NCBI GenBank assembly: GCA_002179805.1
Contig: NAVB01000722.1
Coordinates: 1 to 64,000, forward strand
Direction: 5' to 3'
DNA from: Acanthamoeba lenticulata
Lineage: Eukaryota; Discosea; Longamoebia; Acanthamoebidae
DNA length: 64,000 nucleotides
Shown: piece by piece, positions 1 through 64,000 of the stretch
Numbering within the stretch: position 1 is the stretch's first letter
How the letters are laid out: each line of letters begins with the position of its first letter
Position numbers and translations under genes: made by a program
Notes under the pieces: model-generated
Told to the model about the DNA's origin: nothing
The model's database searches: none
Seen by the model: the letters and a program-made list of their open reading frames with translations, nothing else

Positions 1-90
1 TTTTTATATTAATCTTTCTTTTTGGCTCACGTGCGGGTGGACGCGTGCAAACACACGCTGTTTTTTACCCCTTCCTACACGCACGAAATA

Positions 91-3000
91 GATTGATGAA
101 AGTCAGGGCCTGCTGTCCGGTGAGAAGTTGCTCCGGACGGCACAAGGGGAAGTGGTGGTGCGCCAGGAAGGCGGGGGCGACCTGCCGCGTAAGGGCACCC
201 TTCACCTCACCAACTACCGCCTTTTCCTGAGCGAAGTGGTGCGTGCCTCGCGCTTCGGCACACACGACGCTCATCTGCTACTGAATTCTGCCTCTGTTTC
301 TGCTACTTCGTCCTTACTCATGCGGCACTCCTCTACCAGGCCTCGGACAAGAAGTACTGGATCCCCTACAACCTCATCATCCGATGGAAGGCTTCTGTCG
401 ACAAGGACGTGGGCGTTCAGATTGTTGTTGACTGCAAGGATTTCAGGTCTCTGCTCCGCCTTTGCGCTCATGCGCGTGCCGTGCAAGCCTTCTGCGCTGC
501 TGACCCCGGAAGGACATACGTGGATGGACAACAGGTCGGTGGCGCTGCACTTCTCACGGAGCGACGACCAGCAGGTGGCGCTCAAAGCGCTCAAGGCGCA
601 CCTCGCCTACACGAGCGTCCACGAGTTTTACGCGTTCCAGAACAAAGAGCGTTACCCGATCGCGTCCGAGCTGGTCGGATGGCCCATCTATAGCCTGGAA
701 CGCGAGCTCGAGCGGCAAGGCGTCAACTATGGCGAGAAGGGCGCCTGGCGCATGATCGAAAACACGCAGTACAAGAAGAGCCCGACTTATCCGAGCAAGT
801 TTGTCGTCCCTCGATCCATGAACAAGGCCAAGCTCTTCAAGGCGGACGTCTACTTTGCTCGGCGGGTCGTGGCCTTTAGCTGGAAGAACCCAGGCGGGGA
901 CGGCGCGCTCTTCCGCTACACGGCGCACATCGGCTCCCACATGTGCCGCGACCTGCACGGGGGCGGCGCTACCGGCCACAGGCCCGACCGCCACGCCGAG
1001 ATCGAGCTCAAGGAGCCGATCTTCAAGCACATCCTCAAACTCTACCCCTCTACCGCGGTACGTCCAGCAGGACCCGAGCTCGTGGCCCGAGTCAACCTTT
1101 TTCCCTCATGAAACCCTCCGCCCTCCCTCAAGAATCTGCACATCTTGGCACTGTGCCCGCTGGCCGCCGTTACGCGCCCGGGCGGTGACGTGTTCGAGGC
1201 GAAAAACCGGATCAAGGTGCATGTGGCCACCATGATGAACAGCATGGAGGTCAGCAACAACCTGTTGCGGCTGGGCGAGTACATCATGCGGTTCTACCCC
1301 AAGTGGAAGCGCTACTTGTCGTCTGGTATGCTTGCGTCCCTCAGCCGGAGGCCTTCCTGATGAATCCCAGCTGAGATGGACGGGCGCCCATGCATGTGCA
1401 GGCGCGCCGCTGGACTTGATGGCCGTCGAGATGGCCGAGGACCTCAAGGAGACCAAGTGGCTGACCTGCGTCAAGCAGCTCCTGCGCGTCACCAAGATTG
1501 CAACGTCGGTCCTTCTGGCCAACGAGCCTTTGGTCGTGCGGGGCGTGGCCAAGAACATCGCCGAGCAGCAGATCACCTCCCTCGCCCAACTCTGCCTCGG
1601 TACAGCTGCTGTACAGGGTGGTGGTGTTGGATTCGTGGTGGTGGCCGAATGCTCATGAGTTGTTATTGTTGTTGTGCAGACCCGTTTTACCGGACGATGA
1701 AGGGCTTCAGCATCCTCGTGGAGAAGGAGTGGCTCAGTTTCGGTACCGTTAAGGCACCTCTTTGAACCGAGCTTGGCATGAAGTGGTCTGTGTCTGACTG
1801 ATCGATCGCTCACGCATCATCGAAACAGGGCACAAGTTTTGGCAGCGGCCGACCAAGAAGAAGGCGTCGCCCGCGCGCAGCGCCAAGCAACTTTGCGGGC
1901 CGTTTCTCTTGTGGCTCGATGCCGTTTATCAGCTGTGGGACCTGCGGCCACAAGCCTTTGTAACTTCACCTCCCAAGCACTCACCTGTCGCTTCCCCCTG
2001 ACTGACCGGTCGTCAAACTGACTTGCTCGGACAGGAATTCAACGCCGATTATCTGGTTGCTTTGATGGATGCCGTGTACAGGCACGATGATTCATCTCAC
2101 CGCCACCCAAAGTGAGGGCTAACCTGCTGGTCCTTGGCGTTTGCGCGTGTGCTGCAGTTCGCGGTTCGGCTCGTTCCTTTCCAACTGCGAGAAGCAGAAG
2201 AACGACGAAAACTTTTACACCGGCTCTGTGCGTTTTGTCCTCTTGCTCATCTGAAGATTGTCGCTTGATGATGGAAGCCTGACCGGCCGAATCTGGAACA
2301 CAGGTGTCGGTGTGGAGCTACCTCGACGTCTACAAGCAAGGCTACATGAATCCCGTCTATGACGATTCCGCAATCCCTCTGGGCAAGTCCTTGGTACGCC
2401 GTGTTCACACCTCCTCTGGTCGTCAGCTTGATCGATAGGTGACATTCAATGACTTTTGCGTGCGATTATGCAGCCGATCAAGCCTCAGTTCGTGAAGCTG
2501 TGGACGGGCTATTACCTGCGATGGGAGGGCCAGAAGGCCGATATGCGGGCCGGCGCCAAGATCGTCGACTTTTGCGCACGTGAAGCCTTCCGGCCACAGG
2601 ACATGAAGGACGAAGAGCTCGACCTCGACTTGTCCAACGCCGAGTTGCACACCCTCCCGATCTCCCTGATGCGCCAGGTCGAGACGGCATCGAGTGGCCA
2701 CCTCCGCCTGCAGAAGAGCACGCGCGGCGAGCTGCAGCCGGACCAGTGGGGCCCGAGCGGCGGGATCGACCGACACCTGTGGCGGCTGAAGGACCTGCGC
2801 ACGCTGCGGCTGAGCCACAACTTCATCAGCTCGCTGGGCTTGCTCGACGTCAAACGGATCCAGCACCTGCAGGTGCTCGACCTGTCCTACAACCAGCTCA
2901 AGGGCGCCTTCACCTCCAAGCACCCGATCGTCCGGTCGCTCTTCACGCTAACCAACCTGCGCGAGCTCAAGCTGCGGGGCAACCGCATCACCAAGCTGCC

Positions 3001-6000
3001 GCAGGAGGTCTCGCAGCTGACCAATCTCACCCTGCTCGACCTCAGCGACAACCGGTTCGAGGAGATCCCCTCGTCGCTGATCAGCCTGGCGAACTCGTTG
3101 CGCTGCCTCTTCCTCGCCCACAACCACACACTCGAGAACTTCGACTTCCCGTCGTCGATCAACTACCTCACCAACCTGCGCAAGCTCGACGTGCAGGGCA
3201 ACCACTTCCACTCGCTGCCCATGTCCCTCTTCGAGAAGCTGGTGCACCTCGAGGAGCTCAGCCTCAGCGACAACTACTTCCCGACCCTGCCCCCGTGTGC
3301 GCCGCAGAGCCTCAGCGCCCTCTACAAGCTCGACCTGAGCCACCTGCGCCTCAATGACTTTACGCTGCCGCAGCAGGTCATGGTACGTTCTCCACCCTTT
3401 GTGATGCCCCCAGTTCGGCCCAGAAAGCTGACCAAGCTCTCGTCTCAGATGACTACGCTGCGCGAGTTGCGCGTAGTCGACATGGGGCTCACGACGCTGC
3501 CATCGACTTTCTCCAGCCTGCAGGCGCTGGAGTACCTGGACCTCTCCGACAACCTGCTGCTGGCGTTCCCCAGTTCCCTCGTTCAGCTGACGTCTCTCAA
3601 ATTCCTGTACCTGCGCAACAACAAGCTGGCCTCACTCCCGCCACAGATCGCGCAGCTCCGGTCCCTCGTGGCGCTCGATGTCGGCGTCAACCAGCTCCGG
3701 GCGCTTCCCATCCAAGTGGGCTCGCTCAAGAACCTCACCACGCTCGACTTCTCCTTCAACGCCGTCCGCGAGCTGCCGCCCCAGCTGGCCATTCTGCCCG
3801 CCTTGACTCACCTCTCCTACGACGGCAACGACATCGTCTACCCACAGCCGCCCATCCTCGCCATGGGCCAGGACGCCGTGCTGCGCTTCATGCGCCAGCT
3901 GCTCGACGGCCAGGAGCAGTGCAGCCGCATGAAGCTCATGCTGGTGGGCCAAGAGAACGTGGGCAAGTCCACCCTCCTGCGGGCTCTTCGCCACAACTCG
4001 TCCCCCAAGCCGGCCAAGATGACGCTGCGCAGGGCGGCCGATGGCCTCGAGAAGAGCATGCAGTACGCCCTTTAGACTTAATTATTTAATTTATTTGATT
4101 AATTGAATGCGTGGGCGCGAGTAGAAGCAACATCTCGACGGACGGAATCGACATCTCGCAGTGGGTTTTGCCAGTGCGGGTGCCCTCGGCGGACGCCGGC
4201 GCTGCAGCTGAGGTCAAGGAGGTCACCCTTTCCGCATGGGACTTTGCGGGTACGTCACCCACCTCTACGCCGTCGACTGGCGCGTTCTGGGCTTATTGGC
4301 TCGATCACCTTCAGGCCAAGAGATCTATTACTCCACCCACCAGTTCTTCCTCTCGGAGCGGTCGCTGTACCTGTTCGTGTTCGACGTCTCGCAGCCCAAC
4401 ATGGAGCAATCTTCGCGCATCGAATTCTGGTACGCCAGGTGGCCTGTGGCTGCCAACAAAAGATGGTTGAATAACATGAACGTGTGATGCGGCATGCCGC
4501 AGGCTGCGTTCCATTCGTGCGCGCGCCAAGAATGCGGCGGTGATCGTGGTCGGGACGCACATAGACGAAAAGATCTGCACCAACCACTATTTGGAGCTGC
4601 GCCGCCACTACGTCGAGGAGTTCTGCGCCTCGCGATATCCCAATATTCGGGTTCGTTTTCGTCCGCCAACGGCCGTCTTCTGGTCAATTGTTTCAGCTCA
4701 AGTGCTGAGGCCTGAAATTTCAGGGCATCGCGTTCGTGAGCTGCACGACGGGCAAGGGGCTGGATGTGCTGCAGGCCATGATCGAGGAGACGATCGTTGC
4801 GCAGGGCCACATCCACGACGTCCTGCCCAAGTCCTACCTCCACTTCGAGAGCCTCATCCTGAGCCACAAGACCAAAGGCGCCAAGCGGTCTCTGAGCGTT
4901 GGCGGCGGCCAGCCGTCGCCGCAGGCGCCTCCGCTGAGCCAGTCGACTGCCATGCTCGGCAAGCCAGCGGCATCTGCTCAGAGCCAGTCGTCCGCCGTGA
5001 TCGACAAGCCGGTGGCGGGAAGCGAGGCGCAGGTGCCCATCATCTCCTACGAGGAGTACAAGTCCATCGCCCGTACGCCACAGCCTTGCCCCCCATTTCT
5101 GTTTGTTTGAATTTTACTCATTTTTTCGAATCATTTTTTGTTGACAGAGCTGTGCTTGATTGAGAACAAGGAACTGGAGATTGCCACGACGCTGCTGCAC
5201 AACCTGGGCAGCATCATCTACTTTGGAGATGACGAAAAGTTGGCTGACGTGGTAATTCTCGACCCGCAATGGCTCACCGACGTGATGAGTTCTATCGTCA
5301 CCACAAAACACAACTACGTTTCTCGGCGTGAGGTACCTTTTATTATTGTTTAACTTTTAATTTCTAAATTGTTTCTAATTTTGCTGACGATCCATATCAT
5401 CAGGGCATACTACATCACTCCATCTTGCCGCTGCTCTGGCGCGAGCCCGAGTTTCCTGCATCGCTCCACGCCTTCATTTTGGCCCTTCTCAACCGCTTCG
5501 AGATCGCCTTCACCATGGACAACGTGCGCATCGACGAATCGCCCACCGACTCGCCAACCCAGATCACCGCGGGCACGCAGATCAACTACCTCGGCGTGAG
5601 CCTCATTCCGTGCCTTCTTGCTGAGGAGCGGCCCAAGGACTTGGACTTGCTGTGGCCCAAGCGCAGGTGCCGTTCCCCCCCCCGCAATTTTCATCTCTTC
5701 GTTTTCGTTCTTTAGCTTCACTTTTCGCGAATATTCCTGACCGTGAGATATTGGCCGAGCCAGGCGCGGGGACGGCGTCTCCGAGTTCGGCCGGATCTAT
5801 CGATTCAACTTTGTGCCGGCGGGCTTCTTCGGGCGGGTGATGGTGCGCCTGCTCAACTTCAAGCTGGAGAAGGCGGAGAAGTACTGGCGCAATGGTTTGC
5901 TCCTGCACAATCACCCGGAGAAGGTCCTGGTCGAGTTCCTGCCGTCCGTGAATCAGCTCAACATCACCATTCGCACCGCAAGTGAAGTGGAGGATCCTTC

Positions 6001-9000
6001 GTCGTCTTCGTCCTCTTCCTCGTACTCGTCTTCCTCGGACAGCGAAGAGGAAAGCGCAGCCGAGCGGGCGCGCGACAGGATGAGCCGCCGTCTCGCACTT
6101 CACAAGCAGCGAAAAGGTTGGTACCATCATGCGGCTTAGGTGTTGAGAAGTGTCGACTGACCTTGCATGCGTTGTGGGGTGCAGAGAGCTTCCAAACGCT
6201 GTCTTTGTTGGTGTTTGCGGCGGTGGACGCCCTGATCAACGATTGGTACAACCTGGAGGTGCGCATCTCCGTGCCGTGCGCCCATTGCGTGGACAACGAG
6301 CTCTATCCACCGTACCAGTTCCCGTTCCACGTATGTGCCAACCCTCTTTCGCGTTTTAAGGCCAATTCGAATGATTTATCTTTTGAATGTCGGGAACAGG
6401 AATGCCAAAGCGCTCTGTTCAAGAGCAGCAGCGCCTACGCCGCATGCATGCGCGACGCTCCCGCGCCGGTGCTCGGTACGGACGTCCAGACTAAGACCTT
6501 GCCGCAGCGGCACACCTGACCCTGCCTCGCCCCGCCCTCGCTGCTCGCAAAGCAGAGGCCGTCAAGCCGGAGATGCCGGACGAGATCGAGGGAAGAGGCT
6601 CACGCATCAACTACGTGCGGCTGGATAAGCTCGTGCCCGACGTGGCCATGGTGCACCTGCAGGCCTCCCGCATCAACTTTGCCGAGCTGCAGCTGGCCAA
6701 CCTGGTCGGCAAGGGCAGTTTTGCCGAGGTAAACTCCCTCCCCCCTTCACCCCAAGTTTGCACCGAGGCTGTGAGCCGCCCAGGCGTCGATCCAAACCTG
6801 ACGATGACGACGACGTGGTTGGGCGACGGGCTTCAAGGTCTATCGTGCGATTTGGCGGAAGCCCAAGAAAAAGACGCGGAAATGCGAAAAAGAAAATAAG
6901 AAAGTCGCAAAAGAGAGAGCCGGCAGTGATGAGGAAGAGGAGGATGAGGAGGACGAGCTTAGCGAGACCGACACCGAGACGGAGACGGAAACAGAGACCG
7001 ACACCGAGACGGAAACCGACATGGAAACCGACACCGAGGACGAGTCGCGCATCAGCCGGCTGGAGTACGAGGAGGAGACCGTCGCCGTGAAGAAGCTGAT
7101 GTTCACCGAAGAGGAAGATCTCCCGCCGGAGGACACCGTCCGCGCCATCGAAGAGTTCCGCAACGAAGTCTGGATCATGAGGCATGCCTTCCCCACGTTG
7201 CCCTTCTTAGTCGCGCGTCCGCCTACTCCAGCCCTGCGACTGCTCACACGTGTGTGTGTGTTGGGTGCGCGCTGTATGGCAACAGCGGCGTGGTGCATCC
7301 CAACATCGTGCCGCTCAAGGGCTTCACCATGGAGCCCTGCTGCTGCATCGTCACCGAGTTCATGGAGGGCGGGAACCTGTGGGATTTCATCCAGCGCGAA
7401 GACAGCGGTATACTTCCCCTGCGCCTGGCCTTTGGCCTTGAGCCCGCCGCGGGCAGCGCCGTCACTCATCACGTGACCTTTGTGGGTTTTATAACAGCGA
7501 CGGCGCTGACGTGGCCCCTGCGGCTGAAGATCGCCAAGGACGTGGCCAAGGGCATGACCTTCTTGCACTCGATGAACCCGCCCATCATGCACCGCGACCT
7601 CAAGACCCCCAACATCATGGTGCTACTCCACACACCTATATGTTTCAATGGGGCATCTTCTTAATGAGCCTTTTCTCTTTCGATTGTGACAGCTGGCCGA
7701 CATCTCCCCGCAGTCGCGCGTCGTGGCCAAGGTCATCGACTTTGGCGTCTCGTCCTCGGCTCTCTCGGCCGTGGGCCGCAAGGTCGACTGTCCCGTGTGG
7801 CTCGCGCCGGAGATCATCCGCGGCAAAGACTACTCGGTCAAGAGCGGTATCCTCTTCCCCTCCCCTTGCGCATGCATACCTTGCATTCCAGCCCGGCTCG
7901 AGCTCAAGCCTCCGATCGCCACTACACAGACGTGTACTCGTTCGGCGTGATCCTGTACGAGCTGCTGGTCCGGCACCGCTACTTTGCCGAGGACCTCTGG
8001 ATGAGCAAGCTCGAGGCCAAGATCATCGGCGGCGCTCGCCCCACGGTACCCGACGACTGCCTGCCCGAGTACCGGTACGTCGCGCCTCTACTTGGGGAGG
8101 GTCCTTTTCCCCTTCCTTGATCCCAACCCTGAAACGTCGGCCGTGCGCGTAGGGCGTTGATCGAGGAGTGCTGGCAGCCGGAGCCCGCCAAGCGACCGTC
8201 GTTCGGCCAGGCGCTTGCCGCGCTGCAGACCATGTTCGAGCACTATCATTCCGAGGACGCGGCTTATGACCTTGTCAACAATCTGGTCGACGACAACATC
8301 AACAACGGCAACGACGCCGAGCACCACGCACCGGGCGCGGCGCGATCGCCCGTGCGGCGGCAACCGCCGGCAATCGCCGTGTCATCGGCCCCTCCGTCGC
8401 CGATCGCCGCCCCGGAGGCGATGGCACTTGAGCCGCTCCCGGCTTCGCCCCGGCCCGCGACTGAACAGAGCCCGGCCAGCCCACTGCCGACTGAGGTCCC
8501 TGTGGACGTCGAGGCCGAGCCCAAGTCGCGACGCGACAGAAACGAGCGGCGCTCGAGGCGCGAGTCGCGCGGGTCGTACCAGGTCTGCAACCTGACGCGA
8601 CGGTCGACGCGGGTCTCGACGGCCGCCGTGCAGCAGAGGCGCAAGGCGGCGCTCAAGGAGGGCGAGGCGGTCGAGGCCCAGCGCTACCAGCGGAACATCC
8701 AGCTGGAGAACCTCGCCCAAAAGTTCAGCGTCTGGCAGAGCAAGGTGCACGCCTCGTGCCGCCGCACCGCCCTGACCATCGTCGCGCCTCGGTCGCCCGT
8801 CCCTACCTCGGCCGCGGGCTCGCGCCGCGCCTCGGAGGACGCTGGCACCGAAGAGGAGCCTTCCTCGCCCCGCCCCGCGACCGCGTTGGCCGAGGCGGCG
8901 CCAACGGTGAGACGGCGCCTGACGATGGGCGAGCGCGGGGGCGGCGCTGAGGAGACCTCCAGCAGAGAACCCGACAGGCTCGAGAGGCGGCCGAGCGAGG

Positions 9001-10065
9001 ACTGGGTCTCGAGGAGGCCGAGCCGCGAGGCGGCCGCGGTGCCCATCGTTGCGATCGTGGTCGACACCGAAGCCCAAGGCGACAGCGCACCGTCGTCAGC
9101 TGGAGCGGCGGTGGCCGCGCAGCACGAGCAGCCAAAGGAGGCCGCGGAGGAGTCGCAGCTGAATTCAGTCGTCCGCTTGAGCGTCGGCGAGGCCAGCGAC
9201 TCGCGCACGAGCTTCAGCTCCATTGGGGAAGACGAGGAGGCCAGTAGCCTGCGTACGGAGGAGGCCGATGGGGAAGCCAGCGACGACGATCGCGCCGAGG
9301 CCGACGCCATCTTCGAGATGGAGGAAGTGGACAGCCCCCGACCGTCCGGCGAGGCTCAGCTGGGTGAGCCCGCTGGGCCAGAGGACGATGAACGACTGCG
9401 ACGCAAGCTGCGTGAGATCGAGGAGCGACGGCAGCGCGTGCACGAATACGCCCTCAAGAAGCGCGGGAAGGCCAGCAGCAGCAGCAGCAGCGCTGGCGGA
9501 CCCAAGCAGGACAGGCGGGTCAAGCGCCGCAGCCGCTCGATGGAGGATCAGCGGCGGGACCGGGAGCAGCTCAACAAGGATGAGCAAGCCCGGCGTCGAG
9601 CCGAGGAGCGTGAGCGCGAGATGCTCGAGCGCAAGCTGTTCCTCCAGAAGCTCGAGCAGGCAAAGGCCGAACCTTCCTCTGACGTCATCTCCAGCTCCAC
9701 CAGCGACATTGTGGGCAACAGCAGCAGATTCGAGTCGCCGCCGCCGCTCTCTTCGTCGTCGTCGTCCCCGTCCTTGCCCGTGCCGCGGGTGAAGTTCCGC
9801 CACGTCAAGCAGCTCTCCTTCGGGCGGGGCATGGTCACGCCCAGCTCGCTGGAACGGCCTTCGTGGATGGTACGCCACCTGGTCTTCTATGCGCTCAGCC
9901 ATCCTGGTCGATGATGCCTTGCTTCAGATCGGACTGACCACGACAATGGTGCAGAAGGGAAGCCCGGTGGGGTCGCACCGAGGGAGCCTGCCCAACACGC
10001 CTGATGGGCCTACCCTCCCGGCGCTGAGGGAGAGCCCGCCGCCAGACGACAAACCGTCATCATGA
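91..10065 (+). CDS. pats1: Roco-family protein: GRAM-myotubularin(pseudo)-LRR-Roc-COR-Ser/Thr kinase, 5' partial
   Basis: One multi-exon gene reads through. GRAM segment (91-238, 340 to about 447) and myotubularin-like region (about 536-2560) come first; the latter has the ITSLAQL, DPFYRT and EKEWLSFG landmarks. About 15 leucine-rich repeats follow (2600-3880). The Roc GTPase has P-loop GQENVGKST (about 3950), NISTDGIDI, DFAGQ and THID. COR spans about 5040-6500. The TKL-type kinase (6600-8240) has GKGSFAEV, VAVKK, HRDLKTPN, IDFG and WLAPE, so it should be active. A long charged tail ends at TGA 10063-10065 after a last intron, 9870-9927. Dictyostelium Pats1 has this architecture (with added WD40 repeats, not seen here), so a cytokinesis or cortical signalling role is inferred. 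The myotubularin active-site loop HCSDGWDRT is replaced. One kinase intron near 7182 appears to be GC-AG. The sequence before 91 looks like the end of an intron, so the true start is upstream. Confidence 0.88.
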
Positions 10066-10283
10066 GCACACAGGAGGACGTTGGCGTTGTCTTTTGGCTG
10101 GCAACCAGGTAAATTAATGAGGCTTTCCTTTCTTGTATTGAATTTCCTTATTCTGGCCCTGGAAAGCAAATCGAAAGAAAACAACCAGAGAAGACCAACA
10201 CGAGCTGGAAGTAAGAGAACGTGGCCAAGCGTAGTTGCCTCGACCAAGGCAACTTGAGACAAGAGTGGTGGCCACTGTACCCT

Positions 10284-12641
10284 ATGTCTTCGTACGAAAA
10301 CGTAGAGAGAATGATGGGACCTATCAGACGCCTGACGGGGTCCCACTCCTTCTCTGCGCCAAGCTCGCCCGCAATGATTTCACCAAGCGACGATGAGGGC
10401 ACCCTCCCTTCGTCATCATCAACAGTGCGAACACGCGTCAAAGAGGGGCGCGTTATTGAACAGCTGCTGGAGATAGAGCGTGAGAAGGAAGGGGGCACCA
10501 CGAAAAGCGAGGGATTTAGCATGGTCGAGCACCTCACTATTGCCCTGCTGGGCGGGGGAGCCACCGGCAAATCCTCACTCATCGTACGAATGCTCCGAGA
10601 TGAGTTTGTAGATGACGACGCCAACGATCCGACTCTGTTTGACGAGTACCACCTCGACTACGAGTTTGAAAATCGTTCTTGTGCGTAGAGCTCTCCTCTT
10701 ACAGTCTCGCTGTTCAGTCAACTATCGCACTGCTTGCGCACCGTGCTGACTGGCTACATCCATGTTGAACTTGCAGATAGCATAACACTGCATGACACAG
10801 GTAATGCCTTGCTTTCTTCCTCAAGTTAACGCTGTAGCTATGACTGACCTTGTTGTAGCGGGACAGGAGCAGTACGCAGACCACCGGACCGAGTCCATCC
10901 AGCAAGCCAAAGGCTTCATTCTGGTCTACGACGTGACACAGAGGTAATGAACGTCTCTGGGGACATCTCCTTGGTCTCTCTTGCGGTCGCTGAAGTCTAG
11001 CCGTGCAGGATCTCTTTTGAGGAGGTGGAGGGGTTCATCAACGAGGTGTGCCGAGCGCGACAAAAAGATACTCGGGACTTGCCCATCGTCATCGTCGGCA
11101 ACAAGGGGGACGTGCTCGACGAAGAGAGAGCTGTATCCAAGGTGGAGGCGCTCAAGTTTGCCGAAGATAACGGCTCCCCTCTCATTGGTAGGTTCTATCT
11201 TGACCTTCTTCACCAGCGACAAAGACGCTCAAGAGTCGTTTGTTGCAGAGGCAAGCGCACGAACAGGCCGCAATGTAAAGAAGATCTTGGAGAGGCTCCT
11301 GCAGGAAGTCACCTACTACGATACAAAGGCCGTAAGAGGAGTCATGTACATGTTGAAGGGCTCGTTCACAACATCCACAATCCGATCCTTAGGTGCGGCA
11401 TTCTCATCAATTGTTGCTACCCAAAGAGCCAAGCTGATTGTGCAAGACAGGGAGGCCAAAGTGGACCAAGTTCTTCGTGCTTCTTGACCGAGAGAACTTC
11501 TCCTGGTTCGCCAGTAAGAACAAACGGAAGGCCCAGGGCTCCATTCCCCTGTCCACCATCGTTGGTATCCGGTACGTGAAAGCAACGTTGTTGTGCTACA
11601 ACGTGCTCATCTCGTGTTGTTGTCGTACCGCGTAGTGAGGCGGAGAAGGAGACGCAGCAACCAAACTCGTTCGTCATCAAGGGGCTCAGCACGGCCTTCT
11701 GCTACACGGAAACCAGTACGCCGTCTTTAGCTTGAGCTTGGGGAAGAAGAAGCGATTCTGAGCTCACCGTTACTCACAGGCGAGGAACGAGACATGTGGA
11801 TCAGCGAGCTGCGGATTCACGCCTCCAAAGCGCAACATGACCGGGAGATTGGTACCGACATGAGCCCACCGATTGTTGAATAAGGCCGCTAAGAGTCTCT
11901 TCTCGCACAGGGAGCGGAGAAGAGATCGTGCTCACGATGGACGGAGTGCTGGTAGCGGAAGAGATCCACTCCTTCGACCCCGACATGCTTAAGAACCTCG
12001 TCCACGTCAAGTACGACAAGCTCCTCCCATAGGCGTAGCATGATGATCATGAACCAACTTGCACATACACACACACGCACACAACGACCCACACCAGGGC
12101 CCTGCGAGCCTACAAGGGCCAGGTGGAGAGCGAGCTGAGCTTCAACAAGGGCCAGGTCATCAAGGTGCTCAGGAAGGAGGGCGACCGATACAAGGGCATG
12201 CTGGGCCGACGGAAGGGCTGGTTCCCCGCGAGCCACGTCCAGGAGGTGGCGGGGGCTGGTGCCGCGACTGCGGTTGCCACGGCAGACGCAGCCTCCGCCG
12301 ACTCGGACTCGGGCGAGAACCAGCTGAGCCTCAGCAACGGCAGCGTGTCGTCCGAGAGCGAGGCCTCCATCGAGACTGTGCCGCTGGCCAGCAGCCCCGC
12401 GGGCAGCGCAGCGGCGGCAGTGGTGGAGGCGGCAGTCGCGGTGGGAGGCATCGACGAGACGCCCCTCAAGACAGCCGCGACCACGACAGGGGCGGGCGAG
12501 GAGCAGCAGGCAACCCTGAAGAAGAAGCCCAGCCGTCTGCGGTTCCTCTCGTCCGGCGGCAGCGGCCTCCTATTCAGAGATCGGGACAAGAAAGCTGCCA
12601 AGGACAAGCAGACGTCGATTGACACCGAAAGTAAACACTGA
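10284..12641 (+). CDS. Ras-like GTPase fused to PH and SH3 domains
   Basis: A ten-exon model keeps frame throughout: 10284-10680, 10777-10800, 10859-10943, 11009-11187, 11249-11392, 11451-11571, 11636-11715, 11780-11851, 11911-12010, 12098-12641, giving 581 residues. Residues about 83-250 are a Ras-type G domain: P-loop GGGATGKS (90-97), DPTLFDEY switch I, DTAGQE, NKGD and SART. A PH domain follows at about 257-363 (KWTKFFVLLDREN near its start, W in the last helix), then an SH3 domain at about 401-456 (ALRAYKG, ELSFNKGQ, GWFPASHV), then a Ser/Ala-rich tail with a basic end. There is no CAAX box, so the PH domain may supply membrane binding. The residue equal to Ras Gly13 is Ala; the Gln61 equivalent is kept. 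The ATG at 10284 is the first in the frame; an upstream GTG at 10221 is less likely. Cellular role is not known. Confidence 0.87.
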
Positions 12642-12781
12642 AAGAAATCAACTCAACAAACTGTTGGGCTGTTCGCGCTGTATATGACGATATGGCAGGG
12701 GGCGACAGAGTAATCCACCATTGTGGAAGGCCAAAATTTGTGTGATTTGGGGGAGGAGAAGAGAAGAGAGGCATCAAGGTT

Positions 12782-13222
12782 TTAGCTACCACTGGCGCAG
12801 CCACGGCAACCGCAGTGTAGGCACTCGACGATCTTGTCCTCTTCGAGCTTGTCCGCCGGTACACGGCAGATGCAGGTCGTAGCGAAGTTGTGATCGCGCG
12901 TTTGAATGCATCGCAGGCAGCACAATCGCTCGTAGCCAGGCTTCTTCCATTTTGCGATGAGCGCGGCGTCGGCGTACTTTTCCTTCAAACACCACTCGTA
13001 GAGTTCCTTGCTGATCTTCTTCTTTCGGTAGTACATGTCGAAGATGTATCGGCTGCGCTGGTGGTGCAGACGGAAGATGGGCCACACCGATTCAGCCTTT
13101 CGCTTGCCCTCGTGCGGATCGTTCTCAGCATCCTTCATCTTCTGTGCCATCTCGTTGAGTGTGGGCTCGATCAGCTCCCACCCCTCAGGGGGCTGCTTCC
13201 TCGACGTGCGCACCTTGGGCAT
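12782..13222 (-). CDS. BUD31: BUD31/G10 pre-mRNA splicing factor
   Basis: Single-exon gene of 146 residues, the usual size of this very conserved family. The start [20 protein letters not shown], the middle block [20 protein letters not shown] and the cysteine-rich C-terminus ([25 protein letters not shown]) that binds zinc are all clear. In yeast and human spliceosomes BUD31 is part of the NTC-related group contacting the catalytic core. It ends convergently with the Ras-PH-SH3 gene and starts 207 bp from the divergent CHIC-type gene. In a genome where most neighbours carry many introns this gene has none in its coding part. Confidence 0.97.
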
Positions 13223-13429
13223 GTTCTTCCTTCTGATTTACAAATTGGAATCGCTTGCGCAGCCTTTTTCTTTCTGTGGACGGAAATTTTTCGCTCTTTT
13301 CCTGCCCGCACGGCTCGATGGCGCCAAACGGCTGCTTATGTGCGCGAATCGCGCTCACCCAATGTCCGAGTAATGAAGTCTCTGGTCGGGTTGTCTTGCC
13401 GTCGCACACAAGAGCCCTGTTGGATTTGA
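13223..13429. promoter_or_regulatory. Shared intergenic region between divergent BUD31 and CHIC-type genes
   Basis: 207 bp separate two start codons facing away from each other, so promoters for both must lie here. I see no strong TATA box. Confidence 0.5.
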
Positions 13430-14137
13430 ATGGCATCGCAGGACAAGAAGACTAAGGGGGAGACTGTCATCGTAAGGCGCCCCCGCCGGGAGCTCATGGA
13501 GGTGGAGGCGCCTCCGCCTGAGCTGGTCATGTCACGCGATGAGATGCCCAAGGCGGGTGCATTTGATCCAGCATTCCCATCCGAATTGGAGGGTCTCGTA
13601 CCACACGAAGAATGGGCACAAATCGTCGACCGCTTGGACGAGATATGGATTCCGTTCTTCAAACGCGAACAAGAGATTGAGAGTTGCTCGATGTGGCTGT
13701 GCTGTTGCTGCTGTTGCACGCTTGGCCTCTCTCTATGCGCCATGTGCTGCTACTCTTCGTGCGCTGGCAACGGGCTTGACAAGAGGAAGGTCGAAGGCCG
13801 GCGTCGCATGAAGAAGTACTTCGAGGAGGAGCTCAATCCCAAGTACAGCGAAACTGGCGTGCGATTTGCTGTCTCCCCCACGATCAAGACCTTCTACGTG
13901 GAGATTCGAGTAGCCGAGCCTGGCTCGCCGGCGGCGGAAGGAACTCGATCTCGAACCGATTCGAGCGATGAGGAGAAGGAAGGCGAGCCTCTGCTTCGGC
14001 GGCAAAAGGAGAATTACGGCAACGGCACATCGTCTTCGGCTACGGCTGCTGATTCGAGCTTCAACCCCGCTGCTTCCTCTCCCGCCCAGGAGCCTGATGC
14101 TGACCCGAGCGCCGATGGTCTTGACGGACTCGACTAA
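13430..14137 (+). CDS. CHIC / GOLGA7-ERF4 family cysteine-rich palmitoylated-type protein
   Basis: Intron-free 235-residue protein. Residues about 45-165 match the GOLGA7/ERF4 domain as found in CHIC proteins: FDPAFPSELEGLV, then EEWAQIVDRLDEIW, a hydrophobic cysteine cluster at about 86-106 (CCCCCC and CAMCCYSS), then basic RRRMKKYFEEELNPKY and a final beta-strand block TFYVEIRV. In this family the cysteine cluster is palmitoylated and anchors the protein to Golgi, vesicle or plasma membranes; ERF4/GOLGA7 members are partners of DHHC palmitoyltransferases. The C-terminal 70 residues are Ser/Ala/Asp-rich and probably disordered. The family assignment rests on the domain layout I can see; the specific partner is unknown. 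Confidence 0.8.
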   Translation: MASQDKKTKGETVIVRRPRRELMEVEAPPPELVMSRDEMPKAGAFDPAFPSELEGLVPHEEWAQIVDRLDEIWIPFFKREQEIESCSMWLCCCCCCTLGLSLCAMCCYSSCAGNGLDKRKVEGRRRMKKYFEEELNPKYSETGVRFAVSPTIKTFYVEIRVAEPGSPAAEGTRSRTDSSDEEKEGEPLLRRQKENYGNGTSSSATAADSSFNPAASSPAQEPDADPSADGLDGLD

Positions 14138-14365
14138 ACGCCTTCAGTTTCAAAAGAAAGCGTGTATCAGGGGCCTTATTTATTGCGAACCAAGACGAAC
14201 AGAACGGTTCACCATGCTTGCTGTTGTCGTTGTTGACGTTTGTGGTCTCGTTCCTGTGGTCGTTGTGGGTCCTCGCCGTAGTGCAGGCAGTACCTGTCCT
14301 CCCCACCACCAAGCCCAAGCGTAAAGATGGAGAACCCACTTGTCATGCCACCCTCCTTCATGATG

Positions 14366-17089
14366 TCAAGTGGCGAACCTCGCGTAGACGTCGGGCCGCA
14401 TCTCGACGCGCAGGCGTGTGCGGCCGGTGTCATCGGCCTGCACGTTGCGCACGCGCCCGTGGGTGGCGAGAAAGTCGAGCCGCTCCTGCTCGCCTTCGCC
14501 CAGCAGGAGCTCGTACACTTGTGGACCAAGACTGATGTCAATTTTTCAAACACCAGAGGAGGTGTGCATCATGGTAAAGTCGGCGCACCTCGTCTGTGCT
14601 CTGGATAGAGGGCCTGCAGTCGCTGATCGATGGCCTCCAGCAGGTCCGCGCACCCGGCACCGGTGCGGGCCGAGATGGGGAAGATGTGCCGCCCTGAGCG
14701 CTGCGATCTGGCGGAGACCAGCTCGGACAAGGCCATCGGATCTGGACGCGCGTGTCACAAGTGAATCGACTCAGCCAAACGGGCTGTGCGTGGGCTGGAT
14801 GAAAAGCGCCCGGACGGTACCCAAGAGGTCGATCTTGTTCCAGACTTCGAAGTGCTCGGTCTCCACGTCCGATCGCAGCCCAATCTCCTTCATGACCTTG
14901 AGCACGTTGGCCTTTTGCATTTCCGTCTCGGCCTGGTGCGAGTATGAGAAGCCACCACGCGTGTTGGTCAGTGTTCTCATGGAACAAAACGTGGAGGTCA
15001 CCAATGTACATTGGTGATGTCGCGGACGTGAAGGAGAATATCGGCTGAGCTGATTTCCTCCAGCGTCGAGCGGAATGGTGCGACGAGGCCGTGAGGCAGG
15101 TTGGAGATGAAGCCTGTCCACCGCCCCACGGTCGCCACCAAAGTCAATCTTCACATCACCAGAGCCGGTTCTATGCCGGCAACGTACCGACTGTGTCAGC
15201 GGCCAGAGCGCAACAGCCCGACGGCAGCTCAAGCCTGGCACACCCCCACCGCCCCACACACGCGCTCGGGTGAGCAACCAGCCGAGAGCGCAGAGCGGTC
15301 GGGGACGCACTTGCGCATGAACGTGTGGAGTGACGCAAAGAGCTGATTTTGACTCACGAGCGACGTGCCGCACAGCCGGTTCAACAGGGCCGACTTGCCT
15401 GTTGCGTATTGGATGATGATGAGCGAAACGGATGATGACTGAGACGTTGTTGTGGACGACCAAGTACCCGCGTTGGTGTAGCCCAAAATGGCGATCGTGG
15501 GCACGTCCTGCTTCTTCCTCGAGTCGCGGTGGAGCTGCCTCGTCTTCTGCAGCACCTCGAGTCGCGTCTTGATCTTCTTCTCGCGCACCATCAAGTGACG
15601 CCTGAGCTCGATCACGTCAGTGACCGCGAGCTAGCGCATCATCGCCGCCGTCCGCATGGAAAGCGCTCTCGAGCAGCATCAGCAGCACCACCAACAGTGC
15701 GTACCGCTCGACCTCCAAGTTGGTCTCGCCAGCGCCAGACAGGAAGGCACCGCCGCCCCGCTGCTGGGCCAGGTGCTTGGACTCCATGGCCGACTTGAGG
15801 TGGACGCTCTTGTAGGCCAGGCCGGCGAGCTCGACCTGCAGTCGGCTCTCCTCGGACTGGGCCCGCTGGGCAAAGATCTCCAGAATGAGCCGATACCGGT
15901 CCATCACCTGCGCGTGGGCGGGTGGACGGGCAGGGAAGGTGAGGCCACACAACCTGGCTCACCAGCAACGTAAGAGAACGGAGGTCCCCGCGTGGATCAG
16001 ACGTACTCGGACGCCCAGCATTTTGGCGAGCTTTTGGCCCTGGGCTGGCGTGAGGCCGTTGGTGTCGACCATGACCACGTCAACCCGCTTGGCCTGGCAT
16101 ATCTGCTTGAGCTCGACGATCTGTGGGATGGAACGAGATTGGAACAATGAGAGAGACAGAGAAGGGAGGGGCACCGGACCTTGCCCTTCCCGAGGAAGTG
16201 GGACGGGTTGATGGTATTTACAGTCATGGAGATGGAATCCTCCACGGGCCACTCCAGCGCCTCGACCAAGGCCACTGTGGCAGTCCGACACGTGTTGTTG
16301 CTGATGAGCACACCCACACTCATTCACCTCTTCATGACCAGAGAGTGTCGTACCGGCCTCTTTAAGGCGAAGATAGGGTTGGTCTGTCCACGGCCGATGG
16401 AAGAGCAGAAGAACAACGTGAGCCTCTACGAAAACGTCCAACGCACACTCCAGAAGTGTAGGGAATGTACCTTGCCCGCTACAGAGCTGCTCCTCTTCTT
16501 CGTGTGGCGACAGGAGGTTCAACCGACGCTTTCGCTTGTCAGCGTACACCTCGCTGCGCATGTATGGGTGCACCACACACACCTGTGGTGTGCAGAGAAT
16601 AAAGTAGGTAAAACATAAATTATAAAATATATAAATAAATATAAATAAATAAAACAGATATATAAACAGTACCCGTGGTGGGCGAGGTGCACTCCAGAAG
16701 CGGCCAGGCTGCATGGCATCCAGCGCCTTTTGGCCAGTCTCCTCCTCTCGAGTTGAGTTTTTGGCTTTGTTTGTGTGGCGCGCGGATTCGGTGTCTGAGA
16801 GGAAGGCATCTCCCCAATCTTCATCTTCCTCCGCTTCCGTATGCGAGGGCACGATCCGTCCGTGCCGCCAGTCATAATCGACGGCTGAGGTCCATACTTC
16901 AGACACCGAGCGAGCAGGTCGGGGCACGGCCGGAACCGGTGCCGTGTTGCTGGCGCGTCGAATGAAGATGCAGGTGCGACTGGCAATTGAGTGCGCAGAG
17001 GCCGGTCGTGCAAACCACATCCCACGCGCCACTGCAGTGCACGCAGTGCCACAACCCAGGCTGCGCCATCCTTGCTGCTGCATCTTCAC
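14366..17089 (-). CDS. GTPBP6: HflX-family GTPase (GTPBP6-like), probably mitochondrial
   Basis: Multi-exon gene from ATG at 17089 to TGA at 14366-14368. The first about 60 residues are Arg/Ala/Ser-rich without acidic residues, like a mitochondrial presequence. The HflX N-terminal domain (VDVVMVDTNGLTPAQGQKLA) is followed by a coiled coil and GAGETNLEVERY. The G domain has GYTNAG|KSALLNRL (split by an intron, about 15470-15396), DTVGFISNLPHGLV (split near 15207), HVRDIT and NKID. The C-terminal domain ends VYELLLGEGEQERLDFL and RPDVYARFAT. HflX proteins bind ribosomes, and human GTPBP6 recycles and helps assemble mitochondrial ribosomes, so the same role is inferred. The switch region after LFASL lacks the bacterial TTRR threonines, as I recall is also true of animal GTPBP6. 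The SDP1-like gene ends 138 bp upstream on the same strand. Confidence 0.88.
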
Positions 17090-17226
17090 GCGCAGCCGTC
17101 TGTCTGCTTTCGCGCCTGTGTTTGGTTGCCGCCTTTTTCCTGGTTTCTTTCTGCCAAGGCCTCTTGCTCTGGCAAAAGCAGTGTTTTATTATGCTACATG
17201 TGGCGTGCTACATGTCGTGTAGCGAG

Positions 17227-19885
17227 TCAAAACGTTGGCTCGTGCCTCGTGCGGATCATCCCCTGCTCTTGTTCATCTTCTTCTCCCTCCTCCTCCTCCT
17301 CTGCTTCGCGTAGTGGTCGGTGGTGATCGAGGCCGTCCGTCGTTGGTCGGGTGAGCATGAGGTCCGAGTGGTGGAGGCCGGGCGCATTCTGTAGCAAGTA
17401 GGCCCTGTAGCCAGCTCTGTCGCGCTCGAGCAGCCGCCGCCGAATACGGTTGAGGCACCGCTCCAGGCACAGCTCCACGTCGCAGTGCGTGCGGATGATG
17501 CTCAGCTCTGACGAAACACCACCACATCAGTTGTTGCAGGACTCGAGAGTTCCAAGTGGAGGCGGCACGTACTGGGCCACACCGACCGCTGGCCTTCGGC
17601 AATGCAGCGCTGCCGGTACTGCTCCGTCGGCGTATTCAGGATGCGCAGATAGTCTTTGAGGTCCACGCTGGGCACGATCGTGATATCCTGCATGTGTGGT
17701 GTGGTGTGGTGTGGTCGTTGCGGTTAAGACCTCTCCTTTGAACAGGGAAGAGGAAACGACACGACACGGACCCCTTGGAAGGGCTGGGCGAGGAAGGGTT
17801 GCATGAGCTTGGTGAGGTTGGGGAAGAGGCCCAGCTCGGCTACTTGGGTCACGCGGTGCCTCAGCTCGGACTCTAGCAGGAACTTGCACATCGTAAACGC
17901 CTTGCTTTCACGGCTCCGCACGCTGGCTCCCACAACAAAGAACAATAATCAGAAAAAACCACAAAGTAAACCACAAAATAATAAATAATAGTAAAATATT
18001 ATCAACTATCCAACGGTACGTGGGGCGCACCTGAAGAAGGGGACGATGTGCGGGTTGACTTGCGACAGGATGGAGTGGTTGATGTTAAACAGCTCGGCCA
18101 GGCGCATCATCGGCAGGTTGTTCTCCACGTTTCCATGTGACCATTTGATGCCTGCGGGCTGGTAGAGGCGGATGGTGCCAGTGGCGTCCTTGGCCATCAG
18201 CTCCACGGGCTCATAGAGGCCCTGCAGTGCGCACGACGCGCAGGCTGCGCTCCAAATCAACTGCATCATCAACGATTCATAACGACAAACCATCAGCCTC
18301 CTTCTCATGGATCATGTGGCAAAGATGCCAGACTGGCGGGCAGAGATGACGCACCACGTTGGGGTGTGTGAGATAGTTGAGCAAGAGGGGCACTTCAAAC
18401 TGCGTGGTCGACGCCACGGTGATGTTGAGGATGCGGCCCGTGCGATCGAACGCCTCCTGCACAGCAGATGAGGCGTGAGCGCTGAACAAAACACATGTTT
18501 GCGTCGATGGGGGAGGAAGGAAGCTCACCTTGAAGGTGACGTATTCGCCCAGATTCTGCTTCATCACGTTTTCGAGGACCTTGATGTCAAAGAGCACGCC
18601 CTTGGTGAGGAAGCGGCGCACCCGGCGTTCGAGCGACCCCGTTTGGGTGTGCTCAAAGGCCTCAGTGTCCTCGAGGCGGTTGTCAAAGAGCTCCGGCAGC
18701 TCTTCGTCCGTGCGCGTGCACAGGAGGGCCGCCACCAGGGCGCCCACAGAGGAGCCGGACAGCACGCGAGGCAGGAGCCGCTGCTCGAAGAGGGCCTTAA
18801 TGACCCCAAAGTGGTACATTCCTGCGATACGCCAAGCGCAAGCCGCGTCAGCCAAGCCCAGGCCAGGCCAGTGCCACGACAACAGAGCCGACTAAGGGTT
18901 TACCGAGGGTGGCGCCTCCAGAGAGCACAAGCGCGGTGCGGCCAAAGGACTGGCGTGTCTCGAGGAAGAAGGCCAGCTTCTGGTGATCATCCAGGTCGGG
19001 GATCGTCTCCTCGCAGATGAACTCCAACTGCTGAACCACTTCCTGAATTGACAAAAAGCGGCAAGATTGAGGGTGTGCGCCAACTGCTGGGACGGTGACT
19101 ATGATGGCGTACAGCGATGTACTCTTCGATGAGTAGCTTCGTCCCCGCGTAGCATTGGTTGTGCAACGGCGGCGCACCGATGCCGGCCAGGTTCCGGCGC
19201 AGTCCTGCGCGGCCACAGGATCAGCTCTGCTCTGCGCTCAGAGCTCACGCTCTCGATCCAGGGCACGCACCTCCACGTAGGGCGAGCAGAAGGGCTGGGT
19301 AATCGCGGCGCTCAGAGAGGCCCCGGAGCAGGTTCAGGCGCGTCCTGATCGTCTGCCAGTCGTAGTGCTCCGAACGCTCATCGGCCCGCCACTCTTCGTT
19401 GCCTGTCCTCTCGCCAACGTAAGACAGCGCGAATGGGGGATGATGAGGTCCCAGAGGCACACACGCGCGCTGCGACCAACCGTACCATCGAGAAAGTCGA
19501 GTTCTTGTGCGACTTGCAGGAACTCACTGCATGAGCTGGCCTCTGCAAGACGCCTCCGGAGGGTGTGCCGCCGCCATCGCTGCTCCACCGTGGGGCCCAC
19601 CCACGGAGCCGCAAAGGCCGCCTCCTGTCCATGGGAGGCGAGATTGGGCGCGGGAGCGGATGGGCGGAGTGAGATGCGAAGAGGTCAGGCTGCCGCTCAA
19701 GACGAAGGGGAGAGTACCCGCCAACCACCAATCTCGAAAAATGTGTGCATGATGTGGCGCCATAAGCCCCAAATCCACACCCAAGGCCAAATAAAGTAGC
19801 TCCACACGCGCTGCCCAAAAGACCAACCCAAAAGGGTGGCCACGATGGAGGTTCTCAGATCCGCGGCTGCGCTGGTGTCCATCAA
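17227..19885 (-). CDS. SDP1: SDP1/Tgl3-5-type patatin triacylglycerol lipase, catalytic Asp apparently replaced
   Basis: Multi-exon gene starting at ATG 19885. The N-terminus has an aromatic hydrophobic segment (VWSYFIWPWVWIWGLW) typical of the lipid-droplet hairpin, then the DUF3336 region (WQTIRTRLNLLR ... KLAFFLETRQSFGRTALVLSGGATLG). The patatin core follows: nucleophile motif GSSVG, EAFDRTGRILNITV, LLNYLTHPNVVIWSAACASCALQG and LPMMRLAELFNINHSILSQVNPHI. This order matches plant SDP1 and yeast Tgl4, which hydrolyse triacylglycerol on lipid droplets. At the usual W-x-D-G-S motif this gene reads WSHGN: the dyad Asp codon is CAT (18135-18137), a single base from GAT. The C-terminus is acidic (17260-17330). 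Either the enzyme is altered or inactive, or the base is an error. Confidence 0.88.
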
Positions 19886-19997
19886 AACCCCATTGATCCG
19901 AAATGTCCTTCCCGATTTTTGTTGAATTCAAACGCAGGAAACGAAAAGAATTGAAAAAACGAGAACTTTTTACTTCCGCCAGGGTGCAAGCGGTGGC

Positions 19998-21783
19998 TTA
20001 GTCCTGCTCGTCCTCGGCATCGCTGCCCTCATCACCATCACCGCCGAGCGAGCCCTCGGGCACCTTGTAGATGCGCAGGAAGGGCTTGCTAGGATCCTTT
20101 ACCATCACGTACGTGCCCTCGTCGAGCTCCTGGCACTTGTCGATGATGTGCTTGAGGATGCCCCACATGTTGGACGCCGTCAGACCGATCTGGCCGGCAA
20201 AGTCGACCGGGGCGAACGACGCCATGCCCACGATCTGGTGGCTCGACGCGTCCTTGGTGTTGGTGCGCGTGACGAACCTGCACATGTGCGAGATTTGTCA
20301 GCGTGTGTGACGTTGGGCACCGGCGTAGTGTGTGAGAGGGAAGGACGTACCCGAGCTTGAGCTGATGGACGCCGGCGACGATGGACTGCGCGGTCCACCT
20401 GGCGAGCTTAACCGAGTTGTTCTTGAACTCAGTAGCCATGACGGCACCACGCTGCGAATCGAGCTTCGACCTCCAGTCGATGCCGCTGGCTCGCGGATCG
20501 TACTCGTTGAGGGCCTTGATGTTGGCAAACTCGGTCGCGTTGTCCTTCTTGACCGCGGCGTCGAACTGGCATCGGGCAAGGAGCACGTTGCCGTCACCCA
20601 GGTCGAACCTGCGGTAGCGGTAGCCCACCGAGGCCATCTCCTCGTCGGAGAGGTTGCCCTGGAAGGGGTTGGGCTCGCCCAGGCGGTGCCAGTTGCCGTC
20701 GCGGACGAGGACCTGCTGGGAGAAGTTCTGGTTGATGAAGGTGGCCTCGTCGCTGAGCTTGAGCGGCGAGTTGATGGAGTTGGGGTCGTCATCGCGTGGC
20801 GGCTCGCTGGCGTTCTCGTTGACGGTGAGGTAGTCGAAGAGGGAGTTGTCGCGCTTGTCGAAATAGACCTTGGGGTTGTTGTCAACGAAGACGCCGTCCT
20901 CCTCGCGGTTGGGCGGGTTCACGCGTCGCACTACGATGTCCCACGAGTAGTTCGAGCGCGGGGCGGTCATGAGGACAGACAAAATGGCGTCGGTGGCAAA
21001 CACATTGGCATCAGTGGCCACCTCCTCGTGGAGACGCGAGATGGCGGGATCATCGCTGGTAGTAACACGGAAGAAATTGCGATCAATGCGCTGCAGGGGC
21101 TTCTTGTTCTTGGTCGTGACCTGTTCGTAGGCCCTGTCATAGAATTCCACGGAGCCGGCCTGAAGCAGATCCTCGGGTTGACCCACTGGCTCCTTGTTGC
21201 GGATCTTGTGCAGCTGATTGAGGTCGAATTGCTCGACCACCGTCCATTCGGGCTTGACCTCGATGGAAGCCTCGCGGCTGAGCTTCTCGCCGAAGCGTCG
21301 GCCACCGAAGGCGCCAAATCGGCCGCCCTTACCGCCGCCCCACTTCTGCCAGCGCGCACCTTGGTGCTTACGGCGCTGCTCGTGATGCTTGCCGAAATTG
21401 GGCTTGTTCTGCGCGACGGTCTCACCGCGTCGGCGCGCTTGGGGCTTCTTCTGCCAGCCCTGCTGCCACCGAGGCTTGTTCTTCGACTTTTGCTTGGTCG
21501 ATGCGGCGACCAGCTGGAAATCGCCACCCTCATCGGTCTCCTGATGGTAATAGTTGAATGCCGTGTCGGCTGAGCCATAGCTCTGCGTCTGACCCCTGTA
21601 GCCACGCCCTTGGTAGCCCAAATTGTCGGCAGCCTTGCCCAATTTGTCGCTCTTGCTGAAGGGAGCGAAGGGGATCTCCTTCAGCTTCGAGGGGATGCTG
21701 TCTTCCGTGGGGCCCCAGCCCTGCGGGTTGTCAAACACCACAGGCGGGGTGAAGTGAAGAGCGGGCGCAGTTTCGGCTTCCAT
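19998..21783 (-). CDS. EIF3D: Eukaryotic translation initiation factor 3 subunit D
   Basis: Two exons, 21783-20351 and 20277-19998, give 570 residues, close to the family size. The N-terminus FTPPVVFDNPQGWGP is the eIF3d signature, followed by a long Arg/Gly/Lys/Gln-rich stretch (about residues 100-170) and the cap-binding fold (FATDAILSVLMTAPRSNYSWDIVVRR, DWRSKLDSQRGAVMATE, KLARWTAQSIVAGV, KLGFVTR, WGILKHIIDKCQELDEG). The C-terminus is acidic. eIF3d sits at the edge of the eIF3 complex and can bind the mRNA 5' cap for selective initiation. The SDP1-like start codon lies 112 bp downstream on the same strand. The divergent neighbour is LARP1, another cap-binding translation regulator. Confidence 0.97.
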
Positions 21784-22103
21784 GCTGCAGTAATGTAACG
21801 TGAGAGATCACGAAAAAATCCAGCAAGATGGTGCGATCCCCGCGGCACTGCGCAGCGGAAGAAATTGGGAAAGCCGTCGTGCGCGACTGCTGCAGAGAAG
21901 CTGACGGGTGCCAAAATTTTTGTTAAATCACCTCTTTCCCTCAGCCGTTTCTAGTTCTTTCTCTTCTTCTTTGCACTGCTGGCAGTCGCGCAACTCGCGT
22001 GAGAGCTTGCTGCTTGGGGACATCTGTGTGTCTGTTTTCCTGCGTGCGAACGGAACACGCGGCCAAGTGAGAGAGAAGAAGTCAACGAAAGAGGAAGAAG
22101 GGG
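21784..22103. promoter_or_regulatory. Shared promoter region of divergent eIF3d and LARP1 genes
   Basis: 320 bp between two start codons pointing outward. It holds pyrimidine-rich stretches (about 21940-21980) but no obvious TATA box. Any co-regulation is inference from position only. Confidence 0.5.
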
Positions 22104-25100
22104 ATGAGTTCGACAGCGGCTGTTGAGGGGAGCTCCTCCCCATCATCGCCCGCGGTAGCGGACTCTCCGGCGAAGCAGCAGCCCGACGCCAAGAAGGCCG
22201 CCTTCTCGGAGGTGGTGAAGGCTGGCAGTTCCAAGAAGGTGGACACTGTCGCCGACTCTGCCGATGTGGCCGTCAAAGAGACCAGCAGCCATGACGGTGG
22301 TCAGGCGCCGGCCTCCCCATCCGGGAGCGCCGCGGCGGCTTCCTCTGCCCGCAAACAACAGCCCAAATCGGGTTCGCCTGCTGCCTCGCCCGCCGCCTCC
22401 GCGTCGCCCTCTTCGTCATCTCCTGCCGTGAAGGCTCCCACCACCAATGCGTGGGGCGTGGCACGCAAGGAGTTGGCTCCTTCTTCTTCCACTCTTCCCT
22501 CTCCGACTGCTCAATCCCCCTCTTCTGTTCCCGCCTCTTCCGCTTCTCCATCTCTTTCCCATTCTGGTCAAGCGGACGCTGCCGACGCCAATGAGAATGG
22601 GTCGGCCGGCGATGAAGATGAGGCGAAGGAAAATCGGCGGAAGAAGGTACTTTCACCCATCTATTCGAATCTCTTACCTACTTTGGCCTTGATGCAATTC
22701 ATCCCAGGATAGCCCCAGAATTCTGCTTCCAACATCTGCAATTTTGTTGATGTTCCTGCTTATTAAGCGAAAAATCGCCACTAAATCGGACCATTTTGTG
22801 ATGGATGGCATTGCCACAGGACTTTATTCTGGAGACCCAGAGCTGGCCGAGCCTGGGCGAGGTCAAGACCTCGCCTCCCCCTCTGTTGTCGCCTGCGAAA
22901 AAGCAGAGCCGGCCCCCAACCAAGGACATCGCCTCTCCTCCGGCCCTGCTGGCCTCGCCCGTCGTGGACGCCGGACGTCCGGCGTCTCCGACCACCTCAG
23001 GCGTCGTCGCGGCCGTTGGGGAGGCCACCGAGCCCGCCCCGGCCAAGGGCCAACAAAGCAAGTCCAAGAAGAAGGGTACGTCCGAAGGATGTCGACACTT
23101 CCCTCCACAATCCGCAATGGTCCCCTTTTTCCCTCGTCCTCACGTCGCATTGTCGTTGTATGGCCTCACAGGAGGAGTCAGCTGGGTGCCGATGAAGGAC
23201 ATCGCTCCGGGTTCGTCGCGCGCCCGTGAGGCCAGACACCGCGGTAAGCCCAACGAGGGCCGCGATGGCGCCTCTGCCGCGCCGGCTGCCGGCAGCCGGG
23301 ACAGCAGCAACACGAAGGACGCCGCTTCGTCGCCATCGTCATCGACCGGTGCTGGTGGCGCCATCAACAACCGGGAGAGGCGCGGCCGGGAGGGCGGCAA
23401 CGCGCGGGAGAGGCGTGACGGCGCTGGCGGCAGCTCGGCCGGCCGGGACGGCAATCATGCTCGGGGGGAGCGGAGGGCCTACGGCGGACCTCGCAGCAAC
23501 AGCAGCAACCAGCGAGAACCGAGGGAGCCTCGCGCGCCCCGTTCGGGCTCCGCTCCGGTCTCCTCGGCTGCGGCCGCCGTGGCGTCGAAGGAGGCTGGCG
23601 AAAACGCGCCGGTCCTCTCGGCCGTGCCCGAGGGTCAGGGCATCCTGAGCGATGAGGGCATCGCCGCCCTGCCCACGCCGACGACGGGCGTCCACGGAGC
23701 CCCGCGCAACTACAACGCGGGCTCTGCGAGGCGCGCCTACCCGTCCAACAGCGCCTCGGCCAACGGCCGGAGCTCTGCGCAAAACAGCAGCAACACGGGC
23801 AGGAGGTATGGCGGCGGCTACCCGGGCTCTGAGGCGTATCCGTACGACCCTCGTTACGCGCGTCCCTCTAAGCCGGAGACGCTCAGCGAGAGCATCGTGC
23901 GACAAGTGGAGTTCTACTTCAGCGTGAACAACCTGTGCCGGGACGTGTACCTGCGCATGCGCATGGACCGGGAGGGCTGGGTCCCGCTTCAGATCATCTG
24001 CAACTTCAACAAGATGAAGCAGCTCACCACGGACAAGAAGCTCATCATCGACACCCTCAAGGCCGCATCGACCAAGCTCGAGGTCGACGAGGCCAAGCAG
24101 CGGCTTCGGATCAAGGGCGAGTGGGCCGTGTGGCTTCTGCCTCGTGATGAGGAGACGGGCGGCTTCCTGACGGGCGAAGGCCTCAAGTTTTTGTCGAAGG
24201 ACGAGACCGCCGAGCTCGAGCGCACCCCCGAGCCGCTGGCGGCGCGGGAGGACAACAAGCAGCAGTCAAGCTCGGAAGACCACCAGCAGCAACAGCAGCC
24301 CAACAACGCTGCGACGACCGCTGCGGCTGGCGGTGAGCCCGCTGCCGTTGCCGCCGCGGCGCCGGTACCGTCGCTGGCCAAGGAGAACGACTGGCAGCCG
24401 GCGAGCCGGAGGCGGAAAACTGGCAGCCTTCTGCGGAGGCCGATCACCCCGCGTATGGCGCGCGAGGAGGAGAGCGAGGAGATCGACGACGATGAGCTCT
24501 CCAACCTCATCATCGTCACGCAGTCGCCCATGAAGCCTGTCCGCCCGCGGGTGCGCAGCAGCAGCAGGGAGCAGATCGACGACGGCACGGGCGAAGTCCA
24601 GCAGGAGCTCGACCTCGACGAGCTCAAGCAGATCAACCGCAGCCTCTACCTCATGGAGCAGGCCCTCCGGCAGGGCGAGGAGGTCACCGAGCCTCACGAT
24701 TACGACGCCGCCAACGGCCTGCTCGAGCCGCGCCGTCTCTACCCGACCAAGAACAAGCGCAAGGAGCGCCGGCGGCGGAGGAAGAGCACCCTGCGCCGTC
24801 CCTCGTCGAACACGTCCTCCACCAGCTCGGCTGCCACGATTGCCGCCAACGGCAGCGCGGCGGTGACGACATCGTCGAACCCGACGGGCCGCGCAGGCCT
24901 CCGGTCGTCGCAAGCCTACTCGGTGGGCTACATCATCGCAAGCCCCATGAAGTCGGCCAAGTCCAAGGAGAACGAGTCCGACGGCGTCGCGGCGCCTGTG
25001 GAGCCGGTGGCCGCGCCGGACTCGACCGGCATCCAGCACCCGTCGCGCGAGCTGCTGAAGAAGAACAACTTTGCGCAGTACACCTACGACATGTGGCACG

Positions 25101-25937
25101 ACAACTGCGTCAAGGGTCCGTCGCACTTCACCCCCTTTTTGTTTATTTTATTTGTCATTTATGATTTGTGGTGATTAACTAACAAACGAACAAATAACAG
25201 AGAGGAAGGAGCTGGGCGTGGGCCAGTCGAGCGAGATGAACACGCTCTACCGCTTCTGGTCCCACTTCCTGCGCGCCAAGTTCAACCAGCGCATGTACGA
25301 CGAGATGAAGGAGCTGGCCCTGTCCGATGCCAAGCAGGGCTACAGGTTTGTTTCTTCAATTTATTCATTATTTATTCTTTTGGGAACAATAGTTTTTGAC
25401 TTCTTAAAACATTTTATTGCACAGGTACGGCACGGAGTGCCTCTTCCGGTTCTACAGCTATGGCCTCGAGAGGAAGTTCCGCGCCGACATCTTTAACGAT
25501 TTCCAGCAGCTGACCATCGAAGATTATAACTCGGGTTCGTTTGTCCTCTTTCTTCAGCTCCTACTCCTTTGGCTTCTTCTCATCCTGGACATCACATATG
25601 TGATCATCTACGCGCGCGTGCAGGGTCGCTGTACGGGTTGGAGAAATTTTGGGCCTTCCTCAGGTATGGCAAGGCCAAGCTGGACAAGGAGGGCGTGCAC
25701 CTCGAGATCAACCCCGACATCCAGTCGTGGCTCAACAAGTACCGCACCCTCAAGGACTTCCGCGAGGGTCCTCAGAACTACGATGATGTACCTCATCCCT
25801 TGCCCTCTTTCCTCTTCTTCTTCCTCCTCCTCCTCTTCTTCTTCTTTGATGTTGTTCTCAATGATCGCGTTGGTTGTGACTGGCCACAGCAGCAAGCGGC
25901 TCCCGTGGTGACCCAGCCGGAGGTGGCCGCCAACTAG
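22104..25937 (+). CDS. LARP1: La-related protein 1 (LARP1) with La motif and DM15 region
   Basis: A seven-exon model stays in frame: 22104-22646, 22820-23075, 23172-25115, 25201-25345, 25425-25534, 25624-25787, 25890-25937, giving 1069 residues. The N-terminal third is disordered Ser/Pro/Ala-rich sequence with a NAWGVARK and a WPSLGE short motif. An Arg/Gly-rich block precedes the La motif (about 23880-24140: [19 protein letters not shown] ... [17 protein letters not shown]). The C-terminus carries the DM15 repeats (about 25040-25770: [59 protein letters not shown]). DM15 binds the cap and first bases of 5'TOP mRNAs in animals, controlling ribosomal protein synthesis under TOR. The poly-Gln/Asn linker at 24255-24310 is low complexity. 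Confidence 0.95.
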
Positions 25938-26515
25938 AGAGGAGGTCCCTGGCCTCGGTCCTTCTCCTCATCTTCACCTTCTCTCTCTCTCTCTCTCACC
26001 TCACTTGATCTGCTGCACTCGCGACGTCCCTTCTCGTCTCGTCTTTTCTCATTTGCCCTTCACCACCCGCCCCATGTGCCCCCGACGAGAGCAGTCCACT
26101 TCTTGCGCCCAAATTTGTGATGAGCCTTCTCTCCACTTGAGGCCATCACCTTGCCCTACACACAACCCAACCATACGGGTGCTTCTGCGCTACGCGGAGG
26201 AAGCAGAGAGGAGCCTTGTACTGCGTGGCCTTGCGGGCAGCCTCCCCCCAGCCCTTTTCGTCAAATACAAGCATGAAGTTCAGCCTCTGTCCCCTCCAGC
26301 AAACAACAACAAAAAACAAAAAAAAAAAAACAAGACAAAAAACTAAACAAAAAAATCGCATAACTCGAATACTTGGCGGCTGTTCAGACAACAAACTGGT
26401 GCGAGCCGGCAACAGAAGGGCGTGCGGCGAACGCGTCGCTTGGCTGGCTGAGGTTTATAAACTCGACAACGCACCATAGGTGATCACACTTATACAAACA
26501 GCGAGGCATTACAAG
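25938..26515. other. Intergenic region between LARP1 and the DyP-Rdx gene
   Basis: 578 bp without a supportable gene. It has a CT microsatellite at about 25980-26000 (probably LARP1 3' UTR) and an A-rich tract at about 26304-26356. A TTTATAAACT sequence at about 26454 could serve as a TATA-like element for the downstream gene; this is a guess from position. Confidence 0.5.
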
Positions 26516-28499
26516 ATGGGAAACGCGCAGGCCAACAGCTACAAGACCCAGGAGCAGGAATCGGTGTGCCCCTTCCGTCGGTCGTCAGAGCGAACAAGAG
26601 CGCTCCACCTCCGTGAAAGCGTCGACGAGCATGGTCGGATCTCCTGCAGTTGTGGCTATATTGCCCTGGACGAGCACTCTTACAACTTGCACATAGAGGT
26701 ACCCCGAGCTTGTGACCAGTTCCCTGTGGTGCCATGACTCACTTGGTACCATGTGCACGCAGTGCGGAGCGCCCAACCTGAAGCCATTGGACGGCAGTGG
26801 GTGGCCTGCTCGCCACTTCGAGACTGTGCCCTACGTCGCCGGCACGCAGCGCGCCGTCGTGTCCAAGGGTTCCATCGAGAACGCGGCCTTTTCCTGGAGT
26901 ACGTCTGTAGCTTCCCACCTCGCCCTGCTGGCGCTCGATATCAGGCATCTGACTTCTCTGGGCCCGCAGTCACGCTGGTGGACGACTTTGATGACGCTTA
27001 CGTCAGGCAGGCCGTGAGTCGAGTGCCGGTCATAACCTCCGAGGTGGCGGCCATCGCCGATGAGAGCGCGCTCCTCAGCTCGCTCGTCGGCGTGTCGGCA
27101 GGTCTGTGGAAGCGATGGGACGCCTCGCCGCCGGAAGAGCTCATCGCCTTCACCGACAAGCGGGCCGGCGACACAGGCCAAGTGCTCATGCCGGCCATCG
27201 CGGGCGGCCACCTCATTCTCATCGTCAAGTCCAAGCGCGCCGACCTGTGCTACGAAGTCACCCGCCGGGTCCTGCAGGCCCTGGGCGACAACGTGGCCTC
27301 GTCGGACTACACGCAAGGCTTTGGCTACATGGGCCAGCCGCCCTACGGCGGCCGCGACCTCACCGGATTCGTGGATGGCACTCGCAATCTCGACCACCTG
27401 CTGCGTGCCATCGCAGACGAGGTCGTGATCTTCCCCGACGACCATCCGAGCGACGAGAAGCACGTCGGCGGCACCTACATGTTCGCCGGCCGCTTCGTGC
27501 ACGACCTGCCCAAGTTCTTCCGCATGGGCGACCAGGAGAAGAGCGAGGTGATCGGACGGGACTACACGTGCGTGCGACCTCACCACGGCTACGACCAGCG
27601 TCCGGAGAACCCGCGGTTAGGCGCCGGCGGCGAGGACGAGTTCGCCTCCGTGGAGGGCGTCCCTTCGCGCTCCCATGTGGCCCGCGCCTTTGGCTCCATG
27701 ATGCGCCAGGCCTACCCGTACAGGCGCCCCTCCGAGGAGGGCTTCTTCTTCACGGCCTACGCGCGCTTCATGTCCGAGATCGACACCGCCCTCAACCGCA
27801 TGTGCGGCCACTATGAGGTATGTTCTCAGAGCCCGCCTGTGTGTGCAGTGATTGGTGCTGATGATGGATGCGCGCCCAGGCGGACGGCAGCGTGGACAAC
27901 CTGTTCAACATCACCAAGGCCGTCGAGTGCAACTACTATTACGTGCCGAGCCTCAACGAACTGGAGCAGCTGCCCCACGTCCAGCCTGGCGACGTCTCTG
28001 TGCCCTGCGAGGTCGAGGTTGCGAAGGAAAAGGAGGTCGAGCGCGCCGACGCCGAGGAAGATCTGATCAAAGTCTTCATCGAGTATTGGTACGTACAAGG
28101 CTCCCACTCCAACCGCGAGTACATGGACTCACCATCTTCATGTCGTTGTTCATGTGCTGCAGCACCAACTGCGGCTACAAGACGATCTTTGTGGAGAAGA
28201 AGAGGCTGCTGGAGGGCCTCTCGCCGCGGGTGCGGGTCATCGGCAACCCGCGCATGCCGCGCCTGGCAGCCTTTGAAGTGACCCTCGAGGACGGGACCGT
28301 GCTCTGGTCCAAGCTGGCCCACCCGGACGGCCACAACAACTACCCGCACGTGTTCCCCGCCAACGCGGCGCTCGCCGACGCCCTCCGGCGCCACGTCCCG
28401 GCCTTGGCCACCTCCTCGGACGAAGCCGAAGACGAGGAGAAGGAGGAAGAGGAAGCTGCCATCTATCGCGACAAGAAGACGCGCGTGGGCGTCTGGTAA
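26516..28499 (+). CDS. DyP-type heme peroxidase fused to a C-terminal SelW/Rdx thioredoxin-like domain
   Basis: Five exons (26516-26698, 26763-26898, 26970-27817, 27880-28088, 28163-28499) join in frame to 570 residues. The start MGNAQ could allow N-myristoylation (weak, Ala at position 6), followed by a cysteine-bearing segment (CSCGY, CGAP). Residues about 80-430 are a DyP peroxidase of the YfeX-like class: LVGVSAGLWKRWD, the GFVDG heme motif (239-243), GGTYMFAGRFVHDL, proximal SHVAR (His342), SMMRQAYPY and the closing NYYYVPSLNELEQL. After an acidic linker, residues about 453-540 match the SelW/SelT/Rdx family: IEYCTNCGYK with CxxC at 459-462, KRLLEGLSPRVRVIGNPRMPR and AAFEVTLEDG. An intron splits the first CxxC cysteine codon. 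The peroxidase would use H2O2 with an unknown substrate, and the Rdx domain could couple it to thiols; the coupling is inference. No stop or intergenic gap separates the domains. Confidence 0.88.
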
Positions 28500-28570
28500 A
28501 GATGATGGCTTGAACGTTTGTACAGAAATCAACAACAAAAATGAAGAAGAAATCGAAGCCCATGAGGCCG

Positions 28571-30166
28571 TTAGACGTCGCTGAAGGAGCGGGCGCGCGT
28601 GGCGGGAAGGCGAGGCAGGCTCTCTGCCTGCGAGGTGGCGGAGGAAGATGAAGAGGAGGACGAAGAAGGTGGGACGGGCAAGGAGTCAGTGTCCTTGGAC
28701 TTGCCCAAGAGCAGGTCGCGCTTGGGCAGCTTGCCGTCGGCGTCGGCCGGCGGCTGCTTCTCGCCGTCCAGCTGCGTCGACTGGATGCGGTGCCCAAACT
28801 TGGCGGCCTGATGCACCACATTGGCGATCACGTCGTCTCGGTGCGTGAAGTTGTTGAAGAAGTACTCCTGTATGGCACCCATTATCATCAAGACCATCAC
28901 CATCATCCTGCTGCTGAATGTGACAGAAAGAGATGGAATGGGGGAGGGGGATGGTACCACGCCGCTCTTCAGCTTGAAGATGAGGCCGTTGTCGGTGCCG
29001 GGGATGTACTTGAACCCGCGCACCCGGGCCAGCGTCGTGATGGCCGTCAGTGGCGTTGTGATCCGCGAGTTCTCTGTGAGTGATGGTGCCTCGTGTGAGT
29101 CTCTTGAAGGGAGAGATGAGAACGACAATGACGATGATTGAAGGCGAATAAACCATTGGAGAGCAGGGCCGGTTCGAAGCACACGTAAGCCGGCGTGAGG
29201 TAGAGCCACCCGTGGTAGATGTGCTTGTGACAGCAGTAATAGCCTTCATGTGGCACACCATCATGACTTTAAGGCGAGACAAAGAGACGACGAAGAGAAA
29301 GGCGCCGCGTACTGACGATCGAGAACTCGGTGTCTGGTAGGTTGAATCGCTGCCGGAAGGCCACGTCCGTCTGCGCGTCCTCGATCGATCGCGTGTTGGC
29401 CGCAAACTTGCGCGCCCTGCGGGTTGTCGTGTAAGGTGAGCGGGGTTCGAGATGCTGCGGTGCCAGGTCGTTATCGTACGCGAGCTCGCGGTCGGCCACG
29501 GCGGCCAGCTGTTCCTCGAGGACCTTGACCTGCCGGGTGAGCTCGCCCTGCATGATTCGCAGCTGTTCGTTCTCTTCGCGCAGCTTGTGGTTCTCCTCGC
29601 GTCCGACGAGAACGTCCCGGTTAAGCAACTCGCGGTCCTCGCGCAGGAGCGCAATCGTGTCGTTCAAGCTCGCCACGCGCTTCCGCAGCTCTGCAGCACC
29701 AGGCTTGTTATCAGCATCATCGACTTCATCAACTTGAACCATTCAACAACGTACGGTCGAGAGAGGCCTCATGGAGCTCTTTGTCCTTGTGGTGCTCGGC
29801 GGCGAGGGTCACATAGCGGGCATCCTGCGTCGCGCGCTCCTTCTTGAGGGCATGCAGCTGCGCCTGGAGGGTGTGCACCATCAACCTGGCATCCCGCTCG
29901 GCCTCGCCGCCTGCCGGAGGCGAGAGGTGCCCGTGGTCGTCAGGCAACGGCAGGGGGCTCGGTGGAGTGGGCCGGCGAGGGCCCGCCCCTGCTGCTGGTG
30001 GAGGCGAGGTTGCTGCTGCTGGCGGAGGCTTGGGCCGAGGCGAGACGGGCGGCGAGGTATGCGGAGAGGTCGTTGTTGAAGATGACTTGTGGGCGGGAGG
30101 GAAGGACCCTGCCGCCGTGGGGTTTTCATGGCCCTTGCTCGACAGCAGATTTGTGAAGAAATTCAT
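28571..30166 (-). CDS. Coiled-coil protein with a GRAM domain
   Basis: Multi-exon gene with ATG at 30166. Residues 1-80 are Pro/Ser-rich and disordered; the middle (about 29900-29480) is a long coiled coil rich in Glu, Leu, Arg and Gln (LRKRVASLNDTIALLRED and following). A GRAM domain begins at about 29360: FRQRFNLPDTEFSIV, CCHKHIYHGWLYLTPAYVCFEP, ENSRITTPLTAITTLARV, NGLIFKLKSG and EYFFNNFTHRDDVIANVV. GRAM domains bind membranes or lipids, so a membrane-attached scaffold is likely. The Ser-rich C-terminus ends RSFSDV. It ends convergently with the DyP-Rdx gene, 71 bp apart. No closer family name is supported. Confidence 0.75.
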
Positions 30167-30457
30167 CTGAGGACTACTGGCAAAGGTGGTCTGTATGCGA
30201 TGGATGTGGCAATGGCGCGAACAAGAATCCTCGAAGTCGTGAAGTTGGCGTGCGTTGTGGGAGAACTCGCCGGCATGTTCAGGAAGTTCTTTTGGTATGC
30301 GCCAGAATGTGAACTATGAGCGTATCTCCTCCAACGACAGGCTTCTCTGTCCTCCTCTCGTCATGACGCCCACTGGCAGGGCTGGCGTGATGCCCCACGC
30401 CACTGTACTCCTTCCGCCTGCAGTCTTCTTTGCAGCACTTCAGCAGCTCGACTTAAC
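30167..30457. promoter_or_regulatory. Intergenic region between divergent GRAM and hexosaminidase genes
   Basis: 291 bp lie between outward-facing starts and must hold both promoters. No distinct motif stands out. Confidence 0.4.
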
Positions 30458-32707
30458 ATGCGTCCGCTCGGCTGCTCTCTCCACTTGATTCTTGCCGTGC
30501 TTCTTCTGCTGGGGGCGAGCTGGGGCGCCAACGGGCGGCCTCCTCGGCTCATGAGACCACAGTCCTCGATTCCTGGCTTGACATCCACCACCTACCCTGA
30601 CTGGCGCGGTGGGGGCGGGGTGGCTGGCTTGTGGCCCCAACCCCAAACAGTTCAGGCAGGCCAGCATGACGCACACCTCTCCCCGCTGGGCTTCACCATG
30701 ACCACCACGTCCTTGTCGGACGTGCTCAACGCGGCTATGAAGCGCTACACAGATCACCTGCTGTTCCCCTTTCCCACGCCGCAAGATGATTCGCGCTCGA
30801 TCGAGCAGCGCCTTACCCTCAACGTGGCCGTGGCCGACGACAACGACACCAGCCCCTACTTTGGCATGGACGAGTCCTACGTGCTCATGGTGCCCCAGCC
30901 CCCGGCTCTAGGCTCTGCTGCGCCCTGGACCGCCTCCCTGAAGGCAGACTCCGTGTGGGGCGCGCTACGCGGACTCGAGACTTTCTCCCAGCTCGTTCGC
31001 TGGGATGATGTGAAGGAAACCTACTCGCTCCCCAACCTCCCTCTTCGCATCACCGACTGGCCTCGGTTCCCCTGGCGGTACTTTCTACCTCTTGATCTCT
31101 ACGTAGCTTTCTCCTTCTCGGGTCGGTAACGACAACGTTGTGTCCAGGGGCATCTTGATTGACGTGTCGCGGCACTACCTGCCCATCGAAGCCATCTTGC
31201 GCACTCTGGACGCCATGTCCTACAACAAGCTCAACGTGCTCCACATTCACGCCACCGACGGCCAGTCGTTCCCCGTAGAGTCCAACCGCTACCCGAACCT
31301 TACGCAGTACTCGAGCCAGCCTCCGACATGAAGAAGGAAATCTCATCACTGACTCACCTCCACTCAATAGGGCGGCGTGGGGCAAGAAGGCGGTCTACAG
31401 CCACAGCGACCTGCGCGAGGTCGTCCGTCATGCGCGTTTCCGCGGCATTCGAGTCGTGCCCGAGTGGGAGATGCCTGGCCACGCCTATGGGTATGTTCAT
31501 CACCCTGATGTCCTGGGGATTCTATCCTGGTGGTTGGCAAAAGCTGATGGTGGCCACCGTTTGCATTAGGTTCGGAGTGGGGTACCCGTACATGGTGGCT
31601 CACTGCCCGTCGTACACGACCGACCCCAACATGATTCCACTCAACATTGCCGACGACCGAACTTACGAGCTCCTCCTGGGTTTCATCGACGAGATGGCCC
31701 GCGAGGTCTTCCCCGACGAGTTCATCCACACGGTAATCACCTCTCGCCGTCATGGGTCTGCGTTGAGTTGAACGCTGATGATAGGCTCGCCAATTTACAG
31801 GGCGGGGATGAAGTGGCCGTGGACTGCTGGGTGAACGACCCGGCCATCAAGGCCTGGGGCCTCGCCCACAACATGACAGACCCGTACCGCATGTTCGCCT
31901 ACTTTGAGGCGCGGCTGGCCACTCTCGTCCAGCCTTCCCAAGCCCAGCGGCCCTTGAAGCCCGTGCGTGGTGGCCGGACAGATCCGGCCCTGCCGCCCTA
32001 CGTCAACAGGACGATGGTGGTGTGGCAGGACGTGTGGGACGACAACTGGGCCCATCTGGTCCATCCCGAGACCGTGGTCGAGGTGTGGCACGACAAGGTT
32101 ACGCTCCGGAACGTGATCCTCAAGGGCTACCGCACGCTGTGGGCCTACCCGTGGTACCTCGACCAGCAGCAGCCCGGGATGGACCCCAAGAAGACCTTTT
32201 ACGAGTGGGTCGACACCTGGATGGCCTTCTACGAGGCCGAGCCCCTGATCGGCCTCAACCTCACTGCGGCCCAGCAGGCCATGTTCCTAGGCGGCGAGGG
32301 CTGCATGTGGGGCGAGAACGTGCGTTATACCTTCGAGATGAGAAGGCTGGATGGTGCGGACCAAGTCTCACGCAAGTGCATGAGCCACAGGTGGACGAGA
32401 CCAACATCGATTCGCGCATCTGGCCGCGCGCCGCCGGTATCGCCGAGCGGCTTTGGTCGGCCGCGTCGGTGAACGACCCCTACGCGGCGCGTCCTCGCCT
32501 GGTCAACTTCCGCTGCAACTCGCTCGCACGGTACATCTCCCTCGCCTCTGCTTCGACGTCACGGCACTTGCGCTGAGTTCCCCTTTTCTCCTAAGATGTT
32601 ACCCTCACCACATCAACACACAAACACACAGGCGAGGGATCGGGGCTGGGCCAGTCATGCTGGACTATTGTCCGCTGCCGCCGCGCCATCACCACCGGTC
32701 CATGTGA
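30458..32707 (+). CDS. Beta-N-acetylhexosaminidase (GH20), lysosomal/secreted
   Basis: Multi-exon gene. The first about 24 residues form a signal peptide (LHLILAVLLLLGASWGANG). The N-terminal domain ends SVWGALRGLETFSQLV and LPLRITDWPRFPWR. The GH20 barrel then has GILIDVSRHYLPIEAILRTLDAMSYNKLNVLHIH, GIRVVPEWEMPGHAYGFGVGYP, the acid/base motif HTGGDEV split by an intron (about 31732-31800), MVVWQDVWDD, LWAYPWYLDQ, GGEGCMWGE and RIWPRAAGIAERLW. The protein removes terminal GlcNAc or GalNAc from glycoconjugates in lysosomes or the medium. The usual HWH and VDDQSFP blocks read HIH and TDGQSFP here. Exon 1 ends at 31077 and exon 2 begins at 31148. N-glycosylation sequons (NDT, NLT, NRT) fit secretion. 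Confidence 0.93.
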
Positions 32708-33043
32708 TCCGGAGCGCATCATTTCTGCAAAGGAAGAGCTTTCCTTTAGCAGCAGAAAAGCAGGAATAAAGGCAGTCTTTGAAGGCGCCTTGCACGCCAC
32801 ATGCAGACTCCAAACGAGTCTCCATCGTAAGTTGTAGGCCAGCTGAGGGTAATGCAGCAGATCGAGTTTCACACACAGGAGAACAGGGCTGTCCGTGCTT
32901 GGCGTCATCCCTAGCAGAGCCACGATTGGCGTGCTGAAGAAGATCCTCATCCCTTTGCGAAATCGACGGGTCAGGAGCAGTTCAGACCGCAGAGACCGCT
33001 TCTTGCTGTTGTTGAACGAAATTAAATACAAAAACCAATCGCC
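32708..33043. other. Convergent intergenic region (hexosaminidase / GCP3 3' ends)
   Basis: 336 bp between two converging stop codons, expected to contain both 3' UTRs. An AATTAAATAC run near 33021 could serve as a poly(A) signal. No gene seen. Confidence 0.4.
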
Positions 33044-36000
33044 TCAGGCGCCGCTGGGCGAAGGCAGGCGCCTGCTGCCCGCAGAGGCGGCTGTTCGCTT
33101 GGTCGTGGCGGCAGCAGCAGCATGGTGGTCGGCCTCCCGGGCCTGTGCCTGGGAGGGCGTGGCGGGCACGGCCGACGAGGCGCCTACGGCGAAGGAGGCC
33201 GGGAGCGAGAGGGGCGCGTAGAAGCCGCTAAAGTCGAGCCGCTCGAGGAGGAATCGCAGATGAAGCAGCGACTGCACCGAGGCCGCGTTGCCGCTCGTGA
33301 TTTGTGTCACCAACACCCGCAACTCGGTCACCGCCTGCTTGTACTCGGCTCCTGCAGTCCAGGGATGGCCCACCGTGTGAGCGTGGACGACTCATCACGT
33401 ATATTGCGATGACGTACCGAAGCGGAGGAGGTCGTTTTGCTTCTTCTTGGCGGCGTCGGCGTCCAGGTCGAGCCCGCTGCCGAGGAGCGAGCGCTGAAGC
33501 GCGATCCAACGGGCGATGATGGAGAAGAGGTTGGTGAGGAGCGCCAGCGTGCGGCGCGACTGCTGGTTGGTGGGCGACAGCAGGCATCGCTCCACGACCT
33601 GCCCCAGGAATTCCGAGTGCGACTTGATCATGTCTTCGATGCCTGAATGCATCATCATCATCATTAGCCGAAAACTTCTCGCTAGCAAGTGCATAGCGAG
33701 ATGCGCACGTACTGGCAGACTCGTTGACGATCGCGTTTTGGAATCGCTGCCAGGCCGGTTCGATCACTTCCATCTGCGCGCGTTGAGCGCATGAGGTCAT
33801 GAACACACGACTCGCCCGACCCAAGGGGGGTACACGCACCATGAAGAAGCCCTGCACGTTGGACAGGAAGAAGAGCATCTCCTGCGACAGGAGGCGGCAG
33901 CGATGCAGCAGTGCCTGCGTTTCCTTGTCCTCAGCGTAGTAGTCCTCCAGTTCCTCGTCTTCCTCCTGTACAACTGCTCAACAGCACATAGTCATGGTCT
34001 CAGCATCTGCACAAAGAGGTCTTCAGAGGAGGAGGCAAGCGTCGTTTTTGTACCGGCGCGCGGGCCTTTGGCCGCGGGGCCTACCGACGCCTTGCGGAGG
34101 GAGGCGAGCGAGAACTGCCGGTTTTGGTTTTGTCGGCGCGAATAACCGATGTGCCGTTTCCAAATGGAGGCCAGCGAGTGGTGCAGGTGCTGGATCCGCC
34201 ACAGGAAGTTGAAGAGCATCCGGTACGTGCTCATCGCCTGTGGGTCGGTCACGGCCGCGGTTTAGTGGAGAAGAAAAAAGGGAGGAAAAGGGAGGAATGG
34301 AAGACCTCGGGTGTGAAGACGAGCGAGACGGGCATATCAACGTGATAGTCGAGCGAGAACACCTCCCACCCGCTGCCGCCGTCGACCCCATGCATCTGTG
34401 GCACGAAGGAGCAACATATTTTAGATTTTTTAAAATACCAGGTTTAACGCGCAAGCGTATGTGAAGATACGAACCACGACTTGCTCGAGCAGGCGAACGT
34501 CCAGGCGGTCGATGATGTGCGGATCGTCGTACTGGGCGTTGGAGCTCCGCACGGCCCGGTCAAGCGTGCCTGGAACGTGTGGATGAGACTTTAGATTGGA
34601 CAAAGGCCTTTTCCGAAGACGACAGCAACACAACAGCAGAACGTACCGAGAAGGTTGTGGCGGAAGATGGTACTGGCCGGCTTCTTCAGATCGGAGCTGA
34701 TGGAGGTCATGAGGTAGTTAATGAAGTCACCCTGGCCCAACAGCAAGTATCGCTTGATGGCGAGGCAGTGCTGCAGAAACTTGTGCTTGTCCATGAAGAC
34801 TTGCATCACTCGCCGATTGACCACCGTCTCCACCTTTGTCACGGCCCTGTTTTTCAAATCAAAGACGAGTCCTAATTAATGAAAAGATAATCAAAACAAA
34901 AAAAAACAAAAACAAATAAAAAACAAACAAAAACACAAAAAAAAACTCACGAACCGCTCGAGGGAGGAGAAGAACTCGACGAGCTCCACCTCGGAGCGCA
35001 ACTCGCCGATGTCGCCGCGCAAGATCTGATTGAGGGCGTCCCGTTCGACGCCCCAAAAGTCCGTCACGGCATCACTGCATTCCTCCATCAGGTTGTGTGA
35101 TTTGCCGATCAACAGGATCTGTGCGCGCAAGTGGAGCAGAGGTGAGCAGAGCCCTTGGCGTCCCACATCGCGGCCTCGAGCTTGCTGTTATTGGTAGCTG
35201 TACCTTGTGGGCCAGGGAAGGAGGGATGAAAGAAGGCAGCATTTCTGGTCGCAGCTGATATTTGGCGTGCCAAAGCTGATAGGCGGGAACGTCGGGGTTG
35301 GTCGCCACGAAGAACTCCTGGAACGGATCCTTGAGCGCGCCCTCCAACATCCACGCTCGGATCATGGCGATGATGGGCCTCGAGGCATGGTTGAGCACGT
35401 TGAGCGCCGTCGAGCGCCAAGTGGTGTTACCGTGGTAGACCAGCTTGTACACGGCGGAGGCGACCTCCCCTCCATGCTTCCCACTGATGCTATCCTGTAA
35501 GTGTGACGGCCGTGGTGAGGCAAATTGTCTATTTATTATGAAAAATGATAAAGTACTATTTAAATAGAGTAGAGTGGCGTACCACGAGGATGTTGAGGAT
35601 CTTCAGCTTCTCCAGAGGAGCCTGAACCCAGGCGAGCAGGCGACGGAGGGTAATGTCGCCGCCCTCGCCGATCTGCTTCTCGAGAGCCGCCAGCAGACGG
35701 TAATAGTCCGTCAGCTCAAGCTTGACGGCCATGTAGAAGCCCTGCAACACATGTGTGGAAAAATAAGATGTTGAGTTCATTCGGTTTGCTTTCCTGGAGG
35801 TGAGCCCGATCAGAAGGGTCGCACCTGGGCTACAATGCCCTGCTGAACCGTGGCAGCTTCGATTGCCTCGCGCAGGCGTCTGCACAGCCACCCGGCCTCG
35901 CATACGAGGCTCACAAGCTGGCGGATCGACGCAGAGACGTTGGCCTGAGGCGTCCCACAGACACGAACGTCAATCGCTCCTTTAAGTATAAAGACGCAAA

Positions 36001-36928
36001 GTCAAAGAGCACGAATTACCTCCTGGCTGATGGTAAACCGGTCGATAGTGTCGTTGAATCGGATCACACTGCCCTCCATGCCCTGCAGCACGTACAGGGT
36101 GTCCTCGAGGATGGCCCCCACGGCCACCTCTTCCTGGTGATCGATCCCGAGGCCACGCCGGCGGGGTGCTCGGGTTGCGTGGGACTCGAGCGGTGTTGCC
36201 GCCTGGGACGCTGCTGTCGTGGCGGCAGTGCCCGTGGGCGTTGCGTGGTGATGGCCGGGCGACGGGTAAATAGGCGAGATGGCGGGCATAGCGCCCTGTG
36301 GTCTGTGTGTTGCCCCCGCGAGCGGCGTCTTGAACTTGGACGTGTACACGGAAGAGGAGGCTGAGGCAGAGGGCACGTCCTCGATGGAAGTGCGCAGTGT
36401 CGAGCTACTACGACCAGCAAGTGGTGTTTTAGCGGCCAGGCCTGATGGACCCTGTCAAGAGGCGGGCGGGAAGGCGTTAGGGACGAGAAGACAGTTGATT
36501 GAACGCGAAGGGTCACGTACTGCAAAGAGGGACTGGGCGATTGAAGAGGCACCGCTGGGAGGCACTTCTTTGAATCCTCCTTTGAGTTGATCGAGCAAGT
36601 AGAGGATGGCCCAGTTGCTGCTCAACGAAGAAGAAGAGTCGAGTTTGTTCAGGTACTGATCCAAAAGGGCAGCTTCACCATAGCCCTTCTCTCTGTTCAC
36701 TGTCTACGGAGTCAGCATTTAATCGAAACAAGGGAATTTCATGAGCTGACCTGTCTTTCGGATACGTGCTATGACTTGAGACTCATCCCTGTCCAGTGAT
36801 TGCTTGGCGTTTGTGCTGATGAGGTGCATTATCATACTGAAACACTGTTCATAGTGTGCCCGGTTCTGGGGAGACACGAATTTGGCAATCAACTGATGAA
36901 CACATCGAGCCAGCTCCTCATTCTCCAT
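33044..36928 (-). CDS. TUBGCP3: Gamma-tubulin complex component 3 (GCP3/Spc98)
   Basis: Multi-exon gene from ATG 36928 to a stop at 33044. The N-terminal helical part (LARCVHQLIAKFV, NWAILYLLDQLK) leads into a Ser/Thr/Ala-rich linker. The GCP core follows: LEDTLYVLQGMEGSVIRF, SIRQLVSLVCEAGWLCRRLRE, LTDYYRLLAALEKQI, ITLRRLLAWVQAPLEKLKIL, SRPIIAMIRAWMLEGALKDPFQEFFV, KILLIGKSHNLMEEC, HCLAIKRYLLLGQGDFINYLM, YHVDMPVSLVFTPEAMSTYRMLFNFLWRI and LLSQEMLFFLSNVQGFFMVEVIEPAW. The order and wording fit GCP3 rather than GCP2. It forms the gamma-tubulin small complex that nucleates microtubules. The final exon adds an Ala/Ser-rich tail. Its start lies 150 bp from the divergent RlmD-like start. Confidence 0.94.
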
Positions 36929-37078
36929 CTTATTGTTACTTCCCCTTCGCCACTGCTCGCCAGCCGCCTAATTCGCAACCCTCGGCGCAATCAAATGAGG
37001 TTTTGGCGCCAACGCAAAGGAAAAAAGATATCTGTTGAGAAAAAGAAGGAAAACTTCGGAAGAAACAACATCCACAAC
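36929..37078. promoter_or_regulatory. Short shared promoter region of GCP3 and RlmD-type genes
   Basis: Only 150 bp separate the two outward-facing start codons, so promoter and both 5' UTRs must be very compact. Confidence 0.4.
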
Positions 37079-39135
37079 ATGAGGCGGCTGCAGCTCATCC
37101 GGTCGAATTGCTTCCGGGCGGCCCTTGCTCCCTCTGCATCTTCATCTCCTCTTCGCTCCTTGTTACAGCGACAACGCGGCCTCACCACATCTGCCGCATC
37201 CGACTCGGCATCGGAGGTGATGCCGGAACAGTCAATTCGCGATGAGATTTTGCTTTCCTCCGACACCCAAGCCCCAAAGACGGGCAAGAAGGCCAAGAAC
37301 TTGGTGTTTGTGGAACGTGCCAAGGTGGAGCGACTCGACGAGGACGACCTCTCCATGGGCGTCGTCTTCCACGATGGCCAGAAGATCGAAGTTTTCAGCG
37401 CCCTGCCTGGCGAGGAGATCTCCTTCTCCAGGCCTGCAAACAAGCGAAACGCCACTCTCGTCGAAGTACGCCTCGCGCGTTGCGCGTTTGGAGCCAGCCC
37501 AGGCCTGACGGACTGACGTTGGGTCGCGCAGGTGTTGGAGCCCTCCAAGGACAGGGCCGTGCCCCGGTGCTCGAGCTATGGCCGATGCGGAGGCTGCTCG
37601 CTCATGCACATGACCCACGCCAAGCAGCTCGAAACCAAGCAGGAGGTGCGCTGGCGGTAGTGTAGTGCCGACAGTGATGATGTAAGAGAGTCTGACATGG
37701 ACCCCGTGGTGGGCCGCAACCACAGTGGGTCCTGAACCTGCTCCGGCGCGAGGGCGTGGAGCCCGCCGAGGTGCTGCCGCCGCTGCACGATACACAATAC
37801 GACTACCGCCACTCGGCCCGGGCCAACGTGCGGTACCTGCCGGAGCGGTCCAACCGGCCCGAGGGCAAGGTCATCGTCGGGTTCCGCCACAAGTGGCTCG
37901 TCGGCTCCCAGCCCGTGGACAAGTGCGAGGTCCTGGCCGAGCCCATCTCCCGCTTTTTTGAAGACGCCGCCGCCACCATCCATCGTACGACATTCACCAT
38001 CGATCGCCACTCGTGCGTTGTAGGCATTAATGGAAGAGCTCGGTGGTCGCTGTGGCAGGTCTGTCCGTCCGGGACCAGGTGCCCACCGTGGAGGTGATGA
38101 TGGGCGACACCGAGAAGTCGCTGCTCCTGCGGCACATGAAGCCGCTGACCGCGGCCGACACGGAGCTGCTCGTCGACTTTGCCAAGACGCACGGGTTCCA
38201 CTTTTACGCGCAGGCCGAAGGCCTCGAGAGCATCCGGCTCCTCTACTCGCCCACGGGCTTCGTCGATCCCAACGCGCTGCCCGAGCCGCCCGCCACGGAA
38301 GGGTCCGCCCACAACCCGTTCGCGAGCTATGCGCACTACCTGCGCCCGACCACGAAGCTCTCGTCGGAGCCCTTCTCGCCGCTGTTCTACACGCTGCCCA
38401 AGCACAACGTGCGCATCTACTTCCGGCCGGCCGACTTCATCCAGGTCAACAGCGCGGTCAACCGGATGCTGGTGGACCAGGCCATCGAGTTTCTCGCCCT
38501 TGACAAGAAGGACCGGGTGCTCGACCTCTTCTGCGGCCTGGGCAACTTCACCCTTCCCATCGCCCGCTACGCCAAGTCGGTCACCGGAGTTGAGGTACGC
38601 ACGTAACGTGCTTTTCAGAGCCCTGGCGTTAAATTTGACGCACGGCCTGACCCTTTGCTTGTCCAGTGGCACGAGCAAACGGTGGAGAAGGCCCGGGTCA
38701 ACGCGACTGTGAACGAAATCACCAACGTCAAGTTCTACTCGGATGATCTGCTCCACCCGGCCAAGGGCCTCGCCTGGCTGAAGCTGATGAAGGTTCGCGG
38801 CCTTGCTCTTTTCTTGGGTCTTTTCTCTGGATTTGCCTTTTCCTGAGATGATGATGGCGATGATCTGCGCGCAGACGCCGGGGCAAAGGTTCAACAAGAT
38901 GCTCGTGGATCCGCCCCGATCGGGCGCGATCACGATCCTCACGCGGCTCTTTAGCGAGCACAAGGAGCGGCCGGAGCGGATCGTCTACGTGTCCTGCAAT
39001 CCGGAGACGCTGGCGCGCGACATCAGTTACCTCAAGTCTCAGGGCTACGCCACGACCAAGCTGCGCACGGCCGACATGTTCCCCAACACCAACCACATCG
39101 AGTCCATCGCCCTCTTGGAGCGAATCCACGAATAA
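37079..39135 (+). CDS. RlmD/TrmA-type RNA (uracil-5-)-methyltransferase with Fe-S motif, probably mitochondrial
   Basis: Exons 37079-37465, 37532-37645, 37726-37984, 38059-38594, 38667-38792 and 38875-39135 join to 560 residues. The first about 40 residues are Arg/Ser/Leu-rich with no acids, fitting a mitochondrial presequence. A TRAM-like domain precedes the Fe-S cysteines CSSYGRCGGC (C-x5-C-x2-C) and a fourth in VDKCEVLAEP. The methyltransferase core has FIQVNSAVN, VLDLFCGLGNFTLPIA, MLVDPPRSGA, the catalytic Cys in YVSCNPETLARD and the catalytic Glu in HIESIALLER. The [4Fe-4S] layout is that of bacterial RlmD (23S rRNA U1939) rather than tRNA TrmA, so an organellar large-subunit rRNA target is inferred. 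Host-style introns show it is long resident. Confidence 0.9.
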
Positions 39136-39183
39136 AATTGTCAGGTCATTTATACATCAAGAACGCGAGCAAGTTCATGGCGT

Positions 39184-40230
39184 TCACCACTCTATGACGT
39201 CTTGCCAAGTGCGACAGGCGGAGCCACCCGTGCAGAACCGTCCCTCTTCTTCCCACCGGTCCCTCTTGTACGGACCCTTGTGCAGGTAGTAGCGCACTGG
39301 CGTGGCGAAGGGCGGCTGAAGCTCGGCCAGAGTGGCCTCCAGCCACTTGATTGGTTCTTCCTTGGCCTCGTCCATCAGCTTCTCTGCTTGATCGAGTGCC
39401 TTTTCCTCTCTTCTTCTCTTCCTCCACTCCTCGTCCTTGACGTCATCATCGGCATCGTCGTCTTCGTCGTCTTCTTCGTCATCGTCTTGATATTCCTCGT
39501 CATAATAATAGTCGATGTGGCGAACGCGTTGGCAGCTGTCCTGCACCGTGTCTTCGTGGCCACTCACGTACGCCACCTGAGTGCCCTCCTTGCGCGCCAG
39601 CACGAGCTGACCCTCTCCTGTGTGTGTGTGCACTACATGTGAGAAGCACTGGACCAGACGCAGATGCTTGCTGGCAGGTGCACCTTTGAGGCAATTGAGG
39701 CTCGTGTAGGAGCTGGTTCCGTGTTCGTCGCCAATGCCATGGCCCTCCCATGTGGCCCGCCCAAAGAAGTCGACGTCGAGTGAGAGCATGCCCTCGAACT
39801 CTGCCATACAAATGCCCTCTTCATCAAACGTATACCCACCACGCCACTTTTGCAGGGCGCCCACATAGGCGGTGAAGTAGTTTTCTGGCTCTCCTTCGTC
39901 CTTCTGTCGTGCCTTCCTTTCCACGTCCTCGTACTCTTCGGCCAAGTACTCGTCTCCAAGAGGTGGTTCGTGCAGGGCCAAGAAGGCGCGGCGCCACAAC
40001 ACTTGATTGTTGCAGACAAGGAAATGGAGGTAATGGTTGGCGAGGAAGAAGGCGCGCAAGCTGGTCTCTGCACCGCAAAACTCCATGATGAGAAGCAGTA
40101 TGTCGGCGCCCAAGCTCTCTAGCCCCAGCCTACTCTCTGCCTCTCCCTCCACTAGTTCCGACGGTGGGGCCAACCGAGCCACTTTGGCCAACGACTGCTC
40201 TTCTTCCTCCTCTGCTCTTGTCCTCTTCAT
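39184..40230 (-). CDS. F-box protein with acidic C-terminal region
   Basis: Single-exon 348-residue protein. An F-box lies at about 38-80: LGADILLLIMEFCGAETSLRAFFLANHYLHFLVCNNQVLWRRAF, quoted here only as its landmarks ADILLLIMEF and NQVLWRRAF. F-boxes bind Skp1 in SCF ubiquitin ligases; the substrate part here matches nothing I recognise. It includes WRGGYTFDEEGICMAEFEGM and DFFGRATWEGHG. Residues about 225-255 are almost pure Asp/Glu with some Tyr, followed by a basic helix. The gene ends 48 bp from the converging RlmD-like stop, an exceptionally tight spacing. Confidence 0.72.
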   Translation of the reverse strand: MKRTRAEEEEEQSLAKVARLAPPSELVEGEAESRLGLESLGADILLLIMEFCGAETSLRAFFLANHYLHFLVCNNQVLWRRAFLALHEPPLGDEYLAEEYEDVERKARQKDEGEPENYFTAYVGALQKWRGGYTFDEEGICMAEFEGMLSLDVDFFGRATWEGHGIGDEHGTSSYTSLNCLKGAPASKHLRLVQCFSHVVHTHTGEGQLVLARKEGTQVAYVSGHEDTVQDSCQRVRHIDYYYDEEYQDDDEEDDEDDDADDDVKDEEWRKRRREEKALDQAEKLMDEAKEEPIKWLEATLAELQPPFATPVRYYLHKGPYKRDRWEEEGRFCTGGSACRTWQDVIEW

Positions 40231-40413
40231 CTTGTTATGTCCGTTTTCGTCTTCGTTTTCTGTTTATTTCTTTGTATTTAATTAGAAAAAAAAAAGAACG
40301 AAACACACAAAAACGCCACCGGGTACTGTACAGGGCGGCAAAGTCCAGCTGCTTCACCACCGCACGCCGTGCTGGGGACTGCTGGATCAGGTTTGTTTCC
40401 TTTTGGCTTCAAG

Positions 40414-41333
40414 CTAGAAGAGGACGCATGACCGTTTGCTCGACGAAGGCTTCGTGTTGCCGCCGGGTTTCTTGTCGCCGCCAGCGCGGTGACGCCGCAC
40501 GGCGCGCACCAGCGCGAAGAAGGCGTCTTCGATATTGAGCCCCGAGAGGGCGCTGGTTTCGAAAAAGGGCACACCATAGCTCGTGGCCAGATCACGGCCC
40601 TCCGAGAGGGGCACCTCGCGCTTACCTTCGAGGTCACACTTGTTGCCCACGATAACGATGGGCACGTCGTCGATGCCCTCCTTTATCCGCTGGATGTGCT
40701 GGCGATAGGCAACCACCTCATTGAACGTCGCCCGCATGATGATAGAGTAGACCAACAAGAAGCCCTCGCCATTGAGCATGTACTGATCCCTCATGGCCGA
40801 AAACTCTTCCTGCGATGCATTAACAACCCATCAACCCGTGCTCCACAGACCAGGTGGTGCTGAAATGAAATTTGATAAAAATAGAAATAAAATAAAATAA
40901 TCATTAAATGATAAATATCTCTGGAAAAAATGAAAAAGAACGAAGGACACCACAAAGATCTGCGGCCAGTTTCGGTGGGCCGTACCTGGCCAGCCGTGTC
41001 CAGGATGTCCAGCATGGTTTCTTGACCATCTACCTGCACTTGCTTGCGGTAGGAGTCCTGGAAAGGTGCAGGGCTACCAGGTGAGCTTGGGAAGAACGAA
41101 GCAGGTCCTTCTGCAAAGCACAAGACGCACCTCAATCGTGGGGTCATAGTCCGAAAGGAAGTGGCCTTGCAAGAACTGCAAAATGCAGTAAAGATGGGAA
41201 GAGATTAAATCTCTCCCAAGTAAGTTGAGTACAGGTAAGGCCTTACCTGAACGGTGAGCGCCGACTTGCCCACTCCACCTGCTCCGACTATGGCAAGCTT
41301 GATAACGCTTGGGCCGTCACTAGATGCCATCAT
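40414..41333 (-). CDS. Ras small GTPase with CAAX box
   Basis: Four exons (41333-41247, 41175-41131, 41057-40986, 40809-40414) join to 199 residues. All G motifs are canonical: GAGGVGKSAL, YDPTIEDSYRK effector loop, DTAGQEEFSAMRDQYM, GNKCDLE and ETSA. The C-terminus ends CVLF, a CAAX box whose Phe predicts prenylation (farnesyl or geranylgeranyl), after a Lys/Ser-rich stretch. It will act at the plasma membrane in growth, motility or macropinocytosis signalling as Ras proteins do in amoebae. Either of two adjacent ATGs (41333 or 41330) could be used. Confidence 0.95.
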
Positions 41334-41816
41334 GGTCACTGCTGTCGCTCTTTGTGTGTCTGTTTGTCCCTCAAGCCTTCGCAGCAAAAGGGGTGCGGGT
41401 CTTTGGCAAGATCAGGGCCTCCATTGGTACCCGTTTTAGCTGGTTCGGGTAAATAGCACAAATTTCTAACCCCACGCAATTACATGTGGTTGCTTGCCGT
41501 TGGTTAGCCTCTCGAAAAGGCGTACGAAGTGGAACCTCAATGGCCAACATCACTCTTCCACGGCACCGACTGACCGGAGAGCCTCGGGCCTTGCTCAGTC
41601 AACCGACACAAAGCTTGAGGTGATCGAGTTGCTCACTAGACGTAAATCTCCGGGGGGACGTTGTTGTTCTCAAGACGTTCGTTTTCACACCCATCCTCAC
41701 CAAGGCGTGCACGCACGCACGCACACATGCACGCACACACACACACACACGATGCAACATGCACACAACATGCACACGACACAACACGGGAGCTGACTGA
41801 GCACCTGGTTCCTCCT
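41334..41816. other. Intergenic region upstream of Ras, with CA-rich microsatellite
   Basis: About 480 bp with no supportable gene. It must hold the Ras promoter. A CA/GCAC-rich simple repeat runs at about 41707-41785. Confidence 0.5.
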
Positions 41817-42210
41817 CTATGCCTCGGCCAGCTTGTGCATCACGGACCACCCAATCAGCTTCTCCACGCGCTTCACACGCAGCTTCTCATCCCCCGCCTG
41901 CGGTACGCCTGTCGCTTCCAACGGCGATGGGCACCTCTCCGCTGGCCGGCAGTGTGCGGAAGGAGAAGGACCGGGAGACCTGGGCGCCGCCCACCCTGGA
42001 CACGACAAAGCGGTAGACTGTGTCGGGCTCCAGCGTTGACAGAAGCACTGCCACAGGGCCGGACGGGTTCCGAGGATACTGGTCGGGCCTGTTTGTGCAG
42101 AGCAAGTAGGCCCTGGGCGCGCCGCGGTTGCAGGACCGTCAGACCTTCCACGCCCACGCAATCGCGAACCACACGCTCGTCGTCCTCGATAGCGGTAAAT
42201 AGCACCACAA
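41817..42210 (-). pseudogene. Fragment resembling an FN3 / PhoD N-terminal beta-sandwich domain
   Basis: On the minus strand one frame gives a convincing beta-sandwich block: YLLCTNRPDQYPRNPSGPVA, then LSTLEPDTVYRFVV and SFSFRTLPASGEVPIAVGSD. This is the pattern of FN3-like domains, including those before PhoD-type phosphatases. Upstream the same frame stops, and downstream it hits TGA while an adjacent frame carries on as DEKLRVKRVEKLIGWSVMHK to a TAG at about 41819. The frame change occurs near 41905-41920 without a plausible intron. No catalytic domain is present. I read it as a broken remnant, but a small unmodelled spliced gene is possible. Confidence 0.35.
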
Positions 42211-42405
42211 CATCACGCCATCACGACAGCTCTTTCTCTGGCTCTCCGGCTCTCGGCAGCTGACCTGATCTGACCTGACCTGCTTTTTGACACTGGCGTG
42301 TGTGTGTGTGTGTTGGTGGATCTCTCTCTCTCTCTTTCTTAATGTAAAATTTGCATCCTGCAGTGTGCTGTGTGCCGTTGGTGGTGTATTTACAGCTGAA
42401 CATGT

Positions 42406-45400
42406 TCAAGCGTCGTGCCACGTGTGGGTGGTCCGCTCAAAGTTGGTGTTGCTACCATTTTGGGAAGCGTAGAGCGTGTTGGCATGGATCCGAATGAACC
42501 CGTCATGCAACGCGTTACTCAATCGGCGAGCCGGCTGTGTCGGCGGCGTCTTGTTCTTGGCCTTCCACGCCAGGAAAACCACGGCAGCGACGACGGCAGC
42601 GATGACCACCAACGCCAGGGGTACGGCCACGCCCGCAGCGATTGCTGGGAAGGAATCAGCAGAACTGGATGAGGACGACGTGACGCTGGACTCCGGACGA
42701 GGCGTCCTGCTGCTGCTGGCTGATGGGCTGAGGGAAGGCGAGGCCGACGCGCTCCTGGAAGACATGGGAGATCGCGAGCCAGACACAGAGGCAGTGGACG
42801 ACGGCCGTATGGCCGTCTGGCTCGTCGTTGGGCTTGTCGACCGCGTCGGCGAGCCTGTTGTCGTCGGGCTCTGTTGTTGGTGGAGTGCCCGACGGCGAGG
42901 AGGTCGGCCTCGTGGGACTTGCGCTGGGCGTCGGGAAGTGGCTGCCGGAAGGCGAAGCCGTCGAGCTCGCCGGGCTTGCGCTGACGGAAGACCCAGGCGA
43001 CGACGTACGGCTGGCTGAGACTGTTGAGGAAGAAGAAGGAGCAGAAGAAGAAGAAGAAGAAGGAAGGGCCGATGGCGAGACAACGACAGGTGACGTTGTT
43101 GAACCCAGCGTCGTGGATGATGGTGATGGAGAAGCGGTTCGCGAGGTGGTGATGCTGGGCAACGGCGAAGCAGAGGCGGTCGTGGAGGGCGATCGAGAAG
43201 CCGATGATGTCGGTGACGGCGTGCCCGAAGTCGAAGGCGAGACTTGGGTGGAAGGCGTCGCCGAGTGTGAGGCGCCGAAAGAAGGTGAAGGCGAAGGTGA
43301 AGCGGTTGGGGTTGCGGTCGGTGACGGCGACAACAGCAATGTTGGTGAAGCTGTTGAGGATGCTGAAACCTGTGGAGAGCTTGAGACAGACGATGATGAA
43401 GGCGTGAGTGTTGGTGAGACGCTGCGAGTCGGCAAGGGCGAGGCAGACACTGAAATTGTAGCTGAAGCAGAGGCAGTGGCCGAAACCGATATCTGGGGCG
43501 ATGTTGTCGTGGTCGTTGACGGTGAAACCTCTGGCGAGAACGAGGCAGACACTGAAACAGCCACCGAAGCAGAAGCCGTGGCCGAGGCCGAGGCCGAGAT
43601 CTGGGGTGATCTTGTTGTGCTCATTGACGGCGAAACCTCCGGCGAGAACGAGGCAGATACTGAAGGTTCAACCGACGCTGACGCCGTGACCGTGACGGAG
43701 GGCGACAGCGGTGACGACGAGGTCGATGGAAGCACAGACACCCCTGGCGAAGTCGTTGTCGTTGCCAATGGCGAACCGGGCGGAGAGACGGTTGATGACG
43801 GCGAGACTGTCGCCGATCCAGAGACCTGAGGCGATTGGGTGCCTGTAGGCGACGGCACCGGTGACAATGAAGGCACGGGCGAGGGAGACGGTGGCGGCGG
43901 TGCAACCGGCGACGGCGATGCCGACGGAGAGGCAGAGGCCGATGGCGTGGATGTAACGCCTTCGGGCGCGACGACCGCGATCTGAAGCGTGGCTGCAATG
44001 CTGAACGAGCGTGTCCCCCAGTCAAAGAACCGCACCACGACGGCGCCCATGGGCGGCATCTACGCAACGTTGGTGCCTGCCACCGGGTCGGTGACAGCGT
44101 AGCGGAGCGTGCCGTCGAGGTCCGGCCTCTCGGTGAAGCCCCACGTGCGAGTGGGTCCATGCCACGTGAGGTACATCCCCTCGCGGGTGAACACGGGGGC
44201 GGCGCCGTAGAGGCGTTCGCCGGTGAATGTGTAGACTCCTTGGGGGATGTCGGCCGCAGCCCCCGGCGCAGGCGCCACAGCTTCGATGCGCAGAGGCAGC
44301 GCGGGGGCTGGCGTGGGCGAGATCGACGCTGTCGGTGAAGGCGAGGGTGTGACCGGCGAGACCGAAGGAGTGATGGACGGCGTGACCGAGATCGAAGGAG
44401 TGATGGACGGCGTGGGAGAAGGCGAGGGCGGGTCGCACTGGACCCAAAAGAGGCCCATGATGTCATAAACAATGTTCTCGGAGCCGTCCGGAGGGAAATG
44501 AAGCGCGTGGGTTCCACTTGGTCCAGACGACCGGGAGAGTCCATGACCGCATAGCCCAGGTAGGTGCCATTCGCACACGAGCGCCAGGCCCACACATCAG
44601 CGGCCCAGCCCGACATGAAGCACACGTCGTCAAGCGGCCCGCGGAAGCGGTACCGCGGCTGCCACTCGCCCTCGAGGATCGTGCTGCTGATCATCTCGTA
44701 GAGTCCGTTGAGCTGGGCGGCCAGAGGCGAGTAGCCCTGGAAGTTGCCCATGATGAATGCCTGGCAGTTTTCCCTCAACATCTTCTTGTCCTTCCACGTT
44801 ATCGTTGTTGTTGTGGATGTTGTCAACTCGCGACGCCCCGCAGCTGGACTCGGCGGACCAGCGTGGCCTGCGGCGCGAGCGCGACCTACGGCATCGGGAT
44901 CAGCGCAAATGACGGTCGGCGGCGTGGTGGGCCAGGGCTGATTTACGGTCCCGTCCGACACGCGGAGGTCGTCAGGCAGCACCCACTCTACCGGCGAGGC
45001 CCGGTTGTTGGAATAGTAAACCACCTGGCCCAAGTCGCCCATACGCATGGTATCACGCGCGCTGCACCGCTGCCAGATCCAGGGCAAGTACGCGTTGGCG
45101 CTGAGGCAGATGTCACGTCCGCCAGCAAAGCGGTAGAACGGTTGGCCGCGCACCGTGGCAAACCCATCCCACTCGTAAAACCCGTCAAGCACACCATTAG
45201 GGTAGGCCTCTGTGCTGAGGCCCGTGATATACAGCCGCCGGCAGCGCTGTCGCCTGCTGGGTTGTAACAGTAGGTGCGCAGCGGGCTCCCCGCCTGGCTG
45301 GTCAGGCCTGCAGGACAAGGCTCACATGTCGTGCGCCCACTGTCGGTCCACGTGCCAGCCGGACAGGGCTCGCACCCATCGCCGCCACTGCCGTTGCCGC

Positions 45401-48400
45401 TGCCCACCACGTAGCCTGGTCGGCACTTGCACTCTGACACCGACGTGGCGCCTGAGACCTCAGTGTCCATGAAGTCAGGGCACGCCGCGCACTGGTTGAT
45501 TGCTGGCGACCACATGCCTCGCGGACACGTGTGCTGCACAGCCACTGCTGGCTCGCCAGCAAACAGCGACACGCCATTCCACTCGATCGGGCTTGCACTC
45601 TGGAAGTTCCTTGGGAATGGCTGTTGCCATACGCCGATGAGAACGTTGTCGTCGAAGACGCCGTATTGCGGCAGGCGCCACTGGGAAGTGGAGGTGTCGT
45701 AGAACAGCCGGGTCTCCATGTCATAAGGGTACCAGTACCTCATCCAGGAGCGTGACCCGACCAACTCGAACTGTTGGCCTGCAGGCGACCGCCCAGGCAG
45801 GTAGATAGTAGAAGACCCGCCGCCGGTGATGATGAGCCGGCGCCGCGTGTTGGCCACTTGCGCGCCACACGTGAGTGACACCCGCAGTGGTGTGCCCGAC
45901 GTGCAGCGCGCTCGGCTGCCTGTGAGCGCCGTGCTCACGGCCACCCACAGCGGCTCGCGCACGCCTACACCGGCCTCAAGCTGCTGGTCGGCACTGTTGG
46001 GCACCGCCGTCGCATCGTTGGCCCCGACCCGCGGCGGACTCCCGTAGAGCAGCTGCCCCACGGGCGGCTGCGTGTGCAAGACGCCCACCTCGGTTGCCGC
46101 GAACCCGGTCACATCAATCACCACTGCCTGCGCCGTTGATGTTCCAACTGGTGGCGCCACGCGCAGCACGACGCTCGCACTGGCATACTCGACCGCGGTG
46201 TTGCAGGCTTGCACGGGCACCGAGTCCGGGGAGGGCTCACACCCGCGCGCCCGCGTACAGCCGCGCCCCTCCATGCGCTCTCCGTTGGGCCGCAGCCGTG
46301 TGATGCGCACTGGCAGCCGCGTGACCGACGACGAAGAGCTCGTCACCTCGATCAGCACTGGCGCACGCCCCCCAAGGCCATAGACCATCGGCGCCGACGC
46401 GTTGACCATCCCGTCGCGTAGCGAAAGCGTGCCCGGCGCGGCGTCAAACAGTCTCCCCTGCTCGAACCGGTAATTGACATATGAGGAGCCGTCCCACGAG
46501 AGTTCAAAGGACTCCTCCGTCATCATGGCGCCGCGTCGCATGACACCCGTGGCCAGCGAGAACCAGTTGAGGTAGAGCCAGCTGCTGATGTGGCCATAGG
46601 TGCCCATGGCCATCGGGATGCGCACGGTCTCGAGCGCGTCTGGGCCGCTGTTGGTCTCGATCCCCACCAGCTCGTAGTTGGCCACCCAGGCCGGCGTACC
46701 GCTGCCCACGCGCGCGTAGGCGTCAGTCGGGTAGGTGACCTTGTTGTTGGGTCCCATCCAACCGACGGCGTCCTGGAAGCCCGCCATGAAGCAGCTCTTC
46801 TCTGGTCCACGGTTCCATGTGGAACCCATGACGTCAAAGACGTTGGCATACTCGGCCGAGGGCGCGTAGGTGGGATAATTGGCCCGGTTGGCATGCGGCA
46901 GGCCCACGTTGTGGCCCAGCTCGTGCAGCAGCGGGCTAAAAATTCCGTTCAACGCAACGCCATTACCAGGCGAGCCGGCGACACCGGAAAAGGCCAGACC
47001 ACTAGTAGAGGGCAGGACTAATATCAGGTGTTTGAAGTAATCGTCCCACTGGGTCTCGCTGATTCGGCAGCGCGAGTCGCTGTGGGCAGCCGCTGCCCTC
47101 TTTGAGTCCAAGTAGGTCACGGTGAGACTTAAAGAAGCCGGCTCGTAGGCGGGGGAGGAGAGCTCGTAGATGCAGAAAGAGTCGAATCGCACCGACACTG
47201 TCACGAACCCGCGGCTGATGCGATTGAAGAACTCGGGCACATATTGCGCGGCAGCGTTGGCATCGCTCAGTGACGCCACGTTGCTCAGCTGGCCGCGGTA
47301 GGCCAGCCGCATGAGCAACATCGGCCGCACTCCTTGGTTGTACGAGCTTGAGGGCAACGCTCTTCCGTCGTGGTGGTGTGCTTGGCCATGCACGTCTGAG
47401 GCAGAGCTTCCATTATATATGCCAAAGAGATCACCACCACCACCACTTCTGCCGCCGTTGCGATTGACTGTTGGGGCAAGTCGATGCTGTTGCTGCTGTG
47501 AGGGGTGACGGTGGTGGTGATGGTGATGTCCGAGACGACGAAGCTTGGCGTGCACACATGGCGCGCCCTCGACGCGAAGGCCCCGCAGCCGGTAGGGTGC
47601 CACCTCGCCACCGAGCGTACTGGCAACAGCCCGCAGGCGCACAATGTGCTGCTCCTGCTCTTGCTGCCCTTCCTCCTCCTCCTCATCGTCGTCGTCGTAA
47701 CCAGGTTGGTTGCTGCTGCTGCTGTCGTCGTCATCATCATCAGCCTCACTTGAGTCATCGGGGACGAGCGAACCGGGACAGAGTTGATAGACGTCCCCCT
47801 TGGCGCTGATGGCTTCCAATGCATGGCCTTTCGGGAACAAGCGCTTGAACAGCTCCATACGAGCTGGGTCATCACCCGGTGGTGGGTGAACCGCCATGAT
47901 CCGCATCAAGTGGACGACGTCCCGCACGGGCGCCGCGAGTTTGGACCATTCGTCACCCTCATCATTGCCGTCTTCATCATCATCATCATCAACATTATCG
48001 TCGACGTCATTATTGTGGCCATCATCGTGACTGGCGTCAATGTCATCTCTGGTTTGTGTTGCTTGGCGGTGTTTTGACTGCGCTTGATTCACCTCTGCAT
48101 GCGCACCAGCACCAGGAGCAAAAAAGCGTTACACCCACAGACACACACACAGACACACACACACACAAACCATGCACCACGCACTCCTTTGTCAGACTGA
48201 AGAGCCTCGGTGTCGTGCGCACAGAGTTGGAGAGCGTGTGCGAGAGAATGAATATATGAGAGACGTGCCGACAACAACAACAGAGCTGCCTGACAGCGTC
48301 ACATTCATGACCCCCATTTGGCTCCACCGTGATCTCAAAAAAGTCGCCCAAGCACACCTGCAGCACCCAACAATAAAACAACAACAACAACAACAACGGA

Positions 48401-48411
48401 TGAATCAACAT
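42406..48411 (-). pseudogene. Gametolysin-family (M11) metalloprotease, single-pass membrane protein, disrupted frame
   Basis: Signal exon 48411-48312 (MLIHPLLLLLLFYCWVLQ) splices in phase to a long exon from 48094. An acidic, Ser/His-rich pro-region leads to the protease domain with the zinc motif HELGHNVGLPH (about 46890-46922) and Met-turn VFDVMGST. After beta-rich modules come cysteine repeats (CPRGMWSPAINQCAAC, CEPCPAGTWTDSGRTTC), repeated about 75-residue modules (45240-44460), a very long Pro/Ser/Thr stalk (about 44460-42720), one transmembrane helix (FPAIAAGVAVPLALVV onward, about 42640-42560) and a short tail ending at 42406. The frame breaks near 45250, 44520 and 42870 and at an in-frame TAG at 44060-44062, none explained by introns. 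M11 enzymes such as Chlamydomonas gametolysin cut cell-wall or surface proteins. Either a recent pseudogene or error-rich repeat sequence. Confidence 0.65.
48120..48170. repeat. CA microsatellite in an intron
   Basis: Interrupted (CA)n run inside the proposed first intron of the M11 membrane protease gene. Confidence 0.85.
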
Positions 48412-48450
48412 ATTTATTTGTGTTTCCCCCCGTCGTCGTTCAAAGAAGAA

Positions 48451-48472
48451 AGAGAGAGAGAGAGAGAGAGAG
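48451..48472. repeat. GA microsatellite
   Basis: Uninterrupted (GA)n tract immediately beside a splice donor (minus strand) of the WxQ-repeat gene. Confidence 0.9.
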
Positions 48473-48477
48473 CCCAC

Positions 48478-50730
48478 CTGAGCAGCCGGGTGGGGTGAGG
48501 CGTAGCTGGCTCAGTCCCCAGCGATCACCAGCGCGGGTCCGGTCGATGTGAACAAGTTGGTCATCATGTGAGCAAGAGACGGTTATGTTGGTGCGGCCCT
48601 TCTGGTGCCACTCGCCACCCACCACCCGCACACCAACTACAAACCCCCAAAAATAATAAAATAAAGAAATACAGAAATAAAAAGATAGTCAACGTTGAGC
48701 TGACCAATCCCACACTCCTCGGCGGCAGCAACAACTGCAGTTTCTTCTGGACATCATCATGTGATGCAGAGGAAAGCAGAGGCCAGCAGTGCCTTGGGTG
48801 GAATCGAGCGTCATGTTGGTGTCGCCCTCCTGCAGCCATGTCGCTCCGGTGGGCAGGAAGACGCCTGATGACGCGTTGGCTGCTGTGAGTGACAACCAAC
48901 CTGTTTGACGCCACGTGGTGCCACGCGCCAGGCGCACGGCCTCGCCAAACACCGTCCCGAGATCTCCTGCGCACATACACACACACACAAGTTGTGGTTG
49001 TTGAGTGGCGCCCAACAATCACAAACTCTCTCGTTATTACACAGGGGGCGCGAGGAGATGTGTGTGTTGGGTGTGTTGGGGGGGGGGCGGTGTGCCTCTT
49101 CTCTGAGAATCACGTTGCCCTGTAATGTTGAAGCTTGCCGGGCTGCTCTGCTCCCACTGACCTCCGTCCGACGAAAGGAACACGTGCGTGTCTGAAAAGG
49201 AGAGAAGAGCGAGAGAGAGAGAGAGAGAGCCATGCGCAAACACTGTCACTGGACCTGTTTGGTGCCATGTTGCATTGGCTTCCACCACGACTCCGTTGTC
49301 TGTTGTTGTTGTTGCCGTTGTTGTTGTGCCATCAGGCATCAGAAATCAAGAAAGAAAATAAAAACCAAAGAAGCTGTTGCCAAGGATGCGAGGAATGGGC
49401 TCACACACCAACACCAAGAGGACTTTTGGGGGGGGGGGCATACTGAGAGTGAAGTCTTGGCCCACATGGCCAGCCGAAATGGTGGCGCTGCCCAGTTGCA
49501 TCCATGACGCGTTTGTGGCAAGCCTGATGCTGTCAGCCAGGAAGTCCTTCACTTTCACCTGCAGCTCACCTTGCTGCCGCAACACTCCCCCAGCACCAAC
49601 CACAATGCCTGATCACCCGCTCCCCCCCCCCCACAAGGCACATAGAGAGCTCAGTTGAGTGTCCCATCCTTCCATCATGGAAGCAGTTGTTGTTGTTGTG
49701 GATGCGCTGAGAATACCTCCGTTGATGAGGGAAAGATGACCATCAATGGTGAACAACTGAACGGGTGCTGTTACCACCAGCGATCCACCTGCCAGATCAA
49801 GCACCACCTCTCCTCCCACGGCCCTGTGTGTGGTCCAGGTAAGTGACATGCTATGCGAAGAAGGGGGGGGGGGCAAGGGGGAATGAATAAACATACTTGA
49901 GGTGACGTTGGCACGAACGTGGAGTGAGGAGGATTCAATGTATTGGCCTGAGTGCACCTCAATGACAAAGTGATCTCGTGCAGCAGCCAAGGCTTCCCGC
50001 ACGGAGCCAAAAGACGACTGGGAGTTGCATTTCTGGCGGTTCCACAGGTGCTGCAAACGCTACAAAAACGCAAAACAGCTTTCATTTTAAAAATTTGGGA
50101 GGTTGGGGTGGGAGCAGGTGGGTGTTTGCAGGGCTCTTCACGGGCATGGCTTGTCGCGTCGTCCAGCGTGAGCGTGCCCCGGGCCATGTCGATCAAGCGG
50201 CTCTTACCCAGGTTGTAGTCGGTTCTGCCATCGTCAAGCAAGTCGGCACTCTCTTCGGTGCAGATGACCTTGTTGCTGGCCGCGTCGGCGCGCACACTGA
50301 GGTAAAGCCAGTTGTTCAGGTGGCCAAAGGTGGCTTGTCACGTGGGGATGTTCATGGTCTCGGTGGTGGCCAGCGCGTTGTTGCCTGTGACATCCAAAAG
50401 TCTGCACATCGTCACCCAGCCGGGGAACTCGCTCAAGAAGTCATAGGTGTTGGAGGGGTAGATGGCCCAGTTGCTTGTCGGAACCCAACTGAGCAAGTCC
50501 TGCGAGCCAGCCAGACAAAAGCCGCCAGTGCCAAAGCCCATGATGTCCATGAGTCCATATTCGTCCCAGTAGTTGCTCAAGCCGAGGTTGTGCCCAAACT
50601 CATGGTGGAACAAGAACAAGCTACCCTGCAGCGCGAAGTTAGCTCCAGGCATCCCGCCCACGCCACCATAGCTGAAGCCGGACCACAAGAGTGCATGACC
50701 AACATGTCCGCGATTTTCCTGTACACGCCT
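48478..50730 (-). pseudogene. Second M11 protease copy followed by WxQ beta-solenoid repeats, 5' truncated
   Basis: From 50730 the minus strand reads GHALLWSGFSYGGVGG, then HEFGHNLGLSN and Met-turn LMDIMGFG, clearly homologous to the neighbouring M11 gene. The third zinc ligand His is Asn here (LSN against LPH), and an in-frame TGA at 50338-50340 interrupts the domain, which then continues in the same frame (TFGHLNNWLYLSVRADAASN). Downstream exons (50056-48478) encode a repeat-rich extracellular-type region with Asn-glycosylation sites and a recurring W-x-Q motif: ASWMQLG, ATWHQTG, GQWEQSS, TTWRQTG, ATWLQEG, GEWHQKG. Sequence before the protease core, including any signal peptide, is missing; homology ends at TTAGGG repeats. 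The 3' end is uncertain. Probably a dead gene, though the repeat exons look well preserved. Confidence 0.6.
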
Positions 50731-50758
50731 TTAGGGTTCGGGTCAGTTAGGGTTAGGG
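50731..50758 (+). repeat. Interstitial telomere-like TTAGGG repeats
   Basis: Reads TTAGGG, TTCGGG, TCAG, TTAGGG, TTAGGG on the plus strand: three perfect units and one variant. It lies exactly where the truncated M11 copy ends, and ordinary gene sequence continues on the other side. Confidence 0.8.
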
Positions 50759-50812
50759 TGAGCAAATGTCGATGTATTTACATTGAAGATGTCTTCTATG
50801 TACATGGCGTCA

Positions 50813-51945
50813 CTACAACAAATCACAAGGTCTGAAGGAGATCAGGGGAGTGGGAGAGAAGGGCAGATCCCAGAAAAGGGTCTTGACCTCAGCCTCTGAG
50901 ATTGACTCCACCGCTGAGTTTGGCCGTGGTGAGACCCAACACTCCGGGGCGGAATCTGGCAGAAGGCCGTTAAATTCGTCGGACAGCAGGATAGACTCGA
51001 GGAAGGCGAGTGAGTCAGCCTCTGCCTCCTCTGGCAATGGCTCCGGCGTCTGCGAGCTCCAATTGGTCCCAAGGGTAAGAGGCTCCGACGGCATGCACAC
51101 CGCTCCCTGTGCCATCACCAGGTAGCTCTCCTGTGTTGACGGGTGGTGGGGCATTCCCAAGTCTGCCCAGATCACTTCCGGACCTGCAGCGAGAGGACTT
51201 GGCTGGCAGTTGTCGGTCAGGGCAGGTTGGGCTTCGCCATGCACAAGCTCATCCACACGAGGCCCGCGAGGAGAGCATGTCAACCCTTCGGCAAGGGTTT
51301 CATCGGCCTGCTCCGGTGTCCAGCTGGCTACACTCTGGAAGGAGCCGACGTAGTCCGGATCAAGTTCCGTCTTCGGAAGAGGCTGGACCGTATGCTGAGG
51401 GCTGGGGTCGTCCGCGCGAGGTCTCTTATGAGACTGCATGCTTCGCTCGCGGTGGTCCATGCTGCGCTTCTTGAGCATGTAGTCGAGGTTGATGAGCTTG
51501 TTGGAGATCTGCGCTCGCTTTCTCTTGAGCTTGGCCTCGTCCTTGTTCCTTCTTCTCTCGGTCTTCGGGGACATCGTTGGGAGAGGCATTTCCCGAGTGG
51601 TGCTGGTCGAAAAGGATGAGGCTGTTGAAGTGGAGCACGGAGAAGGTTCGAAAGGCTGGGGTAGGGAGAAGAGCAACAAGCGTTGTTCCCGAAGCAGCTG
51701 CGCCAACGTCAGCTCGAGCGTTGTCCTCCGGACCTTCTCGTTGTCAATCCGGACCTGCACCCACTCCAGTTTGGACCGGCCCTTGGCGACGTGCATGTTG
51801 GTCTGTGTCAGGTCCAGCTTGTAAGTCTGCATGTGTTATAGGTGGTGTAGTGTGTTGTGGGAGAATGCAAGTGAACCTGCTCTAGCAGCCACTTATATAG
51901 TTGCTCAAAGCGGTGGCCCAGTGCAACGTCTTGTTCAAGGGACAT
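50813..51945 (-). CDS. Unrecognised protein with basic coiled segment and acidic-hydrophobic C-terminus
   Basis: Two exons, 51945-51877 and 51826-50813, join in phase 0 to 360 residues starting MSLEQDVALGHRFEQLYKW. Residues about 40-75 form a charged helix (LEWVQVRIDNEKVRRTTLEL). A strongly basic segment at about 130-170 (ERRRNKDEAKLKRKRAQISN, KKRSMDHRERS) could be a nuclear signal or nucleic-acid binding helix. The rest is Pro/Ser/Glu-rich with two acidic-hydrophobic patches near the end (DSLAFLESILLSDEFNGLLP and EAEVKTLFWDLPFS) like activation domains. A transcription-regulator role is a guess from composition only; no known domain is visible. The stop lies 54 bp from the telomere-like repeats. 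Confidence 0.6.
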
Positions 51946-52370
51946 GATGCGACATTCGAGCCGTGGCTTGGGCTAATGAGCTCCAGTGTCGGTTGGCTCC
52001 AGTTTGGTCGAAAAAAGGAGTTTCGTTGACGGCCTCGGCGGGTTTTGGATCCCCCGAGCCGTGGTTACCTTCCGACTCGCAAGGCAACCCGCGAAGCCAA
52101 CGGCTCGGCGCGCTGGATATTGCGTCACTGCCGCTGTCCTCCGCCGGGTCTTCCCCGAGAAGTCCCGGCAAGGCCAACTCGCTCCTTCAGCACGATCTCA
52201 TTCCCTTTTTCTTCGTTTCTGCTGAATGCCACTCCTTGTTCTGTTGGTGAAGCTGCTACACCATCATCAGCACAGCAGAGGGAGCTCCTTCAAGATGATG
52301 ATAAAACTATTTGATAAAACTATTGACAACATAGCACGTGTATGTGTGAGGCACAACAAATGCTTTGGTT
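51946..52370. other. Intergenic region between the unknown gene and the BEACH gene 3' end
   Basis: 425 bp, with the start of the unknown gene on one side and the BEACH stop on the other, both on the minus strand. It should carry the BEACH 3' UTR and the promoter of the unknown gene. No coding sequence is supported. Confidence 0.4.

Positions 52371-64000
<11,630 letters not shown>

Follow-up and report, generated by a model that had tools for sequence, protein, structure and literature searches.

To our knowledge, it is not settled which electron donors class B DyPs use in nature, nor which targets SelW-type proteins have in the cell. One locus of the window (the whole 64,000-nucleotide stretch of Acanthamoeba lenticulata contig NAVB01000722.1 analysed here) bears on both, for a preliminary description read it as a DyP peroxidase joined to a SelW/Rdx redox domain. 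Is this fusion a genuine gene, and what might such a pairing do? A conserved covalent pairing would name a candidate partner for each half, in a genome in which no other DyP was found; it could show what partners class B DyPs, and it makes the partner question testable. The design is apparently undescribed. The preliminary description knew of no DyP-Rdx fusion, and we likewise found no description of a DyP-SelW/Rdx fusion in the literature searched, which took in a minority of subscription papers and no bioRxiv preprints. By their titles and the opening of their abstracts, the papers listed had other subjects, among them bacterial DypB in tobacco and Leishmania.

Gene structure and genomic copies

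The gene has five exons on the plus strand (26516-26698, 26763-26898, 26970-27817, 27880-28088 and 28163-28499), separated by introns of 64, 71, 62 and 74 bp. All introns are GT-AG and the reading frame is kept; these in-frame joins bear out the exon coordinates and the length of 570 residues first proposed. Exon 4 encodes the end of the DyP domain (NYYYVPSLNEL), the linker and the first Rdx strand. It stops two bases into the codon of the first active-site Cys, which intron 4 splits. A single gene, as opposed to separately transcribed ones, is favoured because exon 4 spans the boundary and each domain is incomplete without it. A six-frame search of the A. lenticulata genome with the Rdx family gave no match because the intron splits the domain.

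Table 1. Features of the fusion gene and its product in the window
Feature	Position	Strand	Evidence
Whole DyP-Rdx fusion gene	26516..28499	+	five exons, 570 aa plus stop; GT-AG joins in frame, domain matches, second copy sharing all four introns
N-terminus MGNAQA, candidate for myristoylation	26516..26533	+	MG with Ser/Thr at position 6 in 9/16 relatives with a native-looking start; Ala here
CxCG...HxE mini-domain, residues 44-61, candidate small zinc finger	26645..26698	+	kept in relatives; hairpin and helix in P0001 model
Class B DyP peroxidase domain, about residues 75-425	26802..27987, introns 26899-26969 and 27818-27879 within	+	Pfam, NCBIfam, solved relatives, fold of P0001
GFVDG motif with Asp242	27365..27379	+	invariant in 15 aligned proteins
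His342, motif SHVAR	27674..27676	+	invariant in 15; corresponds to SHVGR of 5DE0
Arg352, motif RQAYPY	27704..27706	+	invariant in 15
Acidic linker, residues 426-452	27988..28068	+	fast-changing between copies, dN 0.100, dS 0.127
SelW/Rdx domain, about residues 453-545	28069..28421, intron 28089-28162 within	+	Pfam, NCBIfam, fold of relative P0030
CTNC active site (predicted), residues 459-462	28087..28172	+	Cys459 codon split by intron 28089-28162; CTNC invariant in 15
Acidic tail ending TRVGVW	28422..28496	+	Trp570 column invariant in 15

A second copy of the fusion lies on contig C29 (43806-45810, minus strand), and the two copies sit in a segment with 96.3% identity across 3902 columns (26374-30240 in the window). 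The second copy retains all four introns, with gaps of 3, 2, 5 and 1 bases in them; the exon gaps between the copies amount to 21 + 6 bases in total and leave the frame intact. A bacterial gene or contamination was rejected, since four introns are present in both genomic copies. Between the copies, dN and dS were 0.0063 and 0.0409 in the DyP domain, 0.0048 and 0.0594 in the Rdx domain, and 0.1004 and 0.1266 in the linker. These values suggest that both domains are constrained and the linker is not, on dN/dS ratios based on few changes. The likeness ends sharply near 30240; at the other side C29 itself ends, and for this reason a repeat and an allele are not separable for certain. The window copy carries Leu247 (GTRNLDH, 27380-27400) at a position that is Pro in the second copy and in almost every relative, and this Leu may be a variant, the mark of a weakened copy or an assembly error.

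The duplicated segment also holds a minus-strand neighbour without a Pfam match. In the surrounding region, where Pfam assigned a family to five of ten ORFs, the neighbours include eIF3 subunit 7 (20092-21807, minus strand), a La/LARP1-like protein (22802-25908, plus strand) and a GH20 hexosaminidase (30320-32469, plus strand).

Conservation among relatives

A protein search by single sequence yielded 28 rows and one by profile yielded 65, each scoring the 7998 candidates that shared most words. Among these candidates, a DyP sequence and CTNCGY occur together in 20 public proteins (P0001-P0009, P0012-P0020, P0032 and P0033), six of them fragments (P0017-P0020, P0032 and P0033) and one with an apparently cut start (P0004). 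This count leaves out P0010, P0011, P0021 and P0022, which belong to the same family and end before the Rdx site. It also leaves out P0023-P0028 together with P0034-P0069, for which the search tables show no Rdx, and P0029-P0031 (Rdx pieces). Because these 20 proteins and the second genomic copy share it, the fusion is more than chance. The only organism name among the 20 is Balamuthia mandrillaris (P0001, 59% identity). Four others are transcript-assembly ORFs with EukProt, Trinity names (P0002, P0005, P0012 and P0014) and a fifth comes from MMETSP (P0006); single transcripts across both domains therefore exist in relatives. The preliminary description had held that absence from all related species would speak against the fusion, which P0001 and the transcript-derived relatives contradict. 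As a side observation, the public name of P0001, MACPF domain-containing protein, mismatches its Pfam domains, DyP and Rdx.

It is extremely improbable that the fusion is a gene-model artefact joining two adjacent genes, as the blank six-frame search might suggest, and we reject it: the DyP domain ends and the Rdx domain begins within exon 4, the codon of the first Cys is divided by intron 4, a second genomic copy exists, and five relatives bear the names of transcript-assembly ORFs. The DyP-Rdx fusion is confirmed as real, conserved and one gene, and it recurs in other protists.

In 15 aligned proteins the invariant positions are D242, H342, R352, C459-T-N-C-G-Y464, N487, P491, R492, K509, G515, N517, N518, F523, P524 and the Trp570 column. 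DyP and Rdx distances correlate in 16 proteins (r 0.84; 0 of 5000 permutations as high), a value to which shared species ancestry contributes, as do two almost identical rows, the window copy and the one on C29. Support within the Rdx tree is weak, with 5 of 13 inner branches starred. We would read this correlation as co-inheritance, not as function. The fusion is old and co-inherited, with its motif Asp, His and Arg and its CTNC invariant in full-length relatives. Scans with the fusion family's own motifs, a scope that leaves unrelated bacterial DyP-Rdx fusions outside, found no relative encoded by 10 pattern stretches in viral_contigs or 41 in genome_contigs.

The two domains

The fusion and the class first given to each domain hold in Pfam and NCBIfam. 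The HMM search that the preliminary description had suggested places Dyp_perox and Rdx both over cut-off, and the motifs GFVDG, SHVAR, MMRQAYPY and EYCTNCGYK were found as it had written them. For the N-terminal half, Pfam gave 77.2 bits for Dyp_perox_C (cut-off 20) and 26.4 for Dyp_perox_N (cut-off 20.4), and NCBIfam gave 121.8 for Dyp_perox_fam (TIGR01413; cut-off 100.5); NCBIfam tat_substr_1 reached 28.8, far below its cut-off of 428. The fold of P0001 is that of class B. We take Asp242 of GFVDG to be the catalytic residue, His342 is presumably the proximal heme ligand and Arg352 presumably the distal Arg. Sequence comparison confirms this half as a DyP of class B, with putative heme binding and peroxidase activity.

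The scores of the C-terminal half are modest: Pfam Rdx 29.2 bits in the whole protein and 33.0 as a lone domain (cut-off 22.6), and NCBIfam CXXU_selWTH (TIGR02174) 39.5 (cut-off 34.2). The best solved relatives are weak by sequence (MIEN1 E 0.011, SelW E 0.3). Of ten relatives rescanned, nine score at or above the Rdx cut-off, P0014 exactly equalling it; P0012 falls below (19.3 of 22.6), yet carries the CTNC motif. A CxxC follows the first strand, as CTNC in the window copy and in the 20 public fusions, and the fold of relative P0030 is the SelW thioredoxin-like fold. This half is confirmed as a SelW/Rdx-type domain with a putative thiol redox function. No sign of selenocysteine was found in the fusion, every member that reaches the site having Cys. 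Beyond the Rdx fold, a TRxG[VI]W end is also conserved (window 28479-28496), with an aligned Trp in 15/15 full-length rows.

The N-terminus

Sixteen public rows with a native-looking start were surveyed, P0004, P0011, P0017-P0020, P0023 and P0029-P0033 being excluded. An MG start with Ser/Thr at position 6 occurs in nine (P0001, P0005, P0006, P0010, P0013, P0015, P0016, P0021 and P0022) and a hydrophobic N-terminal stretch in four (P0003, P0007, P0009 and P0014); two lack an anchor feature (P0008 and P0012) and P0002 is ambiguous. Since these tallies include close kin, the cases are not independent. MGNAQA of the window fits MG with a small residue at position 6. The earlier suggestion of membrane attachment through Gly2 thus gains comparative support from the MG starts or hydrophobic stretch of relatives, while the lipid itself stays putative.

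The CxCG...HxE motif is present in 15 of the 16 native-start relatives (all except P0014) and also in P0011. In the P0001 model this region consists of a hairpin plus a helix, which resembles a small zinc finger and is perhaps one. No Pfam family was over cut-off at the N-terminus in six N-termini scanned.

Genome background

In the 48.5 Mb genome, an intron-blind search with two DyP families, in which the best candidates were scored, found no DyP beyond the two fused copies. A third Rdx place, on contig C536 (L015 2334-2726), is a stand-alone SelW of 84 residues in three exons and without a peroxidase. It reads MKIYIEYCTA(TGA)GYGSKF..., with an in-frame TGA in place of the fusion's second Cys (EYCTA(TGA)GY versus EYCTNCGY; 46% identity over 56 residues). 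The Rdx part of P0005 matches it at 43% identity across 61 residues. No SECIS was found by Rfam at this locus, and the folds of its 3' region are unconvincing. Elsewhere, SECIS matches over the Rfam cut-off lie at C1167:592-658 and C1586:1632-1693, likely near other selenoprotein genes. A tRNA-Sec scored 72.8 bits (cut-off 47), with seven lower places below cut-off; among 14 control genomes, five also give a score over the cut-off in this search. Acanthamoeba is known to have a selenoprotein thioredoxin reductase (PMC11459619). It thus seems that SelW exists in this genome in a separate Sec form and in a Cys form joined to the peroxidase.

Proposed function

The preliminary description proposed a peroxide sensor or a relay of the thiol peroxidase type, self-contained in one protein, and this may be so. 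Our own reading, which we favour tentatively and at somewhat less than an even chance, is a cytosol-facing, probably membrane-anchored eukaryotic redox enzyme in which a class B DyP has a tethered SelW-type dithiol as its dedicated partner. Peroxide would be reduced at the DyP heme, and the CTNC dithiol would serve as redox partner. It could give the electrons that return the heme to rest. Alternatively, it could end as a disulfide, which would be handed on to a partner protein, with thioredoxin or glutathione restoring the dithiol. Through its anchor the enzyme would stay close to lipid peroxides or to a source of peroxide. Against this reading stand the two surveyed relatives that lack an anchor feature and the description of class B DyPs as cytoplasmic, and neither co-inheritance nor constraint demonstrates electron transfer between heme and CxxC.

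The main rival to the redox-partner reading is that the Rdx domain is a docking module for partners such as 14-3-3, while the DyP works on its own small substrates. We consider this somewhat unlikely. SelW reportedly binds 14-3-3 beta through the U of its CXXU motif (PMC8508763), and many invariant Rdx residues lie outside CTNC. However, both CTNC cysteines are invariant in 15 proteins, which pure docking would not need; this argument is weak, as SelW docking uses a CTNC-type motif.

A further reading is a heme-based peroxide-to-disulfide converter, in which the heme, taking its oxidising power from a peroxide, would oxidise the tethered SelW dithiol and the disulfide would be relayed to membrane-side partners. 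It is rather unlikely; were it true, the protein would be a device for redox signalling that relies on a heme peroxidase instead of a peroxiredoxin and is kept across divergent protists.

Porphyrin oxidation and heme sensing have been proposed for YfeX-type proteins. A role of the fusion in such heme or iron handling, in which the thiols of CxCG and CTNC would bind a metal or heme, is improbable. The nearest solved relatives do include proteins named deferrochelatase and YfeX, and the additional conserved CxCG...HxE motif would fit; on the other hand, the Asp and Arg of the peroxidase motifs are retained and the N-terminus matches no Pfam metal-binding family.

Comparison with known systems

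The nearest known systems for the DyP half are the class B (P-type) DyPs KpDyP (6FKS), YfeX (5GT2), VcDyP (5DE0) and Dictyostelium DyPA (7O9J), to which the fusion adds the N-terminal motif and the Rdx domain. The spacing from the motif His to the Arg is 17 residues in 5DE0 and 10 in the fusion. Class B DyPs are described as cytoplasmic, and DyPA as cytoplasmic and single-domain (PMC8230527), whereas the fusion is likely anchored.

Selenoprotein W and bacterial SelW-related proteins (2NPB, 2FA8) are known relatives of the Rdx half. Compared with them, the fusion has a peroxidase, Cys at the Sec position, a conserved NNYPHVFP and the TRVGVW tail. The best PDB sequence match to this half, itself weak, is MIEN1 (C17orf37, 2LJK), a lipid-anchored SelW-type CxxC protein of the membrane whose disulfide has a potential of -225 mV (PMC3527542). 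MIEN1 has no peroxidase and bears a C-terminal prenyl group, in contrast to the possible N-terminal myristoyl group or helix of the fusion. For a membrane-bound Rdx half, MIEN1 is the closest model.
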